This document shows positions 1 through 64,000 of a DNA stretch of 64,000 nt, piece after piece. A model generated the notes under the pieces. The model saw only the letters and a program-made list of their open reading frames with translations. It did not search any database and was not told the DNA's origin. Within the stretch, counting starts at the first letter, position 1. The number at the start of each line of letters is the position of its first letter. Made by a program: the position numbers and the translations under genes. The DNA is from Croceivirga lutea (GTDB lineage Bacteria > Bacteroidota > Bacteroidia > Flavobacteriales > Flavobacteriaceae), in NCBI RefSeq assembly GCF_014235875.1, contig NZ_JACJUK010000001.1:372001-436000 (forward strand). The letters run 5' to 3'.

Positions 1-86
1 CTATAAACAAATGCGTAATTGAATATGATAAAAAGTACTAGAATTGCTTTTTTACAGAACATGTGGTATTACAAGGTTTAGGTTTA

Positions 87-1973
87 TTAAACAGTTTTTA
101 AAAAATCAACCAAATCAACATCCTTAGATAACCCAAGTTTCTTTTTAAACCTGTATTTAGATTTTAAAATACTATCAGGTAAAACGTTTAATGTAGCTGC
201 AATCTCTTTGGTTGTCAAATTCATTCTTAGAAATGTAGCAAGCCGCATTTCTTTTTCAGAAATATCAGGATATAGTGTTCTTAGCTTTTGGTCAAAATCG
301 TTATGAACTTCTGAGAAATAGGTTTTAAACACTTCCCAATCTTTATCAGAAGCATTTTCTTTTTTGAGGAGCATTACAATTCTTCGGAACTCCATTTTAA
401 ATTTTTCGGGCGAATTTTTAATGCTTTCTAGGTTTTGCATTAATTCTTGAATAAAGGTGTTCTTTTGAACCAAATGCAAGGTTTGACTTGCCAATTCCTT
501 CTGTTTGTGGGCAATTTCTTGTTTATAGATTTCTTCTTGTTTTTCTCGGGCAATTCTATTCTTTTTCATTCGTTGTCGAAATCCAAAGAAAAGTAATCCA
601 GAAACTGCTAAAAAAGTGAACATTCCGCCTGCGTATAATCCTTTAGTAAGTTTATCAACCTTGGCTTTTTGATTAAGTGTTTTTATTTCCTCTTGTTGCA
701 GTGCTATTTCTGCTTCTTTTTTCTCAGTATCATAAAGGGTTTGTAATTCATCTATTTGTTTTGCTTTTTCTATGGAAAAAATGCTATCATTAAGTTGTTG
801 AGAATACTTCAAATCATTCAACGCAGCGGTTAAATTGCCTTTTTTGGTGTTTAATTCACTTCTATAAGCTAATGCTTGCTTTAATTCTTTTGTAATACCT
901 AACGAATCTGTAATTTTTACAGATTCGTTTAACAGACTTTCGGCTTTAGTTAATTGATTGTCTAATACATAAGCATGACCTAAATTGTAAGCATAGATAG
1001 CTTTGTTAATACTGGATATGTCTGTAGTGTTTTCAAAAAGACATTTTTGTAAAAAGGGTATCGCTTTAGAAATAGCACCTTGTTCTTTGTATAAATTACC
1101 TAAATGCGAATATGAAGCGTTTATTACGGTTGGAAAATCGTGCGCTTGGGCTAATTGAAGTCCCTCAATAAAATTTTCTGCAGCTAAGTCATACTTTTTT
1201 TGTGCATGATAAACGTCCCCAATATCTTGTAGGGTAGTAGCTAAGTACAAATGGTCTTCAATATTCTCATATACTTCATTTGCTTGTTTAAATGCGGTAA
1301 TAGCCTTTTCGTAATCTCTACGTTCTACATGTAAATAACCAATATTTCGGTAGGTATCTGCCTTATGATATGTTTTTACCTCTAGGGTATCCATGGTTTG
1401 TAAAGCTTTATTAAAATATTCCATGGCTTTAGGGTAATTACCTAATTCTTTATAATTAAAACCAATAACATTCATTGCGGAACCATACCGTAAAAAATCG
1501 CCATAGCTTAATTGATAGGTGGCAGAAGAATCCATAAGTTCAATAGCTTTTTTGTAATTACCCTTATGTTCTTCGTAGATGGCTAAATTTTTAAGAATTG
1601 TAGCTAGATAGATATCATCATTATACTGTAGTGATAAGTTAAGCGCCTTACGATAGTAAGCTGCGCCTTTATCCATTTGGCCTAAAGTAGAATGGTAATG
1701 ACCGTAACCAAACACTGCTCTTAAAATGCCATGGTTATACTTTTCTTTCTCACTAAGCTTTTGCATGCTATCGAGATAAAATTTGGCTTTATCGGGCTCT
1801 GTGTAGATAAAAACCTCACTTAAATCGTCTAAAAGTGGCACTTTTTCTTCTACGGTTATTGCTTTGTTCAGCAACAGTAAAATACTATCCGACGCTTTTT
1901 GTGTTTTTGATTGAGGGAAAACTAAAAAACAGGTAAAAACAGTCAGTATTATGATAAGTTTTTTCGATAACAT
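87..1973 (-). CDS. Membrane-anchored TPR protein with C-terminal HTH (one-component regulator)
   Basis: 628 residues. An N-terminal hydrophobic stretch ending near PQS looks like a signal peptide. About residues 60-400 are tandem tetratricopeptide repeats. A coiled coil (about 400-440) follows, then one membrane segment (about 446-465), a second cytoplasmic coiled coil, and a C-terminal LuxR-like helix-turn-helix (EKEMRLATFLRMNLTTKEIA onward). Proteins of this build in Bacteroidota are taken to be membrane-bound transcription regulators with periplasmic TPR sensing; the ligand is unknown. The start is the ATG at the end of the ORF, with a hydrophobic leader immediately after. It is divergent from the surface-protein genes at 2261-6358, with repeated operator-like sites between, suggesting it controls them and itself. 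That control is inference. Confidence 0.8.
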   Translation of the reverse strand: MLSKKLIIILTVFTCFLVFPQSKTQKASDSILLLLNKAITVEEKVPLLDDLSEVFIYTEPDKAKFYLDSMQKLSEKEKYNHGILRAVFGYGHYHSTLGQMDKGAAYYRKALNLSLQYNDDIYLATILKNLAIYEEHKGNYKKAIELMDSSATYQLSYGDFLRYGSAMNVIGFNYKELGNYPKAMEYFNKALQTMDTLEVKTYHKADTYRNIGYLHVERRDYEKAITAFKQANEVYENIEDHLYLATTLQDIGDVYHAQKKYDLAAENFIEGLQLAQAHDFPTVINASYSHLGNLYKEQGAISKAIPFLQKCLFENTTDISSINKAIYAYNLGHAYVLDNQLTKAESLLNESVKITDSLGITKELKQALAYRSELNTKKGNLTAALNDLKYSQQLNDSIFSIEKAKQIDELQTLYDTEKKEAEIALQQEEIKTLNQKAKVDKLTKGLYAGGMFTFLAVSGLLFFGFRQRMKKNRIAREKQEEIYKQEIAHKQKELASQTLHLVQKNTFIQELMQNLESIKNSPEKFKMEFRRIVMLLKKENASDKDWEVFKTYFSEVHNDFDQKLRTLYPDISEKEMRLATFLRMNLTTKEIAATLNVLPDSILKSKYRFKKKLGLSKDVDLVDFLKTV

Positions 1974-2030
1974 AACACACAGGTTACTAGTTTACTACAA
2001 TTTAAAGCATAATTACCGTAAAATAGCCTT

Positions 2031-2194
2031 GTCCATAGTTTGTCCATATATTTTACCAAGTGCAAAAACAAAAAATACTATTCAAGTAATTGATAAACAG
2101 CTAATTAAAATATAATTTCAAATTAGTTGAGATATGGCTGTCTAGAGGTTTTTAGGAGGAATTTCTAAAATTCGTCCATGGTTTGTCTATGGAC
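2031..2194. promoter_or_regulatory. Paired operator-like sites between divergent genes
   Basis: Two near copies of a 17-bp element lie in the divergent intergenic region: GTCCATAGTTTGTCCAT at 2031-2047 and GTCCATGGTTTGTCTAT at 2174-2190. Each copy is itself a direct repeat of the half-site GTCyATrG with an 11-bp period, about one helical turn. The second copy is followed by GGAC, so it also forms an inverted repeat GTCCAT/ATGGAC. Placement between the TPR-HTH regulator and the surface cluster suggests binding sites for that regulator. No binding evidence exists. Confidence 0.5.
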
Positions 2195-2260
2195 ATTTTT
2201 AGGTGAGCTTTTGACAAGCGTCTAATTTCGAAAGTGTTGAATCTTAAAAATCAATTAATC

Positions 2261-2806
2261 ATGAAATCAATTATTCAAAATTTTAGATTGTTATCAATTC
2301 TTGTATTAGGAGTAATCTTAGCTACAGCAATTTCTTGTAGCGCCGAAGAGGATGAACCAGAAATGCCAGTAGAACCTTCTACCATTAGTTATGAAGTTAA
2401 ACTAACTAAAATTAAAGCAACAGATACTTCTGGCGAAGGCACTGCCGATAATGTTGACCTAGAAATTTATGGAGAATTATCAACTTCTTTAACCATAGGA
2501 ACCGTAGTTGATACCCGCCAACTGTGGACTGCTGATGTTGCTGATGCTATACGTGTAGAACAAAATGATACGCAATTAACAGGTGATACCACCTTTACTA
2601 TTGAAACAGAAGAATTGGCTGAAAGCAGTATTGCTTGCTCAGGCGATTTAGAAGAGTATGATGGTAGCGGAAACACTCAAAGTCAAGGGCAAGAGTCTAG
2701 CACGTTTTCGTTGGCATCTATTACGAGCACACAAGATATTGAACTTACGTTTTCGGAACCTACAGGGCAAACTGTGGTAGTAACCTTTACGGTAACAAGG
2801 CTCTAA
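2261..2806 (+). CDS. Secreted lipoprotein of unknown function
   Basis: 181 residues from the ATG at 2261. A GTG nine codons upstream would also be in frame, but the ATG gives a normal lipoprotein signal: Lys start, hydrophobic core, then lipobox TAISC with Ser after Cys. An acidic linker (EEDEPEMPVEP) follows and then a beta-rich domain with many Thr and Ser residues. The function is not recognised. It is the first gene of the rightward set facing the TPR-HTH regulator, and the operator-like repeats lie just upstream. It is probably exported to the outer membrane, though the acidic stretch after the Cys resembles the surface-export signal of Bacteroidota lipoproteins, so exposure outside the cell is possible. 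Confidence 0.7.
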   Translation: MKSIIQNFRLLSILVLGVILATAISCSAEEDEPEMPVEPSTISYEVKLTKIKATDTSGEGTADNVDLEIYGELSTSLTIGTVVDTRQLWTADVADAIRVEQNDTQLTGDTTFTIETEELAESSIACSGDLEEYDGSGNTQSQGQESSTFSLASITSTQDIELTFSEPTGQTVVVTFTVTRL

Positions 2807-2891
2807 ATCATTTTTAGCGGCTGGTGCTTAAAGTTGTAGATTCAACAACTTAGCATCGGTCGCTTACTTGATTTACCAAAAATTAAGTTAG

Positions 2892-3380
2892 ATGAAAACG
2901 GTTATCGTAATACTACTAAGTATTTTATATCATCAAGGATATGCACAGACCTTAAAGCGCCAAACCCTTTCAGTAGCAGGTAATTCCAATTTAGTTGTAG
3001 TTGGTCAAGGTTCTTTTTTCCTTCAGCAAAGTGTTGGTCAAAACTCAGTTATTAACACCTACGTAGAAAGTAATCATTCACTACGTCAAGGATTTGTTCA
3101 GCCATTACCTGCTATAGTTCTTGGGGGAGACCCAAACGAATTAGAAGTGGTTGTTTACCCTAATCCATTTGTTAATGGTGTTGTTGTCAATTTAGAACCT
3201 AGTGATGAGGAACGTGTAGAAATGCAGTTGTTTGATATTAGCGGCCGATTAATTTTACAAAACTCGTATGCTGCCAATACCCAATTGCAAATTCCCTTAT
3301 ATAATCTGGCAGAAGGGTCATATTTAATGACGCTTAAAATGGGTAGACAGTATGCAACGCATCAGTTATTAAAGTTATGA
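2892..3380 (+). CDS. Short protein with T9SS type A sorting domain
   Basis: 162 residues. It has a Sec signal peptide (cleavage near GYAQ) and a short central part with a QSVGQ stretch. The C-terminal region of about 80 residues has the type IX secretion sorting pattern: VYPNPF near residue 90, then LFDISGRLI, and LAEGSYLMTLKMG with a basic end. In the T9SS family this domain directs outer-membrane translocation and surface attachment. The passenger is very short (about 65 residues), so it may be an adaptor or structural surface peptide rather than an enzyme. The stop overlaps the next start (ATGA), so it is translationally coupled to the barrel protein. Confidence 0.82.
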   Translation: MKTVIVILLSILYHQGYAQTLKRQTLSVAGNSNLVVVGQGSFFLQQSVGQNSVINTYVESNHSLRQGFVQPLPAIVLGGDPNELEVVVYPNPFVNGVVVNLEPSDEERVEMQLFDISGRLILQNSYAANTQLQIPLYNLAEGSYLMTLKMGRQYATHQLLKL

Positions 3381-4033
3381 AAAGGCTGATGTGTGTGTTC
3401 GTTTTTACCTTGGTTTTTACTGATATGCATTCGCAATTGTTAAACGCTGAATGGGGCCAAACCTACTCCGGTTTTAGCTATACCAATTCGCAAGGCGGAA
3501 GTTTAAGTAACCTACAACCGTCAAATGCTACTTATATAAATGCAAATTATCATTTTCAGTTACCAAGTGATAAAGCAAATGTGATAGTAGGATTGTCACT
3601 AAATAATTATGGAGCGCTTGGTAGTGATGCCTTGCTAGACAATTATTTTGAATGGAATGTAAGCTACTTAGGTTTAAAAGTTGGATTAAAATATTACTTC
3701 GCTAGAGCAAGAGAATTTCAATTTTTTATAAGACCTACAGTTTCGGTAGAATACCTTCTAAGAGGCACCCAAACCTTGAATAATCAGGTTTTTAATTTAT
3801 CAGGAGAGGATGAATTTGACAATTTTATTGCTGTTCCTCGATTAGGATTAGGGGTTCAATATCCCATTTCTAACAAGGCAGCATTGTACGTAAGCTATGC
3901 CTACGGAACGAGCTTCTCTTTAGTTGATGCGAGTCCTGAAGACAACGAAAAACTAAATATTAACATGCACAATATTGGAGTAGGGGTAATTATACAATTA
4001 CCTGGCTGTAACTGTGCCTTTAAGAATTACTAA
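3377..4033 (+). CDS. Outer-membrane beta-barrel protein, PorP/SprF-like in style
   Basis: 218 residues with a signal peptide (cleavage near MHSQ). Repeated alternating hydrophobic strands follow, with aromatic girdle residues (INANYHFQLP, WNVSYLGLKVGLKYYF, FFIRPTVSVEYLLRG, RLGLGVQYPISNKAALYVSYAYG). It is the size of small 8-stranded barrels. It overlaps the upstream T9SS cargo gene by 4 nt. In Bacteroidota, small T9SS cargo genes often sit with PorP/SprF-like barrels that anchor them, so a partner role is a reasonable inference. Family assignment from sequence alone is moderate. Confidence 0.65.
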   Translation: MKRLMCVFVFTLVFTDMHSQLLNAEWGQTYSGFSYTNSQGGSLSNLQPSNATYINANYHFQLPSDKANVIVGLSLNNYGALGSDALLDNYFEWNVSYLGLKVGLKYYFARAREFQFFIRPTVSVEYLLRGTQTLNNQVFNLSGEDEFDNFIAVPRLGLGVQYPISNKAALYVSYAYGTSFSLVDASPEDNEKLNINMHNIGVGVIIQLPGCNCAFKNY

Positions 4034-4034
4034 A

Positions 4035-5975
4035 ATGAAAAAGATTTACTGTATTATTGGATGCTTACTGCTCAATATTAGTATAGTATCTGCACAAACC
4101 GAAGGAATTACATATCAGGCGGTATTGGTAGATAATAACCCTGATGAGATACCCGGTATAGATGTACCTTCTAATAATTTACCTAATAAAGAGTTAAGCG
4201 TTCAGTTTACCATTTTAGACGAATTTGGAACTATTGAGTATCAAGAAACGCAAGACACTACAACTGATGATTATGGAACTATAAATCTAACCATTGGTAA
4301 TGGTCAAACCACAGGTGAAAGCCTAGGCGGTTTTAATGAAATAAATTGGGATGGTCCAAAGGTACTTAATGTAGCAATTGACTTAAGCGCAGGTTCTAAT
4401 TATGAGCCATTTAGTAGTCAATCATTAACCTATGTACCCTATGTAAGACATCGAAATTTAATAGCTGATGGTTTTACAGATTTAAACGGAGATTTTTCAG
4501 TGAATAATGAAAGCTTAGCCACATTTACAGGTGATGTTGATATTAATCAAACCTTAGATGTTGAATCCTTTGCAAATTTTAAAGACCGAGTAACTATTGA
4601 TGCTACAATGGCTAGCACAGACCAATCAGATATTAATGCCTATCCTTTTTTAGTTTCGGGTAGTTCTCACGGAATGGCAATTAAATTAAATGAGAATATT
4701 CCGGGCAGAAAAGATAATTTCATGTCATTTTGGAACAATCAAGATGAACCAATTGGTCGGATAGAAGGGTTCCAACCCAATCAAGCACTTTTAGATTTCG
4801 CATCGATTAGTTCCATTCTATTTGATTTTGAACCTACAGAAGATGATGAACCTCAAGAACCCGAAGATGGAGAAGAACCAGAAGAAGAAGAAATAGACAG
4901 GAATGATTATCCAACCGATTTTCCTGATGCTCTTGACACTTATTTTAATAATGACTATACATTAGATTATTTAATGTATTCCATGGACATAGTCCTGGCT
5001 ACTTTTGATTTTTTCTGGGATGCTGCTTGCTATATCACTTGGGTGCCTGGTGTAGATGCTGATATTGATGATTGTGTAACAGCAATATTTGATGTTTTTA
5101 TTCAAGGAACACAATTAGCCCTGTATTTAGGATACAACGAATATAATAAAGGTGTTGCATTTGAGTCTGGCGGCGCAGATTATGCGGAATGGTTGATGAA
5201 ATATGATGCTAACGAAATTTTGCATTTTGGAGATATTGTTGGAGTTCGAGCAGGAGTAATTTCTAAACGGTTTATCACAGCTGACCATTACATGGTAGTC
5301 TCTAAAAACCCTATTGTTTCCGGGGCTATGCCCAAAGAAGATGAAATGGACAACTTTAAACAAATAGCTTTTTTAGGCCAAGTGCCAGTCAAGGTTATAG
5401 GAGAGGTGAATAAAGGGGATTACATACTACCATCAGGTAATGGTGATGGAATGGCAATAGCAGTCGCACCGGGAAAAATGAAAGTAAACGATTACAACCG
5501 GATTATTGGTGTTTCTTGGAGTGAATACCATGGAAATGAACTCTTCAGCTATATCAATACTGCCGTTGGGATAAATAGTAATGATTTAACCCAACAAGTA
5601 ACAGCTATGCAAGCTGTTATGAACCAAATGCAAACAGTTCTATCGCAGCTTAGTCCTAATTATGAACCTTCATATTTTGATGCACCCAATGTTTCAATAT
5701 CCCATGGAAATCAAATGACGACTTCACAACCACTTAGCGAAGTAATTATGGAACAATATGGTATTAATGAAGCTACCAATTCAAAAGAGGCTTTGTTAAA
5801 AATCAATGATTTGATGGAGTCTCATGACGCTAACAGTAAATGGTTCAAGTTTTCTGATTTACCCTATTTAAATGAGGTAATGACCAATCCTTCCCAAGAA
5901 AATATTGAAAGAGCGCGACAAGCGTATTCAAAGGCGCAAAAAAATATAGAATTAATAACACAGCGATTAAATTAA
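4035..5975 (+). CDS. Large secreted protein with G2-peptidase-like domain
   Basis: 646 residues from the ATG at 4035, one base after the preceding stop; the in-frame ATG 21 bases upstream lies inside the previous gene. A signal peptide ends near VSAQ. Residues about 25-150 resemble the beta domain common in Bacteroidota surface proteins (ITYQAVLVDNNP, VSFTILD-like). An acidic Glu/Pro-rich linker lies at about 270-295. The region around 380-500 (ADYAEWLMKYD, GDIVGVRAGVISK, VSKNPIVSGAMP, IAFLGQVPVKVIG, GDYILPSGNGDGMAIAV) resembles the phage-tailspike style self-cleaving or intramolecular chaperone domain of Peptidase_G2 type. C-terminal helices follow. Surface or adhesive role inferred; no catalytic residue is assigned. 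Confidence 0.6.
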   Translation: MKKIYCIIGCLLLNISIVSAQTEGITYQAVLVDNNPDEIPGIDVPSNNLPNKELSVQFTILDEFGTIEYQETQDTTTDDYGTINLTIGNGQTTGESLGGFNEINWDGPKVLNVAIDLSAGSNYEPFSSQSLTYVPYVRHRNLIADGFTDLNGDFSVNNESLATFTGDVDINQTLDVESFANFKDRVTIDATMASTDQSDINAYPFLVSGSSHGMAIKLNENIPGRKDNFMSFWNNQDEPIGRIEGFQPNQALLDFASISSILFDFEPTEDDEPQEPEDGEEPEEEEIDRNDYPTDFPDALDTYFNNDYTLDYLMYSMDIVLATFDFFWDAACYITWVPGVDADIDDCVTAIFDVFIQGTQLALYLGYNEYNKGVAFESGGADYAEWLMKYDANEILHFGDIVGVRAGVISKRFITADHYMVVSKNPIVSGAMPKEDEMDNFKQIAFLGQVPVKVIGEVNKGDYILPSGNGDGMAIAVAPGKMKVNDYNRIIGVSWSEYHGNELFSYINTAVGINSNDLTQQVTAMQAVMNQMQTVLSQLSPNYEPSYFDAPNVSISHGNQMTTSQPLSEVIMEQYGINEATNSKEALLKINDLMESHDANSKWFKFSDLPYLNEVMTNPSQENIERARQAYSKAQKNIELITQRLN

Positions 5976-5986
5976 AAACTAGAATA

Positions 5987-6358
5987 ATGAAAAAATTAAT
6001 GTATTTACCCATCGTAATGGGCATGTTGTTAAACCTCTCATGTGAGAGCGAAGAAGTTGAAATAAGCTCTAATTTATCTGGTACTTGGAACGGTAGTTAC
6101 TCGGGTGATGATAGGGGAGTTTGGGTGGTAACTGTTGATAACAATGGCAATGTAAACGGTACGGCAACATCTTCCTTTACTAACGATTCGTCACCTATAA
6201 GTGGTACGGTCTCTGATAATGGGGCATTATCTGCTACTCTTGGTAATACTACAGACCGTGAATTTGTGGGGCAATTAAAAGAAAATAACGAAGCTATTGG
6301 TACTTGGATAGATTCTGGACGAGATTTTGAGGGCACTTGGGAAGGTACTAAACAGTAA
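5987..6358 (+). CDS. Small lipoprotein, lipocalin-like beta domain
   Basis: 123 residues. Signal with lipobox LNLSC, then an acidic stretch (ESEEVEI) and a Gly/Thr/Asn-rich beta domain beginning LSGTWNGSYSG and ending GTWEGTKQ. The repeated GTW motifs are typical of small lipocalin-like or META-like domains. The gene starts 11 nt after the secreted protein at 4035-5975 and is probably the last gene of that operon. It converges with mutS2, with only one base between the stop codons. Function unknown. Confidence 0.65.
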   Translation: MKKLMYLPIVMGMLLNLSCESEEVEISSNLSGTWNGSYSGDDRGVWVVTVDNNGNVNGTATSSFTNDSSPISGTVSDNGALSATLGNTTDREFVGQLKENNEAIGTWIDSGRDFEGTWEGTKQ

Positions 6359-6359
6359 T

Positions 6360-8531
6360 TTACTTTTTCTTCTCAACCAAATCTAATAAGTCTACACTAA
6401 CATTTGTGGTAAAAAGGCCGTAGTTAACTACGGCTTTTCCTTTTTCTAGAGTGTCAATGGTACCCACAGCTTTACCATCATGCATACGTACACGGTCACC
6501 TAATTTAAATACCGGTCGTGGCTTTTTTTGTTCTTGCTGTACGGCTTTTTTCTTTTCAACTTTTTTCTGCTCTCGAACCTTTACTATTTTTTGTTGAAGT
6601 TCATTCGCAGTTTGTTTTTTAACAGCCTTTTTTGCCTTGGCCTCTTTTACCGAAGATTTTCTACGTTTACTATTCTCAGTCTCTACAATACGTAGCACGT
6701 CAGAAATTAGAACACGTTTCTTTTTATCGTGAAAATAGCGCTCTGCGGCATCATTCAACTTATTACCTAAATGAATCATACGCTGATTATGGTCGTACAA
6801 TTCTTGGTAATTCTCGAGTTTGTTTTTAATCTTTTGGTTTAACTTTTCTAAACGTTCTGCTTCCTGCTTCGCCTTTGACTCCTTGTCTTGTAAACGAGAC
6901 TCTGTTTTAGACATTTTGGAGCGTTCTTTTTGTAATTTAGATATGGTAGCATCAAAACGAACCTTACCACGGTCAATTTTCTTTTTTGCTTTGTTAATTA
7001 AGCTGTAGGGAATTCCATTTTTTTGCGCAACTTCAAAAGTAAAAGAGCTACCAGCTTCACCTAAAACCAACTGGTATGTGGGTTCTAAAGTTTTATTGTC
7101 AAATTGCATATTAGCATTGGTCATATTTGGTAACTCATTGGCCAATAACTTCAAATTTGCATAATGTGTGGTAATAACTCCAAAAGCTTCTCTTTCGTAA
7201 AAAATTTCTAAAAAAGCTTCTGCTAGGGCACCACCCAATTCAGGGTCAGAACCCGTTCCAAACTCATCAATTAAAAACAGTGTATTCTTGTTACAGCGTT
7301 TTAAAAAGGAGTTCATGTTTTTGAGACGGTAACTATACGTACTTAAATGATTTTCAATAGATTGATTATCACCAATATCTGTCAAAATCTTATCGAAAAA
7401 ACAAACAGTACTGCGTTCATGAACCGGAATTAATAAACCAGATTGCAGCATTACCTGTAATAGGCCTATGGTCTTTAATGTAATACTTTTTCCACCAGCA
7501 TTTGGTCCAGAAATAACGATAATTCTGTTGTTTTGGGATAGCTCAATAGTTTGTGGCCACGTTTTTTCACCCTTTGATTTGTTATTTAGAAATAAAAGTG
7601 GGTGAAAAGCATCTCTTAGCAACAGTTTTCGTTCCGTATTTAGATTAGGCAATATGGCCTGCATTTCGTTGGCATACTTGGCTTTAGCAGCGGTAACATC
7701 AATATGTGTTAAAAAATACTGATAGGTTTCTAGCAACCCAGATTCTGGTCGGATAGTATTGGTAAGCTGTAAAAGAATCCTTCGAATCTCTTCACGTTCT
7801 TCGTATTCTAGATTGCTTAATTCGGTGGTATATTGTAAAGTAGTTTCTGGAACAATGTAAACTATGCTACCCGTTTTAGAATTACCTAAAACAGTACCTT
7901 TTACCTTTCTTCGGTACATTGCTTTAACAGCTAACACCCTTCTATTTTCAACTATAGATTCTTTAATGTCATCAAGAAATTCAGCGGCCTGATATCTTTG
8001 TAGTGCGGTTCCAAAGCTTTGATTTATCTTGCCTCGCACGCTATTTATGTCAAATCGTATACGTTTTAAATCAACCGATGCATTGTCTCTAACTTCACCA
8101 AATTTATCGATAACCTCTAAAATTGATTTGGGTATAAAAGGGTTCTCTTGAAGTTTTTCAGTAGCTTCAAATAATAGGGGATAGTACTCTTTAAATTTCT
8201 TAAAAAACTTCTTGTGCAGGCTTATGGTTTCGCATAAATGCGAAATTCTTCTAAATCCAGAAACCTCTAAAACAGTGTTTTCAATTTGAAGCAATTTTAA
8301 TTCTTTATCTATGGCGTCAAAACCGTGATTAGGTATTCGATTATCATTTTCAAAAGAAGACAAATATTCTGAGGTTTGCCCTAATTGATTTAAAAGGGCT
8401 TCATGATTCTCTAACGGCCTTAACTCTAAAGCAGCCACCTTTCCCAATTCTGTATTACAGCGTGCAGAAAGTTGTGTTAATACCGTTGGAAATTCTAAAT
8501 CTTGAAGCGTTTTAGTGTGTATAGAAGACAT
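6360..8531 (-). CDS. mutS2: MutS2-like DNA-binding ATPase lacking an Smr domain
   Basis: 723 residues from the ATG at 8531; a TTG seven codons upstream is in frame, but the ATG follows an AGAAAAGAAA purine run and gives MSSIHTKTLQDLEFP, the expected family start. The helical MutS core occupies residues about 1-300. Walker A (GPNAGGKS) is near 342-349, Walker B and signature (LIDEFGTGSDPELGGALAEA) follow, and a long coiled coil (about 510-610) precedes a Lys-rich linker. The C terminus is a small beta domain (FKLGDRVRMHDGKAVGTIDT). MutS2 proteins normally end in an Smr nuclease domain; none is present here. MutS2 is linked to recombination control and ribosome rescue; the Smr-less form may act only as a clamp or splitter. 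Confidence 0.85.
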   Translation of the reverse strand: MSSIHTKTLQDLEFPTVLTQLSARCNTELGKVAALELRPLENHEALLNQLGQTSEYLSSFENDNRIPNHGFDAIDKELKLLQIENTVLEVSGFRRISHLCETISLHKKFFKKFKEYYPLLFEATEKLQENPFIPKSILEVIDKFGEVRDNASVDLKRIRFDINSVRGKINQSFGTALQRYQAAEFLDDIKESIVENRRVLAVKAMYRRKVKGTVLGNSKTGSIVYIVPETTLQYTTELSNLEYEEREEIRRILLQLTNTIRPESGLLETYQYFLTHIDVTAAKAKYANEMQAILPNLNTERKLLLRDAFHPLLFLNNKSKGEKTWPQTIELSQNNRIIVISGPNAGGKSITLKTIGLLQVMLQSGLLIPVHERSTVCFFDKILTDIGDNQSIENHLSTYSYRLKNMNSFLKRCNKNTLFLIDEFGTGSDPELGGALAEAFLEIFYEREAFGVITTHYANLKLLANELPNMTNANMQFDNKTLEPTYQLVLGEAGSSFTFEVAQKNGIPYSLINKAKKKIDRGKVRFDATISKLQKERSKMSKTESRLQDKESKAKQEAERLEKLNQKIKNKLENYQELYDHNQRMIHLGNKLNDAAERYFHDKKKRVLISDVLRIVETENSKRRKSSVKEAKAKKAVKKQTANELQQKIVKVREQKKVEKKKAVQQEQKKPRPVFKLGDRVRMHDGKAVGTIDTLEKGKAVVNYGLFTTNVSVDLLDLVEKKK

Positions 8532-8593
8532 TTTCTTTTCTAGCAAGTTCAAATATACTACAAAGGCATATTTTGCTTTAAATACAATGGAAA

Positions 8594-8624
8594 TAAAAAG
8601 GCACTTTACTTAAAAAGTGCCTTT
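8594..8624 (-). terminator. Rho-independent terminator after acr3
   Basis: Perfect 11-bp stem (AAAGGCACTTT at 8597-8607 with AAAGTGCCTTT at 8614-8624) with a 6-nt loop. Read on the minus strand it is followed by a T run. It lies just downstream of the arsenite exporter and upstream of mutS2, so the two genes are separate transcription units. Confidence 0.8.
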
Positions 8625-8658
8625 AACTACCGTAGAAACTTCTTACCTATACATGAAA

Positions 8659-9717
8659 TTATGCTACGGAGTTTTCTGTTGATTTTTTGTCATAGTATTT
8701 TCTTTTAAGCCAAAAGGACACTCTTACTAATAGAATTAATGCTGGCACTTCAACTAATGGACCAATTACGCCGGCAAAGGCTTGTCCAGAATTTAGACCA
8801 AAAACAGCGATGGCAACGGCAATGGCTAGCTCAAAATTGTTACCAGCAGCAGTAAAGGCCACAGAAGTTGTTTGATCGTAAGTTCCACCAACGGCTTTGG
8901 TAAAGAAAAACCCAATAATGAACATTAAACCAAAATATATTAATAGCGGTACAGCAATCAAAAGTACATCCATTGGAATTTGCACAATTAACTCACCCTT
9001 TAAAGAAAACATAATTACAATTGTAAAAAGTAGAGCAATTAATGTTAGAGGAGAAATAGCCGGAATAAACTTCTCGGTATACCACTTTTCACCTTTTAGT
9101 TTAACTAGTATTACACGGCTTAAAATTCCCATCGCAAAAGGAATACCTAAATAAATAGCTACGCTTTCTGCAATAGTTCCAATAGCTATATCTACAATAG
9201 CGCCTTCAAAACCAAAATAGGGGGGTAGTATAGTTATAAACAGCCAAGCATAAAAACTATATCCAAAAACTTGAAAAATACTATTTAGAGCTACTAAACC
9301 GGCACCATACTCGCTACTTCCATCAGCTAAATCATTCCATACGAGCACCATAGCAATACAACGGGCTAAACCAATTAAAATAACCCCAACCATGTATTCT
9401 GGATAATCACGTAAAAATATAATGGCAAGAACAAACATTAACACTGGACCAATAATCCAATTTAGAAGTAACGAAATCGATAAGATTTTAACATCTTTAA
9501 AAACCTTTGGTAACAAAGAGAAATTAACTTTAGCTAAAGGTGGGTACATCATTAAAATTAAGCCAATAGCAAGCGGAATATTAGTGCTGCCACTACCTAA
9601 GCTGTTTATATATGCTGGAAACGAAGGGAATGTATAACCGATACCAACGCCTAATATCATCGCAGAAAATATCCATAAGGTCAAATAACTATCTAAAAAA
9701 CCTAACTTTTTCTTCAT
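8659..9717 (-). CDS. acr3: Arsenite efflux permease, Acr3 family
   Basis: 352 residues with about ten hydrophobic helices and short loops. The family signature [16 protein letters not shown] is present with the essential Cys at residue 120, and the C-terminal [13 protein letters not shown] motif carries the conserved Glu. Acr3 exports arsenite (and sometimes antimonite) from the cytoplasm using the proton gradient. Unusually for an ars locus, no arsenate reductase or ArsR gene adjoins it. Two dyad-symmetric sites upstream (9754-9829) look like ArsR-type operators, so regulation by an ArsR protein encoded elsewhere is likely. A terminator follows the gene. Confidence 0.92.
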
Positions 9718-9753
9718 TGTAAGTGATTATCTTAAAAAACAATTAAATGCTTA

Positions 9754-9829
9754 ATCGCAATAAAACGATATTTTAAATACATAAAAAAGGCGTAAAGCCT
9801 ATAAAATTAATCGCAATATTACAATTAAT
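9754..9829 (-). promoter_or_regulatory. Candidate ArsR operators upstream of acr3
   Basis: Two dyad sites share the core ATCGCAATA. The first, 9754-9769, is ATCGCAATAAAACGAT (ATCG/CGAT ends). The second, 9806-9829, is a 24-bp imperfect palindrome with outer arms ATTAAT at each end and centre CAATATTA; only two symmetric position pairs mismatch. Both lie 37-112 nt upstream of the acr3 start. ArsR/SmtB repressors typically bind AT-rich imperfect palindromes of this kind; the assignment here is inference. Confidence 0.5.
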
Positions 9830-9945
9830 AAAAGTAATTATTAGGGTTGAGACAAAATTTTACAATCAGTTAACGTAGAAGCTGAGCAGCGATTATGAAA
9901 ATAGTAATGGTAAAGGCTATATTTTTTTAAAGCTATTTTGGGGAT

Positions 9946-10233
9946 TTAGCTTCCTGCAAATGGAGTATTAAAAATTCCAACTGCAAGTTCTATCCATAGC
10001 AATACTAAAATAGCCAACACTAGCAATAGAAGCCATCTTTTTCGTTTGTTTGTTGCTGTTTTCCGAAATATAAAATCGATAAGTACTCCGAAAATAATAG
10101 CTATAACAACACCTACAAAAAAGGCTTTGTTGGCAATTGGTCCTTCACTAGTATATCTAAAAGAAAGATATCTAATGACCGAAGCCAAAAGAATAAAAAT
10201 TAAAATACCAATAAGTCTTTTATTGTTTTTCAT
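9946..10233 (-). CDS. Small integral membrane protein
   Basis: 95 residues with three hydrophobic segments (about 7-25, 36-56, 68-88) and a Lys/Arg-rich loop (RKTATNKRKRW) between the second and third. It starts inside the end of dgcN, overlapping it by 14 nt, and is last in the dgcA-dgcN-membrane protein unit. Family not recognised. Its overlap with dgcN suggests co-expression; a transport or anchoring role in D-glutamate use is only a guess. Confidence 0.6.
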   Translation of the reverse strand: MKNNKRLIGILIFILLASVIRYLSFRYTSEGPIANKAFFVGVVIAIIFGVLIDFIFRKTATNKRKRWLLLLVLAILVLLWIELAVGIFNTPFAGS

Positions 10234-11269
10234 TTAAAACATCAAGTACAGCTTTGACCAATTTTTCGGTGCTAACTCTTACCACATCAGTAGTTGGTAA
10301 ATTAGTTAAGGATGCTACTTCTTCAATTTTAATCTCAGCTTCAATAGCACTTAAACCAATGGTATTTAAAGCTATACCAATTGTCTTCGCCGATTGTAAG
10401 GAACCACAAACGCTAGCCATTGCTTCATTCAATTTTATAAATTCATCTAGGGGCGGAATAGCCACATGAGAAACAGGGTATCGTAAATGGGAGTGTGCAG
10501 CCTTATGGCAGAGTATTAAGTGCGTTGGTTGTGCGCCTCTAAGTAAAGGTAGCGTAGCCGTACTACCTGGATGGGCTAATGAACCTTGGCCTTCAATAAT
10601 TACCACTTGCTTATCTGAAAACTCTAGCACCGCTTGCTCAACGGCACCAGCAGCTTGGTCTACTTTAATAGCATCTAATGGAATACCATTGCCCATTAAT
10701 GTAATACCTATTTGACCGGTAGGTACAAATCCTACATCAATTCCCGCATTTAAAAGTGCTGCATACAACTCTAAACCAGCGGTCATTTTTCCTGCTGCCA
10801 TATCTGTACCAACCATCAAAATTCTAATGTTTTTAAGTTCTGCAGCTTTAGCTGTAGCTATCGGATATGAATGTTGTGGTTTACGAACATCCCAAATACT
10901 GTTTGTTGTCAGATATTGACCAAATCTTGCATTTAGGTCGTCATGCAAACCATTTATTAATGATAATCCATTTTTTAGGGCATAGATTATGGGCTCATCC
11001 CAAGCTGCTGGAAAACGGCCTCCACTTGGAGCAATACCTAAGACAATGATTTCTGCATTTAAGTTTACGGCATCATCAACGGTAGCTACAACAGGAATGG
11101 CATAGGGGAGCCCTACGGCTTCTGCTACAGTTTTACCTGCATATTTAGAATCAATTACACAAACTATGGGATGTTTAGAAAATCGCATAAGACCAAATCC
11201 CATTTTGCCAGAATCATTGTCTAAAGCATCTTCCATGAAGATGCATATTTTTTGGTTAGTTGAAAACAT
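10220..11269 (-). CDS. dgcN: DUF1611 protein, D-glutamate N-acetyltransferase DgcN-like
   Basis: 349 residues, the usual length for DUF1611. The N-terminal Rossmann-like part (about 1-150) contains VVATVDDAVN and LGIAPSGGRFPAAW. The C-terminal P-loop-like domain holds ILMVGTDMAAGKMTAGLEL near 150-170, GFVPTGQIGI, and VVIIEGQGSLAHPGST near 225-240. The family has been described as acetylating D-glutamate, with the partner DgcA racemising N-acetyl-D-glutamate to the L form for catabolism. The adjacent enolase-superfamily epimerase, 8 nt upstream, is exactly this partner. The gene order dgcA-dgcN supports the assignment; specificity is inferred from homology and context. Confidence 0.8.
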   Translation of the reverse strand: MFSTNQKICIFMEDALDNDSGKMGFGLMRFSKHPIVCVIDSKYAGKTVAEAVGLPYAIPVVATVDDAVNLNAEIIVLGIAPSGGRFPAAWDEPIIYALKNGLSLINGLHDDLNARFGQYLTTNSIWDVRKPQHSYPIATAKAAELKNIRILMVGTDMAAGKMTAGLELYAALLNAGIDVGFVPTGQIGITLMGNGIPLDAIKVDQAAGAVEQAVLEFSDKQVVIIEGQGSLAHPGSTATLPLLRGAQPTHLILCHKAAHSHLRYPVSHVAIPPLDEFIKLNEAMASVCGSLQSAKTIGIALNTIGLSAIEAEIKIEEVASLTNLPTTDVVRVSTEKLVKAVLDVLNEKQ

Positions 11270-11277
11270 TGCTATGG

Positions 11278-12312
11278 TTATTTAAATTTTCCACCATGTC
11301 CTGGCACATCTAAAGGCATGGTTATTTCATTAATAAGTGGAGCACCTTCGCAGGGGTCCGGATTCAAATTAAGGTGAGAATCTAAATCAATATGATCTAA
11401 CATACCCGAAACAGCAGCGCCAGCGGCAATCGAAATTGAAGTTTCGCCCATGCAACCAATCATTGTTTTTAACCCAAATGCCTTAGCTGTGGCAATTATA
11501 CGGAGTGCCCCTGTAATACCACCACATTTCATAAGCTTCATATTAACTCCATCAACTGTATGCGCCCATTTTGGGATATCAGTAGCAAACCGACAGCTTT
11601 CATCTAAAAATATGGGTAAAGGTCTATTTTTATACAATTCAGGAAGATAAGCTTCATCACCTTCTTTCAAAGGTTGCTCAACATATTCACAATTACGTTC
11701 GGCCAGCCATTGCATCATATGTTTGGCATCTGTAACACTCCATCCACCATTAGCGTCTACTCTTATGGCTATCGTATACGATTTGTTATAGGCTAAAACA
11801 GATTCGTACATTGCCTTATCAGCCTCAATACCTTCAGGATTTCCTAATTTTACTTTAAGAGTTCTAATGCCTTCATCTTCTAAAATCAGTGGTAATCTTT
11901 CGGTAGCTTCATCAGGAGTCATAATTCCTAAGGTGATTGAAGTAGGATGTATTGGTTTTGGAAAACCAAGTAACTGGTAAAGTGGCATTTGTGCTTTTTT
12001 TGCTTTTAAATCCCATAAAGCAATATCTAGAGCGGCTAATGCGCAAGGTGCTAATCCAGAAGATATTGCATTATCGTATACGATATTTATTGCCGATAAA
12101 TCGGTTTGATTTTTCAAAAACCTTTCCAGTTGTTCTTGGGCTTCTTCTGCAGTGGCAACACCTTCAGATTTACCGGGAGAAGTTTCTCCCCAACCGGTAT
12201 ATTCTTCATCTGTTACAGCAACAAAAAGATTGTGTTGACCATCTCTTACACCTCTACTTATACGTAAAGGAAATTTTTTCTTTAAATATTCTATTCGGTA
12301 GGAAACCTCCAT
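11278..12312 (-). CDS. dgcA: Enolase-superfamily epimerase (DgcA-like / dipeptide epimerase)
   Basis: 344 residues. An N-terminal capping domain (about 1-115) is followed by a TIM barrel with the muconate-lactonising subgroup residues: Lys in TLKVKLG (KxK region), Asp in IRVDANGGW, Glu in VEQPL, Asp-Glu in FLDESCR, and Lys in GVNMKLMKCGG. The GC(M/I)GETS motif near 300 is typical. Such proteins are annotated as L-Ala-D/L-Glu epimerase; next to a DUF1611 gene the better call is N-acetyl-D-glutamate racemase. It is first in a three-gene leftward unit. Which substrate it uses cannot be settled from sequence. Confidence 0.82.
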   Translation of the reverse strand: MEVSYRIEYLKKKFPLRISRGVRDGQHNLFVAVTDEEYTGWGETSPGKSEGVATAEEAQEQLERFLKNQTDLSAINIVYDNAISSGLAPCALAALDIALWDLKAKKAQMPLYQLLGFPKPIHPTSITLGIMTPDEATERLPLILEDEGIRTLKVKLGNPEGIEADKAMYESVLAYNKSYTIAIRVDANGGWSVTDAKHMMQWLAERNCEYVEQPLKEGDEAYLPELYKNRPLPIFLDESCRFATDIPKWAHTVDGVNMKLMKCGGITGALRIIATAKAFGLKTMIGCMGETSISIAAGAAVSGMLDHIDLDSHLNLNPDPCEGAPLINEITMPLDVPGHGGKFK

Positions 12313-12494
12313 AGGTTATGGTATATAATTTCAATTAAATATAAAGGGTATTGCTAAAATTGATTACAATTTTTATGAATATTTACCATTAAAAGCAAGA
12401 AAAGTAGTAACTATACCTCAAAAAGTAATTAATTGATTTTGTTGATACCAAGTATTTTTTATTTACTTCGCAATACAACTAAAACCTATTTTAA

Positions 12495-13160
12495 TTGAAC
12501 ATTCAAATAGCGACTTCTTGGAAAGAAAAATTACAAACAGAATTTGACAAAGCATACTTTAAATCATTAATTAGTTTTGTTAAAGAAGAATATCAAAATC
12601 ATACCTGCTATCCAAAAGGCTCAGACATTTTTGCAGCGTTTGATTATTGTAGTTTAGAAAACACCAAAGTGGTTATAATTGGGCAAGACCCTTATCATGG
12701 ACCTAACCAGGCAAACGGTTTGTGTTTTTCAGTTAAACCTGGTATTACCCATCCACCATCGTTGATTAATATTTTTAAAGAAATTGTTGCTGATATAGAT
12801 ACCGACTATCCAGAAAATGGAGATTTAGAACGATGGGCAAAACAAGGAGTATTACTATTAAACGCAACCTTAACTGTAAGAGCTCATGAAGCGGGTAGTC
12901 ATCAAAATAAAGGATGGGAAAAGTTTACAGATGCGGTTATTTCAACAATCTCAGACAATTTAAACGGAGTGATATTCTTGTTGTGGGGTGGATTTGCCAA
13001 GAAAAAAGCAAAACTTGTAGACACCTCTAAACATCATATTTTAACCTCTGGTCATCCTTCACCTTTAAGCGCTAATAGGGGATATTGGTTCGGAAACAAA
13101 CATTTTAGCATAACAAATCAAATTCTAGTAAACAGCGGTGAAAAACCCATAAAGTGGTGA
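12495..13160 (+). CDS. ung: Uracil-DNA glycosylase, family 1
   Basis: 221 residues, normal family length. The water-activating motif GQDPYHGPNQANGL is present with Asp65, followed by FSVKPGITHPPSL, LLNATLTV, and the minor-groove loop GHPSPLSANRGYWF near the C terminus. It removes uracil from DNA to start base excision repair. The start is a TTG (residues MNIQIATSWKEKL), since no ATG precedes the conserved N-terminal SWKE motif. It stands alone, divergent from dgcA. Confidence 0.95.
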   Translation: MNIQIATSWKEKLQTEFDKAYFKSLISFVKEEYQNHTCYPKGSDIFAAFDYCSLENTKVVIIGQDPYHGPNQANGLCFSVKPGITHPPSLINIFKEIVADIDTDYPENGDLERWAKQGVLLLNATLTVRAHEAGSHQNKGWEKFTDAVISTISDNLNGVIFLLWGGFAKKKAKLVDTSKHHILTSGHPSPLSANRGYWFGNKHFSITNQILVNSGEKPIKW

Positions 13161-13230
13161 AAATTACATTACATTAAAATATTTAATATTGTAATGCGTT
13201 ATTTCTTTCAGTATAAGAAAAATCCTACTA

Positions 13231-13632
13231 TTGAAAGAGTTAACTACAGTATTATTGATTGATGATGATTTAACCACCAACTTTTTGAATAAGTTTTTTG
13301 TTGCTCAACTAGATTCGAATCTTAAAGTTGAAACAGCAAATAATGGTAAGGAGGCTATTGATTTTATAGAGGCCAACAAGGATAATCAAATATTTCCCAT
13401 GATGGTAATATTAGATACCAACATGCCAGAATGTAATGGTTGGCAATTTCTAGAATTCTTTAATAAATTTGATGAAGTAGTTAAGTCGCAAACAAAGATA
13501 GTAATGATTACACCATATGATTCGCCTGAATCTAGAGGTAAAGCTTTGCAGGACCCAAATGTAAAAGATACTGCTCAAAAACCGTTGTCAGATATTAAAT
13601 TTAGGGCTTTAATAAATAAACATTTCTTTTAA
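13231..13632 (+). CDS. Stand-alone CheY-like response regulator
   Basis: 133 residues, only a receiver domain. The acidic pocket DDD is at 11-13, the phospho-acceptor Asp62 is in MVILDTNMP, Thr94 is in MITPYD, and Lys117 is in AQKPLS. There is no output domain, so it acts by protein contact, for example in a phosphorelay or with a histidine kinase elsewhere. The start is TTG at 13231; no ATG lies upstream of the conserved first strand VLLIDDD. The last 4 nt overlap the convergent substrate-binding protein gene. No kinase gene is in the window. Confidence 0.85.
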   Translation: MKELTTVLLIDDDLTTNFLNKFFVAQLDSNLKVETANNGKEAIDFIEANKDNQIFPMMVILDTNMPECNGWQFLEFFNKFDEVVKSQTKIVMITPYDSPESRGKALQDPNVKDTAQKPLSDIKFRALINKHFF

Positions 13633-14480
13633 ACGGAAGCTAAAAAGAAAGAGGCAGGACGTATTTTATCTACTAATTTTAAGTCAACCAATGTCTTTTG
13701 AACATGATTAATTAACTCTTCTGATAATTGCTCTTGTCCCCAATATGTATGAAACAACCAATTGGTAACATCTTCTTCTTTTTGTCCGTATACATTAGCG
13801 ATACTTCTGTTAATACTCGGAATATCAGCAAATTCCTCTGAATAGGTGTTTATAACATCTAAAACATGTTTAATAACACCCGGCTCATTTTTTAAAATTG
13901 AATCCGTAGCTGCGATAACAAAGCATGGCCATGGAGTAGGGCAATCATCAATTCTCCTAAAAGTGCCATTATCTACCAATGGTTTGGTGGTAAAGTGTTC
14001 CCACATAAAATAATCGGCTTCTCCTTTAGTTAAGCTTTGAACAGCATTATCTAAATTATTAACCACTTTAAACTGTAAATTCTCTGTTGACCATCCTTGG
14101 TTTTGGGCATTAACAAAAGCCATTAAATGACTTCCACTGCCAAATCTACTTATAGCAGCTGTTGCGTTTTTTAAGTCAGTTAGATTTTTATAATTACTAT
14201 TGGCGGCCACATGTATTCCCCATAGCAAAGGCGATTCTACATAGGTTTGAATAATTTTTGAAGGATTGCCCCCTGCAATACTTTTTACAATACCTTCGGT
14301 TAGAATAATAGCTAAATCGGTTTCCTGTTCTGCTAGCATTTTGGCCATTCTACCAGTACCTTCAGGAATATCTGTCCATTCTAATTCAATACCTCGTTCT
14401 TCAAATGCTCCTTCATCATTAGCCAAATGCCATGGAAAGTTAAAATGCTCAGGAACCCCTATTACTCTAATCTTTTTCAT
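13629..14480 (-). CDS. Cytoplasmic periplasmic-binding-fold protein (Ca3427/Thi5-like)
   Basis: 283 residues. It has the class II solute-binding fold typical of NMT1/Thi5 or nitrate/sulfonate binding proteins: KIRVIGVPEHFNFPWHLANDEGAFEERGIELEW at the start, then GKMLAE-like and DLAIILTEG, and ISRFGSGSHLMAFV near 115-130. No signal peptide or lipobox is present, so it is likely cytoplasmic, as in the Ca3427-type family. It overlaps the end of ppk1 by 14 nt and follows it in the same direction. The ligand is unknown; no ABC permease is nearby, so a transport role is unlikely. Confidence 0.7.
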   Translation of the reverse strand: MKKIRVIGVPEHFNFPWHLANDEGAFEERGIELEWTDIPEGTGRMAKMLAEQETDLAIILTEGIVKSIAGGNPSKIIQTYVESPLLWGIHVAANSNYKNLTDLKNATAAISRFGSGSHLMAFVNAQNQGWSTENLQFKVVNNLDNAVQSLTKGEADYFMWEHFTTKPLVDNGTFRRIDDCPTPWPCFVIAATDSILKNEPGVIKHVLDVINTYSEEFADIPSINRSIANVYGQKEEDVTNWLFHTYWGQEQLSEELINHVQKTLVDLKLVDKIRPASFFLASV

Positions 14481-16506
14481 CTAGTTTATTTTTTAAATAT
14501 TCATAGATAGCATATTGCGAACGATTGTCTGCTGCTTGTTCAAAAGTTTGAACTTTTAAATTACTATCCGCTTCATCTAAAATACGTGCCTTAACGTTAT
14601 CTGTAAGTTGAATAGCTAAAATAGCTTTTAATTCTGCAAATACATCTTTATCTAAAATAGGTGTTAACACTTCAATTCTTCTATCAAGATTTCGGGTCAT
14701 CCAATCGGCAGAACCCATAAACATTTTTTGATTACCCCCGTTTTCAAAAAGGTATACACGGCCATGTTCAAGATAACGGTCAACAACACTGGTGATTTTT
14801 ATAGGCTTTTCATTAGGTAGTAAATTAGTATTTCTAGGAACCAAACAACAGAAACCTCTAACAATTAGGCGCACTTCTACACCAACTTCGCTAGCACGGT
14901 ATAAAGCTGATATCATATGCGAGTCTTCTAAGCTATTCATTTTAGCAACTATACGAGCTTCTTTTCCAGCTTTGGCAAACATCATTTCATTTTGAATTAA
15001 CTGCATAAAAGTGCTACGTGTGGTAAAAGGGGAAACCAACAACCTTTTAAGCTTTGGTATAATGAGTTTTCGTTCCAAAACTTCAAACACTTGTGCTAAA
15101 TCTAATGTTATTTTTTTGTGAGCAGTAAACAAACCATGGTCACAATAAATTTTTGCAGTTTTGGCATTAAAATTACCAGTGCCTATATATGCAAAGCGTT
15201 GCATAACGTCATCTACTAAACGTTCTACAAGTGCGATTTTTGAATGCACTTTTATATTAGGCACGCTAAAAATTACTTCTGCGCCTTTTTCTTGAAAAAT
15301 TTTACCCCAATGAATATTGTTTTCTTCATCAAAACGAGCTTTAGCTTCAACAAAGAGCACTACTTTTTTACCATTTTCTAATGCTTTGAGAATAGCATCT
15401 GTAAGCACCGATGTTTTAGCAATTCTATACAAAGACATTTTGATGGCTGTTACGTTTTTATCTAGAGCTGCTTGCATGATAAATTTTTCCACAACATCAA
15501 ATTTTTGATATGGAAAATGAACCAATTGGTCTTTAAAAGCAATGGTTTTGAATAAATCTGTTGAAGTTGAAAGTGTAGGATGACGTAACGCAGGTTTTCT
15601 TTTGTAGTATAAATGTTCTTTCTCTGCGATTTCAGGAAAAGTAAAGAAGTCAGATAAATTGTGATGGTTACCACCCAATACCATATCAACATCAGCCAAG
15701 TCTAAAGCAGACTGTATGGCTTTTACCAAAGATATGGGCATTTCTTTTTCATATAGTAAACGAGTAGGTTGACCAGAATCACGTTGGCCTAAAGATTGAT
15801 AAATTTTATCCACCAAATCGTTATCTGTATAGTCGTCGTCTAAGTATAATTCTGCATCTCTGGACATTTTGATTGTATAACTAGCCAGAATTTTAGTGTC
15901 GGGGAATAGTTCTTGCGCAAAAAGCTTTAACACATCATCTAAAAATATAAATTGATGCTTTTCGCCCCCCAATGGAATAAATCTTCCATATTCCTCAACA
16001 GGTATTTTAACTGTTTCAAATTTTTGAGCAGAAAATTGAGCAATTAAATAAATTGTGCTGTCTTGAACATGGTCCTGTTCCACAATATTTATGATATTAC
16101 AATGTTCTTTAATAGCATTAGTAAATAGTTCTTGTAAGAACAATTTTTGCTCTTGAGTAAGGTCTTCTCGTGTTCTTATATAAATCCCTTCTTTTTCAAG
16201 TTCTGATAAAGTAGTCTTTATGGTTTCACCAAACTGTTTTTGCTGTTTGGCTACAATATCTAGTATAATCTTTAAGGTTTTATTGGTTTTTGTCATAAGT
16301 CGCTTACGAAGCGACTTGTCAACATTTTTTAACTGGCGCAGTTGTGAAATTCTAACTTTAAAATACTCGTCTAGATTGGAAGAAAAAATAGCCAAAAACT
16401 TCAAACGTTCTAAAAGTGGAGTAGTGGTGTCGGCAGCTTCTTGTAATACACGTTCATTAAAAAAAAGCCAATTGATGTCTCTATTTTTGTAGGGTCTATT
16501 TTCCAT
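14467..16506 (-). CDS. ppk1: Polyphosphate kinase 1
   Basis: 679 residues with the complete PPK1 layout. The N domain starts RDINWLFFNERVLQEA, the head domain follows at about 110-310, and two C-terminal PLD-like domains hold the catalytic histidines: His421 (NIKVHSKIALVER, autophosphorylated in the family) and His581 (YLEHGRVYLFENGG). AKARFDEENNIHW and IGTGNFNAKTAKIY are also intact. The enzyme reversibly makes polyphosphate from ATP at the inner membrane. It overlaps the downstream substrate-binding-fold gene by 14 nt, indicating coupling. Confidence 0.96.
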   Translation of the reverse strand: MENRPYKNRDINWLFFNERVLQEAADTTTPLLERLKFLAIFSSNLDEYFKVRISQLRQLKNVDKSLRKRLMTKTNKTLKIILDIVAKQQKQFGETIKTTLSELEKEGIYIRTREDLTQEQKLFLQELFTNAIKEHCNIINIVEQDHVQDSTIYLIAQFSAQKFETVKIPVEEYGRFIPLGGEKHQFIFLDDVLKLFAQELFPDTKILASYTIKMSRDAELYLDDDYTDNDLVDKIYQSLGQRDSGQPTRLLYEKEMPISLVKAIQSALDLADVDMVLGGNHHNLSDFFTFPEIAEKEHLYYKRKPALRHPTLSTSTDLFKTIAFKDQLVHFPYQKFDVVEKFIMQAALDKNVTAIKMSLYRIAKTSVLTDAILKALENGKKVVLFVEAKARFDEENNIHWGKIFQEKGAEVIFSVPNIKVHSKIALVERLVDDVMQRFAYIGTGNFNAKTAKIYCDHGLFTAHKKITLDLAQVFEVLERKLIIPKLKRLLVSPFTTRSTFMQLIQNEMMFAKAGKEARIVAKMNSLEDSHMISALYRASEVGVEVRLIVRGFCCLVPRNTNLLPNEKPIKITSVVDRYLEHGRVYLFENGGNQKMFMGSADWMTRNLDRRIEVLTPILDKDVFAELKAILAIQLTDNVKARILDEADSNLKVQTFEQAADNRSQYAIYEYLKNKLDEKD

Positions 16507-16561
16507 GAATTCAAATGTAGAGAATACATTTACAATTGTTTTAAAGTAAATGTTAAGAGGA

Positions 16562-17434
16562 TTACTTGGTTAAAACGTCTAATGTTAAAACAATTAGCTT
16601 TTCAACTGTTTCTTGAGGTGTTTTTGAAAAGGTTCCATTTGCTCTGTTGGCAAGTATAGCGTTAAGTGAAATTGCTTCATGCCCAAGAAGTTTAGCTAAG
16701 CCATAAATACCAGCAGTTTCCATCTCCAAATTGGTTAGTCTCTCCCCTTCAAATTCAAATGTACTTAACGTTTCAAAAAAGTCTTTTAATTTAGGTTGTA
16801 GTTGTAAAATTCTACCTTGAGGTCCATAAAATCCTGGACTAGTCACTGTGCATCCTTCTTTAAATAAAGTGTTTTTAAATAAACTAGATAAGGTATTACT
16901 ACCATCAAAGACATATGGATTAATAGTATGCTTAGCCCAGTTTAAATGTTGATGTAAAGCATTTTTAAATCGTTTATTTTCTAAATCTTTAGTTTCATAA
17001 AAATGTAGTAAAGCATCTATACCTATAGCTTTTTTGGTAAGCAAATAACTATCAATAGCAATATCTTTCTGAAAAGCCCCAGAAGTACCAATTCTAATAA
17101 ACTTAAGTTTTGTTTTGGTTGATTTTGGTTTTCTTGTTGTAAAATCGATATTAAATAATGCGTCTAGCTCATTAAAAACAATATCGATATTATCTGTGCC
17201 AATACCCGTAGAAATTACAGAAATACGATGCCCTTTGTACCAGCCAGTATGTGTACTAAATTCTCGCTTTCCTTTTTTCAGTTCAATCGAATCAAAATGT
17301 TTAGAAATTTGACCAACACGTTCTTGGTCACCAACGGTGATGATGGTTTCTGAACAATCTCCTGGCAGTAGATTTAAATGATATATACTACCGTCAGCAT
17401 TTAATATTAATTCGGAATCAGGAATAGATTCCAT
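16562..17434 (-). CDS. Nucleoside phosphorylase, uridine phosphorylase type
   Basis: 290 residues of the PNP_UDP_1 family. The N-terminal phosphate-binding motif is LLPGDCSETIITVGDQERV, followed by STGIGTDNIDIVFNELDAL, FIRIGTSGAFQ near 120, and the substrate motif TNLEMETAGIYGLAKLLGHEAISLNAILANR near 240-270, where Glu and Met contact the nucleoside. It cleaves a nucleoside with phosphate to base and ribose-1-phosphate; uridine is the usual substrate of this longer subtype. Its start overlaps the stop of the DUF1835 gene by one base (TAATG), so the pair is coupled. Confidence 0.85.
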   Translation of the reverse strand: MESIPDSELILNADGSIYHLNLLPGDCSETIITVGDQERVGQISKHFDSIELKKGKREFSTHTGWYKGHRISVISTGIGTDNIDIVFNELDALFNIDFTTRKPKSTKTKLKFIRIGTSGAFQKDIAIDSYLLTKKAIGIDALLHFYETKDLENKRFKNALHQHLNWAKHTINPYVFDGSNTLSSLFKNTLFKEGCTVTSPGFYGPQGRILQLQPKLKDFFETLSTFEFEGERLTNLEMETAGIYGLAKLLGHEAISLNAILANRANGTFSKTPQETVEKLIVLTLDVLTK

Positions 17435-18369
17435 TATAGTTTATGAATTCTACCAGCCGCTTCGTTATACAAGAAGTTATACTTTAAGGAACCACCTAGA
17501 TACGATTGATTATCACGTATTTTAGCATAAAAATTTTCTTGCCCAGCTAATACTTCTTTTCCTCTTTTAGTCAACTTAACAGGATTAAAAGAATTGAAAA
17601 GTGGTCTAAGGTGAGCTAGCATACGCTCGTATTGCGAATCACCAAATCCATAATACCCTTGATTAGTTAAAAGTCTACCTAAAAAGGCTTTTTTAGAATC
17701 TAATTTCTCTGTGTCTGCAATTTCTAAAGCTCTATTCTCGACCGCATTTAAACCATTGGTGATAGTTGGAAAGCGTTTTAAATGTGCTTGTATAGCATCA
17801 GAAAGGTAGTCAAATTGATAGGTACTAAAATCGGTCAGATTTTCTAATCGTATAGGATTATCACTACAATACAATTGCCAAACATAGTCAGCATACTCAA
17901 TATCATCTTGAGTTAAAAGTTTCTTGTTTTTGTAGAGACCCATTACTTGGTCATCAGAAAGCTCATTTAAAGCGTATAGCTTATCTGAATTGTCTTCATT
18001 TCCACTGCAAACCAAATAAATTTCTGCATGTCTTCTATGCGTTTTTAGCCAGCTGATAACAGCTAACATATTTATTTGACAAAACAAATCGTATTCAAAC
18101 CAAAGAACTATTTGGTCTTGTTGCTTGTGGTTACAAAGTGAACGGTATTCCTTTAGTGTTTTCTCAATAAACCAAGACTTAGAAACTTTGTAGTTTTTAT
18201 TAAGAAATTCAAAACGTGTCTTCCAAAACGACTCGCTTCCTACCGTGCTTAATGTTTTTCCTTCACACAACATTTCACGCCAAGTGATAATGTCACCATG
18301 TAGGGGGAGTTTTTTCAACCTACTAGTGAAACTGTCCCCATTGCTTATATGCAAAAGTGATGCCTTCAT
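17434..18369 (-). CDS. DUF1835 domain protein
   Basis: 311 residues. The N terminus (LLHISNGDSFTSRLKKLPLHGDIITWREMLCEGKT) and the strand QDQIVLWFEYDLFCQINML match the DUF1835 pattern, and the C-terminal part (PTITNGLNAVENRALEI, RRLTNQGYYGFGDSQYERML) fits the associated second domain. The molecular function of DUF1835 is not known. The gene is coupled by a one-base overlap to the downstream nucleoside phosphorylase. No membrane segment or signal peptide, so cytoplasmic. Confidence 0.75.
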   Translation of the reverse strand: MKASLLHISNGDSFTSRLKKLPLHGDIITWREMLCEGKTLSTVGSESFWKTRFEFLNKNYKVSKSWFIEKTLKEYRSLCNHKQQDQIVLWFEYDLFCQINMLAVISWLKTHRRHAEIYLVCSGNEDNSDKLYALNELSDDQVMGLYKNKKLLTQDDIEYADYVWQLYCSDNPIRLENLTDFSTYQFDYLSDAIQAHLKRFPTITNGLNAVENRALEIADTEKLDSKKAFLGRLLTNQGYYGFGDSQYERMLAHLRPLFNSFNPVKLTKRGKEVLAGQENFYAKIRDNQSYLGGSLKYNFLYNEAAGRIHKL

Positions 18370-18516
18370 CTTTGAGATTAGGTGTTAGTTGGTTAGGAGG
18401 TAAATGTATAAGTTATAATGGGAAAACAAAAATTTAAAAGAAATAAACTGTGTTAAACATCGATAATTTTAACAGCTTGTCGAATAAAATTTGAAAAGAC
18501 TAATCGGTCTAAAACT

Positions 18517-18846
18517 CTAGCCTCCAACACGTTTCACTTTAAACCCATTATTTTTAAGGAATTCCATAATTTTTTCGCGGTAATCCCCTTGAATAATTAT
18601 GGTTTCATCTTTAAAACTGCCTCCAACACTTAATAAAGATTGTAAAGCACTGGTAAGCTTTTTAAAATCTGTTTTTGCACCATTATAACCCTCTAAAATT
18701 GTAACAGGCTTTCCTTTACGCTTTTCATATTTGCATATAATGGGGTCATCTTGCAACCAAAATTGTGGTTCAGTAGTGTTATTATTTGGAGTTTCTTCTG
18801 GTTTGTGGTCAGGAAATAAATTCTGTAACTGGTCTTTTAAATCCAT
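18517..18846 (-). CDS. yciH: SUI1/eIF1-like translation factor (YciH type)
   Basis: 109 residues. The N-terminal part is low complexity (about 1-35). The SUI1 domain follows: ICKYEKRKGKPVTILEGYNG, SALQSLLSVGGSFKDETIIIQGDYREKIMEFLKNNGFKVKR. This matches the bacterial eIF1 homologue YciH, which lowers initiation at non-canonical starts and is implicated in stress responses. It sits 6 nt downstream of the 2OG oxygenase and is likely co-transcribed with it. Confidence 0.9.
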   Translation of the reverse strand: MDLKDQLQNLFPDHKPEETPNNNTTEPQFWLQDDPIICKYEKRKGKPVTILEGYNGAKTDFKKLTSALQSLLSVGGSFKDETIIIQGDYREKIMEFLKNNGFKVKRVGG

Positions 18847-18852
18847 TCCCTT

Positions 18853-19803
18853 TTATTTTTTAACTAAACCGAGTTCAATTAAACGCTCATGTAAAAACTC
18901 ACCAGCAGTAATGTCTTCAAATTGTTTAGGATTATCTGCGGTAATACAGTTCTCAAGACAATTTAGTGGCATTTCACTAATAGGATGCATAAAAAACGGA
19001 ATAGAATATCTAGAAGTGCCCCACATTTCTTTTGGAGGATTTACAACTTGATGTATGGTTGATTTCAATATGTTATTAGAATGTCTAGAAAGCATATCAC
19101 CAACGTTAATCATTAATTGCCCAGGTTGTGCAATGGCATCAATCCATTCACCTTCATGATTTTGAACCTGTAAACCTCTACCTTGAGCACCCATTAAAAG
19201 CGTAATTAGATTAATATCACCATGAGCTGCTGCTCTAACTGCATTTTTAGGTTCTTCTGTTATTGGCGGATAATGAATAGGTCTTAAAATAGAATTCCCA
19301 TTATGAATATAATGGTCAAAATAAGTCTCTTCTAAACCTAGATAAAGCGCTAAGGCACGTAAAACATATTTGGCAGTTTTCTCTAACTGCTGAAAAGTCT
19401 CTTTGCCAACTTGATTAAACTCTGGCAACTCATTAACGATAACATTGTCAGGGTATTCAGCTTTTAATTTAGAATTGTCTTCCACATATTGTCCAAAATG
19501 CCAAAACTCTTTTAAATCGCCCTCTTTACGACCTTTAGCGTGTTCTTTTCCGAAAGAAGTATAGCCACGTTGACCACCAATACCTTCAATTTCGTACGTG
19601 TCTTTAATGTCTTGTGGTAGTTCAAAAAACTTTTTTACTTGAGTGTATAAGTTATCCACCAATTCATCAGACAAAAAATGACCCCCTAAAGCCACAAAAC
19701 CTATTTCCGAAAAAGCATTTCCAATTTCATCAATAAATTTTTGTTTAACCGTTGGGTCGTCAGATAAAAACTCTTGAAGATTTACACTGGGTATTGCTTT
19801 CAT
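18853..19803 (-). CDS. 2-oxoglutarate/Fe(II) oxygenase, isopenicillin N synthase family
   Basis: 316 residues. N-terminal DIOX_N domain (AIPSVNLQEFLSDD, EIGFVALGGH) and the double-stranded helix core with iron ligands His194 and Asp196 (AAHGDINLITLL) and His251 (STIHQVVNPP), then the co-substrate Arg265 in SRYSIPFF. All four are present, so it should be active. Bacterial members hydroxylate or desaturate small molecules; the substrate is not predictable here. Close downstream neighbour is the SUI1 factor. It is divergent from the E1 gene. Confidence 0.82.
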   Translation of the reverse strand: MKAIPSVNLQEFLSDDPTVKQKFIDEIGNAFSEIGFVALGGHFLSDELVDNLYTQVKKFFELPQDIKDTYEIEGIGGQRGYTSFGKEHAKGRKEGDLKEFWHFGQYVEDNSKLKAEYPDNVIVNELPEFNQVGKETFQQLEKTAKYVLRALALYLGLEETYFDHYIHNGNSILRPIHYPPITEEPKNAVRAAAHGDINLITLLMGAQGRGLQVQNHEGEWIDAIAQPGQLMINVGDMLSRHSNNILKSTIHQVVNPPKEMWGTSRYSIPFFMHPISEMPLNCLENCITADNPKQFEDITAGEFLHERLIELGLVKK

Positions 19804-19875
19804 AATGCTTTAGGTATTAAGATGAACAAAAATAATCAATAATAAATCCTTTCAAGAATTATAGTTAGAACAAAT

Positions 19876-19883
19876 TAGGTTTG
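19876..19883 (+). promoter_or_regulatory. Bacteroidota -7 box for the E1 fusion gene
   Basis: TAGGTTTG matches the Bacteroidota primary sigma -7 consensus TAnnTTTG. It is 44 nt upstream of the ATG at 19928 but only 8 nt upstream of the alternative TTG at 19892, which favours the ATG as the true start. A clear -33 TTG is not seen. Confidence 0.5.
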
Positions 19884-19927
19884 TTTTAAATTTGAGAAAC
19901 ACACTGCCAATTTTAAACAACACTTTT

Positions 19928-21904
19928 ATGAGATATCACATTGGTGATTTAGAAGATAAAAAATTAAAAAAACTATACCTAAGTATGTTGAAGCCTCGAA
20001 TGATTGAGGAAAAGATGTTGGTGTTGCTTAGGCAAGGTAAAATATCTAAATGGTTTAGTGGAATTGGCCAAGAAGCTATTGCAGCGGGTGTAGTAAATGC
20101 TCTCAAAACCAATGAGTATATTTTACCAATGCATAGAAATTTAGGAGTATTTACAGGCAGAGGTATTCCTTTAAATAGGCTGTTTGCCCAATGGCAGGGC
20201 AAACAAAGTGGGTTTACCAAAGGTAGAGACCGTAGTTTTCACTTTGGGTCAAAAGAACATCACATAGTAGGTATGATTTCACATTTGGGTCCACAACTAG
20301 GAGTAGCTAACGGTATAGCTTTGGCCGATGTTTTACAACAACAGAGAAAAGTTACTGCTGTTTTTACAGGTGAAGGAGGAACAAGTGAAGGTGATTTTCA
20401 TGAAGCATTGAATGTAGCTTCTGTATGGAATTTGCCGGTACTTTTTTGTATAGAGAATAATGGGTATGGTTTGTCAACGCCAACGAATGAACAATACCGC
20501 TGTAAACATTTAGTGGATAGGGCCAAAGGTTACGGTATTGAAGGCCGTACTATTGAAGGAAATAACATTTTAGAAGTATACACAAAAGTAAAAGAGCTTG
20601 CTAAAGCCATACGAAAACGACCAAGACCTATGCTCATAGAGTTTAAGACTTTTAGAATGCGAGGTCATGAGGAAGCAAGTGGAACAAAATATGTTCCAGA
20701 AAAACTAATGAAAACATGGGAAGCTAAAGACCCAATTACCAATTATGAATCTTTTTTATTAAAAAATGAAATTATTTCAGAAGAATGGATTCAAGATAAA
20801 AAGCTAGAAATTTCTAAAGAAATTGATGAAAATCTGGCATTAGCTAACAACGAAAGTGAAGTTATTAGTTCTTCAAGTAAAGAATTAAGTGATGTATATT
20901 ATAATTTTGATAATAAGATGGTAGAGCTATCATCACAAACAAATAATATACGATTTGTTGATGCCATTTCAGAAGGGTTAAAACAAGCTATGCACCAACA
21001 TAAAGACCTTATTATTATGGGGCAAGATGTGGCGGAATATGGCGGTGTTTTTAAAATCACAGAAGGTTTTGTTGAAGAATTTGGTAAAGAGAGAGTACGT
21101 AACACCCCTATTTGTGAATCCATTATAGTGTCTACAGCTATGGGATTAGCAATTAATACTATAAAATCAGTAGTAGAAATGCAGTTTGCCGACTTTGTAA
21201 GTACTGGTTTCAATCCTATTGTTAATTATTTAGCAAAAGTGCATTACAGATGGGGACAGCCTGCAAACACCGTTATAAGAATGCCTTGTGGGGGCGGTGT
21301 TGGTGCCGGCCCATTTCATTCGCAAACTAACGAGGCTTGGTTTACAAAAACACCAGGCTTAAAAGTGGTATATCCGGCATTTCCTGCAGATGCAAAAGGT
21401 TTAATAGCAACAGCTATTAATGACCCCAATCCCGTACTCTTTTTTGAACATAAAGGTTTGTACCGAAGCGTATATGGAGATGTCCCTCAAGGCTATTACA
21501 CCTTACCTTTTGGGCAAGCAAGTATTATTACCTCTGGTACACAAATAACCATAGTAAGCTATGGTGCGGGCGTACATTGGGCTTTAGAAACTTTAGAGAA
21601 ACATCCAGAAATAGATGCAGAATTAATTGATTTAAGAACGCTCCAGCCACTTGATACCGCCGCAATTTATACTAGTGTAAAGAAAACGGGTAAATTAATT
21701 ATTCTACAAGAAGATAGTTTGTTTGGCGGAATTTCCAGTGACATTTCAGCAATGGTAACCGAGAATTGTTTTGAATACTTAGACGGCCCAATAAAAAGAG
21801 TGGGGAGTTTAGAAACGCCTATTCCGTTTGCCCGAAGTTTAGAAGAAAACTACTTACCTAAACAACGATTTGAAGAAGAATTAATAGAATTACTTCGATA
21901 CTAG
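19928..21904 (+). CDS. Fused alpha/beta E1 of a branched-chain-type 2-oxoacid dehydrogenase
   Basis: 658 residues from the ATG at 19928 (MRYHIGDLEDKKLKKLYLSM); an in-frame TTG 12 codons upstream would place the start next to the -7 box and is less likely. Residues about 1-300 are the alpha subunit with the thiamine diphosphate motif GEGGTSEGDFHEAL ending ENNGYG. The remainder after about 335 is the beta subunit (RFVDAISEGLKQAM, MGQDVAEYGGVFKITEGF, MPCGGGVGAGPFHSQ). It decarboxylates 2-oxoacids for a lipoamide complex, probably branched-chain or pyruvate-like. The E2 and E3 genes are not adjacent. Fused E1 proteins are usual in flavobacteria. Confidence 0.92.
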   Translation: MRYHIGDLEDKKLKKLYLSMLKPRMIEEKMLVLLRQGKISKWFSGIGQEAIAAGVVNALKTNEYILPMHRNLGVFTGRGIPLNRLFAQWQGKQSGFTKGRDRSFHFGSKEHHIVGMISHLGPQLGVANGIALADVLQQQRKVTAVFTGEGGTSEGDFHEALNVASVWNLPVLFCIENNGYGLSTPTNEQYRCKHLVDRAKGYGIEGRTIEGNNILEVYTKVKELAKAIRKRPRPMLIEFKTFRMRGHEEASGTKYVPEKLMKTWEAKDPITNYESFLLKNEIISEEWIQDKKLEISKEIDENLALANNESEVISSSSKELSDVYYNFDNKMVELSSQTNNIRFVDAISEGLKQAMHQHKDLIIMGQDVAEYGGVFKITEGFVEEFGKERVRNTPICESIIVSTAMGLAINTIKSVVEMQFADFVSTGFNPIVNYLAKVHYRWGQPANTVIRMPCGGGVGAGPFHSQTNEAWFTKTPGLKVVYPAFPADAKGLIATAINDPNPVLFFEHKGLYRSVYGDVPQGYYTLPFGQASIITSGTQITIVSYGAGVHWALETLEKHPEIDAELIDLRTLQPLDTAAIYTSVKKTGKLIILQEDSLFGGISSDISAMVTENCFEYLDGPIKRVGSLETPIPFARSLEENYLPKQRFEEELIELLRY

Positions 21905-22058
21905 TTTTCGAGTTAATAATTAATTCTTTTCCATCCATCTATACTTTACAGTAAAGGTATCTTGCGTGCAGTTTGTCGGTTTTAACAAATTATTAATGAC
22001 TCCTTGGTGTCTTAATAAATTACGGTAAACGTAACTATAAACAGCAAAATACTTTTAT

Positions 22059-22541
22059 ATGAAAACAACTAAATATATGCTTCTGCTAATGGCATTCGGC
22101 TTTTTAGCATCTTGTTCGGTTTCTAAATCTGCAAGAACACAACGTAATATTATTAGTGGCACTTGGATTTTAAACAACATCGATTATCAAAACAATTCTG
22201 GAGCATTTTCTTCGGTATTGTTCGGTGATGCCAAAGACATCTGTTTTGAGGGCAGTCAATGGTATTTTAGAGATAACAATAGCACAGGTAACTATACCAT
22301 AGAACAAGGCTCTTTATGCCAAGGTGGAGACCGTTTTATACGTTGGTCAGTTGTAGAGCCTGCAAATAGTGTTAGTCAATTACAATTCAAATTTATTGAT
22401 GAAAAAAGAAACGATCTTTCAGGCGGATATGGTTATCGCTTAAATATTACCAATCTAACGGAAACTCAAATGACGCTAACCTCAAATGTGTCGGTTGACG
22501 GAGAAACCGTAACTGTAGTTTATGAATTTTCAAAACAATAA
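22059..22541 (+). CDS. Lipocalin-like lipoprotein
   Basis: 160 residues. The signal ends in lipobox LASCS. The mature part begins with a short polar segment and then ISGTWILNNIDYQNNSG, followed by beta strands with GSQWYFRDNNSTGNYTI and a final VVYEFSKQ; this is the lipocalin-like pattern common in Bacteroidota. It is followed 4 nt later by the OmpA-type lipoprotein and is probably co-transcribed with it. Likely periplasmic, attached to the outer membrane. Ligand unknown. Confidence 0.72.
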   Translation: MKTTKYMLLLMAFGFLASCSVSKSARTQRNIISGTWILNNIDYQNNSGAFSSVLFGDAKDICFEGSQWYFRDNNSTGNYTIEQGSLCQGGDRFIRWSVVEPANSVSQLQFKFIDEKRNDLSGGYGYRLNITNLTETQMTLTSNVSVDGETVTVVYEFSKQ

Positions 22542-22545
22542 AATA

Positions 22546-23238
22546 ATGATAACAACAATTAAAAAATCAACAGCATTATTGATAGCCTTTACTTTTTTGG
22601 TAGGCTGTAATGCGGTTAAAAATGCAAATAACACACAAAAAGGCGCTACTATTGGCGCAGCGGGTGGGGCTGTAATCGGCGGAGTAATTGGTAATAATGT
22701 AGGCAAAGGTAATACTGCTTTAGGCGCAATTATTGGCGCAGCTGTTGGTGGAGCGGCTGGTGGATACATTGGTAACCGAATGGATAGACAAGCAGAACGT
22801 ATTGAACAAGAAATTCCTGGAGCGGAAGTGCAACGGGTAGGAGAAGGTATAAATGTAACATTTACTGAAGACGCAGGAGTGTATTTTGATACTAACAAAT
22901 CAGACGTTAAAGGTACTTCGGCTACAACTTTAGATAAACTTGCTGGAATATTCAAAGAATATCCGCAATCAAATATTCTGGTAGAAGGTCATACAGATAG
23001 CGCCGGTAGTGAGGAATATAATATGGGGCTTTCTCAAAAACGTGCGGAATCGGTAACCAATTATTTGGTAACACAAGGTATAAGCGGAGGTAGATTTACA
23101 ACAAAATGGTATGGAGAATCTCAACCCAAGGAATCTAACGAAACCGCTGAAGGTAAAGCGCAAAATAGACGAGTAGAGTTAGCCATAATAGCCAATGATG
23201 AATTAAAAGAAGAAGCTATACAACAAACCAAAGGGTAA
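22546..23238 (+). CDS. OmpA-family lipoprotein with glycine-zipper domain
   Basis: 230 residues from ATG at 22546; an in-frame ATG eight codons upstream lies within the previous gene. Lipobox LVGCN. Residues about 30-85 form a glycine-zipper repeat (GATIGAAGGAVIGGVIG, GAIIGAAVGGAAGGYIG) as in the YMGG/SLT families. The C-terminal OmpA domain (about 105-215) has the peptidoglycan-binding pattern NILVEGHTDSAGSEEYNMGLSQKRAESV and QNRRVELAI. It anchors the outer membrane to peptidoglycan. Preceded by a lipocalin-like lipoprotein and followed by a strong terminator. Confidence 0.9.
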   Translation: MITTIKKSTALLIAFTFLVGCNAVKNANNTQKGATIGAAGGAVIGGVIGNNVGKGNTALGAIIGAAVGGAAGGYIGNRMDRQAERIEQEIPGAEVQRVGEGINVTFTEDAGVYFDTNKSDVKGTSATTLDKLAGIFKEYPQSNILVEGHTDSAGSEEYNMGLSQKRAESVTNYLVTQGISGGRFTTKWYGESQPKESNETAEGKAQNRRVELAIIANDELKEEAIQQTKG

Positions 23239-23263
23239 TATGTTAGTTTAGCGGAAAGTAGAC

Positions 23264-23304
23264 AACCGAAAGATTCAGTTTTTGCTGAGTTTTTCGGTTT
23301 TTTT
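23264..23304 (+). terminator. Rho-independent terminator after OmpA lipoprotein
   Basis: A long stem pairs AACCGAAA at 23264-23271 with TTTTCGGTT at 23291-23299, and an inner arm TCAG/CTGA; the loop is T-rich. A run of seven T follows. It closes the lipoprotein pair. Confidence 0.8.
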
Positions 23305-23455
23305 ATACAATATCCTTATAAAATTTGTGTTATAGTTTACTAATGATTGCTCATCGATATTGCGGCAATCGTTAACAACAAACAAAACTAAAGTTATCTC
23401 TCTGTTAAGGTTATGAGAACCTGATATTTATCAGTTTTTTCTGACGTTATATTTT

Positions 23456-23463
23456 TAATTTTG
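23456..23463 (+). promoter_or_regulatory. Candidate -7 box for the 105-residue protein gene
   Basis: TAATTTTG matches TAnnTTTG and lies 28 nt upstream of the GTG start at 23491. No clear -33 TTG is seen at the right distance. Confidence 0.4.
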
Positions 23464-23490
23464 TGGGATAGCTAAAAAAATCCCATAATC

Positions 23491-23808
23491 GTGACAACAA
23501 CTACTGAAAATTTTACAGCCATTGAAACGCTAAAGGTACGTGTAGAACGCGACCATAAATCAGTTTCTCGAATGTTGCTTAAACTAAGGTCTTACCGTTT
23601 TGAGCCTAAAGATTACGAATGTTTCCAATTATTTCAGCGAATTAAAACAGATTTAACGTTATTGAGTGAAGACCAAGTTAAATCAATTAATAATTTGAAA
23701 AAGAAACAAGTAATCAGCGAATCATTTAAAACTGAAATAGAAGGCTTATTGCTGCGTTTCAAGCAAGTTGAGCAACGACTCGCTGAATACTTGGTTAAAT
23801 TGGCTTAA
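23491..23808 (+). CDS. Small helical protein of unknown function
   Basis: 105 residues from a GTG start. Nearly all helical with Lys/Glu heptad-like patterns (IETLKVRVERDHKSVSRMLLKLRSYRF; SEDQVKSINNLKKKQ; LLLRFKQVEQRLAEYLVKLA), so a coiled coil is probable. No signal peptide or membrane segment. It converges with the hibernation factor gene, with three bases between the stops. Not recognised as a known family. Confidence 0.6.
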   Translation: MTTTTENFTAIETLKVRVERDHKSVSRMLLKLRSYRFEPKDYECFQLFQRIKTDLTLLSEDQVKSINNLKKKQVISESFKTEIEGLLLRFKQVEQRLAEYLVKLA

Positions 23809-23811
23809 CCC

Positions 23812-24114
23812 TTAGTAATTCTTCAACTTAGATTTATATTTTGCCAATTGATGCTCTAATGCTTTTAGCGCTTCATTAATGGAATGTTGAAATTCCTTGG
23901 CATTGGCTTCAGCGAACAACCTATCATTTGGTACATTAATACGTATACCTGCAACTTTTCCTTTTTCAGGGTCAGACGAATTTTCTTTTTTGAAGTAAAC
24001 ATCCGAGTCTACCATAAATTGATAGCGGTTGCTTAATCCTTTTAATTTTTCTGTTGCGTAAGATTCTAGACGTTGGCTAGAGTGTACATCGTGATATTCA
24101 AAGTTTATTTCCAT
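23812..24114 (-). CDS. raiA: Ribosome-associated hibernation factor (HPF/RaiA)
   Basis: 100 residues, the short form. The RaiA/HPF pattern is clear: INFEYHDVHSSQRLESYATEKLKGL, then SDVYFKKENS, VAGIRINVPNDRLFAEANAKEFQHSINEALKALEHQLAKYKSKLK. It binds the 30S decoding region in stationary phase, blocking translation. No C-terminal dimerisation domain, so it is short HPF- or YfiA-like. Monocistronic. Confidence 0.92.
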   Translation of the reverse strand: MEINFEYHDVHSSQRLESYATEKLKGLSNRYQFMVDSDVYFKKENSSDPEKGKVAGIRINVPNDRLFAEANAKEFQHSINEALKALEHQLAKYKSKLKNY

Positions 24115-24249
24115 AGTTGTAAATACATTTGCTATTAGTAAATTAAAGATATTACTTGTTTTGCTCCTAGAGTTTGACTTTTATCATAAATCCTTCTAAA
24201 AATAAATATGAAGAAAAGTACTATTTAACAAGCATTTTTAATTTTACAA

Positions 24250-25563
24250 TTACGCTTCCACATTTGGTAATTGAAAACTACGGTAGGCGCCGTAAATACC
24301 AAAAAGGGAAAGTACAAGAATCACTCCTTCTGTTGAAATTAGAGCCACTAATGCACTAATGCCACCTGTAATTAGAAGTATTGCACCAATAATGGTATTG
24401 CTTACAGATACATAGTCGGTTCTTTGATTTCCTTCAGCCATATCAACGATATACGTTTTTCTTCCTAATCGAACTCCACTATGCGCAATACCTAACAAAA
24501 AGAAAGCAACCGGATAAAGCCAAAAAGAATTTCTCAAGAATGGAATATAGGTGATAAAAACAAACATTAGAACACCCAAGCCGGCGGCTAAAAGGGCTGA
24601 AATACTCATAACATTTTTACTGTTTTTATCGGCCATACGTCCCCAAATTGGTGCGCTTATAATTGAAGCCAGACCATTTGCTAAGATGAATAACCCTAAT
24701 AAATAACTTTCTTTACCTAATTGATTCTGTGCCAATAAAACATAAAAAGGTGCGGTTAATGCTGAACATAACAAAAGTGACCTAGCAATTATAAAGTTTC
24801 TGAAGTTTTTATCTGATTTTACCAAACTCATGCGGTCAATAGCCTCTTTCCATGCGTTTTTACCACCTTCTGTAGCGCCTTTGTATTCTATAACTCTACT
24901 GTACAGCAATGCAGCAATTACCCAAAGTGAAGCAGCAAAAAATAGGGTGGTAGCGTAGAAGGTTACATCAGCCCCATTTTTAGATTGACACATAATATAT
25001 AACCCAGCAATAAGCACCAAAACCCCTGATGCAGAAACGGTATAGCCTTTTAGCTTTCCTCTTTTCTTTTTGGGTATGGTTTTGCCTAAAACATCTTTTG
25101 AGGCCACAGAACACAACCCCCTAGAAAGACTAAATAAGATAAGTAATGCAATTATTGCCCAACCTGCAATAGTTCCTTTTAAAAACAAGGTTACTGCACC
25201 TATACCAGCAATACTTAAACCTTGTAAAATACAGCCAATTACAAATACCCATTTTCGTCTCTCCAGTGTTCGCACATAACTAGCAATAATTATTTGAGGT
25301 AGCATAGACCCAGATTCTCTTATGGGTACTATAAAGCTGATAAGATAAACAGGAGCGTTAATATAGCTCATAACCCACGTTAGCACAGTTTTAGGATTGC
25401 TGAGGGTATCTCCAAGCTTTGTAAGCGTATTACTTAAAAGGATTATAAAATAATTGCCAGGCGCTTCTTTGCATTCTTCTTCACTAATTCCTTTACATGC
25501 TCTGGCATCTTCAATAGTATTTAGATAGTCATAGAGTTGTTCTAGTTTACCGTTTTTAGTCAT
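24250..25563 (-). CDS. Major facilitator superfamily transporter
   Basis: 437 residues from the ATG at 25563; a TTG five codons earlier is in frame but weaker. The N-terminal cytoplasmic segment of about 40 residues is unusually long and Cys-containing (EDARACKGISEEECKE). About ten to twelve hydrophobic helices follow, with a loop SRGLCSVASKDVLGKTIPKKKRGKLKGY carrying the RxGR-like MFS loop pattern. Substrate unknown. Its upstream neighbour is a truncated AraC gene, which may once have been its regulator. Confidence 0.8.
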   Translation of the reverse strand: MTKNGKLEQLYDYLNTIEDARACKGISEEECKEAPGNYFIILLSNTLTKLGDTLSNPKTVLTWVMSYINAPVYLISFIVPIRESGSMLPQIIIASYVRTLERRKWVFVIGCILQGLSIAGIGAVTLFLKGTIAGWAIIALLILFSLSRGLCSVASKDVLGKTIPKKKRGKLKGYTVSASGVLVLIAGLYIMCQSKNGADVTFYATTLFFAASLWVIAALLYSRVIEYKGATEGGKNAWKEAIDRMSLVKSDKNFRNFIIARSLLLCSALTAPFYVLLAQNQLGKESYLLGLFILANGLASIISAPIWGRMADKNSKNVMSISALLAAGLGVLMFVFITYIPFLRNSFWLYPVAFFLLGIAHSGVRLGRKTYIVDMAEGNQRTDYVSVSNTIIGAILLITGGISALVALISTEGVILVLSLFGIYGAYRSFQLPNVEA

Positions 25564-25717
25564 TTTGGTCTGGTACAATTAAATGGTTAGGTATCCTTTA
25601 ATTTTAGGGCACAATAATGAAGGTTAGAAACCATCTTTTTTTAATGAATTTACAGTTTTGAAAATTGGTCCGGCTTGGACCATGAATCATTTATTTTATG
25701 CTTTAAAAAATTAAAGT

Positions 25718-26020
25718 TTAAGCAGAGCAAGCACTTCGTTTCAACAATTGGTATTCACCGTTGGTTTTAAATTCTTTCAATGAGGTTCCCGAATAACGTT
25801 TAAAGGTTTTAGAGAGGTGACTTACATCTGTAAAACCTAACTCATCTGCTATTTGAGTAAACGTATAATCGCTATTAAGTAAACGTATTTCTACAAGTTT
25901 AAGCTTTGCTTTTATCATATACTCGCGTAAAGACATTTTCATTTGCTTACGGAAGAATTCGCTTACATAAGTGGTCGACATGTTAAAAATTTCAGCTAAG
26001 TTTTCTATTCTAAGTAGGCT
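25718..26020 (-). pseudogene. AraC-family regulator remnant (C-terminal HTH only)
   Basis: The frame is open from 26020, with a usual start only at 25981. What remains is the DNA-binding domain: ENLAEIFNMSTTYVSEFFRKQMKMSLREYM and FTQIADELGFTDVSHLSKTFKRYSGTSLKEF, both HTH motifs of the AraC/XylS family. The sensor domain expected upstream is missing: the frame hits a stop at 26021-26023 and the neighbouring DNA belongs to a second, oppositely oriented AraC fragment. It is best read as the 3' end of a gene truncated by deletion. A small DNA-binding product could still be made. Confidence 0.65.
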
Positions 26021-26634
26021 TTACTATAGACTCCAAGTTGTTAAAAGTTTTAGCAGAAAGAAATCCTGTAGTATTGAAACAAATTGAATTTATGGAAACA
26101 ACACGACATTTATCCGCTTTATGGTCACCTAATGTGAAACTTACTACAGTACATACGACTCAACTTTCTAAGTTAAAAATGAATACCTATCCTGAAGGCT
26201 TTAAAAAATCATTTTATGAAACTATTCTAATTGAGTTTTTAAATGAAATCTTTACATCACAATTGAAAACTATTTCAAATAAGATTAATCAGGTAAACAC
26301 TATACCAAAGACTACTAACCTTATGTATAAAGTGCATGATTATTTAACCTATAATCTTCACAGAAGTGTAACTATTTCAGAGTTAGCTATGTTCGCAGGA
26401 ATCAACACAACAAAATTGAAAACCGACTTTAAAAGTACTTTTCAAACTACGGTTTTTAAACATCTTACAAGTTTACGCATGCAAAAAGCATTAGTTTTAT
26501 TGCGAGAGTCAGAGAAATCAATTGCTCAAATATCACATCAAGTAGGTTACAAAAACCCCCAACATTTTACAGTCGCTTTTAAAAAGTATTATGGTTACTT
26601 ACCCAGTAAAATTTCTAGAAGCAATAAAAATTAA
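26014..26634 (+). pseudogene. AraC-family regulator remnant (5' end lost)
   Basis: The frame is open from 26014 with a possible TTG start at 26038, giving 198 residues. The first 100 residues look like the second half of an AraC sensor domain (ERNPVVLKQIEFMETTRHLSALW) and the C terminus is a full AraC HTH (VTISELAMFAGINTTKLKTDF, IAQISHQVGYKNPQHFTVAFKKYYGYLPS). Full-length relatives of this PchR-like type are about 300 residues, so the N-terminal third is missing. The break coincides with the break in the oppositely oriented AraC fragment. The stop overlaps the tesA-like stop by 4 nt. Confidence 0.6.
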
Positions 26635-27368
26635 GGTGCTATCACCTGCTTTACATAAGGCCACACATTCTTAGCTAGAATTTGATGCCCTTCAACTGTT
26701 GGGTGTATACCATCTTCTTGATTCAATTCTGCTATACCACCTACATCTTTTAATAGAAATGGAACTAGAATTATTTTATTTTGCTCGGCCAAATCTATAA
26801 ATAGCTGACGAAACTGTGTTGTATATGCTTTTCCCATATTCGGAGGCAATTGCATACCGGTGAGCACAATAGGAATATTAGGGTTTTTGACTCGAACTGC
26901 ATCAATAATGGCCTGTAAATTTTCTTTGGTTTCGGTTAAAGGTATGCCTCGTAATCCGTCGTTTGCACCCAATTCCAAAACAAAAGCAGCAATCTCTTGT
27001 TTTAAAATCCAATTAATTCGGCTTCGGCCTCCAGAGGTGGTTTCTCCGCTTACACCAGAATTCACTACCTGGTAATTCCAACCAAGAGAATCAATTTTAG
27101 ATTGAATCACTCCCGGGAACGCATCGTTTTCATCTTCCAACCCATAGCCAGCGGTTAAACTATCTCCAAAAAATAAAATCACTTTTTTATCTTCAGTAAT
27201 TGTGTTGGTTTCCGCAATAGATTCAACGTTGGCTTCTGTTTTCTTTTTTTGCGTTGTTTCATTTTTACAAGAAACAAGCATTAAAAAAAACATTAAATAA
27301 CAGAACTTTAAGAAGTTTTGATTCCTTCGGAGTAGTGAATCTATAAACGATTGTTTAGTTTTAGCCAT
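26631..27368 (-). CDS. tesA: SGNH/GDSL esterase lipoprotein, TesA-like arylesterase
   Basis: 245 residues. A basic N terminus, hydrophobic segment and lipobox LVSCK indicate a lipoprotein. The SGNH blocks are complete: GDSLTAGYGLED with catalytic Ser, VNSGVSGETTSGG (Gly), LELGANDGLRG (Asn), and DGIHPTVEGH (Asp/His). The family hydrolyses thioesters, aryl esters or lysophospholipids in the periplasm. It is divergent from an ABC transporter gene pair, the same arrangement as tesA beside ybbA-ybbP in enterobacteria, which supports the name. Confidence 0.88.
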   Translation of the reverse strand: MAKTKQSFIDSLLRRNQNFLKFCYLMFFLMLVSCKNETTQKKKTEANVESIAETNTITEDKKVILFFGDSLTAGYGLEDENDAFPGVIQSKIDSLGWNYQVVNSGVSGETTSGGRSRINWILKQEIAAFVLELGANDGLRGIPLTETKENLQAIIDAVRVKNPNIPIVLTGMQLPPNMGKAYTTQFRQLFIDLAEQNKIILVPFLLKDVGGIAELNQEDGIHPTVEGHQILAKNVWPYVKQVIAP

Positions 27369-27389
27369 TAGAGCGAAAGTGAATTTTAG

Positions 27390-28085
27390 ATGAGCAACTC
27401 AAAGATATTAAAGATAAGCGGGCTACGAAAAACCTATACTAGCGGAGCTAAAGAATTAACTGTTTTAAATGATGTTTCTTTTGATGTCGATAAAGGGCAA
27501 ACTTTTGCTATTGTTGGCCCTTCGGGCAGTGGTAAAACCACTTTACTAGGCTTATGTGCTGGTTTAGATACCGCCAATGCAGGAACGGTAGAATTGTGCG
27601 GGCATCAATTATTTGCTTTAAATGAAGATGAGCGTGCTCAACTCCGAAACAAAGAGGTGGGATTTATTTTTCAAAATTTTCAATTACTTCCCACACTTAC
27701 AGCTCTTGAAAATGTTAGTGTTCCTCTCGACTTACAGGACGATAAAAATGCGGCCAATAAGGCCAAAGAATTATTAGAAAAAGTAGGGTTGGGTAATCGT
27801 TTAGACCACTATCCGTCGCAATTATCGGGTGGTGAACAACAGCGGGTAGCCTTAGCTAGAGCATTTTCGAATACGCCTTCCATTTTATTTGCAGATGAGC
27901 CTACAGGGAATCTTGATGAAGAAACAGGAGAAAAAGTAATACAATTGCTTTTCGAGCTAAATAAAGAGGCTGGAACCACATTAGTGATAATTACACATGA
28001 CCTAGATTTGGCTCGCAGAACCCAGCAAATTCTTCGTCTAAAAGGCGGGCAAATAGTAACTAACGAACCAGCAACTTCAATTTGA
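27390..28085 (+). CDS. ybbA: ABC transporter ATP-binding protein, YbbA/LolD type
   Basis: 231 residues. Walker A GPSGSGKTT near 45, Q-loop FIFQNFQLLPTLTALENV, signature QLSGGEQQRVALARAF, Walker B ILFADEPTGNLD, H-loop VIITHD. The MacB/LolD subfamily pattern (LPTLTALENV; GNLDEETGEKV) is clear. It pairs with the FtsX-type permease whose TTG start overlaps its stop (TTGA). It is divergent from tesA. The system is thought to act in lipid or lipoprotein handling at the envelope; the substrate is not known. Confidence 0.92.
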   Translation: MSNSKILKISGLRKTYTSGAKELTVLNDVSFDVDKGQTFAIVGPSGSGKTTLLGLCAGLDTANAGTVELCGHQLFALNEDERAQLRNKEVGFIFQNFQLLPTLTALENVSVPLDLQDDKNAANKAKELLEKVGLGNRLDHYPSQLSGGEQQRVALARAFSNTPSILFADEPTGNLDEETGEKVIQLLFELNKEAGTTLVIITHDLDLARRTQQILRLKGGQIVTNEPATSI

Positions 28086-30631
28086 GTACAACAACTATAC
28101 AATCTAAAAACAAAACAAATACCGCTTGGCTTTTTAAAATGGCTTGGCGAGATGCCAAAGCTAGTAAGATACGCTTACTACTATTTATGGCATCTATTGT
28201 ACTGGGTATTGCAGCTGTAGTCTCAATTCAATTGTTTAGTGAGAATTTAAAAAATAATATACAAGTGCAATCAAAAGCCCTAATGGGCGCAGATTATTTG
28301 ATTGATACGGACCAAGAGCCTACAGAACGTGCACAGCAAATTATAGATTCCTTAGGTCCAGATGCTATGGAGGTCAATTTTGTCTCTATGATTGCTTTTC
28401 CTAAAAATGGTGGAACCCGATTAGTACGTATTCGTGGAATTCAGGGTGATTTTCCATTCTATGGTGAAATAGAATCAGAACCTAAAAACGCAGGAACTAG
28501 GTATCAAGCCGAAGGTGGTGCGTTAGTCGACGCTACTTTAATGCTTCAATATAATGTAGTGCCCGGTGATTCTATTAAGGTGGGTGAAATAACACTACCT
28601 ATTCAAGGAGCGCTAAAAGCAATACCAGGAACCACTGCTATCTCCACCTCTGTAGCACCTCCGGTGATACTGCCGTATCAGTATATAACCGCAACTGAGC
28701 TGTTACAATTTGGTAGTCGTAAAGAATATCAATATTTCTATAAAGATGCGGTAGTAGATTTAGAAGCTTTAAATTCCGTTATAGACCCCAAACTCGATTT
28801 AGAGAATGCAGATATAGATACGCACACCAGTACCAGTAGTCGTTTAGGTAGACGCTATGATAATGTAGGTAAATTTCTAAATCTAGTTGCGTTCATAGCC
28901 CTGTTATTAGGTTGTGTTGGCATTGCGAGCTCTGTAAATATTTACATTAAAGAAAAACTACCATCGGTAGCGGTTCTAAAATGTATGGGTGCCACTAGAA
29001 AACAGAGTTTTCTTATTTTTTTAATACAAATTGCCGGAATTGGTTTATTGGGCGGAATTCTTGGCACCACTTTAGGTGTGCTTATTCAAGAGCTTTTTCC
29101 ATACATCTTAAAATCGCTTTTACCATTTGAGGTGGAAGTAGAAGTGATACCCCAGCCCTTAATTTTAGGTGTACTCCTCGGGGTTTTAATGAGTGTATTA
29201 TTCGCTTTACTACCCTTGTTACGAACATGGTATGTTTCTCCTTTAGAGGTACTTCGAATTACAACCGAAACTACGTTTAAATCGCGTAAGGCAAGATGGA
29301 TTTTAGCGGTATTTATTCTAGGTTTTTTGTATGCCTTTTCTTTCTGGTTGCTTAAAGATGGTTGGTATGCTTTGGCTTTTGTTGGAGGTGTAATAATCAC
29401 TTTCGCCATATTAGCTGTAATTGCGTTGTTAACCATGCGATTAGTAAAACGATTTTACCCTAAAAAAGCGTCGTACACTATACGCCAACCCTTATTAAAT
29501 TTATTTCGACCTAACAATCAAACACTAGTGCTGTTGGTGGCTATTGGATTGGGAACTTTCTTAATTGCAACACTCTATTTTACAAAGGATATTCTATTGG
29601 CTAAAACCAGTATTGAAGACACAGCTCAAAATCCTAATATAGTTGCATTAGATATTCAAACAGCACAGTTAGATTCCGTAGTACAAACATTTGAGAAAAA
29701 TGATTTAGAGGTAATTAATAACATTCCTTTAGTCACTATGCGAATGCACAGTATTAAAGGCGTAACAATTAATGATATTAAAAAAGATACTACAAGTAGT
29801 GTTCGCGGCTGGATTCTAAATCACGAGTTTAGAACAACCTACAGAGATAGTTTAATTGCTTCAGAACAATTGCAACAAGGGGAGTGGGTAGCCCAACATA
29901 GAAGCGGAGAACCTATTCCAATTTCCATCTCAGATAATATTGCTTACGATGCGCAGGTAGCTATTGGCGATAACCTTGTATTTAATGTACAAGGCGTACT
30001 TATGAAAACTGTGGTAGCGAGTATTCGGCAAGTAGATTGGACACGTTTACAGCTTAACTTCTCTATTGTTTTCCCCAAAGGTGTTTTAGAAGATGCGCCA
30101 CAATTTAATGTGCTAACCTCTTACGTGCCCGATGAAAAACGTTCTGCATATTTGCAGCGCGACTTGGTAGAGCAATTCCCAAATGTTTCAATTATTGATT
30201 TACGGCAAGTGTACACCATTATCGAAGACATCTTAGATAAGGTTTCTTGGGTAATTAATTTTATGGCGTTCTTTAGTATTTTGACGGGAATAATAGTGCT
30301 TATTGGTTCTGTACGAACTTCAAAATATCAACGTATTCGAGAATCGGTTTTGTTACGAACTATTGGTGCTAAAAACCATCATATTATTAAAATAGCTGTG
30401 TTAGAATACTTGTTTTTAGGAGTTTTGGGTTCTCTAGTAGGTTTAGTTTTAGCTCTTGTAGGCAGCGTGTTTTTAGCGTATTATCTGTTTGAAGAAGCCT
30501 TCGTTCCTTCTATAATTCCGTTTTTAGTGTTTCTTCCTGCATTGGTTTTATTAATCGTAGCTATTGGATTAAGTAATATTAGACCTGTACTTAAAAGCGC
30601 CCCTTTAGAAGTATTACGAGGTGTAGGGTAA
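28082..30631 (+). CDS. ybbP: FtsX-like ABC permease, YbbP type
   Basis: 849 residues, the large YbbP form. N-terminal membrane segment (about 25-45) then an external domain, two clusters of FtsX-type helices: KFLNLVAFIALLLGCVGIASSVNIYIKEKLPSVAVLKCMGATRKQSFLIF near 265-315 and WVINFMAFFSILTGIIVLIGSVRTSKYQRIRESVLLRTIGAKNHHI near 720-765. LLRTIGA and LKCMGAT are the conserved coupling motifs. The TTG start overlaps the stop of the ATPase gene by 4 nt; no ATG is nearby, so this start is accepted. Works with YbbA. Confidence 0.9.
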   Translation: MSTTTIQSKNKTNTAWLFKMAWRDAKASKIRLLLFMASIVLGIAAVVSIQLFSENLKNNIQVQSKALMGADYLIDTDQEPTERAQQIIDSLGPDAMEVNFVSMIAFPKNGGTRLVRIRGIQGDFPFYGEIESEPKNAGTRYQAEGGALVDATLMLQYNVVPGDSIKVGEITLPIQGALKAIPGTTAISTSVAPPVILPYQYITATELLQFGSRKEYQYFYKDAVVDLEALNSVIDPKLDLENADIDTHTSTSSRLGRRYDNVGKFLNLVAFIALLLGCVGIASSVNIYIKEKLPSVAVLKCMGATRKQSFLIFLIQIAGIGLLGGILGTTLGVLIQELFPYILKSLLPFEVEVEVIPQPLILGVLLGVLMSVLFALLPLLRTWYVSPLEVLRITTETTFKSRKARWILAVFILGFLYAFSFWLLKDGWYALAFVGGVIITFAILAVIALLTMRLVKRFYPKKASYTIRQPLLNLFRPNNQTLVLLVAIGLGTFLIATLYFTKDILLAKTSIEDTAQNPNIVALDIQTAQLDSVVQTFEKNDLEVINNIPLVTMRMHSIKGVTINDIKKDTTSSVRGWILNHEFRTTYRDSLIASEQLQQGEWVAQHRSGEPIPISISDNIAYDAQVAIGDNLVFNVQGVLMKTVVASIRQVDWTRLQLNFSIVFPKGVLEDAPQFNVLTSYVPDEKRSAYLQRDLVEQFPNVSIIDLRQVYTIIEDILDKVSWVINFMAFFSILTGIIVLIGSVRTSKYQRIRESVLLRTIGAKNHHIIKIAVLEYLFLGVLGSLVGLVLALVGSVFLAYYLFEEAFVPSIIPFLVFLPALVLLIVAIGLSNIRPVLKSAPLEVLRGVG

Positions 30632-30711
30632 CTAAAAAATTGTTAAGTTGCTATGTAACAAATTGTAGGTATACCTAACTAATAGCGTAATCAATCAAAA
30701 AAACACAAAAA

Positions 30712-32316
30712 ATGAATACAATTAAAACAATGCTATGCGCAGTAATGCTCTTAGCGTTTACCGTATTTGGGGTAGCCCAAGAAGGGTTAACCACAACGCA
30801 ATGGCAAGCAGATGTAGATTTTTTAAAAGAAGAAGTTCATTCTAATTTTCCCTTTCTATTTAAAAAAGTAACTGCTGAAGAGTGGGATGCCGCTGCTGCT
30901 GAATTTCGAAATGCTATACCCAACTTAGAATCCCATGAGATTAAAGTGGGTTTTTCAAAAATGGTAGCAATGTTTAAATACGGTCATACTCAAGTACCGT
31001 TTAGCACTTTAGCCAAATACGGTGTGCTTCCTGTGAATTTATATCACTTTAAAGATGGAGTTTATGTTGAAGGAACCACCAAGGCACATGAAAAAATAAA
31101 TGGAGCAAAAGTGTTGAGCGTAGGTGCATTTTCGGTTGAAGAAGCCCTCGCTATGATTCGCCCCGTAGTACCAGTTGAAAATGACAGTTATTTTAAAGCT
31201 TATGGCATACGTTTTTTAGGTGTACCTGCCGTATTACATGCACAAGGTGTTATTCCAGAACTGGGGACCACTGTAGAAATAACCGTTGAAAAAGAGGGTA
31301 ACACCTTCACCTATGCCTTACCGCAAATAGCGTATGAAGATTTATCAAGAGATTACAACCTAACTAAACCAAATGAAACTTGGATAAGCGCAAGAAGTAC
31401 AGCTGACACCCCATTATACCTTCAAAAATTAAATGACACCTATTTTAATTTTGAGTATTTACCAGATTCTAAAACTTTGTATGTGCGTCAGAGTTCGGTA
31501 TTTGACCATGAAACCGAAACTATTGCAGAATTCTACCAACGTTTATTTGCCTTTGCTGATACTAATGAAATCTCAAAATTCATTTATGATGTACGTTTAA
31601 ATGGAGGTGGAAACAACTATAATAATAAAGGGTTAATACAAGGAATTTTAGCCCGTCCCGAATTAAATATAGAAGGTAAATTCTTTTTTATTATTGGTCG
31701 ACAAACCTTTTCTGCCTGCCAGAATCTTACCAATGAAATTGAAAATTATACCAATGCGATAATGGTAGGGGAACCTACGGCAGAAAACAAGAATTTTTAC
31801 GGAGACAATAAGAAGGTAACCTTGCCCAACTCTAAAATAAATATGTATTTATCTTTTGCTTGGTGGCAAGACCTACCGCAGTGGGAGAATGCAGATGCTA
31901 CTTTTCCTATAATCGGAATTGAACCCACTTTTGAGGAATACCAAAATAATCAAGACCCGGTGCTAGAATTTATTTTAACTCAAGATATGAGTGATATAGT
32001 AACTGACCCAATGGAACATTTTACCCAATTGTTTATGCAGGGTAAAGTAGACCAACTGCGTACAGATGCTGCTCGCATTCTAAGCGACCCTTTATATGCT
32101 GCTATACCTTTTGATGTGCAATTTATGAAAGCCGCTGAAAATTTAGAGTTTCAAGGCCAGCATGAAGGGGCTTTACTCATTTACCAATTGCTTACCGAAA
32201 GCTATCCAGAACATGCAGAAGTCTGGTCTAAGTTTGCGCATATGTTAGAAGTAGTTGGCCAAACAGAAGCAGCTCAGCAAGCACGCCAAAAGGCAGAATT
32301 ATTAGGTGGAAAATAG
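30712..32316 (+). CDS. Secreted S41-peptidase-like protein with C-terminal TPR
   Basis: 534 residues with a signal peptide (cleavage near GVAQ). An N-terminal helical domain (about 20-110) and PDZ-like region precede a crotonase-like S41 fold (about 260-420): KFIYDVRLNGGGNNYNNKG, FFIIGRQTFSACQNLTNEIE, GEPTAENKNFYGD, PDATFPIIGIEP-like end. Ser in TFSACQ occupies the usual nucleophile site, though the typical SA(S/A)-E/H context is changed, so proteolytic activity is uncertain. The last 90 residues are TPR helices. Preceded by its own 80-nt leader; convergent with an EamA transporter. Confidence 0.7.
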   Translation: MNTIKTMLCAVMLLAFTVFGVAQEGLTTTQWQADVDFLKEEVHSNFPFLFKKVTAEEWDAAAAEFRNAIPNLESHEIKVGFSKMVAMFKYGHTQVPFSTLAKYGVLPVNLYHFKDGVYVEGTTKAHEKINGAKVLSVGAFSVEEALAMIRPVVPVENDSYFKAYGIRFLGVPAVLHAQGVIPELGTTVEITVEKEGNTFTYALPQIAYEDLSRDYNLTKPNETWISARSTADTPLYLQKLNDTYFNFEYLPDSKTLYVRQSSVFDHETETIAEFYQRLFAFADTNEISKFIYDVRLNGGGNNYNNKGLIQGILARPELNIEGKFFFIIGRQTFSACQNLTNEIENYTNAIMVGEPTAENKNFYGDNKKVTLPNSKINMYLSFAWWQDLPQWENADATFPIIGIEPTFEEYQNNQDPVLEFILTQDMSDIVTDPMEHFTQLFMQGKVDQLRTDAARILSDPLYAAIPFDVQFMKAAENLEFQGQHEGALLIYQLLTESYPEHAEVWSKFAHMLEVVGQTEAAQQARQKAELLGGK

Positions 32317-32320
32317 GCTA

Positions 32321-33223
32321 CTATCCGCTATACAAAATCAAGAAAACACCCAATAGAATTCCAAAGAGTGGAACCAACTTTTTTCGTTTGTTCTGCTCTT
32401 TAAATAAGACACCACCAAGAAGCACGGCTATGAGTAACTGACTTCTTTTTATGGCAGAAAGCAACATTATTAACGCTTCTGGGTCTTGTAAAGCTTTAAA
32501 ATAAAAGTAATCGGCAAATTGCAACAACACACCTACCAAAGGTATGCTCCAACGCCAATCAAATTGTAGCTTTTCACCCAAAGTGCTTCGGTATTTAATT
32601 AGAACTATTAGGCCTACAATTAGCATGGTATAGGTGCAAAACCAAAACTGTAGGGTAGGTGGGTTCAGATTTACTGTTTGTACCAAATACTTATCATATA
32701 AACCACTGCTTGCCCCTAAGAAAGTTGCAGCGATGATAGCGTAAATCCATTTGTTGCTTTTAAAAATAATGCCTTCTTTCTTACCAATTTGGGAATACAA
32801 AAAAACCGAAAGAATAATAATAAAAAATCCTATCCATTGGTAAGGATTTGGGCGTTCTTGATAGATAAGCATGGCACCTAAAAAAGTAAAAAACGGTCCG
32901 GCTGAGCGTATGGGGGTAACAATAGTAATGGGCAAATGTTTTAGCGCCTGATAAGCCAATACCCAAGATGTAGCCATGATGAGCGCCTTTATCACGATTA
33001 ACAAATGGGTCTGTAATGAAATTTGATACACAAATAAATTAGCTTCCTTAAAATAGGAGGGAAACCAACGCGAACCCAAATAGAGCGGAAGTAATACCAA
33101 AAACCCAGCAGTAATAGTGCCCAATAACACGCCGTACACTTCATTATTACGAACGGCATGCTTTTTACATAGGTTGTGTAATCCTAAAAAAAGTGCTGCT
33201 AATAAGCCCAAGTACATCCACAT
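32321..33223 (-). CDS. EamA-family (DMT) transporter
   Basis: 300 residues with ten hydrophobic helices in two repeated halves of five, the drug/metabolite transporter pattern. Motifs include LPITIVTPIRSAGPFFTFLGAMLIYQERPNPYQWIGFFIIILSV in the first half and the matching RSQLLIAVLLGGVLFKEQNKRKKLVPLFGILLGVFLI in the second. Substrate not predictable. Single gene. Confidence 0.85.
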   Translation of the reverse strand: MWMYLGLLAALFLGLHNLCKKHAVRNNEVYGVLLGTITAGFLVLLPLYLGSRWFPSYFKEANLFVYQISLQTHLLIVIKALIMATSWVLAYQALKHLPITIVTPIRSAGPFFTFLGAMLIYQERPNPYQWIGFFIIILSVFLYSQIGKKEGIIFKSNKWIYAIIAATFLGASSGLYDKYLVQTVNLNPPTLQFWFCTYTMLIVGLIVLIKYRSTLGEKLQFDWRWSIPLVGVLLQFADYFYFKALQDPEALIMLLSAIKRSQLLIAVLLGGVLFKEQNKRKKLVPLFGILLGVFLILYSG

Positions 33224-33416
33224 AATGCGCGCGAAGATAAGAGTATTGTTTTAGCCAAAAACTACCGTGAATAAAATGCTCTATACAAGGAGCTACATAC
33301 GAACAGTTTAGCAACTGAATTTTTTAATGGTTATTCATCGATTTTGTTAAATAATTATTGACATATTGTTAGTATTGTGTTATTTTAAACAAAATTTTAA
33401 CTAAAAACTCAAATTA

Positions 33417-34469
33417 ATGAAGAACACTATCACGAATTACACCAAGTTAATTTCACTTGGGTGTTTAGCTTTAGTATTTGGTTTATCTTCTTGTTCTGAA
33501 GACACCATTCAATCAGAAACCCTAGAGACTCCTTCAGCTTCTCAAGGTATGATGGTACAACTAAAAGCTAATCCTACTGAGCCAATTATTATTGAAGATT
33601 TAACTACGGCTGAATTAAAAACCACTGAGGCACCTGGCGTAGACCGCGGACGGTTCAATATTACACTTAAATACGTTTTACCGCCAACAGAAAGACAACA
33701 AGCTGTTTTTGAAGCTGCTGCTGCTCGTTGGGAACGTATAATTATTAAAGATGTACCATCTTTTACTGGGAGTATTCCATCTGCCTTCGAAGGCTTTCCA
33801 GATGCTGTAGATGGCACCTTAGATGATATTGTAATCGAAGTTGCCTTAGCACCTATAGATGGGCCAGGTAGTATTTTAGGTCAAGCAGGTCCAAGATTTG
33901 TGCGCACAGATGATTTCTTAACCTTATCTGGGGTTATGTTTTTTGATGTAGACGATTTAGACTTTTTAGAAGAGTTAGATTTGTTTGAAGAAGTAATTGT
34001 ACATGAAATGGGACACGTTTTAGGTATAGGTACGCTTTGGAATGTAGCTGACTTTGGTTTCCCAAGAACCTTAATGGCTGGTTTACCAGACACTCCTTAT
34101 TTTACAGGACGTAAGGCTAATGTATTCTGGAATGCAGAAGGTGGTACAGGTGAATTACCTATCGAAGCAGATTTTGGTCCTGGAACCGCGTTTGGTCACT
34201 GGGATGAAGCTACTTTAAATAACGAATTAATGACAGGTTTCCTTAACCTTGGTGAAAACCCGTTAAGTAGAATTACTGCAGGTTCTATGAAAGATTTAGG
34301 CTACGGCGCAGCAAGTGTAGGTGAGTCTTATGATTTACCTAAAGGAACTCCGGGTGTTGATGCTGAAACCTTAAGTACAGAAGGTCCAGAAGATATGCAA
34401 GGTATTCATATTGCTAAAATGGAAGAGATTCTTGGTCCAATCGGTTTTGTGACTAGCAAGAAGAAATAA
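33417..34469 (+). CDS. Leishmanolysin-like zinc metalloprotease, lipoprotein
   Basis: 350 residues. Lipobox LSSCS at about 22-26, then a 55-residue linker. The metalloprotease core holds the zinc motif HEMGHVLGIGT (His196, Glu197, His200) and, 60 residues later, His261 in FGHWDEATLNNELMTG, where ELMT is the Met-turn. This pattern is that of bacterial leishmanolysin-like (M8-related) proteases. It should be a cell-surface or periplasmic enzyme. A strong terminator follows. Single gene. Confidence 0.8.
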   Translation: MKNTITNYTKLISLGCLALVFGLSSCSEDTIQSETLETPSASQGMMVQLKANPTEPIIIEDLTTAELKTTEAPGVDRGRFNITLKYVLPPTERQQAVFEAAAARWERIIIKDVPSFTGSIPSAFEGFPDAVDGTLDDIVIEVALAPIDGPGSILGQAGPRFVRTDDFLTLSGVMFFDVDDLDFLEELDLFEEVIVHEMGHVLGIGTLWNVADFGFPRTLMAGLPDTPYFTGRKANVFWNAEGGTGELPIEADFGPGTAFGHWDEATLNNELMTGFLNLGENPLSRITAGSMKDLGYGAASVGESYDLPKGTPGVDAETLSTEGPEDMQGIHIAKMEEILGPIGFVTSKKK

Positions 34470-34487
34470 TAACACTTTTTTAAATAT

Positions 34488-34522
34488 AAAAGCCCAGAAT
34501 AGCGATTCTGGGCTTTTTTTTT
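34488..34522 (+). terminator. Rho-independent terminator after metalloprotease gene
   Basis: Stem AAAGCCCAGAAT with ATTCTGGGCTTT, a short AGCG loop, then a run of T. Located 20 nt after the stop. Confidence 0.9.
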
Positions 34523-34620
34523 GGTCAATTACCTATCTTAACTAAAATAAAATCAAATATTTAGCCAATTACTCAATAATTAGCCCCATATTTGCACTTT
34601 AAATTTTTTAATATTTTATA

Positions 34621-34812
34621 ATGAGTAAAGGAACAGTTAAGTTCTTCAACGACACCAAAGGTTTTGGTTTTATTACAGAAGAAGGTGCAAGTAAAGAGCA
34701 CTTTGTACATGTTACAGGTTTAATCGACGAGATTCGCGAAGGTGATGAAGTTGAGTTCGAACTTGAGCAAGGAAAAAAAGGATTGAATGCAGTGAACGTA
34801 AGAGTTATCTAA
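34621..34812 (+). CDS. Cold-shock protein, CspA family
   Basis: 63 residues, a single cold-shock domain. RNP1 is KGFGFITEE and RNP2 is HFVHVTGL; the start GTVKFFNDT and end GLNAVNVRVI fit the family. Binds single-stranded nucleic acid as an RNA chaperone. Own terminator follows. The second CSD protein is encoded 98 nt downstream. Confidence 0.95.
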   Translation: MSKGTVKFFNDTKGFGFITEEGASKEHFVHVTGLIDEIREGDEVEFELEQGKKGLNAVNVRVI

Positions 34813-34833
34813 GTATATAGTATCAATTTTTTT

Positions 34834-34867
34834 AAAAGCCTATCCGAAAACGGATAGGCTTTTTTGT
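34834..34867 (+). terminator. Rho-independent terminator after CspA
   Basis: AAAAGCCTATCCG pairs with CGGATAGGCTTTT across an AAAA loop and is followed by T residues. Confidence 0.9.
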
Positions 34868-34910
34868 TTTAAATCTAGTAAAGCCGTACCTTATCGGCCT
34901 AAATCCATAT

Positions 34911-35369
34911 ATGGCAAAATCACAACAAACATTTAGTAAAAGAGAAAAAGAAAAGAAGAAATTAAAGAAGCGCGAAGAAAAGCAAAAGAAAAAAGAGGCA
35001 CGCAGAGCTGAGGCTAAAGAAAGCGATGGCGGAATTCCTTTTGCGTACGTAGACCAATTTGGTAATCTTACAGATACTCCACCAGACCCGGCAGATAAGG
35101 TAAAAGTTGATGCGGAAGATATTGTGTTGGGTATTCCACAAAAAGAAGAAACAGACGAAGATAAATTTGACCCAATCAGAAAAGGAAAAGTATCCTATTT
35201 TGACCACTCCAAAGGTTTTGGGTTTATCATCGATACTGAAACCAACGAGAAACATTTTGTACATGTTTCTGGTCTTAATGACGAAGTAAGCGAGAACGAT
35301 AAGGTTTCTTTTGAATTGGAAAAAGGGCAGCGCGGTATGAACGCCGTTCGTGTAAACCTTGATAAATAA
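34911..35369 (+). CDS. Cold-shock domain protein with Lys/Glu-rich N-terminal extension
   Basis: 152 residues. The first 45 residues are highly charged (KREKEKKKLKKREEKQKKKE), probably a helix that binds RNA or other proteins. A linker (about 46-85) with an acidic stretch leads to a C-terminal cold-shock domain with RNP1 KGFGFIIDT and RNP2 HFVHVSGL. It sits directly after a single-domain CspA gene, but a terminator separates them. Flavobacteria often carry this extended CSD type. Likely an RNA chaperone. Confidence 0.88.
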   Translation: MAKSQQTFSKREKEKKKLKKREEKQKKKEARRAEAKESDGGIPFAYVDQFGNLTDTPPDPADKVKVDAEDIVLGIPQKEETDEDKFDPIRKGKVSYFDHSKGFGFIIDTETNEKHFVHVSGLNDEVSENDKVSFELEKGQRGMNAVRVNLDK

Positions 35370-35397
35370 TAATTGGTTTTATAAACCTGTATAACGT

Positions 35398-35432
35398 AAA
35401 AGCACCTACTAAAAATAGTAGGTGCTTTTTTA
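35398..35432 (+). terminator. Rho-independent terminator after extended CSD protein
   Basis: AAAAGCACCTACT pairs with AGTAGGTGCTTTT across a short A-rich loop, with a T run. It lies between convergent genes, so it may also serve folE on the minus strand. Confidence 0.88.
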
Positions 35433-35474
35433 TGCATGTCTGAATTGCATCAACTGCGGCGTACCGCCAACAGT

Positions 35475-36179
35475 TTAGTTATTTATATAATTGTAAAGCT
35501 CTTGTATTTTTTCAGGCGAATTAAATTTACCCCCGTAAAACGAAGTTACCGTAGCTGACGTATCATCTTTTATTCCTCTAGAGGAAACACAAAGGTGTTT
35601 AGCATCAATAATTACGGCAACATCTTCTGTTTCTAAAATAGATTGTAATTCTAAGGCAATTTGATTGGTTAATCGTTCTTGCACCTGCGGGCGTTTGGCA
35701 AAATATTGCACTATACGGTTCAATTTTGATAACCCAATTACCTTACCAGAAGAAATGTAAGCCACATGGGCTTTTCCAATAATAGGCACAAAATGATGTT
35801 CGCAGTTAGAATAAAAGGTAATATCCTTTTCCACTAACATTTGATTGTACTGGTATTTGTTTTCAAATAACGCCACTTTAGGTTTGTTAAGCGGGTCTAA
35901 GCCAGAGAAAATCTCATCAATATACATTTTAGCCACACGCATTGGGGTACCCTGTAGAGAATCATCAGCAAGGTCTAAACCCATGACATCCATAATTTGG
36001 GCAAATAAATCGGCTATACGTTCTTTCTTCTCTAAATCACTTATGTTAAAGGCACCTTCTTTCATAGGTGTTTCAACACCTGTGTACATGTGGTCATCAC
36101 CAATTTCATCATGATTGTGACCATTCAATATTCCGTTACCGTTAACTAAGCTTTCAAGTACTAATTCTTTTTCTTTCAT
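35475..36179 (-). CDS. folE: GTP cyclohydrolase I
   Basis: 234 residues, type IA. Zinc and catalytic motifs are intact: FYSNCEHHFVP (Cys, His), KHLCVSSRGIKDDTSATVTSFYGG (second Cys). GLSKLNRIVQYFAKRPQVQERL and TPMRVAKMY are the family blocks. The N-terminal 45 residues are a low-complexity His/Asp/Asn extension. It opens GTP to dihydroneopterin triphosphate for folate or pterin synthesis. Single gene with about 300 nt of upstream DNA. Confidence 0.95.
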   Translation of the reverse strand: MKEKELVLESLVNGNGILNGHNHDEIGDDHMYTGVETPMKEGAFNISDLEKKERIADLFAQIMDVMGLDLADDSLQGTPMRVAKMYIDEIFSGLDPLNKPKVALFENKYQYNQMLVEKDITFYSNCEHHFVPIIGKAHVAYISSGKVIGLSKLNRIVQYFAKRPQVQERLTNQIALELQSILETEDVAVIIDAKHLCVSSRGIKDDTSATVTSFYGGKFNSPEKIQELYNYINN

Positions 36180-36475
36180 AGTTTTTTAATTCCAGTGGAA
36201 CTCCCTTCCGAATTCCCAGTTCAATTAATTTTATATTCGAAAGATACAGGTTTTGTTTAATAATATTTGTTAATAATTAAACAAAATAATGATTTCACCT
36301 AAGGATATTACCGTAACAAACTGAATATCAGTAGTAAAAGATTATATAAATTTTGTTTAGGTGTACGCATCTATAAGCAGTAATGGTAAGTAGCTTTCGT
36401 TTGGTATGATAAAATCGAATACAATACCACATTTACATTTAGATAGCTGTATTTTTAAAAGACGATAGTATACAT

Positions 36476-37201
36476 ATGGAATGTGCTACTATACATTACA
36501 AGCAACCCCACTTTTTTCCGATGCATTTGCATCCGGATAGGTATACCTTTTCTTATATTTTATCGGGCGGGGCACAATTTATACACCAACAACGCCTGTA
36601 TACCTTAACTAAAGGTGATATTGTCGTAATACCGCCATACATCGCTCATCAAACCTTAATTGAAGACTATTTTCATTACCAAGTAATTCGGGTTCCTAAT
36701 CTGTTTGTTTTTTGCGATGCGAAGGAAAAACAAGGCATTCATATCCTAAAAAACCAGCCAACAATAGTACTGCAATTTCAGCAATGGTTTGAAGCTATAC
36801 AATCTCACAATCACCAGTCTGTACCCATTCCTTTAGCTTTTCAGTCGTTTTTAAGAGGTCAGCAAGAATCCAACCATCCTACTTTCAACAAAGTAAAAGT
36901 GGCATTAACGCATTTACATCAAAATTTTCAACGTAAAATAGCGGTAGAAGCGTTATCAGATTTAACCCATTTAAGCGAAAGTAGTTTTCAGCGTATATTT
37001 AAAAATACCATGGGTATTTCGCCTACACGGTATTTACTCAACCTAAGAATAGAAAAGGCAAAAGAATTAATTAAAGAAAGCGACTCCCTTACCAATATTG
37101 CTTACGATACCGGTTTTTTTGACCAAAGTCATTTTACCAAATACTTTAAAATAAATGTGGGTATGCTACCCAAACGTTACGCCGCTATTGTTAAAAAATG
37201 A
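36476..37201 (+). CDS. AraC-family regulator with cupin sensor
   Basis: 241 residues. The N-terminal cupin (about 10-95: MHLHPDRYTFSYILSGGAQF, GDIVVIPPYIAHQT) is followed by a C-terminal AraC HTH pair (KIAVEALSDLTHLSESSFQRIFKNTMGISPTRY; LTNIAYDTGFFDQSHFTKYFKINVGMLPKRY). It lies 57 nt upstream of the 2,2-dialkylglycine decarboxylase gene in the same direction and probably regulates it in response to a related amino acid. Direct partner not proven. Confidence 0.85.
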   Translation: MECATIHYKQPHFFPMHLHPDRYTFSYILSGGAQFIHQQRLYTLTKGDIVVIPPYIAHQTLIEDYFHYQVIRVPNLFVFCDAKEKQGIHILKNQPTIVLQFQQWFEAIQSHNHQSVPIPLAFQSFLRGQQESNHPTFNKVKVALTHLHQNFQRKIAVEALSDLTHLSESSFQRIFKNTMGISPTRYLLNLRIEKAKELIKESDSLTNIAYDTGFFDQSHFTKYFKINVGMLPKRYAAIVKK

Positions 37202-37258
37202 TAGGATTTTACAATTTTTAGACGGTTTAAAATCGGTTCTTCGGAGAAAGAAACAACT

Positions 37259-38560
37259 ATGGACACCTCTAAAGCCGAAGAACTAGTAGACGTACAAAAA
37301 AACTTAATTCGTTACTGTGGAGAATTTGTACCCTTTATTGCAGAGAAAGCCAAGGGCAGTTATATCTACGATAAAGACGGCAAGGCAATTTTAGACTTTA
37401 CCTCAGGGCAAATGTGTTCGGTTTTTGGGCACAATCACCCCAAGTTTGTTGAAATCTTAGAAAATGCGGGTAGTAAAGCCATACACTTATTAAGCGCTAT
37501 TTTATCCCCACCAGTACTAGCATTAGCCGAGCGGCTTACCCAGGAATTACCCAAAAGTTTGTCAAAATGTCTCTTTTTAAATACCGGTTCAGAGTCTAAC
37601 GAAGCCGCTATACGTATGGCTAAACTGGTTACGGGTGGCCATGAAGTTATTGGTTTTTCGGGCTCTTGGCATGGGATGACCGCAGGAGCACAGTCGTACA
37701 CCTATTCCAAAACCCGAAAAGGCTACGGTCCGGCCATGCCGGGTAATATTATGATACCTGCACCCTACGAATACCGGTGCCCTATACAACATTGTAAGGG
37801 CAGTTGTGATAACAGTTGTTTAGAGGTAGGCATGCAAATGGCCGACCAACAATCAGTAGGGGAGTATGCGGCACTAATTGCAGAACCCTTGTTAAGTGCA
37901 GCGGGAATGTTAGTGTTACCACCCCATTATGTAAAACGCCTTAAAGAGCTGTGTGAAGAACGTGGTTTACTCCTCATTTTTGACGAAGCCCAAACCGCTT
38001 TGGGGCGACTAGGAACCTCTTTTGCCTTTGAAGCTTATGATGTGGTGCCCGATTTTTTAACGCTCAGTAAAACCCTTGGTGGCGGTCTACCGTTAGCAGC
38101 TACCGTTACCTCAGAAGCCATTGAAGAAGCCTGTTATCGTAGCGGGTTTGTCTATGTAACCTCTCATGTATCAGACCCCTTTACCGCCTCGTTTGGTGTA
38201 GCAGCCTTTGAAATTTTATACCAAGAGCAGTTGGCCGAAGCCGCCAAAGAAAAAGGAGCCTATTTAAAGTCACAATTGTTGCAATTGCAAAACGAACACC
38301 AATGTATTGGAGACGTACGTGGCAAAGGCTTGTTGTTAGGGGTAGAAATTGTAAAAGACCGCGAAACCAAAGCACCCGATGATGCTTTAGGCCAACAAAT
38401 TTGCAGTCGTTGTTTTGAGCTCGGTTTAAATATGAATATTGTGCGTATGAAAGGCTATGGCAGCGTTTTTCGTATTGCGCCGCCACTAACCATAAGTTAT
38501 GCCGAAATGGATAGCGGAATTGCTATTTTGAATCAGGCCATAGCGGAGTGTTGCTCATAG
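37259..38560 (+). CDS. dgdA: 2,2-dialkylglycine decarboxylase-like class III aminotransferase
   Basis: 433 residues. Closely follows the known 2,2-dialkylglycine decarboxylase: FTSGQM near 50 (Gln), FSGSWHGMTAG (Trp), AEPLLSAAGM (Ser), the PLP lysine in TLSKTLGGGLPLA, HVSDPF (metal-site Asp), and FRIAPPLT (Arg). The enzyme decarboxylates and transaminates dialkylamino acids such as 2-aminoisobutyrate, forming ketones. PLP-dependent, cytoplasmic. The codon use and G+C look higher than in the A+T-rich island that starts just after. Upstream AraC regulator is likely its regulator. Confidence 0.85.
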   Translation: MDTSKAEELVDVQKNLIRYCGEFVPFIAEKAKGSYIYDKDGKAILDFTSGQMCSVFGHNHPKFVEILENAGSKAIHLLSAILSPPVLALAERLTQELPKSLSKCLFLNTGSESNEAAIRMAKLVTGGHEVIGFSGSWHGMTAGAQSYTYSKTRKGYGPAMPGNIMIPAPYEYRCPIQHCKGSCDNSCLEVGMQMADQQSVGEYAALIAEPLLSAAGMLVLPPHYVKRLKELCEERGLLLIFDEAQTALGRLGTSFAFEAYDVVPDFLTLSKTLGGGLPLAATVTSEAIEEACYRSGFVYVTSHVSDPFTASFGVAAFEILYQEQLAEAAKEKGAYLKSQLLQLQNEHQCIGDVRGKGLLLGVEIVKDRETKAPDDALGQQICSRCFELGLNMNIVRMKGYGSVFRIAPPLTISYAEMDSGIAILNQAIAECCS

Positions 38561-38577
38561 TTTTTAAGTGAAATTTT

Positions 38578-39030
38578 CTGTTGCGTCAAGCTGATTAGAA
38601 TTCTCTGAAAAATTTATAAAAACTTCATTACTAAAATTCCAGCTACTATTATACATAACCCGTGAAAAGTAAGTTTAGCTAGTGGCTGATTTTATTTGGT
38701 GTCGAGATGAAGCGGTGGCAAACTAAATTCTTGTTTTCAGATTATTCATGCCATTAATACCGTAATTTCCTTGACATAATTCTGGACGTTATAACACAGG
38801 CAAGCTTTACTATAACTGAATTATGTGCAAATAGCGTTAGACACGCTATTACTGAAATCACTACAAATGTACTATAATGTTCTGCGTTATGTAACTTGAG
38901 CTTTGATTAAAAGCGAAAGTTGTTACCATCTTCATTGATTTTTTTCTTTCTAAAAATTCTCTTTTCAAAAGGTAATGGAGTACTTATTAACTGACCGACG
39001 GTAGGAGGGAGGGCAATGTGTGCGGAATGG
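38578..39030. repeat. Island repeat A (left end; body and tail form)
   Basis: Non-coding. It begins with TTGCGTCAAGCTGA, as in repeat B at 43172, and runs with high similarity to 43313-43676: the AGCyAG(T/C)GGCT element, the segment around TACCGTAATTTCCTTGACAT, then the hairpin at 38830-38850 and AAAAGGTAATGGAGTAC. It ends with the tail GGCAATGTGTGCGGAATGG at 39012-39030. It lacks the GGCCTAAG head found in B, C and D. The SIR2-STAND promoter starts 24 nt after the tail. The rest of 38561-39099 shows no gene. Confidence 0.85.
38830..38850. repeat. Conserved hairpin in repeat A
   Basis: AATAGCG pairs with CGCTATT across a 7-nt loop. The equivalent hairpin in repeat B (43471-43492) has a stem one pair longer and a different loop, so pairing is conserved while sequence changes. 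Confidence 0.7.
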
Positions 39031-39053
39031 GTTTTAATAAGATAATTCTTAAC

Positions 39054-39061
39054 TATATTTG
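39054..39061 (+). promoter_or_regulatory. -7 box for the SIR2-STAND gene
   Basis: TATATTTG matches TAnnTTTG and is 38 nt upstream of the ATG at 39100. It sits 24 nt after the end of repeat A, so the gene appears to carry its own promoter. Confidence 0.5.
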
Positions 39062-39099
39062 GTTGTTATACTATTATCACTAAAATTCTTACAAATAGA

Positions 39100-42000
39100 A
39101 TGAGTAGCCAAAAATTTCCACAACACCTCTTGGAAGCTATTGCGGGCAATAAATTAATTGTTTTTGCCGGTAGTGGAACATCACATAATTTAAAATTCCC
39201 TTCTTGGAATGAACTTGTAATTCAGATTATCGACTCAATAGTTACAAGTACTGGAGATAAAAAGTTAAATGCATTTAAAGGGGTTCTGGAAACAGGTGCA
39301 ATGGAAGCAATTGACGTTTTGACTCAAATTGAAAAACAAGGATATAGAAAGAATTCTTTTGATTATTTAGAAAAAAATCTAAGAATTGCTTCCAATGAAG
39401 ATTTGTCATTACAAAATGAGCTTTTTGAACTATGCCCTAAAATAATAACAACCAATTATGATCACGCTTTTGAACATGCACTAGGAGATAAGGTTCACAA
39501 AATAGGATATGAGAGCATCCATGGAATGACCAATTTATCAAAAAAGAGCAATTACATATTTAAAATTCATGGTGATATTGATAATCCTGATAAGTGTATT
39601 TTGTTTCAATCGGACTATAATAAACTTTATAAAGAAAATCAGGAAAATTTATTTTTAACTAGATTGAGAAGTTTGATTCTTGATAGAACAATACTTTTTA
39701 TTGGCTTCAGTCTATCCGACCCCTACGTTAAGGAAGTTTTTAGTAAAATGAATGAATTAACTGGTGGTATGATGGATAAGCATTATTTGATTACCACTCA
39801 AGAGGATTTTAGTCTTCCTTTTATAGAGCCCATTGTATTAGAAAGTTACGCCCATGTTTTGGAGACTATTAAGGCCTTAAAAGTTATTACTGATAGCAAA
39901 GTTGAATCAGGAGATATTTCTAAAACACAAGTGGAGTTGAATGATGTAGATTCTACAAATAAGGCATCAGAAACCAAAACAACTCTCCTATTTGCAGATC
40001 CAATAGATAAAAATTTTGATTTTAAGCCAGAGATAAGTTTTAAATCTATCGGTAATTATCAGGCTCTGTTTCAACAATCCATTTTAAACATGGACAAACT
40101 GCGCAATGTCGAAAATGGATACCTTTTTCTATTTACCCAAACTATCAAAGGGAGTTTAGTTATCGAGGATGAGTATTTGTGCTCCAGACAGATATCTCAT
40201 GAGGATTTAATGGATAATATATCGGAAAATATATCTGGGGTCTTCGTTTTTACAAATAAGTTGCCAAATTTTAAAGAAAGTTCGACGGGTAGAATACCCT
40301 GTTCTTATCTAATCGAAGAGAATTCCTCAAAACAAAAAAAACGTATAGATTCTTTGCTTTATAAGATAAGCCGAGGGAGAGAGGATTTTTATAAAGACTC
40401 AAATCAAATTTTCAATGATGCACAATTTGAAGTACTATCCCTTGTCAAAGGTAAAGTAACCAATGTAAGCGCGGAGCATAGTCTTTCTCGATATATAGAC
40501 AAAAAATTACTATCACATTTTATTGGCAGAAAAACTGATGTAGAAAATATTATAAGAAAAGTTATTGATTTAGAATTTGAGGATAAAATACTCACAATTA
40601 AAGGCTCTGGTGGAATAGGTAAAACCACAATAATAATAAAAGCAGCTATAGAGTTAGCGAAAAGGGAGTTATTCAACTCAATTGAATACATATCCTGTCA
40701 GTCGATATCATCTTTGGAAAACCTAAAGTATCAAATTTCAAATTGTCTAGGTTTAGATTCCAGTTCTGATTTAATCTCCCAATTGCACGCATTAGGGAAA
40801 GAGAAAAATACGATTATAATACTTGACAATTTTGAAACTTTACTTAGCCTGCCGGAGAGCTTAGAGATGCTTGAAATTGTATCAGTTGTATGTGATTATT
40901 GCCTGGTGGTAACCACAAGTAGACAATTGTTAGACTTGGAATTTGAAGAACTCTATGAACTTAGAAGACTTACTACCGAAGAAGGTTTAGAACTTTTCAC
41001 GACATATTATAAAGGTAAATTAGATGAAGAAGAACAAAGAATTCTAAGGTATGACATTGTAGAAGAATTATTGAATAATAACCCACTTGCAATTAAGATA
41101 GTATCAAAAGGAGTTCCTCATTCTAAAAGTATGCGAATATTATGTGATGAGTTGAAAGAGAATATATTTAGCAATGAGAACTTAGATAGAATTTTTGAAA
41201 AACCAGAAGATATTAACATTGAAAAATCAAAGTCCTTATACTATTCTATAAAGTACTCGTACGACAAGTTAAACCCCCAAGAAAAATTATCTTTTGAATT
41301 ACTTTCATTATTTCCTGATGGAATTCATGTAGAGAACCTTAAAAAGTTTGCCAAACAAAATAAGACTTCTCCAATAAAAATTACGGACAAGGAAATAAAA
41401 TCATTAAATGACAAATCCTTACTAGAAAATAGCAGTGGTTTTCTTAAACTTCAATCAATAGTAAATAGATTTTCCAATCATCAATTTAATCTAAAAGACA
41501 AAGTGGTTAAACGAAGTTTTTACACTTTATGTTTTGAGTATAACTACTTCTTCATAGATTTTCTACAAAATTATTTGAAAATTTCAGATTCTTTACAAGC
41601 GCAAGATGATAATATAAATAACTATCTAAGATGTATTGATTATATGGAGTTTATCAATAAGAAAGATGAGGAAAAGCTAGATTATATCGATTGTCTTGCG
41701 AATTTTTTTAGAAATATAAATCAACATACAGAGTTCACAATTAAACTTAATAAAATTGAGCACCTTTTTAGTGAAAATGAAAATGGAGTAAAGCTGATAA
41801 AACTAATAAAGCTTCATCTTCTTTTTTGGTGCAAAAGATTTAGCGGTGTTTCAAACGAGGTAAAAGGTTTAATTACAAAACAAGAAATTCAACTTTTAGA
41901 CCTAGAAGATAAAGTTGAAAAAATGATTTATGGGAAGGCAATGTCTATAAACACCTGTGAAGGAGATTCTTTATTTTTGGTCGAGGATTATATAAAAAGG

Positions 42001-42648
42001 AAATATTTACAGCCTAATATAATTAATGAAATATATCGCGTTGGTTTCAAAAAAATCGCGTTAGAATTAATTGAATATGAATCCGACCCAGATTTTGGAA
42101 ATTATGAAATAATGCTTGCAAACGATTGTCTTTCTGAAGATGATTTAGTTAATTATCTAAAGAGGTTATATAAAAAGGAAACATTGGAATTAATTCAAAC
42201 TACTTATACCAGATTAAAACTAAATCCGAAAATCGAAATTGATACATCGTCGTTCGTAGTTACAAATCCTTATACTCAAGGTATGGTATATTTAATTAAA
42301 GCTATAAAAGAAACGGATATTGATTTAAAAAATAAGCACTTTTTAAATGCTTTAAACCATTTACAACATATTAGATATTACTATGTAGAAGCCATATTTC
42401 AGTATTGTAGTTTTTTGAAAATGGCGGGTAAAACAAAGGATTTCACTAAATATTTAGAAATAGGTTTAAAACAATCAACCAAATTTAGTTTTTATTATCT
42501 CAAACATAAATTCCTAAAGTTTGAAGACAGCTCTTTAAAGTATGATGAAAATGAAATATTCCAGAAATTACCTCAGTTAAAAAAAGACGAGATTGAAAAC
42601 TATGTAAAGGAATTTAAACAAAAACAAAAAGGAAAGAAAAGGAAGTGA
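39100..42648 (+). CDS. SIR2-STAND NTPase, Avs-type anti-phage defence protein
   Basis: 1182 residues. N-terminal SIR2-like NADase domain (about 1-280): VFAGSGTS near 21-27, TTNYDH with Asn119, KIHGD with His157, LFIGFSLSDPYV near 203. A region of about 190 residues (285-475) of unknown fold follows. The STAND NTPase has its P-loop at 502-510 (GSGGIGKTT), Walker B IIILDNFE near 572, TTSR sensor, and NNPLAIKIV. The remaining 500 residues are helical-repeat-like, the usual target-sensing part. Related SIR2-STAND proteins deplete NAD on sensing phage proteins. It is alone between repeats A and B and is visibly A+T richer than dgdA, fitting transfer. Confidence 0.85.
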   Translation: MSSQKFPQHLLEAIAGNKLIVFAGSGTSHNLKFPSWNELVIQIIDSIVTSTGDKKLNAFKGVLETGAMEAIDVLTQIEKQGYRKNSFDYLEKNLRIASNEDLSLQNELFELCPKIITTNYDHAFEHALGDKVHKIGYESIHGMTNLSKKSNYIFKIHGDIDNPDKCILFQSDYNKLYKENQENLFLTRLRSLILDRTILFIGFSLSDPYVKEVFSKMNELTGGMMDKHYLITTQEDFSLPFIEPIVLESYAHVLETIKALKVITDSKVESGDISKTQVELNDVDSTNKASETKTTLLFADPIDKNFDFKPEISFKSIGNYQALFQQSILNMDKLRNVENGYLFLFTQTIKGSLVIEDEYLCSRQISHEDLMDNISENISGVFVFTNKLPNFKESSTGRIPCSYLIEENSSKQKKRIDSLLYKISRGREDFYKDSNQIFNDAQFEVLSLVKGKVTNVSAEHSLSRYIDKKLLSHFIGRKTDVENIIRKVIDLEFEDKILTIKGSGGIGKTTIIIKAAIELAKRELFNSIEYISCQSISSLENLKYQISNCLGLDSSSDLISQLHALGKEKNTIIILDNFETLLSLPESLEMLEIVSVVCDYCLVVTTSRQLLDLEFEELYELRRLTTEEGLELFTTYYKGKLDEEEQRILRYDIVEELLNNNPLAIKIVSKGVPHSKSMRILCDELKENIFSNENLDRIFEKPEDINIEKSKSLYYSIKYSYDKLNPQEKLSFELLSLFPDGIHVENLKKFAKQNKTSPIKITDKEIKSLNDKSLLENSSGFLKLQSIVNRFSNHQFNLKDKVVKRSFYTLCFEYNYFFIDFLQNYLKISDSLQAQDDNINNYLRCIDYMEFINKKDEEKLDYIDCLANFFRNINQHTEFTIKLNKIEHLFSENENGVKLIKLIKLHLLFWCKRFSGVSNEVKGLITKQEIQLLDLEDKVEKMIYGKAMSINTCEGDSLFLVEDYIKRKYLQPNIINEIYRVGFKKIALELIEYESDPDFGNYEIMLANDCLSEDDLVNYLKRLYKKETLELIQTTYTRLKLNPKIEIDTSSFVVTNPYTQGMVYLIKAIKETDIDLKNKHFLNALNHLQHIRYYYVEAIFQYCSFLKMAGKTKDFTKYLEIGLKQSTKFSFYYLKHKFLKFEDSSLKYDENEIFQKLPQLKKDEIENYVKEFKQKQKGKKRK

Positions 42649-42669
42649 CAATTTGAATCCGCGAAAGAC

Positions 42670-43195
42670 GGCCTAAGAGAATTTTGGTAAAACAATAGGG
42701 GAGAGGAGCGGCCATATTTTTATTGCCTCCGACGAACGAGGCACGAGAGAGAGGAAGGCACTTTTTGTAATAAGTAAATTTCTTAATATTCTAGGTCTTA
42801 AGAGTTACAATGGATCCTAAAATATAGCGACTAAACCGTGATTGTTTCCAAAATTATCTACGTGACAAAAGAAATTAGCCAGTGGCTGATTGCTTTTGGT
42901 GGCGGGTTGGAGCGTTGGCATTTTTTTGTTTCGCAGCCGCATCATCTCGCTCAAAGTATACTTTGCCGTATCAAGAAAAAAAGATAAAAGAAACGCTTAT
43001 TGGTTACCATGTTGAAATCCTATTTTACATAATGTTAGAAACACCTAAAGAAAAACTTCAAACATGACTAGAGGTTAGCAAGGGCTAAGAATTTTGCTCG
43101 CTTTGCCAGCGCTTCATCTCGCTCATATTTTGAAAGGTCTACTAGACCTTCCAAAATACTGCCGTTAGCTGTTGCGGCAAGCTGACAAGAATGTT
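42670..43195. repeat. Island repeat B, first part (head)
   Basis: Non-coding, starting 22 nt after the SIR2-STAND stop with GGCCTAAGAGAATTTTGG. It is almost identical to 50775-51090 in repeat D over about 310 bases, then continues at lower similarity to about 51303. It contains the AGCCAGTGGCT element, the perfect palindrome CAAAGTATACTTTG near 42952-42965, and the hairpin AAGGTCT/AGACCTT at 43134-43150. No gene; a 61-codon frame inside is not credible. Bases 43196-43312 between the two halves hold no recognised element. Confidence 0.9.
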
Positions 43196-43312
43196 GTAGA
43201 AAAAAATCTTGCATACATTTCCTCGAATACGAGAATTTTGGTAGCACGGGAAATTATAGAAATATTTTAAAATATTAGAATCATAAATTCCTTTTGACAT
43301 ACGCAAGAACAA

Positions 43313-43676
43313 TGATTAGCCAGCGGCTGATTTTATTTGGTGGCGAGATGAAGCGGTGGCAAACTAAATTCTTGTTTTCAGATAATTCATGCTATTAATA
43401 CCGTAATTTCCTTGACATAATTCTGGACGTTATACTACAGGCAAGCTTTACTATAACTGAATTTTGTGCAAATAGCGCGGAAATGCGCTATTCAGGAATT
43501 AATTACAAAATGTACTATAATGTTCCGCGTTATGTAACTTGAGCTTTGGTTAAAAGCGAAAGTTGTTACCATTTTTATTGATTTTTTTCTTCCTTAAAAT
43601 TTTCTTCTTAAAAGGTAATGGAGTACTCTTTGCCCGAAGCGACGACAGGAGCGAAGTGGTAATGTGTATGGAATGG
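43313..43676. repeat. Island repeat B, second part (body and tail)
   Basis: Very similar to 38672-39030 of repeat A throughout. It contains the hairpin AATAGCGC/GCGCTATT (43471-43478 and 43485-43492) and AAAAGGTAATGGAGTAC, and ends in the tail GGAGCGAAGTGGTAATGTGT followed by ATGGAATGG. The DUF6660-like gene follows 53 nt later. Confidence 0.9.
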
Positions 43677-43715
43677 TCAATATGCCTTTGCACAGCCATT
43701 GCATCTAGAATTTAA

Positions 43716-43723
43716 TATCTTTG
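43716..43723 (+). promoter_or_regulatory. Candidate -7 box for the metal module
   Basis: TATCTTTG matches TAnnTTTG and ends 5 nt before the ATG at 43729. A -33 TTG at a normal spacing is not present, so confidence is modest. If real, the message would be nearly leaderless. Confidence 0.35.
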
Positions 43724-43728
43724 TACCA

Positions 43729-44046
43729 ATGAAATTTTTAAGCATCATCCTAGCTTTTACAATGCTCACTTTGACCGCGAAGCCATGTTCTGATGGTCAA
43801 AATTTTGATGACCAACAACAGCAAGAGCTGAGCATAGACCATAATCATCAAGAAGATAATGATGATTCTTGTCCTATAACTTGTATTTGTAATTGTTGTG
43901 GTATGTCGATAGCCTATGAACCTTTACCCACATTTGAACTCAATTTTTACACCAGCATTTCTACACAATCAATAGCTATCTATCAGTCAATTTATAGATT
44001 TGATTTTCATTCCAACATTTGGCAACCGCCCCAAGTAATTAGCTAA
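43729..44046 (+). CDS. Small Cys/His-rich exported protein, DUF6660-like
   Basis: 105 residues from the ATG at 43729; ten codons upstream are in frame but lack a hydrophobic start. A signal peptide (FLSIILAFTMLTLTA) is followed by KPCSDG, an acidic His segment (DHNHQEDNDD), then a cluster CPITCICNCCG. Such proteins precede TonB receptors in flavobacterial metal-resistance clusters and resemble the DUF6660 family. The Cys and His content suggests metal binding in the periplasm. It is followed 49 nt later by the TonB receptor and is probably co-transcribed. Confidence 0.65.
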   Translation: MKFLSIILAFTMLTLTAKPCSDGQNFDDQQQQELSIDHNHQEDNDDSCPITCICNCCGMSIAYEPLPTFELNFYTSISTQSIAIYQSIYRFDFHSNIWQPPQVIS

Positions 44047-44095
44047 GACTTCTAGATTTTTAAATCACTTTTTTAGTTAATTACAATCATATTCA

Positions 44096-46282
44096 ATGAA
44101 CAAACACATTTTGAGCGTAAAGCTCATGTTTTTGCTATGCCTATCGCTACAGGCACAAAAATCAGATATTCAAATAACCGTCTATTCAGAGGATGAAAAC
44201 GAACCCTTAATAGGTGCTACAGTTTACTTTGAAACATTAGAAAAAGGAGCTATTACCAATTTTGATGGTATAGCAGAATTTACCGAAATACCTAACGGTC
44301 AACATTCAACAGTAATTTCATTTTTAGGCTTTCAAACATTAGAAACAACAATTCAAGTACCTAGTGATGCGGATTATATTTTTAAACTTAAAGTAGATGC
44401 TAACGTATTAGATGAAGTGGTACTTCAATCTACACGTAGTACAAGGACTGTAAAAAAGATACCAACACGTATTGAGTTTATTGGCGTCGAGGAACTAGGG
44501 GAGAAAGCAATAATGAATCCTACTAATATTTCTATGGTGCTTCGAGAAAGCACAGGAATACAAATGCAACAAACATCATTAAGTAGTGGGAGTACCAATA
44601 TTCGTATTCAAGGTTTAGATGGTAGGTATACACAGCTTTTAAGAGATGGATTTCCATTATATGGTGGTTTCTCAAGTGGGTTAAGTATTTTACAAATCCC
44701 ACCTTTAGACTTACAACAATTTGAAATTATTAAAGGAAGTTCGTCAACACTTTATGGTGGCGGTGCTATTGCAGGATTAGTAAATATGGTATCTAAAACA
44801 CCATATGAAGAACCTGCATTAGATATTATGCTAACTCAAACCCAAGCGTTAGGAAGTACAGCCAATGTATTTTATAGCAAACGAAATGAAAAATTCGGTA
44901 TATCACTTTATGGTTCTGGTCATTATCAAAAAGCATACGACCCAGAAGATGATGGCTTTAGTAACCTACCAAAAACAACATCAATTTCATTCAATCCAAA
45001 ATTATTTTATTATCCATCAGATAAAACAACACTTTGGTTTGGATTAAACGGAACGTACGATGATAGAATTGGTGGAGATATGACCAAAATTGAAAGTGGT
45101 GAGGATGGTATTCATCAATATACAGAAGAAAACAATTCAAAACGATTAAGCAGTCAATTGGTATATCAAACACAATTAGATGCTGTCAGTTCATTAGAGT
45201 TTAAAAATAGTGTCTCTTTTTTCGATAGGAATTTAACCGTTCCAGATTTTAATTTTGATGGCAAACAAACAAATACGTTTACTGAAATCACATATAATAC
45301 AGCATCAGAAAAAACGGATTGGATAGTTGGAGCTAATCTTTATACCTCAAATTTTGATGAAAATGATAACGCACCATTACAGAGAGACCAAAAAGATGTA
45401 ACCTTTGGCGCATTTGCAAATAATATTTATGACTTATCAGATAATTGGATATTAGAAACAGGATTAAGAGCAGATTATAATACGGATTTCGGTTTCTTCC
45501 CACTTCCAAGAATTTCATTACTTTATAAAAACAATAGTGGATTTTCAAGTAGAATTGGTGGAGGTTTAGGATATAAGATTCCAGATATTTTTACAGAAGA
45601 AGCAGAATATATCAATTTTGAAAATGTGCTTGCTATAGATAAATCTACAGTAGATGCAGAACGTTCTTATGGTGTTAATTTCGATGTAAACTATCAAACA
45701 CGATTATCGGATGAAATTGGTTTTTCCATAAACCAATTATTCTATGTGACTGCAATAAATGATGGATTGCTTTTAAATTCAACAGATAACGGTTTATTTC
45801 AGTTTGAAAATGCACCAGATGAAATATTCAGTAAAGGAGCAGAAACCAATATAAAATTTACATACAAAGACTTTAGATGGTTTTTAAACTATGCACTAAT
45901 TGATACCAAATTAAATTATTTACCTGGCAATCCACAGAAGCCATTAACCGCAAAACATAACGCAGGTAGTGTTTTAATGTACGAATCTGAAAAATGGCGT
46001 ATTGGTTATGAAACCTTTTATACAGGCAAACAGTTTTTATCTAACGGAACAGAGACTACAGACTTTGTAACTATGGGTTTATTGGTGATGCGTAACTTTA
46101 AATTAGGAAGTGTATTTGTGAATTTTGAGAATTTTACAGATAGAAGACAAAGCAGGTTTTCACCTTTGGTTTTACCACCTCACGAAAATCCTGTTTTCCC
46201 AGAAATATATGCGCCAACAGATGGTTTTATATTTAGTGTAGGTCTTATTATTAAACCATTTGGAAACGAAGACCACGATTAA
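44096..46282 (+). CDS. TonB-dependent outer-membrane receptor (metal module)
   Basis: 728 residues. Signal peptide ending LQAQ, then a carboxypeptidase-like beta domain (about 25-105: PLIGATVYFETLEKGAITNFDGIAEF), a plug domain (about 120-235: VLDEVVLQSTRSTRTVKKIPTRIEFI, GLDGRYTQLLRDGFPLYGG, GSSSTLYGGGAIAGLVNMVSK), and a 22-strand barrel ending with aromatic residues. The TonB receptor normally imports a nutrient; placed between a Cys-rich protein, a Fur regulator and a P-type ATPase, it more likely handles a metal ion. The Fur gene starts 2 nt after its stop. Confidence 0.9.
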   Translation: MNKHILSVKLMFLLCLSLQAQKSDIQITVYSEDENEPLIGATVYFETLEKGAITNFDGIAEFTEIPNGQHSTVISFLGFQTLETTIQVPSDADYIFKLKVDANVLDEVVLQSTRSTRTVKKIPTRIEFIGVEELGEKAIMNPTNISMVLRESTGIQMQQTSLSSGSTNIRIQGLDGRYTQLLRDGFPLYGGFSSGLSILQIPPLDLQQFEIIKGSSSTLYGGGAIAGLVNMVSKTPYEEPALDIMLTQTQALGSTANVFYSKRNEKFGISLYGSGHYQKAYDPEDDGFSNLPKTTSISFNPKLFYYPSDKTTLWFGLNGTYDDRIGGDMTKIESGEDGIHQYTEENNSKRLSSQLVYQTQLDAVSSLEFKNSVSFFDRNLTVPDFNFDGKQTNTFTEITYNTASEKTDWIVGANLYTSNFDENDNAPLQRDQKDVTFGAFANNIYDLSDNWILETGLRADYNTDFGFFPLPRISLLYKNNSGFSSRIGGGLGYKIPDIFTEEAEYINFENVLAIDKSTVDAERSYGVNFDVNYQTRLSDEIGFSINQLFYVTAINDGLLLNSTDNGLFQFENAPDEIFSKGAETNIKFTYKDFRWFLNYALIDTKLNYLPGNPQKPLTAKHNAGSVLMYESEKWRIGYETFYTGKQFLSNGTETTDFVTMGLLVMRNFKLGSVFVNFENFTDRRQSRFSPLVLPPHENPVFPEIYAPTDGFIFSVGLIIKPFGNEDHD

Positions 46283-46284
46283 AT

Positions 46285-46698
46285 ATGGAAACAATAGAAC
46301 AAGTATTAGAGTCAAAAAATATTCGTGTTACAGCAATGCGTATGTTAATTTATAAGTTTCTTGCAGAAAAAGAGATAGCGGTAACATTGAGTGATATTGA
46401 AAATGCTTTTGAAAAAGCAGATAGAACTACCTTGTACAGAACTATTAAAACTTTTGAAGAAAAGGATATTGTGCATCAAATAGACGATGGCACAGGGATA
46501 ACAAAATATGCGTTATGCGAAAAGGGATGTAATTGTGATATAAAAACCGATTTACACTTACATTTCCATTGTAACAATTGCAATGAAACCATTTGCCTAA
46601 CAGAACATAAAATACCGCAAATTAAAGTACCTGATGGTTTTGTGTCAGAGAATGTAAATTTGGTGGTAAAAGGTATTTGCGATAAGTGTAGTGGCTAA
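46285..46698 (+). CDS. Fur-family metalloregulator
   Basis: 137 residues. Winged helix (about 10-80: RVTAMRMLIYKFLAEKE, TTLYRTIKTFEEKDIVHQI) and the Cys/His metal domain: LHLHFHCNNCNETICLTEH near 90-110, and C-terminal CDKC. The pattern of the two CxxC pairs marks a structural zinc site. Members include Fur, Zur and PerR; here location beside a TonB receptor and a Zn/Cd-type P-ATPase suggests a zinc- or cadmium-responsive regulator. It starts 2 nt after the receptor gene, so it is in the same operon. Confidence 0.88.
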   Translation: METIEQVLESKNIRVTAMRMLIYKFLAEKEIAVTLSDIENAFEKADRTTLYRTIKTFEEKDIVHQIDDGTGITKYALCEKGCNCDIKTDLHLHFHCNNCNETICLTEHKIPQIKVPDGFVSENVNLVVKGICDKCSG

Positions 46699-46754
46699 TA
46701 ATTGCACTTCCATTGCACTTACTATTAAAGTACATTTATCCAAAATTAGTGGAT

Positions 46755-47117
46755 ATGAAGTTTAATACTAAAATACCTAAACATCTTAAACAGGCGTATA
46801 ACGAAGAATTAAAACTATACAGTTTCTGTTAAGAAAATAAGCATTTTGGCAATGCTTGGTATCATTTAGAACGCAGTCATATCATAGGGCAATCTTATCC
46901 AATAGAACATACCTATTCACATTGGTTAATGCTAAAATTTGGATTTAGACAAAAAGATACTAAAGAAGTAATAGGTCAAATAGTTAGGTTGTTTGTGGGT
47001 GGCTGGAAATCATTTATAAATCACGTTCCACTTGGTAATACAGGTGGAGCAAACGTGCCACCATTAAAACGGATGCCTATTCCCAATGACATTGAAAAAT
47101 TATTAGATATTAAATGA
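46755..47117 (+). pseudogene. DUF3703 family gene, interrupted by an in-frame stop
   Basis: Starting at ATG 46755 (MKFNTKIPKHLKQAYNEELKL) the frame is stopped at codon 26 (TAA, 46830-46832), then continues unbroken in the same frame: HFGNAWYHLERSHIIGQSYP, EHTYSHWLMLKFGF, FVGGWKSFINHVPLGNTGGA, PPLKRMPIP. This is the whole DUF3703 family sequence, about 120 codons. DUF3703 genes are commonly found with metal-resistance genes; their function is not known. One nonsense base change, or a sequencing error, explains the interruption. The final ATGA overlaps the P-ATPase start, so translation coupling may be affected. An internal ATG at 46929 could give a 62-residue fragment. Confidence 0.85.
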
Positions 47118-49066
47118 AAAAAAAGAAAGTCAATTTAAGAGATTTAAAACCAAATTCAGAAGAACAACATTCTCACGATGATGGTCACGACCACGGAAAT
47201 GGAAGTGCATTCAAAACATACATTCCTGCTATTATAAGTTTTGTTATGTTAATGGTAGGTATCGCTGTAGATTATTTTGATGCGATTCCTCAATTTCAAG
47301 GATGGATTCGAGTAGTTTGGTACACTTTAGCATATATTCCAGTTGGGTTTCCTGTAATTAAAGAAGGATGGAAAAGCCTTATAAAAGGCGATGTTTTTAC
47401 CGAGTTCTTTTTGATGTCTATTGCCACAATTGGTGCGTTTATTATTGGTGAATATCCTGAAGGTGTTGCAGTAATGCTATTTTATGCAGTAGGAGAATTA
47501 TTTCAAAACGCAGCAGTTAATAGAGCAAAAGGAAACATTAAAGCCTTATTGGATGTTAGACCAAAAGAAGCTAATGTATTTCGTGATGGTGATTATATAA
47601 GTGCGTCGCCAGAAGCTGTAAATATTGGCGAGAAAATACAAATTCGAGTAGGTGAAAAAATTCCATTGGATGGTATTTTATTATCCGAAAAAGCATCGTT
47701 AAATACAGCAGCTTTAACAGGAGAAAGCAAACCAGATTCTATTCAGAAAGATGCAAAGGTTTACGCAGGTAGTATCAATTTGGAAAGTGTTATTGAAGTT
47801 GAGGTAACCAACACCTTTGAAGATAGTTCTATTGCGAGAATATTAGACTTGGTTCAAAATGCTACAGCACGTAAATCTAAAACAGAATTATTTATTAGGC
47901 AGTTTGCTCGTATCTACACACCAATTGTTGTGTTTTTAGCTATTGGCGTAACTTTTATACCTTACTTTTTTGTAGATGATTATGTATTTCGAGATTGGTT
48001 ATACAGAGCATTAATTTTCCTGGTAATATCTTGTCCTTGTGCGTTAGTGATTTCAATTCCATTAGGATATTTCGGTGGATTGGGAGCAGCTTCCAAAAAT
48101 GGAATATTATTTAAAGGTGCTTCATTTTTAGATGCAATGACCAAGATAAATACTTTGGTAATGGACAAAACTGGAACCGTTACCAAAGGTGTATTTAAAA
48201 TTAAAGAAGTAAAAGCAATCGGTTGGAATGAAACCGAATTTATGCGATACTTAATGGCGATGGAAGAGCAATCCACGCATCCAATTGCAAAAGCCATTTT
48301 AGAGTATAAAGCAGAAGGTGAAGATTATGAAGCTTCCGAAGTGTCTGAAATTGCAGGTAAAGGTTTAAAAGGCGTTGTTAATGATAAAACAGTTTTAGTA
48401 GGAAATAAAGCCTTAATGACTGCGAATAATATAAATGTTCCATCTGAAACGGAATCTATTGTAGAATCGATAGTATTAGTTGCAATCGATAATCAATTTG
48501 CAGGTTATGTAGTCATAGCAGATGAATTAAAGGAAGATGCAAAAGAAACTATTACAGCATTACACAAAGTAGGCATTAAAAATATTATGATGCTTTCTGG
48601 TGATAAAGATTCCATTACTCAACAAGTCGCTAAAGAACTAAATATTGAAAATGCTAAAGGTGGTTTATTACCAGAAGATAAGTTAAACGAAGTTGAAATT
48701 TTAAAGAAAAATCCTGAAAACAAAATAGCTTTTATAGGTGATGGTATAAACGACGCACCTGTTTTAGCAGCAAGTAACGTTGGTATTGCAATGGGTGGTT
48801 TAGGTAGTGATGTAGCTATTGAAACAGCAGATGTCATTATTCAAACAGACCAACCATCAAAAGTAGTGAGGGCTATTAGGATTAGTCGTTCTACACGTAA
48901 AATTGTTTGGCAGAATATCATTTTAGCATTTGGTGTTAAAGTTATTGTCTTGATTTTAGGAGCAGGTGGTTTAGCCACAATGTGGGAAGCTGTTTTTGCA
49001 GATGTAGGAGTAGCATTATTAGCAATTTTAAATGCAGTTCGATTACAACGAATGAGTTGGAGTTAG
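47114..49066 (+). CDS. Heavy-metal P1B-type ATPase (Zn/Cd/Co efflux)
   Basis: 650 residues. The N terminus has no HMA domain; instead a His/Asp-rich stretch (HSHDDGHDHGNG) at about 19-30. Eight membrane segments, with the metal motif SCPCALVISIPLGYFGG near 310, phosphorylation site DKTGTVTKG near 355, STHPIAKAI, and MLSGDKD and GDGINDAPVLAASNVGIAMGG near 550. The CPC motif with a zinc-type N-terminal His run fits Zn/Cd/Co export. Overlaps the DUF3703 frame by 4 nt. Last gene of unit 2; the next repeat head begins 28 nt later. Confidence 0.92.
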   Translation: MKKKKVNLRDLKPNSEEQHSHDDGHDHGNGSAFKTYIPAIISFVMLMVGIAVDYFDAIPQFQGWIRVVWYTLAYIPVGFPVIKEGWKSLIKGDVFTEFFLMSIATIGAFIIGEYPEGVAVMLFYAVGELFQNAAVNRAKGNIKALLDVRPKEANVFRDGDYISASPEAVNIGEKIQIRVGEKIPLDGILLSEKASLNTAALTGESKPDSIQKDAKVYAGSINLESVIEVEVTNTFEDSSIARILDLVQNATARKSKTELFIRQFARIYTPIVVFLAIGVTFIPYFFVDDYVFRDWLYRALIFLVISCPCALVISIPLGYFGGLGAASKNGILFKGASFLDAMTKINTLVMDKTGTVTKGVFKIKEVKAIGWNETEFMRYLMAMEEQSTHPIAKAILEYKAEGEDYEASEVSEIAGKGLKGVVNDKTVLVGNKALMTANNINVPSETESIVESIVLVAIDNQFAGYVVIADELKEDAKETITALHKVGIKNIMMLSGDKDSITQQVAKELNIENAKGGLLPEDKLNEVEILKKNPENKIAFIGDGINDAPVLAASNVGIAMGGLGSDVAIETADVIIQTDQPSKVVRAIRISRSTRKIVWQNIILAFGVKVIVLILGAGGLATMWEAVFADVGVALLAILNAVRLQRMSWS

Positions 49067-49094
49067 CACTTATATCGGTTACTATTTTGTCCTT

Positions 49095-49158
49095 GGCCTA
49101 AGAGAATTTTGGCAAAACAATAGGCGAGGGGAGCGAAGTGGCAATCTGTATAAAATGG
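49095..49158. repeat. Island repeat C (minimal head-tail junction)
   Basis: A 64-nt element with the head GGCCTAAGAGAATTTTGGCA joined directly to the tail GGAGCGAAGTGGCAATCTGT and then ATAAAATGG. It shows the shared head and tail without the 1-kb filling of repeat B. It lies between the stop of the P-ATPase and the promoter of the ArsR gene. Confidence 0.85.
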
Positions 49159-49192
49159 AATACTAGTCCAAAATATCTACAATATTTTAGTA

Positions 49193-49224
49193 TTTGCTTA
49201 AATAAGAAAATAATTATATTTTTG
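49193..49224 (+). promoter_or_regulatory. Promoter of the arsR-merTP unit
   Basis: TTTG at 49193-49196 and TATTTTTG at 49217-49224 are separated by 20 nt, the normal Bacteroidota -33/-7 layout. The ATG of arsR is only 4 nt after the -7 box, so the transcript would be leaderless or nearly so. An imperfect AT-rich dyad around ATTTGCTTAAATAAG may be an ArsR operator. Confidence 0.6.
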
Positions 49225-49228
49225 ATTT

Positions 49229-49609
49229 ATGAAGAATGACATTTGCATAAGGCTAGAAGCCGATGCCAAACAAATAATGAATTGTAGAGAAGTTGTTCAA
49301 AAATTAGATACTTCTTTTCAAGACCTTTCAAGTATTTTAAGTTTAACTGGAAATTCGGTTAGATTGAAACTATTGTATTTGCTGAATAAAGAAGGTCGTT
49401 TATGTGTTTGTGATTTAAGTGACGTTTTAGAAATGAATGTTTCGGCTATATCACAGCATTTGAGAAAGCTTAAGGATAGAAACCTTATTTATTCTAAAAA
49501 GGAAGCGCAAACAATCTTTTATTCAGTTTCGGAAGACAAACTAACATTGTTAACTCCATTTTTTGAAATATTGGATAAGAGTAAAGTTTTAGAAGATAGT
49601 GAATTATGA
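49229..49609 (+). CDS. ArsR/SmtB-family metal-sensing repressor
   Basis: 126 residues. Winged helix (about 36-110: GNSVRLKLLYLLNKEGRLCVCDLSDVLEMNVSAISQHLRKLKDRNLI). CVCDL is the metal-binding motif of the alpha-3 type, found in ArsR and mercury or cadmium sensors. N-terminal Cys6 and Cys19 (KNDICIRL, MNCREVV) may contribute. It starts the mercury-type unit and overlaps merTP by 4 nt, so it likely represses the unit and is released by Hg, As or Cd. Confidence 0.88.
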   Translation: MKNDICIRLEADAKQIMNCREVVQKLDTSFQDLSSILSLTGNSVRLKLLYLLNKEGRLCVCDLSDVLEMNVSAISQHLRKLKDRNLIYSKKEAQTIFYSVSEDKLTLLTPFFEILDKSKVLEDSEL

Positions 49610-50193
49610 GTTCAGAAAAGAAGTTAATCGGAACAACCATTATTACTGCAATTGCAGCTTCATTATGTTGCATTACACCTGTATTGGCATTAATTGCGGG
49701 AACCAGCGGAATTGCATCAACATTTTCGTGGATTGAACCATTTAGACCGTATTTAATAGCGATTACAATTTTGCTCTTAGCAATAGTTTGGTATCAAAAA
49801 TTAAAGCCTAAAAAAGAAGAGATTGATTGTGAATGTGAAGATGATAATCCAAAATTTATTAGCTCTAAAAAGTTTCTGTTTTTAATTACTCTTTTTACAG
49901 GGTTAATGTTAGCATTTCCTAATTATTCAGAAATATTCTTTCCAAGCGATAAAAAGGAAGTTGTTTACGTAAGCGAATCAGATGTCAACGTGGTCGAATA
50001 TAAGATAAGCGGAATGACTTGTGCTGGGTGTGAAGTACATATAGAAAGTGAAGTAAATAAGCTCGATGGAATAATTGAAGTTAAAGCTAACTACGAAAAT
50101 GGTAATACAATAGTAAAATTTGATAGAGGAAAAGTTACCAATAATCAAATTGAAGTTGCCGTTGGCAAAACTGGATATAAAATTATAGAATAA
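49606..50193 (+). CDS. MerT-MerP fused mercuric transport protein
   Basis: 195 residues. The MerT part (about 1-115) has three membrane segments, with CCITP at about 21-25, and a loop with CECEDD. The MerP-like HMA domain at the C terminus has GMTCAGCEVH (about 140) and the usual ferredoxin-like pattern. Fused MerTP proteins occur in Bacteroidota mercury clusters. The unit lacks a mercuric reductase, so imported metal would have to be reduced or exported elsewhere; the protein may instead assist export. Starts with a 4-nt overlap with arsR; its stop overlaps the next start by one base. Confidence 0.85.
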   Translation: MSSEKKLIGTTIITAIAASLCCITPVLALIAGTSGIASTFSWIEPFRPYLIAITILLLAIVWYQKLKPKKEEIDCECEDDNPKFISSKKFLFLITLFTGLMLAFPNYSEIFFPSDKKEVVYVSESDVNVVEYKISGMTCAGCEVHIESEVNKLDGIIEVKANYENGNTIVKFDRGKVTNNQIEVAVGKTGYKIIE

Positions 50194-50402
50194 TGGAAGT
50201 GCTCCTGAAATCCACAATTACCTGCCCAAAATGCGGTCATGAAAAAGAGGAAGAGATGCCTATAACGGCTTGTCAATTCTTTTATGATTGTGAAAATTGC
50301 AAAGAAGTATTAAGACCTAAAGAAGGTGATTGTTGTGTATTTTGCTCCTATGGAACCGTAGCTTGTCCTCCAATTCAAGAAAACAAAAGTTGTTGTAATT
50401 AA
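50193..50402 (+). CDS. GDCCVxC-domain metal-binding protein
   Basis: 69 residues with ten Cys. CPKCGHE near 11, CENCKEV near 34, then GDCCVFCSYGTVACPPIQ, the GDCCVxC signature, and a C-terminal CC. The family includes selenoprotein forms; here the usual Cys codons are present and no UGA is seen within the frame. Found with merTP in Bacteroidota, so a mercury or arsenic thiol-binding role is likely. The TAATG overlaps at both ends couple it to its neighbours. Confidence 0.82.
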   Translation: MEVLLKSTITCPKCGHEKEEEMPITACQFFYDCENCKEVLRPKEGDCCVFCSYGTVACPPIQENKSCCN

Positions 50403-50770
50403 TGGGCTATAAGGCTAAAAATATAAGAACGTTTATTGGTGCAAAGAGATATGATGAATCTAGAACGTTCTATCGAGAGCTTGGTTTTGAAGAAATCATT
50501 TTAAATGATAAAATGTCCTTATTTAAAGTCAATGAAAGTTTGGCGTTTTATTTGCAAAAGTATTACGTCAAAAAATGGTTGCACAATTCAATGATATTTT
50601 TGGAAGTTGACGATATAGAATCTTGTGAGCAAGAATTACTTGCAAAAGGTCTTCACAACAAATATAAATATGTTCGTTTTACTGAAATAAAAACTTTTGA
50701 TTGGGGAAGGGAACTGTTTATGCATGACCCTTCTGGTGTTTTATGGCATTTTTGTCAATTTAATGAATAA
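50402..50770 (+). CDS. VOC-superfamily protein (glyoxalase/bleomycin-resistance fold)
   Basis: 122 residues, two beta-alpha-beta-beta-beta units: KNIRTFIGAKRYDESRTFYRELGFEEI at the start and MIFLEVDDIESCEQELLAKG. DWGRELFMHDPSGVLWHFCQF holds the common DP.G..W motif near the C terminus. No catalytic assignment can be made. It is last in the arsR-merTP-GDCCVxC unit and could bind the metal-organic ligand, or resist an organic mercury or arsenic compound. Repeat D starts 4 nt after its stop. Confidence 0.75.
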   Translation: MGYKAKNIRTFIGAKRYDESRTFYRELGFEEIILNDKMSLFKVNESLAFYLQKYYVKKWLHNSMIFLEVDDIESCEQELLAKGLHNKYKYVRFTEIKTFDWGRELFMHDPSGVLWHFCQFNE

Positions 50771-50774
50771 CCTT

Positions 50775-51303
50775 GGCCTAAGAGAATTTTGGCAAAACAA
50801 TAGGTGAGGGGAGCGGCCATATTTTTATTGCCTCCGACGAACGAGGCACGAGAGAGAGGAAGGCACTTTTTGTAATAAGTAAATTTCTTAATATTCTAGG
50901 TCTTAAGAGTTACAATGGATCCTAAAATATAGCGACTGAGCCGTACATTGTTTCCAAAATTATCTACGTGACAAAAGAAATTAGCCAGTGGCTGATTGCT
51001 TTTGGTGGCGGGTTGGAGCGTTGGCATTTTTTTGTTTCGCAGCCGCATCATCTCGCTCAAAGTATACTTTGCCGTATCAAGAAAAAAAAGATAAAACTAA
51101 ACGCTTACAGGTTACAATGCTGAAATTCTATTTGACATAATGTTATGGACGCCAACAAAAAAATGCTGATTCGGAGGAGGATGTGAGCAAGTGCCAAGAA
51201 ATTATCTCGTTTTGCCAGCGCTCCAACGCGCTCATATTTTAAAAGGTCTACCAGACCTTTAAAAATACTGCCGTTAGCTGTTGCGGAAAGCTGACATGAC
51301 GCC
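50775..51303. repeat. Island repeat D (right end, head form)
   Basis: Non-coding. Starts GGCCTAAGAGAATTTTGGCA 4 nt after the VOC stop. Near-identical to 42670-42985 of repeat B, then similar to 43195 with differences. Contains the palindrome CAAAGTATACTTTG (51058-51071) and the hairpin AAAGGTCT/AGACCTTT around 51242-51259, where the paired bases flanking the B-copy stem have changed compatibly. No tail is present. A small frame at 51105-51350 on the minus strand is not credible. Confidence 0.9.
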
Positions 51304-51862
51304 CCTGAAATTTTTCTTCTCCAAATATTCAAGTAAATCAAAGGCTTCAATAAATACGTAAAGTTGAGCTTTTAATGGCGTTGGCAAGCGATGGCAAATT
51401 GTGTTTAAAATAAATTGCCTGAGCAATTTGATTTTAAAAAGCAATCGAGCGCTTGGTAGCGGCTATTTTACATAACGGCTAATTATGGTACAAATGAAAA
51501 TATGCGTCGCAGACACCGCTTAAAAAAGTTTAATGACCCTGTTCTAAATTTTAATTGATTCTCAGAGAGTTAAGGGATATTTTACATAATATAGAATTAT
51601 GAATTACAACCAAGATGTTGACCCTTAAATACTTACGCTTAACTTTGTATCATAATTTATATTATGTCAAATATTAATATTTCTTTATAGTCAAACCCCT
51701 TTACCTTTCACTACTTTTTATTCAATTACTTCTTCTTCTTTATCCACTTTATGTTTAGTTTAACATTAAACTACTTTATAAGGTAACGCATTCTCATTCT
51801 AAATTAATTAAGCCAAGTACACCAAAAAGAAATGTATATTTAGTCAACCAATACCAAACCAC
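51304..51862. other. Intergenic DNA right of the island
   Basis: 559 bases with no credible gene. A hairpin TTGGCAA...; GGCAAATT pairs with AATTTGCC-like sequence near 51393-51419, and ACATAACGG near 51471 resembles the ACATAATG tags at 43027 and 51137. From 51540 the sequence is unrelated to the repeats. The last 80 bases before DUF5916 probably contain its promoter, but no good -33/-7 pair is visible. Confidence 0.5.
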
Positions 51863-54088
51863 ATGAAATTTTACCAATTTCAGCAATTACTTTTGGTAAT
51901 TGCAGGACTATACAGTGTACAGAGTACTTCACAGTCTACTCCTAGTAACCAAAATTTTAATCGCCCGTATTACCAAGCTACCTTTTTAGAACAAGAACCA
52001 GTTATCGATGGTGAAATTCGTTCAGAGGCCTTATGGGCCACTGTTCCGTTAGCTCAAGAGCTCGTTCAACTAAAGCCGTCTTTTGGTAAACCGGTGTCTG
52101 AAAAGACAGAAATACGTGTAGCCTACAGCAAAACTACCTTTTATGTGGCTGTAGTGTGTTACGATTCAGAACCTCAGAAAATTGTAGTGTCTGACTCTCG
52201 CCGAGATGCCGATTTAAATGATGAGGATAGCTTTCTTTTTATCATTGACACCTATAACGACCAGCAGAATGGCTTCCTCTTTGGCACCAACGCCCAAGGC
52301 ATGGAATACGATGCGCAAATAGACAACGAAGGCAAAGGAAATTTTAATGCCAATCGTCAGCAAGGCGGCGTTATTGGGGGTACCAATATTAACTGGGATG
52401 CTACCTGGTCAGTAAAAACCCAATTAGGCGATTATGGCTGGAGTGCGGAGTTTGCTATACCGTTTCGCTCCTTGCGTTTTGCCGCTGGTGACAATAAAAC
52501 TTGGGGACTCAATTTTCAACGCAACATTAGTAAAAATACTGAAACGGCCTATTGGACTTCTCTCCCATTAGGATTTGACTTAAAACGCTTGGCCTTAGCG
52601 GGGAAACTTACGGGACTCAATTTGCGTAATCCAGGAAATTTAAAATTGATACCCTATGCCCTAGTTCAAGGAATCAATGACCAATCGGTTTCGCCTAGTG
52701 AGACAGAAACCAATGCTGAAGCAGGTTTAGATGTTAAGTACAGTATTACCCCTAGTATCACTTTAGATTTAACCTATAATACTGATTTTGCTCAGGTTGA
52801 AGTAGACGACCAACAAGTAAATTTAGACCGTTTTAACCTCTTTTTTCCTGAAAAACGTGCCTTTTTCTTAGAAAATGCAGGGCAGTTTTCCGTAGGAAGT
52901 CCTGGCGAAGTGGATTTGTTTTTTAGTCGCCGAATCGGTTTAGGTCCAGACGGTAGTGTTGTTCCTATCATTGGTGGTGCTCGGGTTTCAGGTAAAGTTG
53001 GTCAAACCAACGTAGGGTTACTGAGCATGTTTACAGAAGATATTGAGTCTGTTGGCATTACAGAAAACAACTTCTCAGTAGCTAGGGTTAATCATAATTT
53101 TGGCAATTCCCGAAGCTCTTTGGGTGGTATTTTTGTAAATCGGCAAGGACTAGCAGGTTTAGACGATGATTATAATCGTGTTTTTGCGGTTGATGGTAAA
53201 TGGGGCATTGGCAATAAAGCAGAAGTAAACGGATTTTTCGCCAAGAGCACTACCCCATCTATTGGTGAAAAAGACCATGCTTTTAAATTGTTAGCAAACT
53301 ACGACTGGAACGGCTGGAATCTTAGAGCGGGTTATACCGAAGTTGCTCCAGGATTTAATCCGGAAGTCGGCTTTTTACAGCGTTCCGCCTTTAAAAAACC
53401 AGAGTTTTTAATCTTTAAAGCACATCGGGTTAAAGGTGACGGCGATTTCTTAGAAATGCGTCCGCACGTCTCCTATCGGGGTTATTGGAACTTTAATGAT
53501 GAACAGGTTACTGGATTTTTACATGTAGATAATCACTGGGTGTGGCGAAGCGGATTCGAAATCCATACCGGAATCAATTTTACACAAGAGCGGGTGTTTT
53601 CACCTTTCAATATTTCTGATGTATCGGTACCTATTGGTGAGTACAAAAATGAAGAATTGCAGTTTATTCTTATAACGAATCCAAACAATGCATTTTCACT
53701 AAGTACACGAACATTTATTGGTGGCTATTTTAACGGTAAACGGTATTCTAACAGTGGTACAGCTAACTTTAGAATTGGTAATAAGTTTGTGTCTTCACTT
53801 ACTATGAGTCATAATGATATTCAGTTGGAAACCGGCAATACCACAGCGCTTGTTGGCGGACTGCGTTTGGCGTATAGCTTTACTCCACGAATATTTCTGC
53901 AGAGTTTAATTCAGCGTAATAATGTTTCTGAAATAACCTCGGTAAACGCACGTTTTGGTTGGTTACAAAATGCGAATACGGGACTGTTTGTGGTTTTAAA
54001 TATTGTTAAAGACGATAATCCGTTAGACTTTTTAAACAATCAAACGCTTACCATAAAATATACGCATCGGTTTGATATTTTACGCTAG
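51863..54088 (+). CDS. DUF5916 outer-membrane protein with CBM9-like domain
   Basis: 741 residues. Signal peptide (cleavage near TSQS). Residues about 40-235 form a CBM9-like beta sandwich (PVIDGEIRSEALWATVPLA, SEKTEIRVAYSKTTFYVAVVCYDSEPQ, WSAEFAIPFRSLRF). The remainder fits DUF5916, with the block DLTYNTDFAQVEVDDQQVNLDRFNLFFPEKRAFFLENAGQFSVG and a long C-terminal barrel. Common in Bacteroidota; function unknown. It converges with the type III PKS operon. Codon use resembles the core chromosome rather than the island. Confidence 0.88.
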   Translation: MKFYQFQQLLLVIAGLYSVQSTSQSTPSNQNFNRPYYQATFLEQEPVIDGEIRSEALWATVPLAQELVQLKPSFGKPVSEKTEIRVAYSKTTFYVAVVCYDSEPQKIVVSDSRRDADLNDEDSFLFIIDTYNDQQNGFLFGTNAQGMEYDAQIDNEGKGNFNANRQQGGVIGGTNINWDATWSVKTQLGDYGWSAEFAIPFRSLRFAAGDNKTWGLNFQRNISKNTETAYWTSLPLGFDLKRLALAGKLTGLNLRNPGNLKLIPYALVQGINDQSVSPSETETNAEAGLDVKYSITPSITLDLTYNTDFAQVEVDDQQVNLDRFNLFFPEKRAFFLENAGQFSVGSPGEVDLFFSRRIGLGPDGSVVPIIGGARVSGKVGQTNVGLLSMFTEDIESVGITENNFSVARVNHNFGNSRSSLGGIFVNRQGLAGLDDDYNRVFAVDGKWGIGNKAEVNGFFAKSTTPSIGEKDHAFKLLANYDWNGWNLRAGYTEVAPGFNPEVGFLQRSAFKKPEFLIFKAHRVKGDGDFLEMRPHVSYRGYWNFNDEQVTGFLHVDNHWVWRSGFEIHTGINFTQERVFSPFNISDVSVPIGEYKNEELQFILITNPNNAFSLSTRTFIGGYFNGKRYSNSGTANFRIGNKFVSSLTMSHNDIQLETGNTTALVGGLRLAYSFTPRIFLQSLIQRNNVSEITSVNARFGWLQNANTGLFVVLNIVKDDNPLDFLNNQTLTIKYTHRFDILR

Positions 54089-54118
54089 CGAAGAAAAGAT
54101 TCTAAGTTATACTAAAAA

Positions 54119-54364
54119 TTAAGCCGCTTTGATTTTGGCTTCAATTATGGATAAGGCATCCTGTACAGATTTCATCTTGTCCATATCTTCATTCTCAAGC
54201 ATAATATCAAATTCATCTTCAACATCTAAAACAATGTCCACTAAATGCGCTGAATTAATATTGAGTTCTTCAATAAATTTACTCTCCAATTGTATTGATG
54301 CAACATCAACATCTTCAGGTAGGTATTTTTCTATGATAGCTTTGAGCTTTGTAAGGTGTTCCAT
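54119..54364 (-). CDS. Acyl carrier protein of the PKS operon
   Basis: 81 residues, four-helix pattern of an ACP. The phosphopantetheine site has Ser38 in LNINSAHLVDIVLDVEDEF; the usual DSL is replaced by NSA, which is uncommon but retains Ser. Directly follows the ketosynthase stop with no gap, and is last of the leftward operon. It likely carries the acyl chain made by the KS, dehydratase and reductase. Confidence 0.88.
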   Translation of the reverse strand: MEHLTKLKAIIEKYLPEDVDVASIQLESKFIEELNINSAHLVDIVLDVEDEFDIMLENEDMDKMKSVQDALSIIEAKIKAA

Positions 54365-55636
54365 TTAGGTATTCTGATAGTGTTTAAAAATAATACATGC
54401 ATTGACATCGCCAAAACCAAAACTTGCTTTAATTATATAATTTTGAGGATAGGTTGAAGACGAAAAGGTAATTTTTTCTTCAGGTACCAAGTGTACAATT
54501 TGGGGATGTACTTCTTCAATATTCCGATTCCCAAAGCGTTGCTGAGTCACCAATTGTTGCACTACCCCTACACATTCTATAGCTCCGCTGGCCGCTAATG
54601 CATGCCCAAAATGCCCTTTAAATGAATTTATAGGCGGAAAATCAGCTGCTGCTAATCCAAGTGCTTCTTTCCATTGCGCGATTTCAAAACTGTCTTTTGT
54701 GGTTGCTGTAAGGTGCCCATTAATACTAGAAATTTGGTGAGCTTCTACTTGTGCATTGTTAAGAGCCGCCTGTATACAACGCTGAATACCTTCCGGATTG
54801 GCAGCAGTCATGCTACCACCACTGCGCATTCCGCCAGAATTTACATTTCCGCCTACGATTTCTGCCAGTATGGTAGCCCCTCTTTTTTGTGCAGTTTCCA
54901 AATCTTCAAGAACAAAGGCCGCAGCTCCACTAGCCGGCACAAAACCACTTGCCGAAGCACTCATGGGTCTACTCGCCTGTTCAGGTTCCGCATTGTATTT
55001 TCTGGGTAAGACCCGTAAAGCATCAAATCCGCCCCAAATATAAGGGCCGCTATCACTTGTGCTACCAACCAACATTTGGGTGGCTTTTCCGTGTTGTATA
55101 CGTTCAAAACCCAATAACAGCGCTTCTACGCCACTAGAACAGGCAGAAGAATTGGTAGCTACGACATTACCAGCCCCATATTTACCGGCAATAAGGGCAC
55201 TCACTCCGCTGCTCATGGTTTGATAGACAGAGGTACTGCCTAATCGACGTACATTACTTTCATCAATTTTATAGATGGCCTCTCTGAATTTAGCAACACC
55301 AGAAATTCCCGTTCCAAATTGTACGCCTAAATTCCAGTTGGTTGAATCACTTGGTTGAATTTGTGCCTGAGTTGCTGCATCTGTGGCGGCAATCATCCCA
55401 TAAATAATACCTGTAGATTGGAGACCGTTTAATTGGTTCTTCGCAAAATAGTTGGTAAGCTCAATTTCTGATAGGTCTGGCTTCCCTCCTAACTGACAAG
55501 AAAAATTGAGTGCTGCCAACTCCTCCCAAAAGCGAATACCATTTTTACCTTCGTAAAGATTAGTGGTAAATTGCGATAATGTATTGCCTAAAGGACTACA
55601 GACGCCCATACCTGTTATTACTACTCTCCTACCCAT
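54365..55636 (-). CDS. Beta-ketoacyl-ACP synthase (FabF-like) of the PKS operon
   Basis: 423 residues from ATG at 55636, giving the usual start MGRRVVITGMGVCSPLG; an earlier in-frame start is buried in the upstream gene. Catalytic Cys166 in NSSACSSG, His308 in INGHLTATTKD (the usual NAHGTST is changed), Lys340 and His345 in SFKGHFGHALAASG. All catalytic residues are kept, so it should condense malonyl-ACP with an acyl chain. Overlaps the dehydratase gene by 8 nt and adjoins the ACP gene exactly. Confidence 0.9.
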   Translation of the reverse strand: MGRRVVITGMGVCSPLGNTLSQFTTNLYEGKNGIRFWEELAALNFSCQLGGKPDLSEIELTNYFAKNQLNGLQSTGIIYGMIAATDAATQAQIQPSDSTNWNLGVQFGTGISGVAKFREAIYKIDESNVRRLGSTSVYQTMSSGVSALIAGKYGAGNVVATNSSACSSGVEALLLGFERIQHGKATQMLVGSTSDSGPYIWGGFDALRVLPRKYNAEPEQASRPMSASASGFVPASGAAAFVLEDLETAQKRGATILAEIVGGNVNSGGMRSGGSMTAANPEGIQRCIQAALNNAQVEAHQISSINGHLTATTKDSFEIAQWKEALGLAAADFPPINSFKGHFGHALAASGAIECVGVVQQLVTQQRFGNRNIEEVHPQIVHLVPEEKITFSSSTYPQNYIIKASFGFGDVNACIIFKHYQNT

Positions 55637-56084
55637 CTTCAGTATTTTTTTGCATTCCAGAAAGTACACCTTTACAGACTAAGGTACCGTCCTCTTTGGT
55701 CATTTTAACCTTAGATTTTAGTTTTCCAAATCGGAAATAGATTTTTTCTGCGGTTACAATTACTTTTTCATTAGGAAGCACTACCGAATAAAAATCCATT
55801 TCAGAAGAAGCTAGAAAAAACAGTCTTGATTTTACCATATCAGAATTCGCGTTACTTAAAAACAAACCGTGACAAACCAAAGCAAGCTGCGCACAGCATT
55901 CTGTTAGTATCGTACCCGGAGTAACCGGATTATCTTTAAAATGTCCTTTATAAAAAAACTCATCTTTTTTAAAGGTATACGAACCAACAATATTTTCTTG
56001 AGTAACACTAGTTATGGTATCCACGAACAAGTACGGATGGTCAAAAGGTAATAAGTCGCGTATATAATTAGTATCCATTAACAT
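55629..56084 (-). CDS. FabZ-like 3-hydroxyacyl-ACP dehydratase
   Basis: 151 residues, hotdog fold. LLPFDHPYLFVD, then the catalytic motif FYKGHFKDNPVTPGTILTECCAQL with His48 and Glu62 matching FabZ. Removes water from the 3-hydroxyacyl-ACP. The start may also be ATG at 56078 (MDTNYI), which would make a TAATG overlap with the SDR; both begin in the same frame. The 3' end overlaps the ketosynthase start by 8 nt. Confidence 0.87.
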   Translation of the reverse strand: MLMDTNYIRDLLPFDHPYLFVDTITSVTQENIVGSYTFKKDEFFYKGHFKDNPVTPGTILTECCAQLALVCHGLFLSNANSDMVKSRLFFLASSEMDFYSVVLPNEKVIVTAEKIYFRFGKLKSKVKMTKEDGTLVCKGVLSGMQKNTEDG

Positions 56085-56863
56085 AAGTGTTCTCCACCAT
56101 CTACAGTTAGTATGGTGCCATTAATCCATGAGGCTTCAGGTTGCAATAACAAATAAACCACATTGGCAACTTCGGTTGATTTTGTTAATCGCTTATGCGG
56201 ATTGCGTTCTTTGGTATGGGAAACGATTTTCGCATAATCTGGCAGTCGCTGTAAAGAAGGGGTGTCACACACCCCAGCTTGAATACAGTTGCAATGTATA
56301 CCCAATGGCGCATAGTGTACCGCCATGTTTTTTATTAGGGTTTCTAAAGCCGATTTTGCCATGCCCACCGCAGTATACCCTTTAGTTAGTCTACGAGCGC
56401 CTTCACTTGTAAAAGCAATTATACGGGCTTCTTTTTTAAATAAGTTTTTCGCCAAAAGTGCTTGAGTCCATTGGTATAAACTGAGCGCCATGGCGTTTAG
56501 CGTGAGTTCCATATCTTCTACAGATAAACCTTTTGCGTTGGGCATTGTTAAAGGTTTTACATTACCTCTAGACAAACTATGCAATACCCCATAAATTTGT
56601 TGTGCTCCTAATGCTGCTGAAATCTCTGCAATAACGGCTTCCGATTTTTTCTTATCCATAGCATTGCTATTAAAAGAAATCACTTTAATACCATTGATTT
56701 TCAGCGCATCAAAAGTCTTTTGAATTTCAGTTAATTGTATTCTGGGGTCTCGGTGAACAAGAAGCAAATGATAGCCTTCTGCAGCTAATTTTTGAGCAGA
56801 AGCTAGGCCAAGTCCACTACTTGCGCCTAAAATTAGAATCCATTTATTCTTAAGCTTTACCAT
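56078..56863 (-). CDS. SDR, FabI-like enoyl-ACP reductase
   Basis: 261 residues, short-chain dehydrogenase. NAD(P) motif GASSGLG at 13-19, and the active-site pair Tyr163 and Lys170 spaced as Y-x6-K (YTAVGMAK), the enoyl reductase spacing rather than the YxxxK of ketoreductases. LHSLSRG near 95-100 and the C-terminal ILTVDGGEHL fit FabI/FabL. It should complete the reductive part of a fatty-acid-like cycle. No separate ketoreductase is in the operon, so primary FabG may be shared. Overlaps the PKS gene by 7 nt. Confidence 0.85.
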   Translation of the reverse strand: MVKLKNKWILILGASSGLGLASAQKLAAEGYHLLLVHRDPRIQLTEIQKTFDALKINGIKVISFNSNAMDKKKSEAVIAEISAALGAQQIYGVLHSLSRGNVKPLTMPNAKGLSVEDMELTLNAMALSLYQWTQALLAKNLFKKEARIIAFTSEGARRLTKGYTAVGMAKSALETLIKNMAVHYAPLGIHCNCIQAGVCDTPSLQRLPDYAKIVSHTKERNPHKRLTKSTEVANVVYLLLQPEASWINGTILTVDGGEHLC

Positions 56864-57912
56864 TCTAATAAAATTCGTTGTGCAGAAAAACCGGGTCCAA
56901 AACTGAGCATTAGTCCCTTAGTGCCAGCAGGGTTTTTTAGTTGCATAAACTCATAAAGTACAAAAAGTACTGTAACGCTACTAAGGTTTCCAAAGTCTTT
57001 TAAAACCGCTTTGGTCTGGTCTAAATTTTTACCGTAAGCTTTAAAAATAGCTTCCGCAGTACTTACAATTTTACGTCCTCCAGGATGAAAAATTAAATGA
57101 TTTAGTTCAGCAATATCCCAACCATGGGCTTCTAAGAATGGCGGAATAATCTTAGGAAAATGACTCGCAATCATTTCTGGAACATCTGGGTCTAATATCA
57201 TTTGTAATCCGGTATTAGACCATTTAAAACCCATAAGATGTGTACTATCCGGGAAGTGATACATACCACCAGCCTTAATTTTAGGACCCTTATCCTCTTC
57301 TTTACTCGAAACAAGTACACAAGAAGCCCCATCACCAAACAAGGCAGTACTTACCACATTGGCCATACTCTTATCGTTATGTTGAAACGTGGCAGATGCA
57401 CATTCTACAGCCACAATTGCACCCCTTTTTTCTGGATTAGACTGTAAAAATTGTAAAGCGTAAATAAGTCCTGAAACACCAGCAGCGCAGCCCATTTCAG
57501 TTACAGGTAAACGAATTGCAGCTGTATTTAAATGGAGTTCATTAATTAGATACGCATCTAAACTCGGAATCATAAAACCCGTACAGCTAACCGTGATTAT
57601 AAAATCTAAACTTTGCGGGTCCCATGATTCTTGTTCAAGTGCATCTTTTAAAACCTTAGCACCCATTTCTTTAGATGCCTGCATATAACGTGCGTTTTTC
57701 TCTTCAATATCTGTTGGTGTAAACACATCTTGCACATCCATAATTCCGTAGCGCGTTTCAACACCAGACCCTTCAAATATTTTGATGGCCTTACGGGTAT
57801 ACCGCTCCCCTTCTGAAGCTAGCCAATCAGAAACAAAAGGAATGATTTCAGCAGTTTTTCGCTGATATTTAGGTAATGTACGGGTTACCGCTATTAGTTT
57901 TGCATCACTCAT
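56857..57912 (-). CDS. Type III polyketide synthase (chalcone/stilbene-synthase family)
   Basis: 351 residues. The Cys-His-Asn triad is intact: Cys142 in VTEMGCAAGVSG, His276 in NHLIFHPGGRK, Asn309 in KDFGNLSSVTVLF. C-terminal LMLSFGPGFSAQRILLEW is the GFGPG-type loop. Bacterial members condense an acyl starter with malonyl-CoA to make alkylresorcinols, alkylpyrones or quinones. The presence of dedicated ACP and FAS-like enzymes suggests the starter is built in the same operon. Overlaps the methyltransferase gene by 4 nt. Confidence 0.93.
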   Translation of the reverse strand: MSDAKLIAVTRTLPKYQRKTAEIIPFVSDWLASEGERYTRKAIKIFEGSGVETRYGIMDVQDVFTPTDIEEKNARYMQASKEMGAKVLKDALEQESWDPQSLDFIITVSCTGFMIPSLDAYLINELHLNTAAIRLPVTEMGCAAGVSGLIYALQFLQSNPEKRGAIVAVECASATFQHNDKSMANVVSTALFGDGASCVLVSSKEEDKGPKIKAGGMYHFPDSTHLMGFKWSNTGLQMILDPDVPEMIASHFPKIIPPFLEAHGWDIAELNHLIFHPGGRKIVSTAEAIFKAYGKNLDQTKAVLKDFGNLSSVTVLFVLYEFMQLKNPAGTKGLMLSFGPGFSAQRILLEW

Positions 57913-58616
57913 TTATTTGTCGTGTTAAGGGTTATGAGCCAGTGATAACGGAATGCCCATCTCCAAGCTATGTCGTGTTTATAATTGGGAAGTTTCAAGC
58001 TAAAAGCTACTAATTCTTTTTTGATAAAGCCTTTTTTTATGGATGTTTTTCCGTCTGCCACGGCAATAGGGTGTTTTAAGAAAACAGCAGCAAAAAGTCC
58101 AAACAAAAAATAACTTAAGCGACTGCGTTGTAAATCTGCAATGAGAATATACCTTTTTACAGTACCAGCTATATTTTGAATTAATTGAGGTATAACATCT
58201 GATGAAAAATGATGTAAGGTAAGCGAAATCAATACTAAATCTGCTACAGGGGGCTCAACCTTCAAAACATCTAACTGACTAAAAGAAATATTTTTAAATT
58301 CTGAAGCTAATGTTTTAGCCTCTTCGATAATCGTAGCACTCAAATCAATTCCATGGTATTTGATTAAAGGAAATTCAGTGGCTAAATGATGCGCTAAATA
58401 CCGAAGTAATTCTCCATTACCACAACCAATATCTTGAATAATAAAGGCTTCGTTTTTTGGTATGTTTAATCGTTTAATCTCTTTTAGTAAGGCGTTATGG
58501 GCCCCTAACAGACGATTGCAAGTAGAAATATCTTTATAAATAATTCCGAGTTCGAAAACAGGAGGACTGGTGCGGTCCAAAATTTCTAACTCTTCGCTTC
58601 GTTGCGAAAAACTCAT
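57909..58616 (-). CDS. SAM-dependent methyltransferase of the PKS operon
   Basis: 235 residues, class I fold. SAM motif IQDIGCGNGELLRYL at 60-75, then HGIDLSATII, and LVLISLTLHHFS. C-terminal half has a hydrophobic patch (LSYFLFGLFAAVFL) that may contact the membrane or a lipid substrate. Likely O- or C-methylates the polyketide product. Overlaps the FAD oxidoreductase and the PKS by 4 nt each. Confidence 0.87.
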   Translation of the reverse strand: MSFSQRSEELEILDRTSPPVFELGIIYKDISTCNRLLGAHNALLKEIKRLNIPKNEAFIIQDIGCGNGELLRYLAHHLATEFPLIKYHGIDLSATIIEEAKTLASEFKNISFSQLDVLKVEPPVADLVLISLTLHHFSSDVIPQLIQNIAGTVKRYILIADLQRSRLSYFLFGLFAAVFLKHPIAVADGKTSIKKGFIKKELVAFSLKLPNYKHDIAWRWAFRYHWLITLNTTNK

Positions 58617-59743
58617 GTTATAAATATAGGCTTTCCGTGGGTTCTTTTAATCACTTTTTGAAGTAAAGTTGGAAAGGTTTTAAAGCTTTCTAAGAGCACT
58701 GAATTTATGTTCTTATTAAGTAATAGGTTTTGGAGTCGCCTCCCTTCTTGTAGCCGTTTTGAAAAGGTTTTTTTCCATAGCTGGGTATAGGTATTGGCTA
58801 AAGCTTCCTGGCTATCTATACTACCATTTAAATAGTAGAGACAAAGGTTACCTAACAAATACCCACCATGAAGCCCCATGGCAATACCATTACCGCAAAG
58901 CGGATGAATTAAACCGGCCGCATCACCACAAAACAAAATTTTATTATAAACTAAGTCTTTTGGTGCAAAGGAAATTTGGGCAATACTAATTGGTTTGTCA
59001 AACACCATTTCGGCCGACTTAAAAAATGAATCTAAATAGGGGTTCTGTGCTGCTACTTTTTCTTGAAAATTAGCAATAGAACCCGATGCGGTAAAGTTAT
59101 TCGTAGAACAGAGGTAACAACAATTAACTTTGTTACCCTCCACCATTGACAAACCGGCATAACCGCCCTCAAAATGATGTAAACTCACCAAACTAGGGTC
59201 GTAATTCTTGGCAGTGTAATGCGCTTTTATACCAATCCATTCTGTTTTTTGAGTAATAAAATCTCTATTAAAATGCTTATCAAGGTTAGACCTTTTGCCC
59301 TGAGCGCCAATTACTAATTTAGACGTAAACGTTTTAGTGCCAGAATTAACACTAAACAAGTTGTTCTCAAAACTTACAGCAGTTACCGTATCAAATTCAA
59401 AATGCACACCTTTGGCGACAGCCTTTTCATACATAGCCAAGTCTAAAGAATATCTGCTAATACCAAATCCACCTAAGGGTAAATCAACGTTTTGAATAGC
59501 TTTACCAGACTTTAAGCTTATCCCCATTCTAGAGATAGCCACAGCACCTTTTTCAAAAACATCAATTTCAAAATAGTCTAATAAAGGCAATACCTCATTA
59601 GATATATATTCCCCACAGACCTTATGTCTTGGGTAGTGCTGTTTTTCTAGTAGCAGTATGTTGTTATTAGGGGTTTTTAACGTTAATGCGGCAGATAAAC
59701 CAGCTACGCCACCACCAATTATGATAACATCGTAAATCGTCAT
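58613..59743 (-). CDS. FAD-dependent oxidoreductase (geranylgeranyl reductase-like)
   Basis: 376 residues. Rossmann FAD motif YDVIIIGGGVAGLSAALTL at 4-22, then HYPRHKVCGEYIS near 40-50, and the second FAD motif FCGDAAGLIHPLCGNGIAMG near 275-295. The family includes flavin monooxygenases and prenyl reductases; the CGE motif is common to the geranylgeranyl reductase group. In the PKS operon it most likely hydroxylates or oxidises the aromatic ring, as SrsC does in a known quinone-lipid pathway. Starts 6 nt after the amidohydrolase stop. Confidence 0.87.
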   Translation of the reverse strand: MTIYDVIIIGGGVAGLSAALTLKTPNNNILLLEKQHYPRHKVCGEYISNEVLPLLDYFEIDVFEKGAVAISRMGISLKSGKAIQNVDLPLGGFGISRYSLDLAMYEKAVAKGVHFEFDTVTAVSFENNLFSVNSGTKTFTSKLVIGAQGKRSNLDKHFNRDFITQKTEWIGIKAHYTAKNYDPSLVSLHHFEGGYAGLSMVEGNKVNCCYLCSTNNFTASGSIANFQEKVAAQNPYLDSFFKSAEMVFDKPISIAQISFAPKDLVYNKILFCGDAAGLIHPLCGNGIAMGLHGGYLLGNLCLYYLNGSIDSQEALANTYTQLWKKTFSKRLQEGRRLQNLLLNKNINSVLLESFKTFPTLLQKVIKRTHGKPIFIT

Positions 59744-59749
59744 ACGTAT

Positions 59750-61390
59750 TTAATTAGCAACATAACCAGGTCCTTTTACAAATCTACCTGGAGTAGCTCC
59801 CGTATGTTCTCCATTTTTTAATACCTGACCACCATTAACAAATACATGCACAATCCCTTCCGCATATTGGTGTGGCGCTGTAAACGTTGCTTTGTCAGTA
59901 ACTTTATCAGGGTCAAAAACAACAATATCAGCAAAATTACCTTGTTGTAATCGGCCACGATTTTTAAGTTTTAAATTATCTGCAGGAAGTGAAGTTAGTT
60001 TACGAATACCCTCTGCTAATGTAATCACACCTTCGTCACGAGCAAACTTACCCAAAACCCTTATAAATGACCCGTAAGACCTAGGGTGTGTCATTTGCTT
60101 TATAAAAACACCTTCGTTGGTGTAGGAGCCAGCATCAGAACAGAAACTTACCCAGGGTAGCGCCACTTTCTTTTTAATATTTTCTTCATCCATAGAAAAA
60201 TACACTACCTGCACCCTACTCTGGTCTTGTAGTAATAAATCTACTAGTGTTTCTTGAGGCGATTTTTCCCATTCTTGGGCGACTTCATGCAAATACATAC
60301 CTGAATACTTACGCATTTCTTCCGTTTTAAAACCTACTAAAAGAATGGTTTCGGGTCCGTTTCTAAATTCTAGTTCGGCAATAGCACGTTCTCTATTTTT
60401 AGGGTCTTCTAAGCGTTCTAACATAGCCGCTACCCCGTTTTCACGAGCCCAATCAGGTAATTGTACATGTAGTCCGGTTGAACTGGCGTTATAGGTATAA
60501 ATGTCTGCAGTAACCTGTAAACCTGCTGTTCTCGCGGAATCAATTTTTGCAATGGCGGTATCTAGTTTAGCCCAATTTTGTTTAGAAGATGCTTTTAAAT
60601 GATACACTTCTGCCCTAACATCGGCTTCCTTAGCAATTTGAATAAGTTCCTCTAGACTTTCTAATAATTGGTCACCCTCATTTCTGATATGCGAAATATA
60701 CATTCCGTTATAGTGCGCAGCCACCTTTGACAATTCAATTAACTCCTCAGTGCTTGCATACATGCTAGGAGCATACAGTAAACTACTAGAAATACCAACG
60801 GCACCTTCTTCCATAGCTTGTTGGGTTAAGCGTTTCATTTCTTCCATTTCAGCCTCGGTGGCTTCACGGTTATCAAATCCAATCACATGCGTACGCAGCG
60901 TACCATTACCTACGAAAGAAGCCACATTTGTAGCTACCCCTTTGTCCTCTAAATGCTGTAAATATTCACCTAAGGTTGTCCATGACACATCAAATTTGAT
61001 ATCGCCTTGGTCGTTTTGCATATTTTCTTTCATTGCTGGGTTCAAAGGCCCCATAGAACGCCCTTCACCCATAACCTCTAAAGTAACCCCCTGGCGGATA
61101 TCACTTTGCGAACGACCATCTTCTAATAAAGTAACATTAGCCCAGCTTAACATATTTATAAAACCTGGTGCAACTGCCAAGCCGTTTAAAGGCACAATTT
61201 CTTTGCCTTGTAAAGATTTAGCTTCACCAATAAATGCAATAGTATCGGCATTAATACCAATGTCGCCAATATAGGGTTCACCCCCTTCCCCATCATATAA
61301 CTGTCCGTTTTGTAAAACAATATCGTAGGTGGTTTTTGGTTGGCAGCCAAAAATGAAAATAAGTGCGAAAAAAGAAAACAATACTCTCAT
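59750..61390 (-). CDS. N-acyl-D-amino-acid deacylase-like amidohydrolase, lipoprotein
   Basis: 546 residues, lipobox IFGCQ. The family TIM barrel is clear: QNGQLYDGEGGEPYIGDIGI, VAPGFINMLSWAN, DIRQGVTLEV, YISHIRNEGDQLLESL, AEVYHLKASS, SFCSDAGSYTNEG, LKNRGRLQQGNFADIVVFDP. The usual metal motif HxH after APGFID is replaced by NMLSWAN, and the Cys ligand position reads Glu. The single zinc ligands His in SHIRNEG and YHLKAS remain. It may hydrolyse a different bond or use one metal. Close upstream of the PKS operon (6 nt). Confidence 0.82.
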   Translation of the reverse strand: MRVLFSFFALIFIFGCQPKTTYDIVLQNGQLYDGEGGEPYIGDIGINADTIAFIGEAKSLQGKEIVPLNGLAVAPGFINMLSWANVTLLEDGRSQSDIRQGVTLEVMGEGRSMGPLNPAMKENMQNDQGDIKFDVSWTTLGEYLQHLEDKGVATNVASFVGNGTLRTHVIGFDNREATEAEMEEMKRLTQQAMEEGAVGISSSLLYAPSMYASTEELIELSKVAAHYNGMYISHIRNEGDQLLESLEELIQIAKEADVRAEVYHLKASSKQNWAKLDTAIAKIDSARTAGLQVTADIYTYNASSTGLHVQLPDWARENGVAAMLERLEDPKNRERAIAELEFRNGPETILLVGFKTEEMRKYSGMYLHEVAQEWEKSPQETLVDLLLQDQSRVQVVYFSMDEENIKKKVALPWVSFCSDAGSYTNEGVFIKQMTHPRSYGSFIRVLGKFARDEGVITLAEGIRKLTSLPADNLKLKNRGRLQQGNFADIVVFDPDKVTDKATFTAPHQYAEGIVHVFVNGGQVLKNGEHTGATPGRFVKGPGYVAN

Positions 61391-61456
61391 GGAAAATTGA
61401 TTTTTCCTAAGGTATTAATTTCTAGGTAAAAGGAAGCTGTAAAATATAATAGGAAA

Positions 61457-62377
61457 CTATCGGGTAGCTACGGCGTTTTCTTTATCAGCACGAGTTTTTT
61501 TAACTTCACTAATTAGTTTATCATTTTCCCAAGTGCCTTTGGCCACAACACTACCATCTTTTGCATAGAATGTACCAAGACCAAAACGTTTATCCTGTTG
61601 CCAAGAGCCTACATACTTTTCGCCATTTGGCCAGTAATATGTGCCTAAGCCGTGGCGTTTATCGTTTTTATACTCGCCAACATAATATTCACCATCAGAC
61701 CAGTAAAAAGTACCTTCGCCGTGTCGCAAATTATCTTTCCAGTAGCCTTGGTAACGACTACCAGTGCTTAAAATAGCCACACCATAGCCATTAGCTTTAC
61801 CGTTGTTAACGTGCCCTACATAATGTAATTTACTACCCTTATGTGTTTTAAACGTAAGGTACTCGCCTTCTGACTTGTTGTTCAATTGTTTTCGAAGACG
61901 TTTTAGCTGCATTTTAGTCTTTTCTAGCGCAAATTTAAGGGAGTCTTTTTGGTTCAATTGCAATTCATTGGCTAGGGCATTCGCTTCGGCATCATCAACA
62001 TTAGTATCTTTGGCAGCTAGTGCTTCGTTTTTAGCAATACGTTTTAGCGCGAGCATTTTTTCTGCTAGAGCCATACGCCATTTTAATTGTTCTTTTTGAA
62101 TAGCTTCTTCTGATTGGTATTTATTTTGATAAGCTTCTAAGGCTTTACTGTATTCCTCACCATCTACCAACATTTGATCAATAGTATTAAGCTCACCGGC
62201 CTCAGTCATTGCTGTTAAAGCAACTTTATTAGCCATTTCTTTTTCTGCTAGCGTAGTTTCTAATTTTTTTACCTGTAAATGGTTGTAAGTGCCATAGGCA
62301 ATGGCCCCTACGAGTAAAATGGTAGTAACAATAGAAAATGCTTTTCTGCTCATTGGTGGTTTTTCTGGTGTTCTCAT
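61457..62377 (-). CDS. MORN-repeat protein with membrane anchor and coiled coil
   Basis: 306 residues. N-terminal membrane anchor (about 12-32) and a coiled coil (about 33-180). Four or five MORN repeats follow at about 190-290: YVGHVNNGKANGYGVAI, YQGYWKDNLRHGEGTFYW, YVGEYKNDKRHGLGTYYW, YVGSWQQDKRFGLGTFY. Such repeats often bind lipid headgroups or proteins at membranes. Starts 13 nt after the DUF2490 stop, so it belongs to the same leftward operon. Specific role unknown. Confidence 0.82.
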   Translation of the reverse strand: MRTPEKPPMSRKAFSIVTTILLVGAIAYGTYNHLQVKKLETTLAEKEMANKVALTAMTEAGELNTIDQMLVDGEEYSKALEAYQNKYQSEEAIQKEQLKWRMALAEKMLALKRIAKNEALAAKDTNVDDAEANALANELQLNQKDSLKFALEKTKMQLKRLRKQLNNKSEGEYLTFKTHKGSKLHYVGHVNNGKANGYGVAILSTGSRYQGYWKDNLRHGEGTFYWSDGEYYVGEYKNDKRHGLGTYYWPNGEKYVGSWQQDKRFGLGTFYAKDGSVVAKGTWENDKLISEVKKTRADKENAVATR

Positions 62378-62390
62378 TTACATATACGCG

Positions 62391-63215
62391 TTAATCGTCG
62401 AAATGGATGGCAGGTAACTTATTTTTAACTTTTCTAAAGTCTGGGGAGTAATACATATGAAAACGCAGGGTCCAGTTTTGTTTATAAAACCCACCGTTAG
62501 CTAAATCTTGTCCTTGCGAATACATAGCACCCGCAGCAAAGGTTAAGCGTGGTGTTAGAATGTATCCTATGGTAGTGGTTAAACGTAAATCTTCCATTGG
62601 ACTAGCAACTACAGCCTTACCGCTTTGCATAATCAATTCTGCTTCTGGGGAAACGTAGAAGGTTTTAGGTTCTAATTTGTGACCCGTTAACGGAATTTTA
62701 GCTCTAAACATATACCGCCAACGATTTCTGAAGATGTATTCGCTATTTTCTGCAAAACCTTGTGTCCATCGGTGTTCAATACGAATACGATGGTAAATCA
62801 TAGCCGTATAAACAGGCTGTGCAAACTGGTATTGATGCCAAATACGCCATTCGGGCACCACGTTTCTATCAGTTGAACTTTCGTCTGTATTGAAGTTAAT
62901 ACGAACTACCCCACCAGCTCTGAAACTAACTTTTTTAGAGTAGATATAGCCAATTGCATGGCGATTATATATTTGTCCTACTTGACCTAAAAACGGGGTG
63001 TTTTTAGTTTCTTCAAAGCGAAAATGGGTTTGTGCATCCCAAAAAAGGCGTTTAGAGATACGAATATTACCGTAGGTATTTAACCAAACTTTCGTTTTTG
63101 GGTCTTTATATACTGCTTCTTCTGGAAGCTCAGTTTTATCTTGTGCGTATGTGGTTAAAATGTTAGTAAAAACCAACAACAATAGACATCCAAAGGTTTT
63201 AAAAATACTATTCAT
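62391..63215 (-). CDS. DUF2490 outer-membrane protein
   Basis: 274 residues. Signal peptide (cleavage near TYAQ). Strands rich in aromatic residues and Arg: KVWLNTYGNIRISKRLFWDAQTHFRFEE, VVPEWRIWHQYQFAQPVYTAMIYHRIRIEHRW, NRWRYMFRAKIPLTG, PRLTFAAGAMYSQGQDL. This matches DUF2490, a family of Bacteroidota barrels of unknown function. Starts 3 nt after the upstream partial gene, so likely co-transcribed. Confidence 0.82.
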   Translation of the reverse strand: MNSIFKTFGCLLLLVFTNILTTYAQDKTELPEEAVYKDPKTKVWLNTYGNIRISKRLFWDAQTHFRFEETKNTPFLGQVGQIYNRHAIGYIYSKKVSFRAGGVVRINFNTDESSTDRNVVPEWRIWHQYQFAQPVYTAMIYHRIRIEHRWTQGFAENSEYIFRNRWRYMFRAKIPLTGHKLEPKTFYVSPEAELIMQSGKAVVASPMEDLRLTTTIGYILTPRLTFAAGAMYSQGQDLANGGFYKQNWTLRFHMYYSPDFRKVKNKLPAIHFDD

Positions 63216-63218
63216 GGC

Positions 63219-64000
63219 TTACTCTGCGTTGTTTTCAAGGTTAAACAATTGCAGTACCACCTTTGGGTCTTTTTCTCTTTTTAATTTACGTTCCAGTTTA
63301 CGCGTATCTTCTTTTCTCAGACGTTTTAACGCTACTATTGAACCTTTGAATTGCGAGAGCAAATTTTCAGTTTTAGAACAATCTAAATTCGTAGTTATAG
63401 TTTCAAAAAAATACGGCCTAAGTACACTCTCATAAGCCCCGGTTAATCTTTTTTTCACCGTTTCATCCATGATGATATACATAAACGGATTCCACACCTG
63501 GTCTGTATACAGTTGTTGCACTTCGGCATAGCTAGCAGGTTCATCAGCAATGTATTCTGCAAGCTGGTCAAGTTGTGCTAAACACTGTTCTAATTGTTGA
63601 CCAAACCTAAGTTTATTACCACCCTCGGGCATTGCAGCATAAATACTAAGTTCTTTTTCTGCAAAATCTTTTAAGGCTTGTATGGCCTTAGTGTGCGTTT
63701 CAGGTAATTCTCCTTCTGTTGCTTTTAATACCTGTTCAATTACATTGGTTCTAGAAAGTAATTTTTCTTCTAGCGCTGCTAAACTTGCTAATTGCTCACC
63801 TTGCTTAATATCTTGCGCTAATTCATCGTAGATAGCTTGTAGCGCTTTTAATGTATATTCTGAATAGTTAGCAACCGTTTGTAAATCACCACCCGTAAAA
63901 TCTAGCATATCCGTATTTGGTGCAGAAAACGTTTCGGTACTACCAGAAATAGTTGTAGTTATGGTTTTTGTTGGCGGGTTCACCCAATAGGTAGCAACTA
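63219..64000 (-). CDS. Partial gene, helical protein (5' end outside the window)
   Basis: The frame is open past the right edge (VATYWVNPPTKTITT...), so the start lies outside. About 260 residues are visible, mostly helical and charged: ELAQDIKQGEQLASLAALEEKLLSRTNVIEQVLKATEGE, RLTGAYESVLRPYFFETITT, LKRLRKEDTRKLERKLKREKDP. A Pro/Thr-rich start after WVNPPTKTITT suggests a linker or domain edge. The family is not recognised. First visible gene of the MORN/DUF2490 operon. Confidence 0.6.
   Translation of the reverse strand, partial: VATYWVNPPTKTITTTISGSTETFSAPNTDMLDFTGGDLQTVANYSEYTLKALQAIYDELAQDIKQGEQLASLAALEEKLLSRTNVIEQVLKATEGELPETHTKAIQALKDFAEKELSIYAAMPEGGNKLRFGQQLEQCLAQLDQLAEYIADEPASYAEVQQLYTDQVWNPFMYIIMDETVKKRLTGAYESVLRPYFFETITTNLDCSKTENLLSQFKGSIVALKRLRKEDTRKLERKLKREKDPKVVLQLFNLENNAE

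Follow-up and report, generated by a model that had tools for sequence, protein, structure and literature searches.

A probable gene cassette array beside dif in Croceivirga lutea, with host Xer recombinases as its likely machinery

An accessory island of Croceivirga lutea, located within a window of 64,000 nucleotides (contig NZ_JACJUK010000001.1, positions 372,001 to 436,000), is very probably a non-autonomous gene cassette array at the flavobacterial dif site, whose units carry a dif-like site (dif') and were most likely inserted by Xer recombination. Since the array ends at dif, its left-end (LE, or tail) repeats open with a dif-like site and Xer genes are present, host XerC/XerD are the likely machinery. 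By profile search, the genome encodes XerD, above the cut-off, and a second Xer homologue. A first-pass annotation of the window had missed dif and seen no known recombinase; neither this nor the view that nothing marks the ends of the island is supported. Many marine flavobacteria stack interchangeable gene packets beside dif, the terminus site at which a cell's two completed chromosomes are parted, and apparently do so by means of host Xer recombinases and not of an integrase belonging to the packets. What can be read from the DNA itself is the order and orientation of the units, dif' with its 9-nt centre, the sharing of junction-limited units between genera and the change of cargo while the junctions stay fixed.

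Four related repeats were recovered by comparison within the window, A (38578-39030), B (42670-43676), C (49095-49158) and D (50775-51303), at the places where they had been annotated. Repeat B is 90% identical to D over B 1-521, 87% to A over B 647-1007 and 93% to C over B 1-41, similarities far above chance. Using B as the query against the whole 3.45-Mb genome, four matches were obtained in all, namely A, C, D and B itself; random placement throughout the genome was thereby checked, and the matches are confined to the island. Repeat B is a composite in which a right end (RE, or head) is followed by an LE with a dif-like site at its start. Each unit is laid out as dif' plus LE, cargo and RE, and what comes after the RE is either the dif' of a further unit or dif itself (Table 1). 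Repeat D does not end at 51303 as annotated, and the RE profile extends from it up to dif. The far part of the RE of unit 1 is unlike the RE at D. The LE profile matched unit 1 at 38857-39031 with an E value of 5e-41, this copy being itself among the profile-building sequences. Upstream of unit 1, the first 162 nt of a right-end-like relic are 95% identical to 43316-43477 within B, and the relic is probably a remnant of the right end of an earlier unit. Simple stacking would not lead one to expect a 95% repeat of this kind to the left of A as well as of B.

The annotated tail consensus fits B and C but not A, whose tail reads GGAGGGAGGGCAATGTGTGCGGAATGG. Repeat C had been described as the bare head-tail junction, which it is here, probably as a deletion product that joined cargo 2 and cargo 3 into a single unit. 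No second example was found: the fetched relatives contain 18 bare tails without the dif' part, and a pattern search placed a head within 160 nt upstream of none of them (0/18), for which reason C was rejected as a general empty form. The C-like 64-nt forms that had been proposed as empty sites were found nowhere else among the fetched relatives.

Table 1. Features of the island (coordinates within the window).
Feature	Position	Strand	Basis
Right-end-like relic upstream of unit 1	38675..38868	+	repeat family D2
dif' of unit 1: XerC arm GTACTATAA, 9-nt centre TGTTCTGCG, XerD arm TTATGTAAC	38869..38895	+	
LE of unit 1 (A tail), non-coding	38869..39030	+	repeat comparison and LE profile
Cargo 1: 1182-aa SIR2-like and NB-ARC protein	39100..42648	+	ORF and profile matches
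RE of unit 1 (B head)	42670..43511	+	repeat and RE profile comparison
dif' of unit 2: GTACTATAA / TGTTCCGCG / TTATGTAAC	43512..43538	+	
LE of unit 2 (B tail), non-coding	43512..43676	+	repeats and LE profile
Cargo 2: DUF6660 protein, TonB-dependent receptor, Fur-family regulator, P-type metal ATPase	43699..49066	+	
C, bare head-tail junction without dif'	49095..49158	+	repeat comparison
Cargo 3: ArsR-family regulator, MerT and HMA protein, small cysteine-rich protein, glyoxalase-family protein	49229..50770	+	
RE of last unit (D, extended)	50775..51644	+	RE profile
Chromosomal dif: TTGTATCATAA / TTTATA / TTATGTCAAAT	51645..51672	+	dif search; GC skew turns nearby

The cargo follows the annotated order of a defence gene and then two metal modules (cargo 2 and 3). 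The SIR2 and NB-ARC protein of cargo 1, whose SIR2 part matches the PADLOC ThsA/STALD profiles, appears defence-like. The last ORFs stop 21, 28 and 4 nt short of the heads, as annotated, while after repeats A, B and C the first ORFs start 69, 22 and 70 nt past the tail (that after B with a TTG start), in only rough agreement with the annotated 24-60 nt. Across arrays, the cargo includes defence, metal handling, toxin-antitoxin and other genes. Cargo families were counted for 179 of about 211 cargo ORFs from lists of the top 25 families, among which no phage, replication or conjugation gene recurs. In one cargo set (A1, 76 proteins) no integrase was present among the top 25 families, where only families with at least two members are visible, and in a second set (A2) a Phage_integrase match was obtained for 1 of 103 proteins. 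In these family lists and 103 proteins, there is no mobility gene common to the units.

The position of the array at dif was found again in other Flavobacteriaceae, with the same order of LE, cargo, RE and dif. Exactly one dif site, at no more than one mismatch, was present in each of the 17 named genomes; LE lay to the left of dif in 16 of them and RE as well in 15, and at one locus dif had no adjoining LE or RE. Within the window, the last RE is bounded on its right by canonical dif, which adjoins the GC skew peak; among 44 loci, 34 had positive skew to the left of dif and negative skew to the right. In 27 of the 28 genomes with B matches, no more than 20 kb separates a repeat copy from dif along one contig; in two genomes the match lies on or beside dif itself, and without both the proportion is 25/26. 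Some B matches in seven genomes lie on other contigs or distant from dif, and two arrays have no canonical dif. After majority turning of 109 sequences, some of which overlap, 166 LE, 109 RE and 38 dif were concordant in strand and none was discordant.

An unoccupied locus has dif alone, with neither LE nor RE. This state was seen at 14 fetched dif loci, many of them picked since their genomes had no repeat match; an exact empty site matching the island of the window was not found. For the aminotransferase of the left flank, the best matches that the 10 other genomes of the genus offer reach no more than 35% identity. A genome with dif and no array (G003) and another with an array (G006) share a left-hand gene of 1065 aa and diverge before dif, so that the insertion point is unreadable at base resolution. 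In the flank comparison, pairs with tblastx matches numbered 24 for left flanks, 20 for cargo and 121 for right flanks, and left flanks are conserved no better than cargo.

The dif' sites consist of a XerC arm, a conserved 9-nt centre and a XerD arm, while the centre of chromosomal dif has 6 nt. In a parsed set of 129 dif' sites, the centre was 9 nt long in 122 and 10 nt in 4, with 3 unparsed, and this retention suggests that dif' is in use. The centre is TGTTCTGCG in 77 sites of the set, and the commonest XerC arm, GTACTATAA, is the same as in dif. Of the pattern YATAAN9TTATG, the 24.4 kb of LE contain 122 occurrences and the remaining 1.52 Mb another 18. A possible association of the XerC arm with upstream sequence type came down to 3 sites in the class, which are too few. 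Centres of 6-8 bp are given for usual dif sites, with 11 bp for difSL and 6-10 bp for difH (PMC5357621); the 9-nt centre of dif' departs from the usual 6-8 bp and was counted against the Xer model.

Both ends of the units, LE of about 165 nt and RE of about 800 nt, are non-coding and conserved across genera. The LE profile was built from 36 copies and the RE profile from 23, and those copies reappear in the counts. Only in the stem at the tail of LE does a pair covary strongly, and there it is one pair (CG 61, TA 40, TG 5 of 111). Two of its nine positions are mainly T-T mismatches, some of the top covariation scores fall on non-pairing positions, and the consensus fold is weak (-3.94 kcal/mol, with double changes in 2 of 16 pairs).

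Cassette-like units between shared non-coding junctions, as annotated, were borne out by the relatives, in which the junctions stay and the cargo varies, against the alternative of shared cargo in a fixed order. Two Nonlabens ulvanivorans genomes have LE, RE, dif and most of the flanks in common, but not the cargo DNA. A unit of 6109 bp, beginning at the XerC arm edge, is common to one Nonlabens and one Lacinutrix genome at 96% identity, with different left neighbours in the two, from which units would appear to pass between cells or strains. In addition, a parDE unit is common to several genera. In the comparison that gave the Nonlabens/Lacinutrix unit, 22 of the 80 loci listed, among at least 117 stretches, were left out as overlapping other stretches, and HSPs below 450 bp were not counted. 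Among dif'/dif' homologies of at least 600 bp, 17 of 22 start 4-18 nt left of the centre, and such starts extend to units with cargo in common, among them the Nonlabens/Lacinutrix and parDE units. A given right end may be followed by dif in one genome and by dif' in a second; of 35 such comparisons, the switch point between dif and dif' coincides with the arm/centre border in 27 and lies 3 nt further on in 7 (border comparisons did not count HSPs under 300 or 600 bp). Part of this agreement comes from the method itself, in that dif and dif' are distinguished by their centres.

In the proposed mechanism, a circular unit carrying dif' would meet the chromosomal dif, and XerC, together with XerD, would swap one strand between dif and dif' at the border of the XerC arm and the centre, with LE and RE possibly acting as accessory DNA. 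The new left junction would receive the 9-nt centre and XerD arm of the unit, and at the right junction the XerC arm of the unit would be joined to the centre and XerD arm of the previous dif. Since the right junction would retain these two parts, canonical dif would be restored on the right, every new unit would land beside it in the same orientation, and arrays would grow there. Both the circular intermediate and this order of events are what we infer. Homologous recombination within the conserved tails and heads may additionally swap cargo.

That homologous recombination around dif is the only route of cargo exchange, with dif' a relic and Xer without a current part, was thought improbable, with some chance of being right. 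The tails and heads are conserved enough for pairing, in the two Nonlabens genomes differing cargo lies between retained LE and RE, the 18 bare tails lack the dif' part, and some units, among them one shared at 92% over 3.9 kb, start inside a bare tail and not at dif', a kind of start that seems to fit homologous exchange better. However, cross-genus units mostly start at the XerC arm of dif' and not within LE (the 17 of 22 above), tandem RE-dif'-LE junctions and one-way arrays at dif would not be predicted, and the retained 9-nt centre suggests use.

That the units are satellites of a phage which integrates at dif, for instance one like the Flavobacterium ssDNA phages, and are packaged via signals in LE and RE, was given a similarly small chance. 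PhiCjT23-like prophages of Flavobacterium and Bacteroidetes microviruses, from the same phylum, are described with dif sites as flanks (PMC9719478, PMC3091885). The conserved LE stem with its covarying pair would also agree with packaging, but the LE core has no match in 2.9 million viral contigs, searched by exact pattern, or in 50,697 phage records, and the top 25 cargo families hold no recurrent phage or replication gene. Units of at least 6 kb are, moreover, larger than the cargo expected of a small ssDNA phage.

It is very unlikely that the island is an integron or CALIN-like attC array with its integrase elsewhere in the genome. The cassette architecture would suit it, and an IntI-like recombinase is encoded at G000:C15:348768-349553, but this lies on contig C15 and the island on C11, with no integron integrase within the window cargo. 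No attC was found between the cassettes by blastn of B against the attC-like repeats of arrays in four relatives, which gave chance-level matches only (best E 0.1), and the island repeats are linked to dif, whose arms are matched by the LE cores. Equally remote is the idea that LE and RE serve mobile operons as common regulatory RNA or promoter regions and lie near dif incidentally: tails often lie directly upstream of cargo, with the first ORF behind LE on the same strand in 97/131 cases, but it is on the opposite strand in 34/131, a copy is near dif in 27 of 28 genomes without strand conflict, and in the island region all Rfam families stayed below their gathering scores (two weak Chlorobi-RRM matches, 23.7 bits vs 45).

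Returning to the Xer-inserted array, a wider reading, possible although we lean against it, is that of a flavobacterial gene-capture platform apart from integrons. The chromosome-separation machinery would serve as integrase and dif as docking site, and a dedicated cassette format (dif' with its 9-nt centre, folded LE and long RE) would allow unrelated genes from other genera to be stacked without phage, plasmid or integrase genes. If the Xer-inserted array is right, dif in these marine flavobacteria would be a predictable address of newly gained defence and accessory genes, any dif locus could be read like an integron array, and Xer recombination alone would be able to sustain a recurring cassette economy. 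Then dif and dif' would also be exact sites for probing the use of the 9-nt centre and the retention of a working dif.

The nearest known kinds are IMEX elements and the Acinetobacter dif modules, of which the arrays described here are a variant with a 9-nt centre, long conserved non-coding ends and one-way arrays. IMEX (VGJphi/CTXphi type, gonococcal genetic island) are described as carrying a dif-like site and integrating at dif, with canonical dif kept on one side of the element and a modified dif on the opposite side, and with tandems at dif (PMC4246890, PMC5357621, PMC9765430). Flavobacterial units likewise carry a dif mimic, dif' opening LE, sit at chromosomal dif in 27 of 28 genomes (some further copies lie elsewhere) and, judging from 96% identity over 6109 bp, seem to move between strains. 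Unlike IMEX, their listed cargo families have no recurrent phage, replication or conjugation genes, they have the conserved 9-nt centre, the LE of about 165 nt, the RE of about 800 nt and many unrelated cargos, and LE is unmatched in the viral, phage and plasmid collections searched.

In Acinetobacter, gene modules between dif/pdif Xer sites are reported in multi-module arrays on plasmids, and on chromosomes too, at additional dif-like sites (PMC12907356, PMC6449649). The flavobacterial units are also gene modules at Xer-type sites linked in arrays, but they adjoin the main dif in a single orientation, with 9-nt centres and long conserved non-coding ends, and their LE had no blastn match in 72,556 plasmids. 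The pdif sites have a 6-nt centre and alternate in orientation.

Bacteroidetes microviruses are described with dif-like flanks, and no integrase is reported for them in the passages cited (PMC9719478, PMC3091885). These and the PhiCjT23-like prophages share the host phylum and dif-like flanks with the present units but are whole phages, whereas the units hold other genes and conserved non-coding ends. Finally, like a sedentary chromosomal integron, the system has a fixed platform and one-way arrays of unrelated cargo, presumably growing at one end; unlike an integron, it shows no attC, attI or adjoining integrase here, its platform is dif and its likely enzymes are XerC/XerD.

All four repeats (A to D) claimed by the first-pass annotation were present, and alignment of their copies gave two non-coding ends of a cassette unit: a left end (LE) of about 165 nt, previously described as the tail, and a right end (RE) of about 800 nt, which starts with the former head. 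LE opens with a dif-like site, dif', of the form GTACTATAA-TGTTCTGCG-TTATGTAAC (XerC arm, centre, XerD arm). It has the same XerC arm as dif, an XerD-like arm and a 9-nt centre. Over 129 dif' sites, the centre had 9 nt in 122 and 10 nt in 4, with 3 unparsed, and the variants were TGTTCTGCG (n = 77), TGTTCCGCG (n = 18) and TGTACCGCG (n = 14). RE terminates at TTGTAYYATAA-TTTATA-TTATGT, a dif form. This pattern occurred once in each of 17 named genomes at up to one mismatch, and in 87 of 99 genomes, several copies in some, at up to two. GC skew was positive to the left and negative to the right of dif in 34 of 44 loci, and the cumulative skew in the window peaked at 52-54 kb, slightly past dif. 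From its form, its near-unique occurrence and the skew switch, the site at the RE terminus is very probably the chromosomal dif.

Positions of the features in the window and contents of its three cargoes
Feature	Position	Remark
Repeat A	38578-39030	
Repeat B	42670-43676	
Repeat C	49095-49158	
Repeat D	50775-51303	extended to dif
dif	51645-51672	probable chromosome-separation site
RE hairpin	43126-43158; 51235-51267	TTTTGAAAGGTCTACTAGACCTTCCAAAA, near-perfect, matching its own reverse complement
Chlorobi-RRM (Rfam), weak match	42872-42931; 50978-51037	both RE copies; 23.7 bits, gathering threshold 45
Cargo 1		SIR2 + NB-ARC protein
Cargo 2		DUF6660 / TonB receptor / Fur / P-type ATPase group
Cargo 3		ArsR / MerT-HMA / small cysteine-rich / glyoxalase group

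A stem in LE contains seven well-conserved pairs, one of them strongly covarying (CG 61, TA 40, TG 5 of 111), while two further positions are largely mismatched. RE was broken at profile position ~236 by an ORF or other insert in G028, G029, L169, L172, L177, L179 and L265-L267 (compared genomes, G, and fetched loci, L), as if it comprised two modules and offered a second place for cargo.

Whole-genome search of the 3.45-Mb genome gave four matches to B, confined to the island. Matches were found in 28 of 99 genomes, this one included, all among the 60 of the same family, and in none of the 39 from other families of the order. A scan of genome contigs with an exact pattern of the LE core returned at least 117 stretches; the 80 matches listed bore the names of Flavobacteriaceae genera or were labelled merely Flavobacteriaceae, Flavobacteriales or Bacteroidia. 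The same exact pattern had no match in IMG/VR, nor had LE by blastn in 72,556 plasmids or 50,697 phages.

The usual arrangement is LE-cargo-(RE-dif'-LE-cargo)n-RE-dif, with variations. At least one B match lay less than 20 kb from dif on the same contig in 27 of the 28 positive genomes, touching dif itself in two; in the exception, G044, the LE profile nonetheless located an LE 4 kb from dif. Among 17 named genomes with the LE pattern, the fetched stretch left of dif carried LE in 16 and also RE in 15, Confluentibacter lentus having LE without RE and Wocania ichthyoenteri neither. Of the dif loci fetched, 14 lacked both ends. All 166 LE, 109 RE and 38 dif copies lay on one strand, as counted in 109 partly overlapping sequences, each oriented by majority. 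Two LE/RE arrays (L074 in G036:C3 and L078 in G016:C6) do not lie at the canonical dif, and that of L074 ends in a dif-like site with the altered centre TATCATAATTTAATTTATGTTAA.

Judging from the homologies, units appear to move between genera. Nonlabens (L261) and Lacinutrix (L268) loci shared 6109 bp at 96%, a stretch that starts in each of them 13 nt to the left of the dif' centre, and the latter shared 6.3 kb at 85% with Aquaticitalea (L276). A parDE unit recurred in G029, G059, L078, G046, L161 and L267, bordered mostly by dif' and the next dif or dif'. Between dif' sites, homologies of at least 600 bp started 4-18 nt left of the centre in 17 of 22. In the 35 comparisons of a right end at dif with one at dif', homology ended at the arm/centre border 27 times (3 nt further in 7 cases, 16 nt in 1), and dif/dif comparisons extended at least 17 nt beyond it in 113 of 113, a switch partly built into the definitions of the two sites. 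The informative point is that one and the same right end joins either centre. A clear exception to dif' borders is G028/L177, whose 3.9-kb homology (92%) starts inside the tail.

Between these junctions, cargo differed. Both flanks were shared by two Nonlabens ulvanivorans genomes (left 88-90%; right 84%, with an additional ORF in one), as were LE and the end of RE together with dif, and blastn found no common DNA between LE and RE. Likewise, three genomes of the window's genus (G005, G006, G009) had the same genes right of dif and different cargo. Over 29 loci, a homologue in another locus was found for 126 of 218 ORFs right of dif, 31 of 211 island ORFs and 45 of 170 ORFs of the left flank. 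A tblastx match of at least 80 aa was shared by 121 genome pairs for the right flank (42 stretches), by 24 for the left flank (42 stretches) and by 20 for cargo (29 stretches); thus, stability is confined to the right side, and on the left conservation is no better than for cargo.

In sets of 76 and 103 cargo proteins from relatives, the commonest Pfam families covered just 4 and 3 members, respectively. Among the matches listed were defence-type profiles (Septu-like, AbiL, viperin-like, methylases) and ParDE, efflux, secreted and metabolic families. One of the 103 proteins matched Phage_integrase, and one cargo protein matched a transposase PHROG. The first ORF downstream of LE ran in the same direction in 97 of 131 cases and in the opposite one in 34.

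Repeat C has 40 nt from the start of RE and 34 nt from the end of LE, joined at a GGAGCG common to the two, and no dif'. It was read as a deletion fusing cargoes 2 and 3, and no second such junction was found in the fetched relatives.

Integron-like chromosomal arrays were also observed (L090-L095 and L102, in G050, G105, G024, G034 and G035). There, a tyrosine recombinase of ~375-400 aa adjoins runs of small ORFs split by attC-like repeats of ~130-165 nt, often 90-97% alike. It scored 120-139 bits at best against the integron-integrase profile (cut-off 265). The match, made up of one or two segments, skips model positions ~180-240, a part that may correspond to the additional helix of characterized integron integrases. 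A homologue in the window's genome (L087, G000:C15:348768-349553) lies ~0.6 kb from a contig end.

The same genome encodes a host XerD that passes the NCBIfam cut-off, and one further Xer homologue. Accessory DNA takes part in Xer recombination at cer, and LE and RE may have a role of this kind. According to PMC4246890, VGJphi has a single dif-like site and uses strand exchange by XerC alone, since on the XerD side the two centres do not match, and the reaction is reversible; CTXphi uses folded ssDNA as substrate, irreversibly. By a VGJphi-like insertion, the left junction would receive the element's centre and XerD arm, and the canonical dif would be retained at the right, in a single orientation. 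Such a scheme would predict the left and right junctions and the one orientation observed. PMC5357621 gives usual sites a centre of 6-8 bp, difSL one of 11 and difH one of 6-10. Searches of the open-access literature listed no account of cassette arrays at dif for Bacteroidota. The nearest systems in that literature are IMEX elements (integrative mobile elements exploiting Xer), dif-flanked Bacteroidetes phages (PMC3091885, PMC9719478) and the dif module islands of Acinetobacter (PMC12907356).
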